Source: a virus. Taken from it: 27,433 nucleotides of DNA. The stretch spans positions 1-27,433 of IMG/VR virus record IMGVR_UViG_3300007276_000236; one strand, written 5' to 3'. Positions 1 to 27,433 of the stretch are shown here, piece after piece. Every line of letters starts with the position of its first letter. Position 1 is the stretch's first letter. Below the pieces are notes generated by a model that saw only the letters and a list, made by a program, of their open reading frames with translations, had not been told where the DNA came from and made no database searches. The position numbers and the translations under genes were made by a program.

Positions 1-275
1 ACGGACAGATTGGCCCTGCCACGATAAAAGCAGTCAATGCCATGCCCGCCAAAGACGTGATACGACAGGTGAATGCAAACCGCTTGGCGTTTATGAAGTC
101 TATTAGGGGCGGCAAGCTATGGGTGGCATTCGGCAAGGGCTGGCAGCGCCGCGTTGATGAAGTGCTTGCGCACTCGCTGCGTGATGCAGGACAATCGAAA
201 CCAGAAACGACACAAACCCCGCTGCTGACTTTGTGGCAGCTTATCTTGGGCCTCATCAAAGGATTAAGGAAATGA
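1..275 (+). CDS. Endolysin C-terminus (GH108 / PG_binding_3 type), 5' truncated by window edge
   Basis: The frame is open from base 3 with no start in the window, so the gene begins upstream. The visible part reads GQIGPATIKAVNA near base 3, then NANRLAFMKSIRGG and FGKGWQRRVDEVL. This is the pattern of the peptidoglycan-binding domain that ends GH108 phage muramidases (G-P-x-T on the first helix, RxxFxxxL, F-x-x-G-W-x-x-R). The catalytic EGGY-type N-terminus lies outside the window. Family members hydrolyse the peptidoglycan glycan backbone at lysis. After the domain there is a linker (SKPETTQTP) and an amphipathic, basic tail (LLTLWQLILGLIKGLRK), which is unusual for the domain. The stop overlaps the ATG of the next small membrane protein (ATGA), so the two are translationally coupled in a lysis cassette. 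I am confident of the family and unsure what the tail does. Confidence 0.8.
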   Translation, partial: GQIGPATIKAVNAMPAKDVIRQVNANRLAFMKSIRGGKLWVAFGKGWQRRVDEVLAHSLRDAGQSKPETTQTPLLTLWQLILGLIKGLRK

Positions 276-472
276 AATATCTGAAACCGAAAAGCCTGAC
301 GTGGTGGGCCAGCCTCATTCCCGTGCTCGCGGGCGCTTTCGTGGCAACCCTTCCCCTGCATGGCAACGTGAGCCTTGTGGCGATGATTGACCAACTGACG
401 GGCGGCACTGAGCCAATGATCCTGATCAACGCTGGCTTGGCCGGTATTGGCTTCAGGGGAGCAATCGCATGA
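272..472 (+). CDS. Small membrane protein, holin candidate
   Basis: This 66-residue protein starts at the ATG that overlaps the endolysin stop; an in-frame codon upstream at 233 would intrude into the endolysin and is unlikely. Two hydrophobic stretches are visible, residues about 9-28 (TWWASLIPVLAGAFVATLPL) and about 48-66 (PMILINAGLAGIGFRGAIA). They are separated by a short polar loop with a conserved-looking LTGG. Small two-segment membrane proteins between endolysin and spanins are commonly holins or their regulators, which form the inner-membrane lesion that releases the endolysin. The assignment rests on size, hydrophobicity and position. I do not recognise a specific holin family, so an accessory membrane protein is the alternative. 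Its stop overlaps the next start. Confidence 0.6.
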   Translation: MKYLKPKSLTWWASLIPVLAGAFVATLPLHGNVSLVAMIDQLTGGTEPMILINAGLAGIGFRGAIA

Positions 473-681
473 TGAGCGCGCTGATGGCTAAGATCGGGGG
501 CGCGATTATTCTCGCCCTCGGTGCGGTCGTCGGGCTGTTTGTTTCCAAACGAAAAGCTGTCAACGCTGACCGCGACAAAGCCAAGATCAGGGATATGGAA
601 AATGCTGAAGATATTAGGCATCGTGGCCGTAATGCTGACGAGCGGCTGCGTAAGTTCGATGACGCAGGTTTCCGCGACTGA
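469..681 (+). CDS. i-spanin (Rz-like inner-membrane spanin subunit)
   Basis: The protein has 70 residues. One N-terminal transmembrane helix (about residues 7-25, KIGGAIILALGAVVGLFVS) is followed by a charged, helical periplasmic segment rich in Arg, Asp and Lys (DRDKAKIRDMENAEDIRHRG). This is the layout of an inner-membrane spanin subunit, which bridges to an outer-membrane lipoprotein and fuses the membranes in the last step of lysis. GGGGAG lies seven bases before the first ATG. The key support is the nested o-spanin in another frame at 602-799, the classic Rz/Rz1 overlap. It is short compared with lambda Rz (about 150 residues), but compact i-spanins are common in phages with similar cassettes. 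Confidence 0.72.
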   Translation: MMSALMAKIGGAIILALGAVVGLFVSKRKAVNADRDKAKIRDMENAEDIRHRGRNADERLRKFDDAGFRD

Positions 682-799
682 AGCAGAGATTTGTCGTCAG
701 TGGCGCGAAAGCCTGCCGACTCGGTCTCGAACGGACACCCAACAAACGCAGGATGAAATCCAGCGAGCCTACGCCGTGCAGGACGCGGTATGCCTATGA
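602..799 (+). CDS. o-spanin (Rz1-like outer-membrane lipoprotein), nested in the i-spanin gene
   Basis: The ORF continues upstream, but the start that makes sense is the ATG at 602, which gives MLKILGIVAVMLTSGCVSS. That is a lipoprotein signal peptide with lipobox L-T-S-G and acylated Cys16. The mature part is short and polar, with the pattern CRxWRESLPTRSRTDTQQTQ followed by DEIxRAYAVxxAVC, which I recognise from phage Rz1-like proteins. The protein is about 65 residues. The first 80 bases overlap the i-spanin gene in a different frame and the rest runs on to the next gene, whose ATG (790) it overlaps. Partner: the i-spanin at 469-681. A two-component spanin implies a Gram-negative host with an outer membrane. 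Confidence 0.8.
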   Translation: MLKILGIVAVMLTSGCVSSMTQVSATEAEICRQWRESLPTRSRTDTQQTQDEIQRAYAVQDAVCL

Positions 800-1161
800 T
801 GACCGTCCGAGAGTTTACCAAGAACTTCGTGTGGGAGGCTGACGGCGCGGTAGACAGCTACCACATCCTGAAGAAAGGTGAGCGAGGCGACTGCGACGAC
901 TTTGCGGTGACCGTTGCGTACCTTGAAGCTGGCGGGCTTCGGAAGATGTGGAAGAAAATCCTCACAAAACGCACGCAGTTTCACTGGTGCGTCTCTGTCC
1001 ACGGCGATCCGCACATCATATTGTTCGTTAAAGAAAAGGGGTGGATCGACAACATCTACCGCGACTGGCGCGACGAACCTCTTGGCCACACAAAAATTAG
1101 GTACCTGATCGTGTTCTGGCCTGCTATTAAGCTCATAGTAGGCAAGTTTATCGCAGACTAA
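790..1161 (+). CDS. Transglutaminase-like cysteine peptidase fold protein
   Basis: The protein has 123 residues. A catalytic-triad pattern is readable: GDCDDFA with Cys35, PHIILFV with His75, and GWIDN with Asp87. Order and spacing fit the bacterial transglutaminase-like cysteine peptidases, in which Cys caps a helix and His and Asp follow on strands. The reaction would be amide hydrolysis or transfer, but the substrate is unknown. The C-terminus (about residues 104-119, RYLIVFWPAIKLIVGK) is hydrophobic and could sit in a membrane. The gene starts inside the o-spanin end and precedes the tail genes, so it could serve lysis or, like the NlpC/P60 peptidase preceding gpJ in lambda-type tails, cell-wall penetration or tail maturation. 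The fold is likely; the role is inferred. Confidence 0.6.
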   Translation: MPMMTVREFTKNFVWEADGAVDSYHILKKGERGDCDDFAVTVAYLEAGGLRKMWKKILTKRTQFHWCVSVHGDPHIILFVKEKGWIDNIYRDWRDEPLGHTKIRYLIVFWPAIKLIVGKFIAD

Positions 1162-1172
1162 AGGAATTCGTC

Positions 1173-2792
1173 ATGGCCGTTGTCCGATTACAGTCTTTTG
1201 GGGGGATCGCTCCCAGCATCCCGCCGCGCTACCTTAAACAGGAGCAGGCGCAGATCGCGATAAACTGTCCGGTCTTTACGGGCAGCATTCAGTCGTTGTC
1301 GGACGTTGGCACAACGCAACTCACACTGGACAAAGTAGGCACCCCCGCGACGATCTATCGTTTTGGGCAGGATACGATCTCGGACACCCAGTACTGGTTC
1401 CACTGGTTGACTGACGTTGATGTGGCCCGAAGCCAGATCGCAGGAGACACCTCCGAGTGGACGTTCTACACCGGAGACGGCGCGCCAAAGGCAACGAATT
1501 CTACCTTGGCATTGTCCGGCACGGACTACCCCGCAGCAGCGCGGCGTCTAGGACTGCCCGCTCCCACGTCGGCTCCCATCGCAACGGTAACAGGAACCCC
1601 TGATGCAACAGATACGCCCGAGACCAGAGTCTACACCTTCACATGGGTTAGTTCAGAGAGTGGTTTCGAGGTTGAGTCTGCGCCAAGTCCAGCTTCTATA
1701 TCGGTCGATGTCACAGGAACAGAAACGACTACAGTCGCGTCGTTCCCAACGGTCCCGACCGGGGACTACAACGTAACGCACAAACGAATTTACCGGTCGG
1801 TGAACGGGATTTACCTGTTCGTGGCCGAGATCACCGCCGCAACAACTTCGTACGTTGACTCGACTGCGGCAGACGCGCTGGGAGAAGAGCTTCCGTCGCT
1901 GTACTGGTCGCAGTCACCCGACGCGCTGACGGGCCTAATTAACATGCCTAACGGTATGATGGCCGGTTTCGTAGGGCGCGACGTGTACTTTGCAGAACCG
2001 TACCGGCCTCACGCATGGCCGGAAACGTACATCCAGACTGTGGACTACCCCGTCGTTGGCTTGGGCCGGATGGACACGACGCTCGCTGTTCTGACCACGG
2101 GTGTGCCGTACTTGATGATGGGTTCCAGCCCGCAGAATATCGCTGTGGTCAAGTCCGACCTCGAGCAGGCGTGCGTGTCCAAGAGAAGCATCGTGAGCTT
2201 TGGCAGCGCGGTCGTCTACGCGGCACCAGATGGGCTTATGCTGCTGTCACCGCAGGGGTCTCGGATCATTACGGAGAACCTGTTCAACTACAAACAATGG
2301 CAGACTTACTTCAAACCGGACTCGATCCACGCGTACCAGCACGACAACCAGTACATCGCGTTTTACAACAACGGCGTCACCTCTGGCGGTTTCATATACG
2401 ACATGACCAGCGGGCAGTTCATCCTCCACGACATCTACGCCACAGCAGGGTTCCGCGATCTCCAGCGCGACAAGCTGTTCCTCGCGTTTGCCGATCGCAC
2501 GGTTAAAGTCTGGTTCGACGGTGCGGCCAAGTCGTACACGTGGAAATCCAAGATGATGACCATGCCGCACACGATCAGCTTCACGTGCGCGCAGGTGGAG
2601 GCCGAAGCCTATCCGGTGACGTTTAAGATTTTCGCCGACGGTACGCTGTTCTACACGAAGACGGTTACTTCCCGTCGACCGTTCCGCCTGCCAGTTAAGG
2701 TTGGCCGAGACTGGGAGTTCCAGTTGGAGGGTTCCACAGAGGTATTTGCGGTGTCTGTGGCTACATCAATGACGGAGCTAGCGGGTGTCTAA
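1173..2792 (+). CDS. Conserved phage virion structural protein, probably tail
   Basis: The protein has 539 residues, with AAAGGA seven bases before its ATG. It is rich in beta-strand-forming, aromatic and Thr residues, with no membrane segment or signal peptide. The segment YWFHWLTDVDVARSQIAGDT followed by FYTGDGAPK (residues about 74-105) resembles a motif I remember from virion proteins of several tailed phages. Residues about 130-235 resemble an Ig/FN3-type beta domain ending before a SYVDST-like strand. The second half has repeated strand-turn units (DVYFAEPYRPHAWP, GVPYLMMGSSPQNIAVVKS, AAPDGLMLLSPQGSRIIT) that could form a propeller-like or nozzle-like body. It sits between the lysis cassette and the gpJ-like gene, overlapping the latter by 8 bases, which supports a tail role. 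The exact position in the virion is not readable from sequence. Confidence 0.6.
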   Translation: MAVVRLQSFGGIAPSIPPRYLKQEQAQIAINCPVFTGSIQSLSDVGTTQLTLDKVGTPATIYRFGQDTISDTQYWFHWLTDVDVARSQIAGDTSEWTFYTGDGAPKATNSTLALSGTDYPAAARRLGLPAPTSAPIATVTGTPDATDTPETRVYTFTWVSSESGFEVESAPSPASISVDVTGTETTTVASFPTVPTGDYNVTHKRIYRSVNGIYLFVAEITAATTSYVDSTAADALGEELPSLYWSQSPDALTGLINMPNGMMAGFVGRDVYFAEPYRPHAWPETYIQTVDYPVVGLGRMDTTLAVLTTGVPYLMMGSSPQNIAVVKSDLEQACVSKRSIVSFGSAVVYAAPDGLMLLSPQGSRIITENLFNYKQWQTYFKPDSIHAYQHDNQYIAFYNNGVTSGGFIYDMTSGQFILHDIYATAGFRDLQRDKLFLAFADRTVKVWFDGAAKSYTWKSKMMTMPHTISFTCAQVEAEAYPVTFKIFADGTLFYTKTVTSRRPFRLPVKVGRDWEFQLEGSTEVFAVSVATSMTELAGV

Positions 2793-4920
2793 GCTACCAA
2801 CCATCACCAGTACGATCCCGCAGGACTTGAGGTACTTCCTCGACCGTGTCCGCGAGTCGTTTAACTCCCTCAGCTCTGATCGGGTTGTGACTCTGGCTGA
2901 TCTGGAGAGGTACCGTCTCGTCGACATCGCTGGCGGGAACGTTATTCCCGTGCCCACCGAGAATGAGTACCCGACGCCACCAGCCCCTATAAACCTCGTG
3001 GCTACTGGCGCACTGGGTAACGTCATCCTGGAGTGGGACGCGCCTGTGTACAGCGGGCACGCATGGACCGAAATATGGGCGGCACCGGAACTAGGCGGCG
3101 GCGGTGCTCCACCGCTAGCGGACGCCGTGATGGTTGGCATGACCCCCGGCTCTGTGTTTTCGCACACTATCGGGGAGGGCACGTCCCGTTGGTATTGGGT
3201 GCGGTTTGTGAACCGAGAGAACGAACTCGGGCCGTACAACGCGGTAGACGGGGTTCAGGGGACCACAGGTCAAGACCCAGCGTACATACTGTCTCTGCTC
3301 TCAGGGCAGATCACCGAGGTTGAACTGTTCAGCAGTTTGGGCACGCGCATCAATTTGATCGACGGGCCGTCGAGCCTGACCGGCTCCGTGGCCCAACGCG
3401 TGGAGGCGGAAGCAACAATCCGCGCTGACGCTGACAGCGCTATTGTTAGCGATGTATCAACACTGCAGACCGCAGTTGGAACCAACGCATCCGCCATTCA
3501 GACGGAAGCAACGACCCGCGCGGACGCTGACAGCGCTATTGCTAGCGACATAGTAACGTTGCAGGCCACAACTGGAACCAACACATCCGCCATTCAGACG
3601 GAAGCAACGACCCGCGCTGACGCTGACAGCGCTATTGCTAGCGACATAGTAACGTTGCAGGCCACAGTCGGAACCAACACATCCGCCATTCAGACGGAAG
3701 CAACAACACGGGCCACCACCGACGGCGAGCTGCAAGCGCAGTACACTGTCAAAGTGGACGTCAACGGGTACGTGTCAGGCTACGGGCTTGCCAGCACGTT
3801 GGTTGGAGCGACTCCGACGAGCGAGTTTATTGTACGCTCTGATGTGTTTGCTATTGCGAACCCAGCTGGGCCGGGAATTGCGCCTTCTGAACCCTTTATC
3901 GTACGCACGACACCAACGACAATTAACGGGGTGAGTGTGCCCACGGGCGTGTACATGAAGGACACGTTCATCCAGAACGGTACTATCGCCAACGCGAAGA
4001 TCGGCAACTTGGCGGTCGACACCGCGAAGATCGCTGATTTGGCTGTCACCACGGCTAAGATCACAGACGCCAACATCACGACCGCTAAGATCACAGACGC
4101 CAACATCACGACGGCAAAGATCGCCAACCTGGCCGTTACCAACGCGAAGATAGGTCTTCTGGCGGTCAACACCGCAAACATTGTGGATGCCAACATCACG
4201 ACGGCGAAGATCGCCAACCTGGCCGTCACTACGGCTAAGATCGCAAACGCCAACATCACGACGGCGAAGATCGCAGACGCCAACATCACGACGGCAAAGA
4301 TCGCCAACCTGGCTGTGGACAGCGGTAAGATCGCCGACCTGTCGGTAGACCGTTTGAAGATCAACTCGGGCGGGCAGATCACGTCGTCTCTGGCGTCCGC
4401 CGGAAACATCTCGGTGCCCGTAACAGCGGGTAGCACCACAAACCCGTCGTATTCGTCAAGCGCCGGGCCTAACGAGGCCCACTTCCTAGCCAACCCAACG
4501 ATGTATCGGTCGCTAGGCACGCGTACATATGTTGTGGACGCGGACGATAACTATGCGCCAGAACAACTGGACGTGCTGTTAGGGACCGCACGAATTTCAG
4601 AGTTTAGCAACACTTCGGCGGCTAACACGTTGACCAGTCTAGTCTCCGGGTACTTTTACCGGGTACGCGCCGGTGGCGTGACCACGCGGTCGGACTATAG
4701 CTTTCTAGGTCAAAGCGACCACTACGGCGGCGCTATGATGTTCCTGCACTCGCACACCCCGATTATCCGCATTACCGCGCTGCTCAAGGGAACCCACTTC
4801 TCTGCGGGGCAAACGGTTACGTTCGAGCTGTATTACTACCGCTGGCGGAGCAACAGCAACTGGGGCGTCGGGAGTACTTTTTCCCAAATCCAGATAAACA
4901 TACGGGAGTTCTTCCGTTGA
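2785..4920 (+). CDS. gpJ-like tail tip / host-specificity protein with two repeat arrays
   Basis: The protein has 711 residues and a GTG start (2785) overlapping the previous stop, with GGAG upstream. Visible order: a short N-terminal region; an FN3-like domain (about residues 65-155, PPAPINLVATGALGNVILEW to WYWVRFVNREN); a linker with ILSLLSGQITEVEL; three 32-residue repeats (about 207-302, core EATTRADADSAIASD); and a segment resembling the region after the FN3 domains in lambda gpJ (about 310-400, LQAQYTVKVDVNGYVSGYGL). Then come twelve 10-residue repeats (404-523, consensus AKIADANITT) and a beta-rich C-terminal domain (about 524-711) that may contact the receptor. gpJ-type proteins sit at the tail tip and determine adsorption. 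Finding one in a probable podovirus is unusual. It could equally be a trimeric central fibre. Confidence 0.65.
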   Translation: MSKLPTITSTIPQDLRYFLDRVRESFNSLSSDRVVTLADLERYRLVDIAGGNVIPVPTENEYPTPPAPINLVATGALGNVILEWDAPVYSGHAWTEIWAAPELGGGGAPPLADAVMVGMTPGSVFSHTIGEGTSRWYWVRFVNRENELGPYNAVDGVQGTTGQDPAYILSLLSGQITEVELFSSLGTRINLIDGPSSLTGSVAQRVEAEATIRADADSAIVSDVSTLQTAVGTNASAIQTEATTRADADSAIASDIVTLQATTGTNTSAIQTEATTRADADSAIASDIVTLQATVGTNTSAIQTEATTRATTDGELQAQYTVKVDVNGYVSGYGLASTLVGATPTSEFIVRSDVFAIANPAGPGIAPSEPFIVRTTPTTINGVSVPTGVYMKDTFIQNGTIANAKIGNLAVDTAKIADLAVTTAKITDANITTAKITDANITTAKIANLAVTNAKIGLLAVNTANIVDANITTAKIANLAVTTAKIANANITTAKIADANITTAKIANLAVDSGKIADLSVDRLKINSGGQITSSLASAGNISVPVTAGSTTNPSYSSSAGPNEAHFLANPTMYRSLGTRTYVVDADDNYAPEQLDVLLGTARISEFSNTSAANTLTSLVSGYFYRVRAGGVTTRSDYSFLGQSDHYGGAMMFLHSHTPIIRITALLKGTHFSAGQTVTFELYYYRWRSNSNWGVGSTFSQIQINIREFFR
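3405..3692 (+). repeat. Three tandem 96-bp direct repeats in the gpJ-like gene
   Basis: Units begin near 3405, 3501 and 3597, each opening with a GCGGAAGCA- or ACGGAAGCA-type sequence; a fourth partial copy starts near 3693. Units 2 and 3 are almost identical at the DNA level, while unit 1 has diverged. Each unit encodes 32 residues with the core EATTRADADSAIASD and a following TLQAT.GTN.SAIQT strand. The exact multiple of three keeps the frame whatever the copy number. The near-identity of units 2 and 3 suggests recent duplication. Confidence 0.9.
3994..4353 (+). repeat. Twelve tandem 30-bp repeats encoding a 10-residue AKI..NITT motif
   Basis: Starting at GCGAAGATC (3994), a 30-bp unit repeats twelve times without interruption. 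Each unit encodes a variant of A-K-I-x-[DN]-[AL]-[NA]-[IV]-[TD]-T. The regular spacing of Ile and small residues fits a triple-beta-helix or beta-roll shaft of a fibre-like protein. Two unit types alternate irregularly (ADANITT and ANLAVTT), with one degenerate unit (ANIVDANITT). The frame is preserved throughout. Confidence 0.9.
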
Positions 4921-5357
4921 TATACGTTGCGCACCTGCCTAACGGCTTCCCAGTAGACATCACCAACCGCGCAGACCAACTGCAGGCAGGCGGGGCAGAT
5001 GTTCTTGAGTTAGACCTCCGGTTCGAAGAACTACCTAAGTATTTCGCAGTCCGAAACGGCGGCGTCGTTGACTTAGGGCTACCGCCTTTCCGACCGGCAC
5101 AGTACGACTACGACGCCCAAGCATGGGTAGACCCGCGAACTCCGGTCGAAATCGACGAAGAAGAAGCTGTCAAGGTGCGCAGGCGGCGCGACGACACCCT
5201 GCGCGGTACTGACTGGACACAGCTCCCCGATAGCCCGCTTAATGCGCAGCAGACTGCCGCTTGGAGAGTTTACCGCAACACACTGCGAAACGTGCCCTCG
5301 CAGGCAGGTTTTCCGCGCAATATAGTCTGGCCCATAGACCCCGACGGCGGCGCGTAG
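4917..5357 (+). CDS. Phage tail assembly chaperone-like protein (Phage_tail_APC type)
   Basis: The protein has 146 residues. The start is a TTG at 4917 overlapping the previous stop (TTGA), with GGGAG upstream; no better start keeps the conserved N-terminus. The C-terminal half carries RRRRDDTLRGTDWTQL, then PDSPLNAQQTAAWRVYR and LRNVPSQAGFPRNIVWP. This matches the widespread phage domain with DWTQLPD..L, W..YR..LR and the closing FP..VWP motif, often annotated as tail assembly chaperone or tail fibre assembly. It follows the tail-tip gene directly, as is common for these proteins. The first 80 residues are less conserved-looking. Whether it assists folding of the gpJ-like protein or forms part of the tail cannot be read from the sequence. 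Confidence 0.72.
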   Translation: MIYVAHLPNGFPVDITNRADQLQAGGADVLELDLRFEELPKYFAVRNGGVVDLGLPPFRPAQYDYDAQAWVDPRTPVEIDEEEAVKVRRRRDDTLRGTDWTQLPDSPLNAQQTAAWRVYRNTLRNVPSQAGFPRNIVWPIDPDGGA

Positions 5358-5447
5358 CACGGGGCGCGCACAACAAAGTTGCGCAGCGGCTCGAGCGGGG
5401 CTAAATTGTGTACATACGGGGTGACATAGTGTATCTGGGAGGGTAAC

Positions 5448-5876
5448 GTGACGCAGGCCAGACTCATATTCGATGACAAAGAACGTGTCGGCGCTTGGGT
5501 AGCGGAGCAAGTCGGACAGACTGCTCCTTGGGGCGGTTATTACGCCATGGGTGTCGAGATGAACGGTGAGATCACAGCGGGGTTTGTTTTTAACAACTTC
5601 AATGACTCCAACGCCACGTGCCACATCGCGGTCAGCCGTGGCAGTAAAGCGCTGTTTGACCTGTTCGACCACGCATACAACTACGTTTTCAACGTCTGTG
5701 GACTTCGCCGCCTGACTGGCATGGTGGACGCAGACAATGCAAAAGCTCTTCACTTGGATAAGAAGATCGGCTTCGTCGAAGAAGCTGTTTTGAAACAGGC
5801 CGGTACGGAGGGCGTCGACATGATCGTTCTTGTACTGTGGCCAGAGAATTACTTTAGGGGTGCCAAACATGGGTAA
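5448..5876 (+). CDS. GNAT-fold N-acetyltransferase (phage type)
   Basis: The protein has 142 residues and a GTG start preceded by GGGAGG. The C-terminal half carries RRLTGMVDADNAKAL and KKIGFVEEAVLKQ, then MIVLVLWPENYF: the beta4-alpha4-beta5 signature of GNAT enzymes (N-x-x-A-x-x-L...K-x-G-F-x-E-E). The pyrophosphate-binding loop (SRGSKALFDLF, residues 63-73) is a degenerate form of R-x-x-G-x-A, as in many phage GNAT proteins. It may transfer acetyl from acetyl-CoA to an unknown amine. It lies in the virion operon after a 90-base gap and overlaps the next gene by 8 bases, so late expression is likely. I infer a virion or host-modifying role; catalytic competence is uncertain because of the loop. 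Confidence 0.7.
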   Translation: MTQARLIFDDKERVGAWVAEQVGQTAPWGGYYAMGVEMNGEITAGFVFNNFNDSNATCHIAVSRGSKALFDLFDHAYNYVFNVCGLRRLTGMVDADNAKALHLDKKIGFVEEAVLKQAGTEGVDMIVLVLWPENYFRGAKHG

Positions 5877-6891
5877 GAAAAGCTCGAAAGCGCCAGACTA
5901 CGGCCCACTCGCCGAAGCGAGTAAAGAGGCCGCGCAGATCATGGCGGGCCTTGGTCAAGACCAGTTGGACTTTGCCAAGCAGCAGTACGACGAGATGTCT
6001 CCTATGCTGCAGGAGGTAGCCGGTCTCCAGATGGACGCGCAGCGCCAGCAAATGGATCAGGCCAAAGACTACTACGACTACCAGACCCAAACGTTCCGGC
6101 CCCTCGAGAAAAGCATCGTCGCCGACGCCGAGAACTTCAACACTGACGCGTACCGCGAGCAGCTGGCCTCACAGGCCGCAGCGGACTCCGGCTTGGCGTT
6201 TACCCAAACCCAGCGCCAGAACGAACGGGCAATGGCTTCTATGGGTGTTAACCCTAACTCTGGGCGGTTCGCCGGTATCCAGAGCGCCTCTGGTCTGCAA
6301 CAGGCCGCAAACCGTGCGGGCGCAATGACCAACACGCGCAACCAAGCTGAGCAGATGGGGTACGCCCGCAAGCTGGACGCCGCTGGCCTTGGTCGTAACC
6401 TCGCTGGGGCATCTCTCGCCGCCTATGGTGGAGCCACTGCCGCAGGTTCACAGGGCGCACAGACCGCGCAGTCGGCAGGTCAGAACTATATGGGCAACAT
6501 GGCTATCGGGTCTGGCACCATCGCGTCCGGTCAGAACATGCAGCTGTCTGGCTTGAGCACCGTTCTGAACAACCAGACGAACGCGTACGTCAACTCGAAC
6601 GACAGTTTCCTCGGCGACCTCGGCGGCATAATGGGCGGCGCAGCCTCTATGTACACCGCCTTTGGGTCAGACCGTCGCCTGAAAGAAAACATCGTAGAAG
6701 CAGGCGTCGACCAGCGCACGGCGTTGCAACTGTACGAGTTCAACTACATCGGCGAGCCAGATCGCAGGTTCCTTGGCGTCATGGCGGATGAAGTAGAGCT
6801 TTCCTACCCAGATGCAGTCACAGAACGCCCAGACGGTTACAAAGCCGTCTACTACGACATGCTCAACATCGAATTCAAGGAGGTCCACTAA
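5869..6891 (+). CDS. Putative internal virion protein with short C-terminal S74 (SDxxxK) domain
   Basis: The start is the ATG at 5869 (MGKKSSKAPDYG, AGGGG upstream), not the in-frame codon at 5830 inside the GNAT gene. The protein has 340 residues. Residues 1-230 are Gln/Ala-rich and helical, with motifs such as FAKQQYDEMSP and NPNSGRFAG, and a Gly/Ala-rich stretch follows (170-265). Residues 267-340 begin SDRRLKEN and continue LYEFNYIG, FLGVMADEVE, YPDAVTE and YKAVYYDML. This is the intramolecular chaperone S74 pattern, in which self-cleavage occurs before the Ser of SDxxxK. The usual long C-terminal helix is missing. S74 domains normally cap trimeric fibres, but the N-terminal part looks like phage stem or injection proteins. 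It lies directly upstream of the 513-aa and polyvalent proteins. Confidence 0.65.
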   Translation: MGKKSSKAPDYGPLAEASKEAAQIMAGLGQDQLDFAKQQYDEMSPMLQEVAGLQMDAQRQQMDQAKDYYDYQTQTFRPLEKSIVADAENFNTDAYREQLASQAAADSGLAFTQTQRQNERAMASMGVNPNSGRFAGIQSASGLQQAANRAGAMTNTRNQAEQMGYARKLDAAGLGRNLAGASLAAYGGATAAGSQGAQTAQSAGQNYMGNMAIGSGTIASGQNMQLSGLSTVLNNQTNAYVNSNDSFLGDLGGIMGGAASMYTAFGSDRRLKENIVEAGVDQRTALQLYEFNYIGEPDRRFLGVMADEVELSYPDAVTERPDGYKAVYYDMLNIEFKEVH

Positions 6892-8432
6892 TGGCGCGTC
6901 AGTCAAGGTGGCAGCAGTTCACTGACAACTTCAACGGTGTTTACAGCACTTTCAACGACGTCGGAAAAAAGATCGAGTCGGCGAATGTCGCGAAGCAGGA
7001 ATTCACGGACGAGGACGGCGTAGGTCTAACAGGCGACGCGCTTGACCGCGCTCGCAACTCTGCGCTTGCCGACATCTACACCAAGTACGGTGACGCCGAG
7101 GGCGGCTTGGCGCTACGGACGCAAGGTGCCGCACTGGAAGGTGTCGAGTTCGGGAACCGGCTGAACCGCAACACCGAAACGGACCAGACGTACCAGATGG
7201 GCCTTGGCGGCACTCGCAACCTCGACGCCCGCACAAACAGCGCCAACGCGTCGGCAGCTCAGGGATACGCTGGCGCGAACCGCACTAACACGTTGCTACC
7301 TGGCGAAGTCATAGGGCAAAACCTCGACAACGAGGGCACCGGACTTCTCAACCGAAGCCGCGCTGTTGACGCGGATGTAGCCGAGCAGACCCGTGCTGCC
7401 GTGGTTGCCGAAGCGGTGGCAGGCTCTAATACGGCTGTGCGCAACGACCAAGAGGGCGAAGCGACCAGTGACTCACGTGTTGCCACGACAAACGCTGCAA
7501 ACGAACTTGGAACCGCAACGTCCAATGCGGAGCTGATGATCCTTCCGGATGCGACACAGACCAAGCTGGCTGAACTGGCTGACAAGCTAGGCTCCGCTGA
7601 AACCAATATCGCAGACCGCGAAGCCAACGCGCGCGACAAAGGTGTTATGGAAGACATTCTGGACCGTTTGATGGAGCAGCCCGATTTCGAAAACGACGCG
7701 GCGGCTTCGGCGTGGATTATCGACGAGATCACCAACTCTGACATGACGCTTGGTGGCCAGAACTCTTTCGCGCAAGCTATCGGCGAACGCGGCGTTATGC
7801 AGCTCGGATCACAAGCAATGGCGCGCACGCAAAGCCTTGTAGAAGCGCGCACCGCTGGCGGTATCGACGCTATGGCCGACGCCTACGAGAAGTTCCAAGA
7901 TGGGGTAGACGGCAGGATTGTGCGAGACGGCAAAGGGAACGTGAGCGTCGTCATGTTCGACACCGAAACCGGTGAGGAAATGGCCACAATCGCGGAAGCT
8001 TCCGGCCCTGACGCTGAAGACATTATCGCCGAGCGACTGATGTCTTACGCAGGCGATCGCATCGGTATGATGCAGCTAGCTGCGGCAGAAGCAAGCCAAG
8101 CCGACCTTCGTGCGCAGACAAACCAACGCGTCGCGGATGCGCAGACAACAATCGCGGGCCTTGCGGGCCTTGGAAGAGACAGCGGTTTGGCCGACGACGT
8201 AGCGCTGGAAGGCGCGCGAAAGCTGTACGCGTTCATGAGTTCTCCGGATCAGATTATGCTGCTGGAACGTGAAACACTAGAAGACTCCGAACAGTGGGCA
8301 CGGCGGAACACACAAATGGCCCGTGCGATGTTCCCGCAAGCTGCGCCGCCTCCAGGCGTCGACGACCATATTGCGTGGTGGGACGCAAGCCCCGAAGAAA
8401 AAGAAGAAATGAAGAAACTGGCGAGCCAGTAA
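6891..8432 (+). CDS. Unrecognised 513-aa helical protein, candidate internal virion protein
   Basis: The ATG overlaps the previous stop (TAATG) and has a perfect AAGGAGGT seven bases upstream, the strongest ribosome site in the window. The protein is hydrophilic, rich in Ala, Asp, Glu and Gln, and mostly helical. Asn/Ala-rich stretches (about residues 100-130, and 190-240) look like coiled or flexible segments. I see no signal peptide, membrane helix or catalytic motif. Position between the S74 protein and the 2456-aa polyvalent protein, and matching composition, suggest the middle member of an ejected-protein trio (compare the gp14-gp15-gp16 order in T7). That analogy is from gene order only; I recognise no family. 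Confidence 0.55.
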   Translation: MARQSRWQQFTDNFNGVYSTFNDVGKKIESANVAKQEFTDEDGVGLTGDALDRARNSALADIYTKYGDAEGGLALRTQGAALEGVEFGNRLNRNTETDQTYQMGLGGTRNLDARTNSANASAAQGYAGANRTNTLLPGEVIGQNLDNEGTGLLNRSRAVDADVAEQTRAAVVAEAVAGSNTAVRNDQEGEATSDSRVATTNAANELGTATSNAELMILPDATQTKLAELADKLGSAETNIADREANARDKGVMEDILDRLMEQPDFENDAAASAWIIDEITNSDMTLGGQNSFAQAIGERGVMQLGSQAMARTQSLVEARTAGGIDAMADAYEKFQDGVDGRIVRDGKGNVSVVMFDTETGEEMATIAEASGPDAEDIIAERLMSYAGDRIGMMQLAAAEASQADLRAQTNQRVADAQTTIAGLAGLGRDSGLADDVALEGARKLYAFMSSPDQIMLLERETLEDSEQWARRNTQMARAMFPQAAPPPGVDDHIAWWDASPEEKEEMKKLASQ

Positions 8433-8444
8433 GGGAGACTACCC

Positions 8445-11400
8445 GTGGCCGAACTGACCCCGCTGGAAGAGCTGCAAAAACGTATCCGCGACCGCGCTCT
8501 CGGCGTTGCTGCGCCTGAGCGCCCTGCTGTAGCGCCTCCAGGACAGCAGTCTGACGAAGACTTCGAGGCCAGCCGTGCCGCCGAAGCCAAGAGCGGGCAG
8601 CTCCGCGACCTGCAAGCGTCTATTCGTGCGCGCCGTTTCCCTCCAACGGAAGCGAAGCCGGAAGAGATGGGCCTTACCGAAGCCGTAGGCAACGCGGTTG
8701 GGCGAAACGTCAACGCGTGGCAGAACGCGGCGGACACCGCGTCCGTTGAGGCCCAACAACGTGAGGCCAGAGTTAAAGAGGACCGCGCCGCGCGAGAAGC
8801 CTCAGGCGACCTTCCTTTGTGGGAGCGGCTTCTGTTTGCCCAAATTGGAGCAGCGGCAGCTGAAACTCCAGAGCAGTTGCGCGCCGAGTCCGGTGAGACA
8901 CTGCGCGGAATATCGGAGCGTAACGTCGAGACCGCTCGGGATTACCCAATGACGCAGGGCGCGCAAGACGCCCAGATGAACATCATGGAAGCCGCGTCTG
9001 AAGGCGGTTTTCGTGGCCTTGCTGCTGGTGTGGCTGAAGTCGTACGAAACCCTATTGGCTCCGCGTCGCTTTTTGGCCAAGTGGCCGCAGAGCAGCTTCC
9101 TACCGTTGCCGCTGCCGCTGCGATGCGTAACCCGCAGCTCGCAATGTCGGCGTTTACCATGTCTGGGTATTCGCAAGAACGCTTCGGGCAGTTGGCTGAA
9201 GAAGCGGCTAAGTTCGGGTACGATATCTCTGACCCAGAGCAGGCCCTCGCTGCTGCTAACGACGAAGAGCTTATGGCTCGGCAGGAGCAACGCGGTGCCA
9301 CACGAGGCTCGATCATTGCTGCTGTAGACCTTCTCACTCTGGGACTGGCGTCCAAAGCGCCGGTAAACGCCAGAGGATTAGCTACCCAAACAGGCGTCCA
9401 GATGGCAGGTGGTGGCGGTGGCGAAGCCCTCGCAGAGTTTGCTGACACCGGAACGTTTGATCCAGGCAATGTTATCCTGGAAGCAGGCGCTGAGGGTTTG
9501 GGCGCGTCCGCTGATGTCCTGGCTTTGGCTACTGGACGTAAACCACCAACTACTATGGACAACGTCGGTGGCGGTAGACCACCTGAACAGGGCACAACAC
9601 CCGACGCAGAACTCGCCCTTGAGGACGCCATGCTTGGCGCTCAACAGGAAGCCGAGGCGGCAGCAGAAGCCGCAGCTCAACAGCAAGCCGCAGTTGTGCA
9701 AGACCGCGCGGCCCGAGAGACCCGTCTGGACTACGCACCAACATTCACGTCCAACGCTGACTTTATCAAGCAGCGCGAGGCGCAGCTGCGTACCGACGTC
9801 ACAACACCTGGAACCGAAGCGGCGACGGCGTACCGTGAGTTCTTGGTTGAGCGGGAAATCCTGCCAACAAACGAGCAAGAAGTTGCAGCGGCGATAAACA
9901 CGTTCGTCAAAGAGACGAAGAAATCCGTGCCGCCAGAGCAGATGCAGGCCGAGTACCGTGCCGCGCTGGACGAGCACATCGCTGGCGTACAAGCACTGGA
10001 AGCTGCTGTTGGCGTGCCCCAAGAACCCCAAGCCTCCCCCGTCGCGCAAGCCGCCCCTGTCGCCGAGGCCGATGCACAGACAGCTCCGGTAGCCGAAGTC
10101 GACGCGACCGTTGAGCCTGCTGCCACTGTCGAAGCGGCCACTGTCGCCCCCGCGCCGCAGGTAGATGCGGTAGCAGTCGCCAAGCAACTGGTGGAGAACA
10201 CAGGGATAATCCTTGACGACGTTCGCGCCAAGAACCTTGAAGCGGACATCAACGCGATCGAGGCGCTGCCAGTGGAGGAGCGCGCAACTGCTGTGCGCGC
10301 CGTGCTCAGCGCATACACGTCTCCACAGGTTGCTAAGACGGCGTCTACTGCGCCTAAAGTACGCGAGTACACCGCAGAGACCCCGACCCGGGGCCGCGAC
10401 GACGCGAAGAACAAAGCCGATGCGCTCTTGCCAGAAGGCTGGATCGAAAGCGCTGACACACGGTTCGAGGACGTCCAAGGCGCTGTCAACGCCACGAGTT
10501 TCTCCAAGCCCAAGTTCGACCAAGCCATGGCGAAAGCTCTGGCGGAGCCACAAACCGAGGTAGCCGTGCAGGCGCAGGAGGAACTGCTGGCCGGAACCGA
10601 GGTTGTTACCGTACCAACGCCAAAAGGTCTTACCAAGACACAGAAAAGCGTATGGGACGTTGTTAGAGAAGCGTTCCTGAACAGCGGACAGGACACCGTA
10701 ATCCAGCCGGATGGTTCGTGGAACTTCACTAAAATTCAAGAGTTGGCGGGGCTGAAGTCACGTCAAGCGGCGCAGCAGGCCCTCAAGCAGTTGCAGCCAA
10801 AGATCGCAAAAACGTACAACCTGTCCGCCGAAGGGGTTAAGACCCAGCTTTCCAAGACTGCCGAGTCCCGTCGCAGCGCGCAGCCCGCCGAGAAGTTGAA
10901 CGACGCCACCGAGGTGTTCGACAAAGCCGAGTTGGCGTCCAACATGGGGACCGTTGCGTCGGTTAACCAAGGCGCTAAGACTGGCGTGGACGCGGAAGAT
11001 GCGGCGTTTACAGCGGCCCGTTCCGAAGAGCCTAACGTCGTTGCCGAGAAGCGCGCGGCGGAAGCTATACAGACCCGAAAAGAAATCGTGGCCGACACCA
11101 TTAAGCGTTCTGGCCAAGCGGCCATTAAAGCTTGGGCAAACATGCGGGCCGAAGGTGGTCCTAAGTTCGCCAGTCTGAGTGTACAGGACCAGACGGACTG
11201 GGTTCTCGCCGTCGACGAAAACCTATCAGGCTACTCTGACGACGCTACGTTGGACGCCGACCAGCGCGAGATTGCCAGCCGGTACGACGCAGCCGTTGAT
11301 CCAACCGAGGAGATTACCAATGAAAGCAACACAGACGGAGAAGCGCAAAGCTCGGAAACGCCTAAACGACGCGTCGAAAAAGCTGGTCCAACTCCAGAAG

Positions 11401-14400
11401 AAGGGCGAACCGCTGAGCCGGATCGAGCAGCGCGTAGTGGACCGGATGGAGGCAGGGCGCAAGCCATAGTCGAAGACGCCGAAGTAGTTTCCGAAACGCC
11501 AGCAGCTCCAAAAGAAGCAGCTAGCGTGGCCGTCGAACCAGCAGGCGTCGAAGGCGAAGTAGTAGGGCCAGAGCCAGACAGGGGCGTTCGCGGCGCTGCC
11601 AAGCCGCCAACTGTCGAGGTCAAAAAGAAAAAGAAGATCGTTGCGCCGCCAGCGCCGAAGTTTTCTGTTGGGGAAATTGAAGCCTCAATGGAGGGCACCG
11701 ACGCAGGTGTTGTAGCTGGTAATGTTCGACAGGCGCTAGGCTGGCTCATCGGTAAGGACTCCGATTGGCGCGTTACCGTGGTGCGGAACCCCAACGACAT
11801 GATCGGTATGGTCATGGCAGGTGAAGTCGACATCGACTCCTCGCAGCTGGGTGACATCTTGGACGCGAAATCCCCGTTTGGCGTTGTGGTTAAAACCCGC
11901 AGCGGTGTCACGCGTGCGTTCTTCTTTGCTGAAAACATTGCCCCTGGGACAGAGCACGCCGTCGTCATGCACGAAGTCGGCAGTCACATTGGTATGGACG
12001 CGATCCTGACGAAGGAGCAGAAGAACGCGGCGGTCAAGCAGATACAAGACTGGTCTGTCATGGATGGCAACTCGCTCGAGAAGCGCATCGCCGAGAAGGC
12101 CGTGCGCCGCGTGAACCTAGCCGTGGACCGAGACGCTATTGGCGGCGATACGGTAACAGAAATCGTTGACAACCTGCAGGCCGAGTACATCGCGTACTTC
12201 TTGGAGGAAGCTGTTCTCCACGGTGTCACGCCAACTAGCGACAACGCATCAGCGGTGCGGGACTTCGTTCGTGGGTTGTGGGCTGACTTTAAGCGCGCGT
12301 TGCGTAAGCTGCGGCCCGCCAACATTGACGCTATGACTGCGCAGGACTTTGTAAACATGGCTCGCGGTGCGGCGCGCCTCGAACTCGGCACACGGGCACA
12401 CGGCGGCACGCACGACTTCCGTGTTGCGGACCCACGGTTCTTCGGGTTGGGGAACAACGCAAACGGCATAGGTTTCTACGTCTCCGAGGAGCACAACCTA
12501 GCATACGACTATATGACCAAGCGAGCCAAAGAGCGCGGGGTGGAGGAAGGAACTCTGCTACGCGTGGACGTAACGGTCGACGACGCGGATATGATGGTCT
12601 GGGGGGATACTCTGGAGAACCAGCCGATCGCCCTCGCCGCATTCGAAGCAATGACGCCAGAGTTGCAGGATAGCGTCCTGCGTGAAAATCGGGTGACGAC
12701 GCCGCAGGAGATGACCGGACGCCAGTTCTACACGGGCGTCGCTGCTGCGCAAATCCGCAATCAACTGGTGGAGAATTACATTAGCCAAGCGGACTACGAC
12801 CGCGCCGTTAAGTTCGAGCGCGGTAACGCGAAGGCCATGTCTATGGCGTCGTCGCTCCTGAACGACCTAGGGGTTAAGGGTATCCGGACTGCGGTGTCCA
12901 ACCCTACAACCTTGGCAAACCCGACGTTCAACAACATCATTTTTGATGCCGACAACGTGGTCATCGTAGGGCGTAACGACGAGTCGGATACAACTGCCCA
13001 GACTACCCGCAGCGGCACAACACGTTTCGGCGTCAATGAGTCGTCAAAGCAGGAAGCCCGCGAGTTCCGCGACTGGACCGGGGATAATCTCGGGACCACA
13101 GCACAGCGCGTGGTGGATGACACTAAGGCTATCTGGGACGCCGGAATTGACGCATTGAAGCCTATTTCGCTATTCATCCGCGACCACGCCAAGACGTTGC
13201 CTGCGCTTAACGACTGGTACAATGGCGCGCTTGCCGCCAAACAGACGCGCCGTGCGTACACTAACGTGGTGGACGAGATCGCCAACCGCGCCAGAGCGCT
13301 GGCACCAGAGCGTCTAGCATTGGTGAACAACTTCCTGTCCACGTCGACGTTCTTCCAGAAGTGGGGCTACGACCCGCAGATCGACAATAAGACCGTGAAG
13401 ATCGACCCGATCATGAAGAAAAAGTTCGACCGGCTGACTGCCCAAGAGCAGCGCATCGTTAAGGACATCTTCAATCAGGGGGAGGTGCTGCGCGCCGACA
13501 TGAACCAGATCGCCAAAGACATGGGGATTGGTAAGACGTTTGTGCTGAACAGCAAGTTAGATGGGCCGTACGCACCGCTCAAGCGCTTTGGCGACAAGGT
13601 CGTTATTCTCAAGTCGCAGGCTCTGGTGGATGCTGAAAAAGCGGCAAGCGCCAACAGTGCTGACGGCAACACCAAGAAGGTAGACGAGCTGAAGTCTGAT
13701 CCTAAGCACTATGTCGTGCAGTTCTTCGACACGCAGGGTTCCGCCAACCAGTTCCGTGACGCCAACAAGGGGAGCTTCGCGTACGCATCGTCGTCCGACA
13801 AAGCACCTGACACTACGTCGCGCCTCCAGAACAGCACCACGGTTTACCAGAAGGTTCTCGCGGCGATCAACGCAGAAGACTCGTCTGCCCTGCCGACCAA
13901 GAGCAAGCAGGCAGCGAAAAAGCTTGTTGAAGACTTGCTATTCCGGTCGCTCGACGAGCGCAGCGCCCGCCTGTCTGGCGCACGCCGGATGAATATCGCT
14001 GGCTACGATCAGAACATGATCCGGTCGTTCGTGTCGCACGGTCGTTCGCAGGCTAGCCTTATCGCGCAGATGAAGCACGGCGGCGAGATCAATGGTGCGT
14101 TGGTGAACGCGCAGAAACAGGTATCAAGCGCCAAAGATAGCGACCGTGGCGACCTCCAGCGTGCGTACAACGTCATTGCCGAAAAGAACTCGGACCTCAT
14201 GACACCACGTTCAGGGTTCCTTGCCGAGCTTGAGAACCAAGTGCTGGCGTTCAACACCACGATGATGCTCTCCACCAGTCTTGGGTACCACGTCACTAAC
14301 CGCTTACAGCCGATCTACTCTGTGGCCAAAATTGCCAGTGACTTCGGCAAGTACCCCGCCGTGTGGGCCGCGCTGTTCAACGGCAACAAAGTCGCGCGCT

Positions 14401-15815
14401 CCGTGATCGACACCAGCTTTATGCGCCAAGTCGGTACCGTCGTAAGCATGGGCTTCGTCGACATGAACAACAAGGTCACCGTGGACACCAGCAAGGCCGA
14501 CCCAAAGTACCGTGGGCTTCTTGAGGAGATGCAGCTCCGCGACCTGCTAGATGTGGGTATGGAAGAGGACCTGAACCTGGATAACCGCAAGGACTCAGGG
14601 TACAAAACCATCAACAAACTAAAAGAGAAGTACGCGGACCTCACGCACCGGCTGTACCAGACAGCGCGCTATGTGGAGGCCAGCAACCGCGTGTCGTCCG
14701 CCGTCGCAGCGTTCGATATGGCACAGAAAAGCCCTGCCATGCTCAAGAAGCTGGAGATGACTGCCCAGCAGTACGCCATCAACGTAGTGCAGGATACCCA
14801 AGGTGACTTCTCTGCTGAAGAGACGTCGTTGTTGTTCTCCAAGCTGCCGCGCGTAACGACGCAGTTCCGCAAGTACCAGATCATGATGGGCTTCCTGCAC
14901 GCGCGTGCGCTCAAGCAATCGTTTGACCCACGGATGCAGCCATGGGAGCGCGCCGCCGCTAAGCGCCTGACTGGATACCTTCTGGCTACAACTGGCACAC
15001 TGGCCGGTACCATTGGTCTGCCCGCCGCAGGTATCGCTTTCGACGTATTCATGATGGCCTTCGGCGACGAGGACGAGCCAGAAGACCTCGAGCGCACCAT
15101 CCGCGACAACATCGACGATCCGCAGATCGCTACGCTGGTTGCGCGGGGCCTGCCCGCTATGCTGGGAGTCGACATGTCCACAAAGATGTCAATGAACGAC
15201 ATTTTCCAAGCGTGGGACAGCCGGTACGCCGCGCCGAGTACGGACCGCGATGGCATGTTGGCGTTTATCGCGCAGCTCGGCCTAGGCCCAACTGCAGGCA
15301 ACATAGGGTCGCTGGTTAACTCTGCTGCGTTTATGCAAGAAGGTAACATCCCAAGAGCGGTCGAAGCCGCGCTACCAAAGGGCGGACGGACACTGATGGA
15401 AAGCTGGCGTCTGTCCAACGACGGGTTCACCACGCGTCGCGGTGACGTCGTAGCGCCGCCAGAGGAATTCAACCTGTTCGATCTGGCGACAAACATGGCC
15501 GGTATCCCGTCGTCCGACGTGGCGAACCTGAAGTGGACGTACTACCAGCAGATCGAAATCGACCGTTGGTTTAGCGACCGCCAGTCGCAGATACGCACAG
15601 ACTATTTGCGGGCGTACGACGACAACGACAGAGCTGGCATGAATGAAGCCATTGACCGCTTCCGTGGTTTACAGGATGGTAAGGATAACGTCCGACCGTT
15701 CTACAACGGGGATCGCACCGCGCTCCGCCGGACACCGACAAGTAGCCTTAGAAGTGCTGTGCGAGACCGACGCAAAGAAGAGCGTCAGCTACAGACTAGG
15801 GCCGGAACGAGATAG
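8445..15815 (+). CDS. Large polyvalent virion protein: metallopeptidase-like, ADP-ribosyltransferase-like and LPD38-like regions
   Basis: The GTG start has AGGGAG seven bases upstream; the product has 2456 residues. The N-terminal 360 residues are Ala/Gly-rich with weakly hydrophobic helices (about 185-225). A Pro/Ala/Val linker follows (about 523-585, repeats of APVAEAD type), and charged regions continue to a Lys cluster near 1060. Residue 1176 starts HEVGSHIGM, a zincin-like motif. Residues 1318-1510 (GGTHDFRV, GIGFYVSEEHNLAYDY, LLNDLGVKGIR, NIIFD) resemble ADP-ribosyltransferase-like domains of phage polyvalent proteins. Residues about 2060-2360 (HRLYQTARYVEASNR, KLPRVTTQFRKYQIMMG, a hydrophobic stretch at 2176-2205) match the LPD38-type domain. 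Such proteins are packaged and ejected with the DNA. It is the last late gene before the terminator. Activities are inferred; no lytic transglycosylase or RNA polymerase motif was found. Confidence 0.7.
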   Translation: MAELTPLEELQKRIRDRALGVAAPERPAVAPPGQQSDEDFEASRAAEAKSGQLRDLQASIRARRFPPTEAKPEEMGLTEAVGNAVGRNVNAWQNAADTASVEAQQREARVKEDRAAREASGDLPLWERLLFAQIGAAAAETPEQLRAESGETLRGISERNVETARDYPMTQGAQDAQMNIMEAASEGGFRGLAAGVAEVVRNPIGSASLFGQVAAEQLPTVAAAAAMRNPQLAMSAFTMSGYSQERFGQLAEEAAKFGYDISDPEQALAAANDEELMARQEQRGATRGSIIAAVDLLTLGLASKAPVNARGLATQTGVQMAGGGGGEALAEFADTGTFDPGNVILEAGAEGLGASADVLALATGRKPPTTMDNVGGGRPPEQGTTPDAELALEDAMLGAQQEAEAAAEAAAQQQAAVVQDRAARETRLDYAPTFTSNADFIKQREAQLRTDVTTPGTEAATAYREFLVEREILPTNEQEVAAAINTFVKETKKSVPPEQMQAEYRAALDEHIAGVQALEAAVGVPQEPQASPVAQAAPVAEADAQTAPVAEVDATVEPAATVEAATVAPAPQVDAVAVAKQLVENTGIILDDVRAKNLEADINAIEALPVEERATAVRAVLSAYTSPQVAKTASTAPKVREYTAETPTRGRDDAKNKADALLPEGWIESADTRFEDVQGAVNATSFSKPKFDQAMAKALAEPQTEVAVQAQEELLAGTEVVTVPTPKGLTKTQKSVWDVVREAFLNSGQDTVIQPDGSWNFTKIQELAGLKSRQAAQQALKQLQPKIAKTYNLSAEGVKTQLSKTAESRRSAQPAEKLNDATEVFDKAELASNMGTVASVNQGAKTGVDAEDAAFTAARSEEPNVVAEKRAAEAIQTRKEIVADTIKRSGQAAIKAWANMRAEGGPKFASLSVQDQTDWVLAVDENLSGYSDDATLDADQREIASRYDAAVDPTEEITNESNTDGEAQSSETPKRRVEKAGPTPEEGRTAEPDRAARSGPDGGRAQAIVEDAEVVSETPAAPKEAASVAVEPAGVEGEVVGPEPDRGVRGAAKPPTVEVKKKKKIVAPPAPKFSVGEIEASMEGTDAGVVAGNVRQALGWLIGKDSDWRVTVVRNPNDMIGMVMAGEVDIDSSQLGDILDAKSPFGVVVKTRSGVTRAFFFAENIAPGTEHAVVMHEVGSHIGMDAILTKEQKNAAVKQIQDWSVMDGNSLEKRIAEKAVRRVNLAVDRDAIGGDTVTEIVDNLQAEYIAYFLEEAVLHGVTPTSDNASAVRDFVRGLWADFKRALRKLRPANIDAMTAQDFVNMARGAARLELGTRAHGGTHDFRVADPRFFGLGNNANGIGFYVSEEHNLAYDYMTKRAKERGVEEGTLLRVDVTVDDADMMVWGDTLENQPIALAAFEAMTPELQDSVLRENRVTTPQEMTGRQFYTGVAAAQIRNQLVENYISQADYDRAVKFERGNAKAMSMASSLLNDLGVKGIRTAVSNPTTLANPTFNNIIFDADNVVIVGRNDESDTTAQTTRSGTTRFGVNESSKQEAREFRDWTGDNLGTTAQRVVDDTKAIWDAGIDALKPISLFIRDHAKTLPALNDWYNGALAAKQTRRAYTNVVDEIANRARALAPERLALVNNFLSTSTFFQKWGYDPQIDNKTVKIDPIMKKKFDRLTAQEQRIVKDIFNQGEVLRADMNQIAKDMGIGKTFVLNSKLDGPYAPLKRFGDKVVILKSQALVDAEKAASANSADGNTKKVDELKSDPKHYVVQFFDTQGSANQFRDANKGSFAYASSSDKAPDTTSRLQNSTTVYQKVLAAINAEDSSALPTKSKQAAKKLVEDLLFRSLDERSARLSGARRMNIAGYDQNMIRSFVSHGRSQASLIAQMKHGGEINGALVNAQKQVSSAKDSDRGDLQRAYNVIAEKNSDLMTPRSGFLAELENQVLAFNTTMMLSTSLGYHVTNRLQPIYSVAKIASDFGKYPAVWAALFNGNKVARSVIDTSFMRQVGTVVSMGFVDMNNKVTVDTSKADPKYRGLLEEMQLRDLLDVGMEEDLNLDNRKDSGYKTINKLKEKYADLTHRLYQTARYVEASNRVSSAVAAFDMAQKSPAMLKKLEMTAQQYAINVVQDTQGDFSAEETSLLFSKLPRVTTQFRKYQIMMGFLHARALKQSFDPRMQPWERAAAKRLTGYLLATTGTLAGTIGLPAAGIAFDVFMMAFGDEDEPEDLERTIRDNIDDPQIATLVARGLPAMLGVDMSTKMSMNDIFQAWDSRYAAPSTDRDGMLAFIAQLGLGPTAGNIGSLVNSAAFMQEGNIPRAVEAALPKGGRTLMESWRLSNDGFTTRRGDVVAPPEEFNLFDLATNMAGIPSSDVANLKWTYYQQIEIDRWFSDRQSQIRTDYLRAYDDNDRAGMNEAIDRFRGLQDGKDNVRPFYNGDRTALRRTPTSSLRSAVRDRRKEERQLQTRAGTR

Positions 15816-15847
15816 GCATTGGTTCCTCTCCTGCAATGCCTTGCCCA

Positions 15848-15874
15848 GAGACGCCATCCCACCGCTGGCGTCTC
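15848..15874 (+). other. Perfect 9-bp hairpin preceding the terminator
   Basis: GAGACGCCA and TGGCGTCTC are exact inverted repeats around a 9-base loop. The hairpin has no T-run of its own and lies 33 bases after the polyvalent-protein stop. It may stabilise the mRNA 3' end or assist the terminator that follows 7 bases later. Confidence 0.7.
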
Positions 15875-15881
15875 ACGACTG

Positions 15882-15917
15882 GCCCGGTACCGCTCCTCCC
15901 CGGTATCGGGCTTTTTT
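15882..15917 (+). terminator. Intrinsic terminator ending the late operon
   Basis: GCCCGGTACCG (15882-15892) pairs with CGGTATCGGGC (15901-15911) in an 11-bp stem with one G-U pair and an 8-base loop, followed directly by six T. This is a strong Rho-independent terminator for plus-strand transcripts. Its T-run overlaps the stop codon of the last minus-strand gene. Read on the minus strand the hairpin has no U-run, so it mainly protects against late-operon read-through. Confidence 0.9.
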
Positions 15918-16218
15918 ATCGGTTGAAGTCGGTACCGCTCATGCGCATCGCTGCTACGTGCGCTTGGAACCTCCCGCCGATCTCGATGTCGTGCGCTATG
16001 AAGTGCAGCAGCTCCCCCAACATACGCGGTGACATATTAGCCATTTTTGCCAGTTCGTCTACCGCGTGCGTGGCCAACTCTGAGGCTATGCGCCTGTCCA
16101 AGTTGGCGGAAATCTGCACCGCGTGCTCCTGAACACTGTAGGAGGACTTCTTGGTTGCCCCCATCAGGCTAGGTACGCTCTCGTATATTCTTACGTCGTC
16201 GTTAAAAGTTATGGCCAT
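15916..16218 (-). CDS. Hypothetical protein, last gene of the replication operon
   Basis: The start is the ATG at 16218 (MAITFNDDVRIYES), which overlaps the primase-helicase stop (ATGA) and has AAGGAGAG upstream; the longer ORF to 16317 would lie inside the primase-helicase gene. The protein has 100 residues, with a helical middle (QEHAVQISANLDRRIASELA, then DELAKMANMSPRMLGELLHF) and no membrane or catalytic motif. I do not recognise it. The stop codon lies on the T-run of the convergent late terminator, so the two operons end back to back. Co-translation with the primase-helicase suggests, but does not show, a replication-linked role. Confidence 0.7.
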   Translation of the reverse strand: MAITFNDDVRIYESVPSLMGATKKSSYSVQEHAVQISANLDRRIASELATHAVDELAKMANMSPRMLGELLHFIAHDIEIGGRFQAHVAAMRMSGTDFNR

Positions 16219-19200
16219 CACGCCTCTCCTTGTGTTTGTGCTGTTTCGAGCTGAGTTCCTCCGACAACCTGCAACGATGTCGCCCCGAACAGTTTGTCGT
16301 AATTCATCTGTACACAACGTGCCGTGATAGCGGGCAAGTCGGTACCGTTGGCGATGCGCTTGAGCTGCGACGGCTTGTTGTCCGACAGGCGAACCAGAAG
16401 GTCTACCCTGTCCATCTCTTCGCGCAAGTCAGTGAGAGCAACGCCGTTGTCCTTGCACCAGTCGCTGATGCACTTGACGGTTATGTACACCAGCTTGTCT
16501 TCGGTACACACCCTGCCCACGGCGGGCACGCGTAGCGGCTGGTGGTATTCGACCGCCGTCTTGTTGCGGTTGTCGCCGTAACGCTTGGTGACGATCAGCT
16601 GACCTGGCAGACTGGCGATGAACTGCGCCAAGTGCTCGCTTATGTCCGTGTTGCTGCTCTTGCGGCTCTCGCGCATACCGATGATCTGCTCGGTCGCCCA
16701 CCGCTTCATGATCTTGAGGTCAAACTGGATAAGGCCGATCTTCTCTGCGATGCGGCCAGCCACCAACGCTGTCACCACGGCGTCGCGGTAGAAGCGTTCT
16801 TTGTTGTCGTCCTCTGACTTAGGGTTGAACGTGGCGCGCGCCGCAGCAATCTGTCTGCGAACCCAGTCTTGGTTTTTGATGATGAACCGGATGTACGGGC
16901 GGAACGCCGCCCCGTAGACGTTGTCCATGTGGTGCTCGATGAACTGCTGCGTAATGTCGGCGAACACCTTGTTGCGATAGTCCTTCGGCAGCTTCACTTC
17001 AAAGTAGCGCAGCTGCGTGGCCTCGGTGCGGTATCCGGCTTTGAGCGTGGATATGGCTTCCTGCAGCGAGTCGTTCGACGTGATGAAACTGTTCTTATAC
17101 CACTCGTCGCCTGTTGTGGCGAACTTGCCGCTGGAAGACAGTCGCTCTTTGTCACGCCCGTTAGCGAGCGCGTAGCCCGTACGGGTCAGCTCGTCGGGTG
17201 TACGGCCAGAGAACTCGTCCAGCAGGACCGGAACAGAACCCATAGAGCCAATGCGCTTGATCGCCGCGTTTAGCGTGGAACCCTGCTCACCAGTCTGGCG
17301 TTCCATGAGTTTGGGTCTGCCAAAGAACCCGCAGGCGATCTTGCACGCTGTGGATTTACCCGTGCCGCCCGCGCCTGTGAAAGCCAGAGGTAACCCGTGC
17401 CAGTTGGATGATCCGAACATCTCGACAAGCACTGAACCCATCGCGTGGCACAGCGCAAACTGGAAAGGCTCCGCGTCAGGTCGGTTGTACAGCTTGTCGA
17501 TGTTGCGGACCCAGTCGTCGGTAGTACCCGACTGGCCGAAATCCAGCGCAATGTCGGCGGGAACCGTGTCGTCGCAGAGAACCGGCTGCTCTCCGTTCGC
17601 CGTAATCATAGTTGTGCCAAGGATGAACCCTGAATAGTTATCGGCCCAGCCGAACTGCTTGTAGGTTTTGGTCTCTACGCGCCACTCTTGCAGCGTTTCG
17701 ACGAGACCTTCTGTAAATTCTGCCATGTCGTTCCTCGCGTTTTTAGTTCTTGCTAAAAAGACCTCGTTGGCGGCGAGTGTTTTCGCCATCATGTCCGTCG
17801 AAGCCAGCTCTGAAGTAGGCATGAAGAAGTCACGCCAAGCTCCGTTTTTCTCTTTCGCGCGCCATTGTATGACCCACGTACCCTCGGCGTCGCGTACCCT
17901 GTTCAAGGGGAACGCAAACGACCGACAAAACGGACGCCAGTTGACGATACCATCCTCGTCTGTGTGCGCCCTTGAGAGCATAGCGCCGTTCCAGCGATAC
18001 CCCTGCGCGGGCCACCACGGGATGATCTGCCCTTCGATCGTCGCGCCGTTTGGCAACTTTGCTTTTGGCGCTGCGGCCTTGGGGGCGCTGGCTGCTGGTG
18101 CTGATGAGTCGTCTGCCTCTTCGTCGTCGTCCGACTTGTTCAGTGCGTCGACGGACCCAGAGTCCTCCACGTAGCCAAGCTGGATAGGGTTTTTGCATTT
18201 GTCGGCAAACGGGCACGTAGCGCGGCAACCGATAATACTGTCCATCTGGTCGCACGAGGTCGGCCCTGTGGACCACTCGTCGATCTTGGCTTGGGTCTCT
18301 TGGGAGGAATACCCGTCGTATCCGCTGCTCCACTCGTGGATTTTCTCTTCGCCGCCTTCGCAGTGTTTCAACACACCGATGGCACGGTGCCAGTGCGGTT
18401 CAGGAATGTCCCCGCCTGTGTCGCGGAACTCTTTGATCGCGTTGCACAGGTCCGCAATCTTGTCAGGGTACGACGGTGGGTACTCTCCTAGCGCAGCTGC
18501 GAAGCGGTTAGCCATGCCACCCTTGGCTTTGTTGGCGGACGGGGCGGGCGCTACGTTGTTGGCCTTGATGTATTCTTCCAGCTTAGCGCGGACGTGCTCT
18601 TGGCTGTAGGTCTTGCCGACCTTGACCACGGTGACAACTCTAGGCGGATCGTACTTGAGATTGTGAGCACCGACAGGCCGCAGGATACGCGCGCTGTCAA
18701 CGTCTACGGCTCGGTCAGCCAATATGTTCAGGTGTTTGGTGATGTCCCGCTTCATGGCGGACATGTCTTCCCACTCATGGGGCGCTACGTCTTGGTCGAG
18801 AACAAAGTAAACGTGGTAGCCGCCACCAGATGAGGTGATCGTGGGGGTTAGGCGCAACGTTTTAGCCAGCTTAACTATGTCGGCCATTGCCTCGGGTTGC
18901 GTGTCGTACGCCGTAACCGGCTTGCCCAAGGCTCTGTTCTTGTCGTTCTTCGCGGGGTCTACGTCGAAGTCGTCGAACAGTGATCGACACGCTACGACGT
19001 TTTCCTGTGTGCGCAGGCGCTTCTTGCCTGTGGTCTCGTCTTCGTACCAGTCCCCAAAGCCGTTAACGGCAAAGTAAACCGTCCTGCCGTCAGAGTCGAA
19101 GTTCCGCGCGGCTCGCGCCATAGATGCGGTGTCGGAGAACTTCTTGTATTTGAACCACGTGCGCCCGTCGGGGGCGGTCTCGGCCAAAGCCAAAACCTTG

Positions 19201-19247
19201 TTACCCTCGGTCGGCAGCACCAGCTCAAGAAACTCTTGTGCGTCCAT
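16218..19247 (-). CDS. Primase-helicase fusion (archaeo-eukaryotic primase plus DUF927/SF3-like ATPase)
   Basis: The protein has 1009 residues. N-terminal primase/polymerase domain of the AEP superfamily: motif I LFDDFDVD (Asp93, Asp95), motif II SSGGGYHVYF (His145), and motif III VDVDSARILRPVG (about 181-193). Residues 286-327 (WHRAIGVLKHCEGG to KIDEW) resemble a PriCT-type helical domain, followed by a Cys cluster (332, 341, 345, 351) probably binding zinc. After an Ala/Pro/Asp linker (375-400) comes a DUF927-type ATPase: Walker A GAGGTGKST (Lys631), Walker B VPVLLDEF (Asp677, Glu678), and a sensor-like FITSN. It should synthesise primers (and perhaps DNA) and unwind DNA at the fork. It lies downstream of the SSB-like gene and its terminator, so it may need its own promoter or depend on read-through. 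Confidence 0.85.
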   Translation of the reverse strand: MDAQEFLELVLPTEGNKVLALAETAPDGRTWFKYKKFSDTASMARAARNFDSDGRTVYFAVNGFGDWYEDETTGKKRLRTQENVVACRSLFDDFDVDPAKNDKNRALGKPVTAYDTQPEAMADIVKLAKTLRLTPTITSSGGGYHVYFVLDQDVAPHEWEDMSAMKRDITKHLNILADRAVDVDSARILRPVGAHNLKYDPPRVVTVVKVGKTYSQEHVRAKLEEYIKANNVAPAPSANKAKGGMANRFAAALGEYPPSYPDKIADLCNAIKEFRDTGGDIPEPHWHRAIGVLKHCEGGEEKIHEWSSGYDGYSSQETQAKIDEWSTGPTSCDQMDSIIGCRATCPFADKCKNPIQLGYVEDSGSVDALNKSDDDEEADDSSAPAASAPKAAAPKAKLPNGATIEGQIIPWWPAQGYRWNGAMLSRAHTDEDGIVNWRPFCRSFAFPLNRVRDAEGTWVIQWRAKEKNGAWRDFFMPTSELASTDMMAKTLAANEVFLARTKNARNDMAEFTEGLVETLQEWRVETKTYKQFGWADNYSGFILGTTMITANGEQPVLCDDTVPADIALDFGQSGTTDDWVRNIDKLYNRPDAEPFQFALCHAMGSVLVEMFGSSNWHGLPLAFTGAGGTGKSTACKIACGFFGRPKLMERQTGEQGSTLNAAIKRIGSMGSVPVLLDEFSGRTPDELTRTGYALANGRDKERLSSSGKFATTGDEWYKNSFITSNDSLQEAISTLKAGYRTEATQLRYFEVKLPKDYRNKVFADITQQFIEHHMDNVYGAAFRPYIRFIIKNQDWVRRQIAAARATFNPKSEDDNKERFYRDAVVTALVAGRIAEKIGLIQFDLKIMKRWATEQIIGMRESRKSSNTDISEHLAQFIASLPGQLIVTKRYGDNRNKTAVEYHQPLRVPAVGRVCTEDKLVYITVKCISDWCKDNGVALTDLREEMDRVDLLVRLSDNKPSQLKRIANGTDLPAITARCVQMNYDKLFGATSLQVVGGTQLETAQTQGEA

Positions 19248-19275
19248 AATTCACCTGCTGTATGTATTTTGTTGC

Positions 19276-19309
19276 CGAAAAAACAGCCGAGGTGTGATCC
19301 TCGGCTGTT
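19276..19309 (-). terminator. Intrinsic terminator between the SSB-like and primase-helicase genes (minus strand)
   Basis: AACAGCCGAGG and CCTCGGCTGTT (19282-19292 and 19299-19309) form a perfect 11-bp stem with a 6-base loop. On the minus strand the stem is followed by a T-run (the A-run at 19278-19283 on the given strand). It lies 15 bases after the SSB-like stop and about 30 bases before the primase-helicase ATG, so it would uncouple the abundant SSB-like mRNA from the large enzyme gene. Confidence 0.88.
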
Positions 19310-19323
19310 CAATACTGCACACT

Positions 19324-20343
19324 TTAGTCGTCGAAGTCGAGGTTATCCAACGCGTCTTCGATGCTGTCATAGTCGTCAGCAGACTTAGTGACCGGTTCTT
19401 TCTCATCCACAACATCTTGTTGCGCTGAGGCTTCCTGAGACTCTTCGAGCGTGCCATCTTCAGCGGCTTGCTGCTCTTTGTCCTTCTTTTTCTTTTTATC
19501 TTTTTTGTCTTTTTTGGCCTTCTTAGGGGCTTCGCCCTCGTCTGGACCCGAAGACGCACCGAAAGCAGTCGATACGTCCTTCTTCTCGCCGTTGTCAGGC
19601 TCTTTCTCTGCCGGTGTCAAAGGTGCGTTAGTCACACCTGTGATGTTATCCAGCGTCTCGCGCTCGGACACGAGCACGGCTTCCATCTCGGCCAGCTGGG
19701 CTTCGTCGATGAACCCCATGGCTTTGAACGTCAGCGCTGGGTATGCCACGTTGTAGTCGAAGCCGATCCGAGTGACGACGTGCTCTGGCGCAACGCCACG
19801 CTTAGCCAGTTGTGAACCATACTGTCCCAGTACTTTGAGGGACGCAGCGGGTACGCGCAGCAGCATCGGGTCGTTAAGTTGCCCTGCGGGTGCTACGGCC
19901 AGACGCATGGAGTCCGCACAAGACTTGCCCTTGTTGCCGTTCTCCGTGATGCGGGAACCCCACTGGTTATGTGGGCAGGTAGCGCACTTCTTGGACTGTG
20001 GGTCCTCTGCGTCCGCCGCCGGAGCAACGCCGTCGTTGGAGTAACAGTCAGGCGCGTCTTTGCTGCCTTCTTCGTACCCGCCAGCGTAGTACACCTTTGA
20101 CTTGTTCGGGTTGCTGTCGAGGATAACGACCTCCAGAGCACGCGCTGGCTCTTCGTCGTCGTCTGGCTTGGCGATCAGGGTGCGCTCGTCACCCCGTTGC
20201 AGGTGGAACACCTTACCTTTGATGGACACCACTGGGTATCCACCGCTGCTTTGCGCGGAGGCGAACTTGTTCTCCACCTTTTCTTTGGCGCGTAGGTGGG
20301 CAGGGAGCTTATCCCCTTTGATAGCGATCATATCGTTCGACAT
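19324..20343 (-). CDS. Probable ssDNA-binding protein with zinc-binding Cys cluster and acidic tail
   Basis: The protein has 339 residues; GAGGTAACCCATG sets the start. The N-terminal two-thirds look like a beta-rich nucleic-acid-binding core (GYPVVSIKGKVFHLQRGDE, ALEVVILDSNPNKSKVYYAGG). It contains four Cys (100, 120, 123, 142) in a CATCPHNQWGSR...GKSCADS arrangement that should bind zinc. A linker follows with a very Lys-rich patch (about 270-290), and the extreme C-terminus is acidic (DDYDSIEDALDNLDFDD), like the protein-interaction tails of T7 gp2.5, T4 gp32 and bacterial SSB. The likely role is coating ssDNA and recruiting polymerase, primase-helicase and nucleases. It has its own terminator downstream, fitting high expression. 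The family is inferred from composition and context, not from a known name. Confidence 0.7.
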   Translation of the reverse strand: MSNDMIAIKGDKLPAHLRAKEKVENKFASAQSSGGYPVVSIKGKVFHLQRGDERTLIAKPDDDEEPARALEVVILDSNPNKSKVYYAGGYEEGSKDAPDCYSNDGVAPAADAEDPQSKKCATCPHNQWGSRITENGNKGKSCADSMRLAVAPAGQLNDPMLLRVPAASLKVLGQYGSQLAKRGVAPEHVVTRIGFDYNVAYPALTFKAMGFIDEAQLAEMEAVLVSERETLDNITGVTNAPLTPAEKEPDNGEKKDVSTAFGASSGPDEGEAPKKAKKDKKDKKKKKDKEQQAAEDGTLEESQEASAQQDVVDEKEPVTKSADDYDSIEDALDNLDFDD

Positions 20344-20351
20344 GGGTTACC

Positions 20352-20753
20352 TCATTTACGACGGAAATTTACGACCTGCATTTCGCTCCAGTTTACACCA
20401 GGCGGCAGGTCGTCGTGCTCAGCCTTGAATTGCTCCACGGCTGTTTTGTTGGCGCGGTGCTCAAGAAGCTCCCACGCGTCGTTCTGTATTACGTGCTGCA
20501 ACAGGCTGTCCCAGTCACTAACGGTGGCGGACGATCTGTGCGATCTATATGCGGTACCAACGCCGTTTGCCGAGACGTTGTCGATGCCACGGTCGTTAAA
20601 CCGGCGCAGAAACTCGTTCTCGATCTTGTCTTGCCGCTCGCGGTCGCTCGCGTCGTCTGCAGTGTATGCAGCTTTACGTTCAGCTCGTCGGTCTCGCAGC
20701 GCAATGAACAATTTAAGCAGTGTGACGTCGTCTGCTTCAGTCATTTTAGCCAT
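20352..20753 (-). CDS. Conserved phage hypothetical next to SSB
   Basis: The protein has 133 residues, with AAAGGAG seven bases before its ATG, overlapping the end of the AlpA-like gene. A charged helical first half (LFIALRDRRAERKAAYTADD, then QDKIENEFLRRFND) is followed by a recognisable core: GVGTAYRSHRSSATVSDWD, QNDAWELLEHRANKTAVEQF and DLPPGVNWSEMQVVNFRRK. I remember this core from proteins beside replication genes in several unrelated phages, but their function is not known to me. The stop lies 8 bases before the SSB-like start, so it is co-transcribed with it. The core has a nucleic-acid-binding look (Arg and aromatic residues) but no enzyme motif. Confidence 0.7.
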   Translation of the reverse strand: MAKMTEADDVTLLKLFIALRDRRAERKAAYTADDASDRERQDKIENEFLRRFNDRGIDNVSANGVGTAYRSHRSSATVSDWDSLLQHVIQNDAWELLEHRANKTAVEQFKAEHDDLPPGVNWSEMQVVNFRRK

Positions 20754-20931
20754 CTGTGTTCTCCTTTCGTGTTTCTAGCCAGTTTTCAATGTCCACCTCA
20801 TCCCAACGAAACACTTTCGTAGAAAGCTTCACTGGAGCGGGGAAGGACTTCTCGCGTAGTCGTAGGCCCTTTAGCGATAGCTTGGTCAAACCAAGCTTGG
20901 TCGCGACTTCTTCGGGCGTCAGTAGTTTCAT
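20746..20931 (-). CDS. AlpA/excisionase-like helix-turn-helix protein
   Basis: The protein has 61 residues; GGAGGT lies nine bases before the ATG. LLTPEEVATKLGLTKLSLKGL is the helix-turn-helix of MerR/AlpA/excisionase-type small DNA-binding proteins, followed by the wing-like FPAPVKLSTKVFRWDEVDIE and the closing NWLETRKEN. Such proteins bind DNA as repressors, activators or recombination directionality factors. No integrase is in the window, and the gene heads a three-gene unit with a promoter candidate and inverted repeat upstream. A transcriptional regulator of the SSB unit is therefore more likely here than an excisionase. Its 3' end overlaps the next gene by 8 bases. Confidence 0.78.
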   Translation of the reverse strand: MKLLTPEEVATKLGLTKLSLKGLRLREKSFPAPVKLSTKVFRWDEVDIENWLETRKENTDG

Positions 20932-20953
20932 GGTATGAATACCTCCATACGTG

Positions 20954-20976
20954 GTTACACGGGCTTAGACCGTAAC
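20954..20976 (-). promoter_or_regulatory. Inverted repeat in the leader of the AlpA-like gene, operator candidate
   Basis: GTTACACGG (20954-20962) and CCGTAAC (20970-20976) are inverted repeats with a two-base bulge and a seven-base centre. They lie between the promoter candidate and the ribosome site of the AlpA-like gene, where a repressor would block transcription. Autoregulation by that protein is an inference. Confidence 0.4.
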
Positions 20977-21005
20977 AAGTAGCACCGTAGCGGAGCGCCT
21001 GTCAA
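20977..21005 (-). promoter_or_regulatory. Sigma70-type promoter candidate for the AlpA-like/SSB unit
   Basis: On the minus strand a perfect TTGACA (21005-21000) overlaps the helicase stop codon and is followed, after 17 bases, by CTACTT (20982-20977). The -10 match is poor. The 70-base gap here is one of the few non-coding gaps on this strand, which supports a promoter; the -10 box keeps confidence low. Confidence 0.4.
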
Positions 21006-22570
21006 GCGTCTTCTTCGCGCGTGGACTTGATTTCATCCAGCAAAGCCCCTTGCATTTTCTGCTTGCTCTGGAGCCGTGCGTAGATGCGCCGTTCTACTGG
21101 CGTGCCTTCCAGCATGATGATGAAGTTGTTCATCTTCTGGCCAGGGCGGTTGATCCGACCGTTGGCCTGCTCGAAAGTTTCGTTCGACGTGACAGGCGCG
21201 TACCACACGATGGTGGATGCAGCGGTCAACGTCAGACCGTGGGACATAGCGGCTGGTTGTGCCACCAGAACCTTGGGGTCTTTTGATTTCTGGAACGCGC
21301 CAAGGATGCGGTCTCGGTCGTCTTTCTTCACACCACCGTGGATGATCTCAACAGAGAAAGCCTTAGCCAGTTCTGCAGCGACGTACTTGATGGAAGATAC
21401 ATATGGCACGAACACAATGACCTTGCCCTCGGCAGACGCCACGATGTCGTGGGTCTCTTTGATCCTGTGCGTCGGAGGGATCGTGAGTTCGGTCTTGTCG
21501 TTGCCGTACACCACGCCGCAGGCGATCTGTACCAGCTTGCCCATCTTGACCGCTTCGTTGACCGCTGTGATCTCGCCATTGTCGGCTTCGGTGCGCATCT
21601 TGGCTAGCATCTCGCTGTACGCTTTGTCCTGATCTTTTGTCATCTGGACGTGGCGGGTCTCGTACATAAGCGGCGGTAGGTCTACGCACTCGTCGCGGGT
21701 GAACCGGATCGCTGGCTGCATCGCCTCGTGGACTATCGTGGTGGCTTCGCCTCTAGGTACCCAGACGAACTGGGTGATCTGTTTCATCACCTGATCTTTG
21801 AAGCGCCTCATGTATGGCGGGACGTTATGCGGCACGATAAGGCGACACTGTGCCCAAGCGTCGGTAGGCGCGTTTGGCGTCGGCGTACCGGTCATACCCC
21901 AGCATAGCCGCGTGATACCGTGCTTGTTGACGACCTTGTTGATGGATTTCCACCGATCGGTCGTGGCGTTGCGCGCCGCCTGGGCTACCTCGTCGACGAT
22001 AATGACGTCGATGTCCGGTCGGTCTTTGAGCAGCATCTCGATTATCTTCACGCCGTCGTGGTTAACGATGTAGATGTCCGCCTCCAACGCCAGCAGCTTT
22101 TTCCGCTTCGCAGCAGTTCCGTGCAGCACGGCGCAATCCAAGTGGGGGAAGTGGTTAAACACTTCGTCGGCCCACGTACGCTCCAGGGTGGACAACGGCG
22201 AGATTACCAAGGCGCGATTAACCTTGCCGAGCTTCTTGAGGTAGTCGAACGCCCACAGGGACGCCAAGGACTTACCGGTGCCCAATTCGCTGAGGTTGAA
22301 CGCCCTGTCGTGCAGGGTAAGAAACGCTGCCGCATCTTGCTGAGCGCTGAACGGTTTGTATTGGCCCGGCCAGTCGTAGTAGGACTTGATGGGGGATGGA
22401 GCCATGTAGCCCATAGCCCGCAGTGCTTTTGTCTCTACCAGCTTGTGAGGCACCGCGACGTACGGTACGCCTTTCACGCTCATGAGTCGTGCTGTCGGGA
22501 TGGTGTTTATAATTTGGTCAGGGCTTCTGGGTTTCAGTACCAGCGCCTGCTTCTTTGGCCATAGCAGCAT
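21002..22570 (-). CDS. SF2 (SNF2/DEAD-like) DNA helicase-translocase
   Basis: The protein has 522 residues; TGGAG lies seven bases before the ATG at 22570, even though this start lies 53 bases inside the upstream gene. Helicase motifs in order: Q-like FSAQQDAAAF (74-83), motif I LSELGTGKSLA (Lys100), Ia LVISPLSTLERTW, II VDEVA (Asp193, Glu194), III GMTGTPTPN (225-233), IV IVFVPYVSSIKYVA, V PAAMSHGLTLTAAS, VI EQANGRINRPGQ. The whole protein resembles phage SNF2-like helicases with two RecA-like lobes. It uses ATP to move on or remodel dsDNA, probably at forks or during recombination. Motif II reads DEVA instead of DEAH or DEAD. Position beside polymerase and nucleases supports a replication/recombination role. 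Confidence 0.88.
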   Translation of the reverse strand: MLLWPKKQALVLKPRSPDQIINTIPTARLMSVKGVPYVAVPHKLVETKALRAMGYMAPSPIKSYYDWPGQYKPFSAQQDAAAFLTLHDRAFNLSELGTGKSLASLWAFDYLKKLGKVNRALVISPLSTLERTWADEVFNHFPHLDCAVLHGTAAKRKKLLALEADIYIVNHDGVKIIEMLLKDRPDIDVIIVDEVAQAARNATTDRWKSINKVVNKHGITRLCWGMTGTPTPNAPTDAWAQCRLIVPHNVPPYMRRFKDQVMKQITQFVWVPRGEATTIVHEAMQPAIRFTRDECVDLPPLMYETRHVQMTKDQDKAYSEMLAKMRTEADNGEITAVNEAVKMGKLVQIACGVVYGNDKTELTIPPTHRIKETHDIVASAEGKVIVFVPYVSSIKYVAAELAKAFSVEIIHGGVKKDDRDRILGAFQKSKDPKVLVAQPAAMSHGLTLTAASTIVWYAPVTSNETFEQANGRINRPGQKMNNFIIMLEGTPVERRIYARLQSKQKMQGALLDEIKSTREEDA

Positions 22571-22949
22571 TTTCGTCTCCAGGGTTTTTGCCGTTATCCA
22601 GCTGTTCGATGCGTTCCATGCAGATGTGGATGATCTTCTCGTAGTCGAGCCGCCGCTCGCCGGGTTTGGTGCGCAGGATGCGCTTCACAATGTCCGCGTC
22701 CCACGGGTTAAGCTGATACTCCAGCCATATGGCCCACGGTTGGATTTTGCGCTTTGCGTAGTCAGAGCTGCCGATGTTGTAGTCACGCACGTTTGGCTGC
22801 ACCTCTTCCTGCCAGTTGGGGGATGCGATGCGGTCCTTCAGCTTGCGCACAAACGACATAGACACGTCGCAGGAAGTCGCGATGTGCCCGTCGCTAGCCT
22901 TGCGGTTCTTGAGAATGTAGGCCCACGTGCGCGCTTCAGCGTCGTCCAT
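22518..22949 (-). CDS. Hypothetical protein with possible N-terminal HTH
   Basis: The protein has 143 residues, and GGAG lies seven bases before the ATG. The first 40 residues (MDDAEARTWAYILKNRKASD, then HIATSCDVSMSFVRKLKDRI) look like a helix-turn-helix of the kind seen in DNA-binding phage proteins. The middle (PWAIWLEYQLNPWDADIVKRIL) and a later helix (LDYEKIIHICMERIEQLDN) are unassigned. The tail is low-complexity and charged. The start sits within the 57-aa gene upstream, and the end overlaps the helicase by 53 bases, so these three are tightly coupled. I do not recognise a family; a helicase cofactor or regulator is a guess from position. Confidence 0.65.
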   Translation of the reverse strand: MDDAEARTWAYILKNRKASDGHIATSCDVSMSFVRKLKDRIASPNWQEEVQPNVRDYNIGSSDYAKRKIQPWAIWLEYQLNPWDADIVKRILRTKPGERRLDYEKIIHICMERIEQLDNGKNPGDENAAMAKEAGAGTETQKP

Positions 22950-23109
22950 AGTGCAGCTCCAGTGCTTTTTGGTAGATGTCCCTCGCGCGCCGTTCCCGCC
23001 TGATCGCCTCTCGTAGCATTAGGTGCACCCACGTAGCGAGCCTAAGCGTTACGGACAGCCCCGCCACCAGCCCCGCCATGAAGGCGACGCCCAACCACAG
23101 GTAATCCAT
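22936..23109 (-). CDS. Small single-pass membrane protein
   Basis: The protein has 57 residues. GGAGAG precedes its ATG by seven bases. The N-terminal half (LWLGVAFMAGLVAGLSVTLR, residues 4-23) is one transmembrane helix with a GxxxG-like pattern. The second half is basic and helical (REAIRRERRARDIYQKALEL), so the protein probably faces the cytoplasm with its C-terminus. It fills an otherwise unexplained gap, ends 14 bases inside the next gene and starts 11 bases after the upstream stop. Function unknown; small membrane proteins in early phage operons often act on host membranes or defences, which is only a possibility here. Confidence 0.7.
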   Translation of the reverse strand: MDYLWLGVAFMAGLVAGLSVTLRLATWVHLMLREAIRRERRARDIYQKALELHYGRR

Positions 23110-23137
23110 GTGTTCTCTCCTATTTGTTTAGTATGCG
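23110..23137 (-). promoter_or_regulatory. Leader motif shared with the 26885 gene (copy A)
   Basis: On the minus strand this reads ACTAAACAAATAGGAGAGAA followed by CACA and the ATG of the 57-aa gene. Almost the same sequence (ACTAAGCAAATAGAGAGGAC) precedes the 78-aa gene at 26885. The block contains the ribosome site and, in this copy, the last codons of the upstream gene. It may be a duplicated translation-initiation region. Confidence 0.5.
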
Positions 23138-23431
23138 ATCAGCCGCGATACGGCTGAGGATAATGTCTCCGATCCCGTCCAGCTCGGTCAGGTGCATCTT
23201 TTTGCGCCCGAGCGTAAACAAGTACCCATTCTCGATCTCTTCGATCTGGATGTTTACGTTGAGCAACATGGGCGCAGTATCCACTGGCGTTTCTGCGTCG
23301 GATGTGTACCGGCGGGTTTGGTTGTAGTATCCGGCCATCTGCTGTTGGGTCGCGGTAGGCAAAGAGCTTTGCTGACTGTTGCCAAGCGTCCCTCCCAAGA
23401 GGCTATTAGCGCTTGATCCAAAAATTCCCAT
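23120..23431 (-). CDS. Hypothetical protein, 103 aa
   Basis: The ATG overlaps the HNH gene stop (TAATG). The N-terminal third is Gly/Ser/Gln-rich and probably flexible (MGIFGSSANSLLGGTLGNSQ), followed by a segment with QQQMAGYYNQTRRYTSD. The last 55 residues form a compact beta-beta-alpha pattern (MLLNVNIQIEEIENGYLFTL, then LDGIGDIILSRIAADRIL). The N-terminus is reminiscent of virion-associated proteins, but the gene sits in the replication operon. I do not recognise it and see no catalytic motif or membrane helix. The ribosome site is weak (GGGGAAG), so translation is probably coupled to the HNH gene. Confidence 0.65.
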   Translation of the reverse strand: MGIFGSSANSLLGGTLGNSQQSSLPTATQQQMAGYYNQTRRYTSDAETPVDTAPMLLNVNIQIEEIENGYLFTLGRKKMHLTELDGIGDIILSRIAADRILNK

Positions 23432-23700
23432 TACTTCCCCTTCCCGTACATTTCTGGTTTGTCCTTGCGCCAGCCACGGTTGGCCTTCTGCGACGTTACC
23501 CGCGTGTTCGACTTGGACGTGCTGCCGCCCTTGGCGAGCGGTTTCTTGTGGTCGACGTCTTTGCCGTCTCCCTTCGACGCACGACCGTCGGCGATAGCTT
23601 CGCGCCGCGCCTTATTCTGGGCGACTCGCTTCTTCTGGACTGAAGGTTTTTTGTTGTAAGCCGCCTTCGTCCGTAATTCTGTTGGCGATGATTTTGGCAT
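23431..23700 (-). CDS. Small HNH endonuclease-like protein
   Basis: The ATG at 23700, with AAGGGA eight bases upstream, is preferred over the TTG one codon before it. The protein has 89 residues. After a very basic first half (Lys/Arg-rich), residues 48-76 read DVDHKKPLAKGGSTSKSN followed by VTSQKANRGW. The invariant DH pair (50-51), Asn65 and Asn74-Arg75 match the beta-beta-alpha metal fold of small phage HNH proteins, which nick or cut DNA using one metal ion. No zinc-binding CxxC pairs are present, which is normal for this subtype. Its first 89 bases lie within the 3' end of the VRR-NUC gene in another frame. The target is unknown; it is not part of an intron as far as I see. Confidence 0.78.
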   Translation of the reverse strand: MPKSSPTELRTKAAYNKKPSVQKKRVAQNKARREAIADGRASKGDGKDVDHKKPLAKGGSTSKSNTRVTSQKANRGWRKDKPEMYGKGK

Positions 23701-23980
23701 CAATCGTATCCCTTACTTGCTTGACGTCGTCGACCACCACGGCAACACCAGCCGCTTGGATGATCTCAAATATCTCGCGTTCCTGATTGGGGGTGACATT
23801 GTTTATCTTCCCCGGTGCTTTCGTCTCAAAGGCAAAGAACAGACCTCGGTAGCAGACGATGAAGTCTGGGCATCCAACGCGTCCCATGCCGTTTGACATG
23901 GGCATATAGTACCATGCGCCTAGCTCTTTGAAATATGCTTTTACGGCCTTCTTGACCTTACCCTCCGGCGTCATGCCCAT
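23612..23980 (-). CDS. VRR-NUC domain nuclease
   Basis: The protein has 122 residues, and GGAGAG precedes the ATG. The core reads TPEGKVKKAVKAYFKELG, MGRVGCPDFIVCYRGLFFAF, ETKAPG, TPNQEREIFEIIQAAG and VAVVVDDVKQV. This is the minimal VRR-NUC fold with PD-(D/E)xK residues Glu6, Asp39, Glu52 and Lys54. VRR-NUC enzymes include structure-specific nucleases (FAN1 type) and Holliday-junction resolvase-like phage proteins, so branch cleavage in recombination or packaging is plausible. The last 25 residues extend beyond the domain and are dual-coded with the HNH start. It lies 2 bases after the Cas4-like nuclease stop. Confidence 0.85.
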   Translation of the reverse strand: MGMTPEGKVKKAVKAYFKELGAWYYMPMSNGMGRVGCPDFIVCYRGLFFAFETKAPGKINNVTPNQEREIFEIIQAAGVAVVVDDVKQVRDTIDAKIIANRITDEGGLQQKTFSPEEASRPE

Positions 23981-23982
23981 GT

Positions 23983-24648
23983 TTACTCTCCGCAGAATTC
24001 ACAGTTGGATTTGCCGACGGGGCACCAGTTGCGGCACAGGCCGCTTGGGTTCTTCTTCCACTTGTCCTCGTCGTACGAACGCGCGACACGACTTAGCCGT
24101 GGTAGAAATTCAGACCATATTTCCGGTAGCTGCTCGCGCTTGAACAGCTCCTTGTCGAACTTGCCTTCCTTGAGCCAGATAAAGCCTGTCACGACCTCGT
24201 CGACCCATGGGTACGCGGCAAACGCCAGCGCGGCGAACAGCTTCATCTGGTCAGAGTCGGGGCGGTGTTTGCCTGTCTTCCAGTCCATGAGGTACGCGCG
24301 CTTGTCGCCGACAACACCAAGGTCAATGATGCCACGCACCCAGACGTCTTTGGCGAACCATGAGGTCATGCGCAGGTCTTTAGTCAGCGCAACCTGCTGC
24401 TCGATAACGCGCTTGCCATCGCGCGCTAGGATTTTGTCGACGTACTTGGCCCACTGTTTCATGCCCTCGGGCAGTGGCTTGTTGCCTTTGGCGTACTCTT
24501 CCAAGGACTTGTGGACCTTGTTCCCCCAGTTCATTTCTTTCGACTGGGGTTCTTTGACCTGCTTCGTCACGCGTGTGAGGTTGAACCGGTGTGGACACGT
24601 CTCGTATGCGGTTAATGCGGAGTAACTCCACGCTTTAGTGAGTTCCAA
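23983..24648 (-). CDS. PD-(D/E)xK exonuclease, Cas4/RecB-like with Cys cluster
   Basis: The start is a TTG at 24648 with AAGGAG six bases upstream; it gives MELTKAWSYSALTAYETCPH, the usual beginning of Cas4/RecB-like proteins. The protein has 221 residues. Catalytic pattern: His46, GIIDLG (Asp109), MDWKTGK (Asp122, Lys124) and Gln134. Cys18 plus the C-terminal cluster (205, 209, 216, 219) could hold an Fe-S cluster, as in Cas4 and AddB. Family members degrade or process DNA ends. With the helicase and SSB it could form a phage recombination or host-DNA breakdown system. It is not linked to CRISPR; no repeats or cas genes are nearby. Confidence 0.83.
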   Translation of the reverse strand: MELTKAWSYSALTAYETCPHRFNLTRVTKQVKEPQSKEMNWGNKVHKSLEEYAKGNKPLPEGMKQWAKYVDKILARDGKRVIEQQVALTKDLRMTSWFAKDVWVRGIIDLGVVGDKRAYLMDWKTGKHRPDSDQMKLFAALAFAAYPWVDEVVTGFIWLKEGKFDKELFKREQLPEIWSEFLPRLSRVARSYDEDKWKKNPSGLCRNWCPVGKSNCEFCGE

Positions 24649-24708
24649 AAGCCTCTCCTTTGTGTGCGTTTAGTCCTGTATCCTGCCACATGGCATCGTA
24701 CGTGTCTA
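24649..24708 (-). other. 60-base spacer between PolA and the Cas4-like gene
   Basis: It contains only the ribosome site of the Cas4-like gene (AAGGAG) and an eight-codon reading frame that is too short to support. I see no hairpin with a T-run and no convincing promoter. Confidence 0.5.
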
Positions 24709-26652
24709 CTACTTTGCGTCTCCGTATGTCTGCGCGATGTCGCCTTCACTCCACACAACAAGCTCTGGCCACCACGTTGGCGGGGTGCGCATAATCGCCT
24801 GAACGTCGTCCAGAAGCTGCTGCGCTTGGTTGTCCGGCGCGATGTAGACCAGTTCGTCGTGGACCGTGTGGACCGGTCTGTACCCTGTCTTTCGCTGGAC
24901 CATCAGCGCGTTGTCGGCGATCACGTTGCGCGCCAAGTGCTGCACGATGTTCTCGTCGATCTTCCCTGCGTAGATGCGCGCCTTGTTCCGCCCTTTACCG
25001 TAGACGTACTCGAGCCGCCCGTCGTCGTCCTGCTCTTGGCGAAGATCGGGATAACGGATCATGCCTTTGGGTGTCTTCAGCCCTTCAGCAACCGGGGTAA
25101 TCATCCCCCATGGGTCAAGCGCGGCCCCCTCCATGCCGAACATGATACCCTGCAAAGCGTTGTGGCATGTCCTCCAGCCACGGGTGATCTCGGGGTGCGC
25201 CTGACGGTACTGCTGCACAACGCCCTGAGCCTCGTTCTCGCTCATGTCGATGCCGCCCATGATCTTGGCGACCTTCTGGAAGGTAGGCCCGCCCGCGCCG
25301 AAGCCCAGACCCAAGTGCGCCACCTTACCGACCTGCCGCTGCGGCTTGGTCACGGCTGGCTCGGCTACGCCGTACAGGTTGTTGGCCGCAAAGTATCGGT
25401 ACAAGTCTGCTTTCTCGGGATCATCCTGAAACAGCTTCATGGCGTAGGGCACCTGCCACAAGAACATGTTCACCCGCAGCTCGATACCGGAGAGGTCGGC
25501 GACGACGACTTTGTACCCGTCGGGTGCGCGGAGCGCCTTCCGAAGTGCGTCGGACGGCTTCGGGTCGTCGGGGTTGATGCGTGGAAGGTTCTGCGGGTTG
25601 TACCCCCATCCTGACCAGCGCCCCGTGGTGTCGGCCCCGTAGTACTTCAGCGGGATCGGGACTCTGCCGAGCGGGTGTGCTTTCTGCGCGTCGTAGAACG
25701 CTTGGATGCGCGTCTGCAACAAGGTGCTCTTGGCGTCGAGACGCGCGGATGCAGCTGCTGCCACCAACGGGTTGTCGTGGTCCTGCAAATCAAGGAACGC
25801 TTGGTCGGACTTGGCCAAGGCAGGGATTTCCTTACCCGTGGTGATCGACGTCTTCATCGGCACGTCCACGCCGAGGGCTTCCAGTACGTCTTTGAACTTA
25901 GCCGCCGACATGAGCATCTTCTTGATCTCGTCAGGGTCAGCCAAGTTGTACCCCAGAATGATGCGAGTGGACGCACGCATAGGCACGTCGTTGTACAGGA
26001 TTTTACCGAGGTCTATCAGCACTTTTTCCTTGCGAACTTCTTCCTCCTCGTAGGTGTTCATGAGAAGGTCGGCGTCACACTCGAACAACGGTTCCACCAG
26101 CATACGGATTGTCATGTCGATGAGTCGTAACTCGTCGTTGGACGTCTGCTTGCGCAGTAGTTTGAACAGTCCGAAGCACTGGTCCGCGTCGTCCGCGTTG
26201 TACTTGCGCATGTCCTCAATCTCTTCGGGGGTAAAGTCATTCAGGTACTTGCCCTTGGTCTGCACCAGCGCATGGTTGTTCTTTACGCCTAGCCCGTAGT
26301 GCTCGACGAGCGCACCGAGAGACAGCCCGACGTCCTTGGAGTGTATGGGCCGCGCCATAGCCAGCGTGCAGCCCCACATCTTGGGTTTCATGTTCATGCG
26401 CCAAGCAAGGATCATGGCGTCAAAGGCCGACAGGTTGTGCCCCACAACTAGATACTGGGACCAGTCCACCTTGGCGGCGTACCGCTTCACGGCTTCTTCA
26501 CCGAACACGACCTCTGTTGGTTCATCACCGAACTTAAACGCGCAGCTGATAATCTCGGTGAACGGACTCATGCAGTACTTGATCGGCGACATCTTGGTCA
26601 GCGAGTGCAGGCTGCTCCAGAATGTCTCGAGGTCTACGGTTGCCACCTTCAT
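24709..26652 (-). CDS. Family A DNA polymerase with 3'-5' exonuclease
   Basis: The protein has 647 residues, and its ATG overlaps the stop of the upstream gene. Proofreading domain: Exo I VDLET (Asp7, Glu9), Exo II VVGHNLSAFDAMI (Asp78), Exo III YNADDADQ (Tyr151, Asp155). Polymerase domain: motif A VVADLSGIELRVN (Asp386), motif B RQVGKVAHLGLGFGAG (Arg439, Lys443), motif C TVHDELVY (Asp599, Glu600). The residue aligned to E. coli Phe762 is Leu447, and the Tyr766 position is Phe451; Leu at 762 is typical of many marine viral PolA proteins. There is no 5'-3' exonuclease domain, and the size is close to T7 gp5 (704). It is the replicative polymerase of the phage, working with the primase-helicase and SSB-like protein. 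Confidence 0.95.
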   Translation of the reverse strand: MKVATVDLETFWSSLHSLTKMSPIKYCMSPFTEIISCAFKFGDEPTEVVFGEEAVKRYAAKVDWSQYLVVGHNLSAFDAMILAWRMNMKPKMWGCTLAMARPIHSKDVGLSLGALVEHYGLGVKNNHALVQTKGKYLNDFTPEEIEDMRKYNADDADQCFGLFKLLRKQTSNDELRLIDMTIRMLVEPLFECDADLLMNTYEEEEVRKEKVLIDLGKILYNDVPMRASTRIILGYNLADPDEIKKMLMSAAKFKDVLEALGVDVPMKTSITTGKEIPALAKSDQAFLDLQDHDNPLVAAAASARLDAKSTLLQTRIQAFYDAQKAHPLGRVPIPLKYYGADTTGRWSGWGYNPQNLPRINPDDPKPSDALRKALRAPDGYKVVVADLSGIELRVNMFLWQVPYAMKLFQDDPEKADLYRYFAANNLYGVAEPAVTKPQRQVGKVAHLGLGFGAGGPTFQKVAKIMGGIDMSENEAQGVVQQYRQAHPEITRGWRTCHNALQGIMFGMEGAALDPWGMITPVAEGLKTPKGMIRYPDLRQEQDDDGRLEYVYGKGRNKARIYAGKIDENIVQHLARNVIADNALMVQRKTGYRPVHTVHDELVYIAPDNQAQQLLDDVQAIMRTPPTWWPELVVWSEGDIAQTYGDAK

Positions 26653-26885
26653 TTTATGATCTCCTTAGTTTCATTCATTAGGTCTATGGCGATGGCCGTT
26701 AGTGACTCAGCCAACGTTGACCCTTTCGGGGTGTTGGATATTAGCCAATCCATGAACTCCTCACCGCCCATTTCGTAGATAGATTTGTGCACCGACCCTA
26801 CGATTATGCCGTTGGCTTGGAACTTGCGCGACGCCGCGTATCTGTATTCCGCCAAATCTTGGGTTCTTTTACGCCCTCTGCCCAT
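26649..26885 (-). CDS. Hypothetical protein upstream of PolA
   Basis: The protein has 78 residues, and its ATG follows a GAGAGG at ten bases. The N-terminus is very basic (MGRGRKRTQDLAEYRYAASR) and the rest is helical (EEFMDWLISNTPKGSTLAES, then TAIAIDLMNETKEIIK). There is no membrane helix or catalytic motif. Its stop overlaps the PolA start (ATGA), so it is translated together with the polymerase and could be a small partner or regulator. I do not recognise a family. The leader sequence matches that of the 57-aa gene at 23109. Confidence 0.65.
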   Translation of the reverse strand: MGRGRKRTQDLAEYRYAASRKFQANGIIVGSVHKSIYEMGGEEFMDWLISNTPKGSTLAESLTAIAIDLMNETKEIIK

Positions 26886-26912
26886 TGACTGTGTCCTCTC
26901 TATTTGCTTAGT
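26886..26912 (-). promoter_or_regulatory. Leader motif shared with the 23109 gene (copy B)
   Basis: On the minus strand ACTAAGCAAATAGAGAGGAC plus ACAGTCA precedes the ATG of the 78-aa gene. Copy A is at 23110-23137. The shared core is ACTAARCAAATAG followed by AGAG and ACACA, with a one-base gap. In this copy the block is non-coding. Confidence 0.5.
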
Positions 26913-26918
26913 GTTCGT

Positions 26919-27001
26919 TGCGTGGGGCCAAACTTTAACCTTGGTTATGGTTGGTCCGTGCTACCAAATGCGCCGTACATTCTGCTCGACCGGCCCCACG
27001 C
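26919..27001 (-). ncRNA. Structured intergenic element with cloverleaf-like folding potential
   Basis: A 10-bp inverted repeat, GCGTGGGGCC and GGCCCCACGC, closes an 82-base element between two genes. Read on the minus strand, the outer 7 bp (CGTGGGG/CCCCACG) can stack on a second hairpin, CCAAG-GTTAAAG-TTTGG (5-bp stem, 7-base loop), directly before the 3' strand. An inner hairpin TTGGT-AGCACGG-ACCAA also has a 5-bp stem and 7-base loop. This resembles a tRNA plan, but position 33 is not T, the D-arm is poor and the T-loop lacks TTC. A degenerate tRNA-like RNA or a leader structure of the polymerase operon is possible. There is no T-run for termination. Confidence 0.4.
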
Positions 27002-27005
27002 ACCT

Positions 27006-27194
27006 TCACTGATTTTCTCCCTCGGTGGCTCGTTCGATGCACGTTGCGCGTTGATTGCGTAAGTCGTCTAGGATTATGGCATGTGCTTCGCATACTTCCA
27101 TCGAAGGCATATCGAACATGGTCACGGTGGTGCGGTCTACATTTTCAATGCTGCACCCCTGGGCCACTATGACAATCAGTAGAACTTTGTTCAT
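27006..27194 (-). CDS. Small protein with N-terminal hydrophobic segment
   Basis: The chosen ATG at 27194 has AAGGGA eight bases upstream and gives MNKVLLIVIVAQGCS; an in-frame extension to 27263 would cross a hairpin and looks non-coding. The protein has 62 residues. After the short hydrophobic start (residues 3-13) it reads NVDRTTVTMFDMPSMEVCEA followed by HAIILDDLRNQRATCIERA. Two later Cys (38 and about 54) could form a disulfide if the protein is exported. The hydrophobic stretch is short for a signal peptide, and the AQGC site is a poor lipobox. I do not recognise it. It precedes the structured spacer and the PolA unit. Confidence 0.6.
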   Translation of the reverse strand: MNKVLLIVIVAQGCSIENVDRTTVTMFDMPSMEVCEAHAIILDDLRNQRATCIERATEGENQ

Positions 27195-27283
27195 TGGTTT
27201 TCCCTTTGGCATACTCTGGAGGTTGGGGTGCGCCAAACGCGCACGCACCCCGGAACCAGACATATCTTCTGATCGGTCATGGT
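27195..27283 (-). other. Intergenic stretch with a stable hairpin at 27225-27251
   Basis: GGGGTGCG (27225-27232) and CGCACCCC (27244-27251) form a perfect 8-bp stem with an 11-base loop. No T-run follows on either strand, so it is not a normal intrinsic terminator. It may protect or separate the mRNA of the flanking genes. I see no promoter here. Confidence 0.6.
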
Positions 27284-27433
27284 TTAGTCACACTTGTTCT
27301 CGGCGTTCTCTTGCGAGTCACTGTCGAAGTCGTCGCGGTCATGGTCATTGCCGCCCTTGCAGTTGGCGTCAGAGTTGTCGCCTTTGGGCTTCTTAGGATC
27401 GTCCACAGGCGGCTCGTCCACAGGCGGCTCGTC
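27284..27433 (-). CDS. C-terminus of an acidic, Pro/Asp-rich protein, truncated by window edge
   Basis: The frame is open from the last base to a TAA at 27284-27286, giving 49 residues without a start in the window. It begins with an exact repeat, DEPPVDEPPVDD, and continues with KKPKGDNSDANCKGGNDHDR and DDFDSDSQENAENKCD. About a third of residues are Asp or Glu, and D-x-D-type spacing could bind calcium. Two Cys are present. The 15-base DNA repeat at the window edge suggests a longer repeat array continues upstream. The reading direction and even codon phase support a real gene, but the product is unknown. Confidence 0.5.
   Translation of the reverse strand, partial: DEPPVDEPPVDDPKKPKGDNSDANCKGGNDHDRDDFDSDSQENAENKCD

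What the first reader, a model, noticed from the sequence alone, without database searches (positions are those of the whole stretch)
8445..15815. 2456-aa polyvalent protein combining protease-like, ADP-ribosyltransferase-like and LPD38-like regions
One late gene takes over a quarter of the window and appears to carry at least two effector-type enzymatic regions plus an LPD38-type C-terminus. Known large polyvalent proteins are injected with phage DNA and modify the host early. This arrangement, beside an S74 protein and a GNAT protein, may be a complete ejected host-takeover set.
Basis: partly seen in the sequence, partly recalled or inferred. Interest (0 to 1): 0.7.

Follow-up and report, generated by a model that had tools for sequence, protein, structure and literature searches.

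The report
Phage polyvalent protein: protease plus ADP-ribosyltransferase
A short-tailed phage carries one giant late protein that very likely travels inside the virus particle and combines a metalloprotease, an ADP-ribosyltransferase-like effector and a large helical tail module; it is a new member of the known 'polyvalent protein' class, and the effector sits in a slot that relatives fill differently or leave empty.

Summary
The 2456-aa ORF is real and at the stated coordinates. Residues 1157-1312 are a zincin-like metallopeptidase with the HEXXXH motif (H1176, E1177, H1181, with E1247; invariant in 45 of 45 aligned relatives). Residues 1312-1529 are a divergent ART-PolyVal-type ADP-ribosyltransferase (H1319, Y1345; third catalytic residue uncertain). 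Residues ~1543-2456 are the PLxRFG/DarB-like C-terminal module (NF032893, 176 bits, cut-off 100), predicted confidently as an all-helical fold with no solved relative. 'LPD38' is not supported. A homologous DarB-like protein is present in virions of phage JC1, and the upstream genes are the conserved late cassette of Bcep22/PEp14-like podophages, so 'virion-borne polyvalent effector' is supported by homology. 'Complete ejected takeover set' is not: the acetyltransferase was not found in JC1 virions, and S74 is a virion-protein domain. The methylase and helicase of DarB-like proteins are absent. New here: the ART occupies a fixed slot between protease and C-terminal module (11-residue junction in 50 of 50) that relatives fill with canonical ART-PolyVal, MuF_C, LPD23-containing or unknown sequence, or leave empty, including the window's nearest relative.

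The parts
8445..15815 (+). 2456-aa polyvalent virion-type protein
   Evidence: ORF and translation; single match in own record; relatives
8445..11711 (+). N-terminal ~1090 aa: mostly A/E/P/Q/T-rich, with conserved patches at aa ~37-380, ~421-515 and ~723-1075; no known domain
   Evidence: no Pfam or PHROG hit in the window or in seven relatives, except a weak ART-PolyVal match in L049 just before its protease; patches from blastp
11712..12380 (+). zincin-like metallopeptidase (MPTase) domain, aa ~1090-1312
   Evidence: profile of relatives; AF2 blocks mostly pLDDT 84-97 up to about aa 1280; hhalign to Parlo DarB-like protein prob 96%, E 2.5e-9
11970..11987 (+). HEVGSH motif (HEXXXH), aa 1176-1181
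   Evidence: H, E, G, H invariant in 45 of 45
12183..12185 (+). E1247, candidate third zinc ligand in E-x2-A-Y-x2-E-E
   Evidence: E1247, E1254, E1255 invariant in 45 of 45
12378..13031 (+). ADP-ribosyltransferase-like domain, aa 1312-1529, in the variable slot
   Evidence: iterative HMM, Pfam ART-PolyVal in relatives, AF2 and Foldseek
12399..12401 (+). H1319, strand-1 histidine of the H-Y-D type ART active site
   Evidence: H in 49 of 50 ART members
12477..12479 (+). Y1345, tyrosine of the G-x-G-x-Y motif
   Evidence: Y in 51 of 54 aligned segments
12945..12953 (+). D1501-A1502-D1503, strand-5 acidic position; most relatives have D at the A1502 column
   Evidence: column 1502: D 22, E 2, A 1 (window)
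13071..15812 (+). C-terminal PLxRFG/DarB-like helical module, aa 1543-2456
   Evidence: NF032893 176 bits; phrog_10089 E 1.6e-30; hhalign to POI1126 prob 100%; AF2 mean pLDDT 85.7, pTM 0.83, no PDB fold match
13575..13592 (+). PLKRFG motif, aa 1711-1716
   Evidence: Y1709, R1714 and G1716 are invariant in 59 aligned relatives
11658..11666 (+). KFS, aa 1072-1074: recurrent linker motif before the MPTase
   Evidence: [KRQ][FY][SG] in 35 of 67 relatives' pre-MPTase linkers against 4.7 expected
13023..13031 (+). RFG, aa 1527-1529: same motif just after the ART
   Evidence: slot-region enrichment 87 against 36
1173..2792 (+). internal virion protein, phrog_511
   Evidence: E 1.9e-153; 169 phage records with a match
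5448..5876 (+). GNAT-type acetyltransferase, phrog_4470
   Evidence: conserved position
5830..6891 (+). Peptidase_S74 virion protein
   Evidence: conserved position
6891..8432 (+). 513-aa protein directly upstream, positional counterpart of JC1 gp68 / Bcep22 gp74
   Evidence: homologues in L005, L007, L018, L024, L027, L030; no sequence hit in cultured phages

Best explanation
It is a virion-borne polyvalent effector protein of a Bcep22/PEp14-type podophage lineage known here only from metagenomes. The C-terminal helical PLxRFG module (aa ~1543-2456) packages or anchors the protein in the particle and accompanies ejection (inferred). The HEXXXH metallopeptidase next to it cuts the chain at linkers, before or after entry (inferred). 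That frees the ADP-ribosyltransferase domain, which modifies one or more host macromolecules early in infection (inferred). Shown here: the gene, the three modules, invariant protease residues, ART family membership with H and Y retained, conserved late-gene context, and variable content of the slot that holds the ART.
For: ORF and domains. MPTase residues invariant in 45 of 45. ART family. AF2 models. Foldseek: ART-PolyVal-like phage proteins; the one PDB hit below E 0.001 is a chain of the cyanophage A4 pre-ejectosome, E 1.3e-4. C-terminal homology to DarB-like proteins, prob 100%. JC1 gp69 in virions (PMC9144972). Synteny. Polyvalent MPTases, including a HEXXXH set, H-Y-D ARTs and the processing model are described by Iyer et al. 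2017 (PMC5512222).
Against: No direct virion data for this phage. Pfam ART-PolyVal does not score the window's ART, and the family's commonest strand-5 acid is alanine here (flanked by D1501 and D1503), so the ART could be weakened or inactive. The A4 hit has a low TM-score (0.26), and the aligned region was not shown. Autoproteolysis has not been shown for any member examined here. N4 vRNAP, which has an MPTase, is packaged uncut according to Iyer 2017.
Confidence: 0.72

Rival explanations
1. It is mainly a structural or ejectosome protein: the C-terminal module builds the internal core or trans-envelope conduit, and the protease and ART are minor or decaying passengers.
For: The helical C-terminus is the conserved part. 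The A4 pre-ejectosome chain is the only PDB hit below E 0.001. ART is absent in many relatives, including the window's sister L017. The window's ART departs from the family at one acidic column.
Against: Protease residues are invariant in 45 of 45. ART H and Y are conserved across 50 divergent members, which is not the pattern of decay. When ART is missing, other effector-type domains can take its place.
Confidence: 0.15
2. It is a DarB-type antirestriction protein that protects entering DNA from type I restriction.
For: The C-terminus matches PHROG 10089 DarB-like antirestriction, E 1.6e-30, and annotated DarB-like proteins.
Against: No methylase or SNF2 helicase domain in the window protein, while POI1126 has both. 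The DarB annotation of Bcep22-like phages itself rests on similarity.
Confidence: 0.06
3. The protease itself is the effector against host proteins and ADP-ribosylation is incidental.
For: The MPTase residues are invariant; Iyer et al. list host-directed cleavage as an alternative.
Against: Retrieval was by the MPTase motif, so its universality is partly built in. Slot content varies next to an unvarying protease, which fits a processing role better.
Confidence: 0.12

Closest known systems
DarB-like / PLxRFG virion proteins of Bcep22-like podophages (JC1 gp69, POI1126 gp30, Parlo gp81, PEp14 gp27)
   Same: Homologous C-terminal ~850 aa (hhalign 5.9e-79 to POI1126), homologous MPTase before it in Parlo and POI1126, same late-gene neighbours
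   Different: The window protein is about half to two-thirds as long and lacks the cell-wall hydrolase, InPase, methylase and SNF2 parts seen in POI1126; it has HEXXXH where POI1126 and Parlo have HEAFH; it carries an ART
Polyvalent proteins with zincin MPTase and ART (Iyer et al. 2017, PMC5512222)
   Same: MPTase plus H-Y-type ART in one large phage protein; an HEXXXH set is already described there
   Different: The specific MPTase-slot-PLxRFG order with a fixed junction and interchangeable slot is not spelled out in the passages read
Escherichia phage N4 virion RNA polymerase (gp50)
   Same: Giant ejected protein with a zincin-motif domain followed by a large helical domain without known structural relatives (PMC12633501)
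   Different: No significant profile match of either region to the window family; no RNA polymerase in the window protein
Phage T4 Alt
   Same: Virion-injected ADP-ribosyltransferase is the functional model (PMC5512222)
   Different: Alt is of the R-S-E clade, not the H-Y-D clade, and is not fused to an MPTase or PLxRFG module (general knowledge)
Vibrio phage douglas 12A4 VPAG_00062 (3026 aa)
   Same: C-terminal module E 9e-124 and a HELITH (HEXXXH) motif, in a cultured phage
   Different: No ART match; the MPTase profile match is weak (E 0.004)

Membership tests
Phage-type polyvalent proteins | one large polypeptide with several biochemically different domains, in the late/structural gene region | tested here: met
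   MPTase, ART and PLxRFG module in one ORF beside virion genes
Phage-type polyvalent proteins | packaged in the virion and delivered to the host | not testable with these tools
   only by homology to JC1 gp69 (PMC9144972)
Polyvalent zincin MPTase, HEXXXH clade | HEXXXH plus downstream glutamate in a helix | tested here: met
   invariant H1176/E1177/H1181/E1247; both in helices of the AF2 model
Zincin superfamily | structural match of the fold to a solved zincin | tested here: inconclusive
   no clear solved zincin among the significant PDB hits of the two-domain model; the domain was not searched alone
ART-PolyVal (PF18760) | Pfam gathering-level match | tested here: not met
   no match in the window; sub-threshold matches in relatives
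ART superfamily, H-Y-D polyvalent clade | H in strand 1, Y in strand 2, D in strand 5 | tested here: inconclusive
   H1319 and Y1345 conserved; strand-5 column is A1502 flanked by D1501 and D1503
PLxRFG / tail-700 (NF032893) | score above the curated cut-off of 100 bits | tested here: met
   176 bits, aa 1757-2408; PLKRFG at 1711-1716
LPD38 (PF18857) | Pfam match in the C-terminus | tested here: not met
   the control rang nowhere, so true absence is not proven
DarB antirestriction protein | adenine methylase plus SF2 helicase | tested here: not met
   no such domain in P0001, present in POI1126 gp30

The most novel reading that the evidence does not exclude
The metallopeptidase and the PLxRFG module form a constant delivery chassis with an interchangeable effector slot. 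Effectors (ART, canonical ART-PolyVal, MuF_C, unknown domains) come and go at one exact junction, and short [KRQ]-[FY]-[SG] motifs in the linkers on either side are the sites where the protease releases the cargo. This would make these phage proteins natural protein-delivery cartridges.
Probability: 0.3. Interest if true: 0.65.

Novelty: new member of a known kind. Interest (0 to 1): 0.42.

Why it matters
It shows a compact form of the giant DarB-like virion protein in which the antirestriction part is absent but the protease, C-terminal module and one effector are present. That helps separate delivery parts from cargo. The fixed junction with changing cargo makes two open questions testable: which part targets these giant proteins into the particle, and whether polyvalent metallopeptidases cut at defined sites. 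The ~900-aa C-terminal fold is predicted with confidence and has no solved relative in the PDB library searched.

Tried and rejected
LPD38 by Pfam and by family search: no match. DarB antirestriction function: methylase and helicase absent. Homology to N4 vRNAP C-terminal domains: hhalign not significant. Sequence match to solved structures: chance-like matches only; the match to lysozyme 5i8l is three repeats of 7.5-9.5 bits each and was not followed. Bacterial genome scan for prophage copies with two peptide patterns: none confirmed; plasmids: one PLxRFG protein in Chromobacterium. The [KRQ][FY][SG] motif as specific to HEXXXH-MPTase proteins: not specific, since it is also enriched in DarB-like proteins with HEXXH or no such motif, so it may be a general inter-domain element, or the first strand of the domain (AF2 puts KFSV in a short strand). 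RNA families and tRNAs in the window: none.

Full report
WHAT IS THERE. The window is a 27,433-base virus record. ORF 8445-15815 (+, GTG, 2456 aa) is open throughout and is found unchanged in a second IMG/VR contig of 18.2 kb. Upstream on the same strand are an internal virion protein (phrog_511, E 1.9e-153), a J-like/tail-tip fibre protein, a tail assembly chaperone, a GNAT acetyltransferase (phrog_4470), an S74 virion protein and a 513-aa unknown. Downstream, on the minus strand, is a replication block: DUF927 protein, SNF2 helicase, PD-(D/E)XK nuclease, family A polymerase.

DOMAINS. (1) aa 1-1090: A/E/P/Q/T-rich with three conserved patches and no known domain. (2) aa ~1090-1312: metallopeptidase. 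HEVGSH is of the HEXXXH form, and H1176, E1177, H1181, G1183, E1247, A1250, Y1251, E1254 and E1255 are invariant in 45 aligned sequences. Iyer et al. 2017 describe a HEXXXH set among polyvalent MPTases and propose processing of the polypeptide (PMC5512222). (3) aa 1312-1529: ART. In relatives the same stretch reads HGTAA..F..F....GEGAQAYGWGTYLA; Pfam ART-PolyVal matches 7 of 9 aligned members below threshold (best E 2.5e-4). Three relatives have gathering-level ART-PolyVal in the same slot. H1319 and Y1345 are conserved; the strand-5 acid is not certain (A1502 where 22 of 25 have D, with D1501 and D1503 beside it). (4) aa ~1543-2456: PLxRFG module (NF032893 176 bits; phrog_10089 E 1.6e-30), homologous to the end of POI1126 gp30 (hhalign prob 100%, 5.9e-79).

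STRUCTURE. AF2 of aa 1068-1560 with 45 sequences: mean pLDDT 77.5, MPTase and ART core blocks mostly 80-97. Foldseek: many phage polyvalent and ART-PolyVal-like models. The only PDB hit below 0.001 is 9k3a_B, cyanophage A4 pre-ejectosome, E 1.3e-4; its TM-score is low and the aligned part was not shown. AF2 of aa 1543-2456 with 59 sequences: mean pLDDT 85.7, pTM 0.83, nearly all helical; no PDB match better than E 0.49. N4 vRNAP also has a zincin-motif domain followed by a large helical domain with no structural relatives (PMC12633501), but profile comparison gave no support for homology, so that is likeness of layout only.

THE SLOT. A motif scan of viral contigs gave 80 loci with the MPTase, plus 13 loci from the C-terminal scan, with overlaps. 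Of 89 MPTase ORFs, 79 also contain the C-terminal module in the same ORF; some of the others are cut by locus ends. ART was found in 50. The distance between MPTase end and C-terminal start is about 185-242 aa when no extra domain is present and 380-940 when filled. Non-ART fillings include canonical ART-PolyVal (L036, L040, L083), MuF_C (L043, L095), an LPD23-containing stretch (L078) and unassigned sequence (L003/L007). The ART joins the protease at a constant spacing of 11 residues in 50 of 50. On a tree of the C-terminal module the ART/no-ART state changes at least 13 times by starred branches, and the window's sister L017 (51% identity) has an empty slot. A tree of the MPTase alone also pairs window with L017 and needs 12 changes, 6 of them forced by starred branches. 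Gain and loss cannot be told apart; the exact junction suggests an old fusion with repeated loss or replacement. These numbers come from a motif-selected, partly redundant set and are not population frequencies.

DELIVERY. No virion data exist for this phage. By homology: JC1 gp69 (DarB-like, 4515 aa) was detected in CsCl-purified virions with 51 unique peptides, as were its neighbours gp68 (510 aa, directly upstream) and gp64 (directly after the acetyltransferase); the acetyltransferase gp63 is not in the list (PMC9144972). The same order GNAT, S74/virion protein, virion protein, giant protein is seen in POI1126 and, with small differences, in Parlo and Atu_ph08 and in several uncultivated relatives.

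LINKER MOTIF. In the ~55 aa before the MPTase, [KRQ][FY][SG] occurs in 35 of 67 relatives against 4.7 expected from shuffled linkers; in the slot region 87 against 36. Over whole proteins the excess is smaller and partly due to PLxRFG itself, and DarB-like proteins show it too. In the window, KFS (1072-1074) precedes the MPTase and RFG (1527-1529) follows the ART. A processing site is one reading; a structural strand is another.

VERDICT. New member of a known kind, with a tidy modular variation worth testing.

Noticed in passing
window 11658-11666 and 13023-13031; relatives L017-L095: Short [KRQ][FY][SG] motif recurs in low-complexity linkers next to the MPTase and slot (35 of 67 against 4.7 expected).
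   Followed up: partly
window 3404-3727 and 3991-4346: Tandem-like repeats (96-nt and 30-nt spacing) inside the J-like fibre gene.
   Followed up: no
L100:15961-25041 (Vibrio phage douglas 12A4 VPAG_00062): Unannotated 3026-aa protein has the PLxRFG C-terminal module (E 9e-124) and a HELITH motif; a cultured system for tests.
   Followed up: partly
L049:2326-6210: A relative with an empty slot has a weak ART-PolyVal match just before the MPTase (E 2.8e-4), so the ART may also sit N-terminally.
   Followed up: no
L022: One relative has two MPTase domains in the same ORF.
   Followed up: no
window 1-27433: AT skew flips sign at about 15.8 kb, where the coding strand changes.
   Followed up: no
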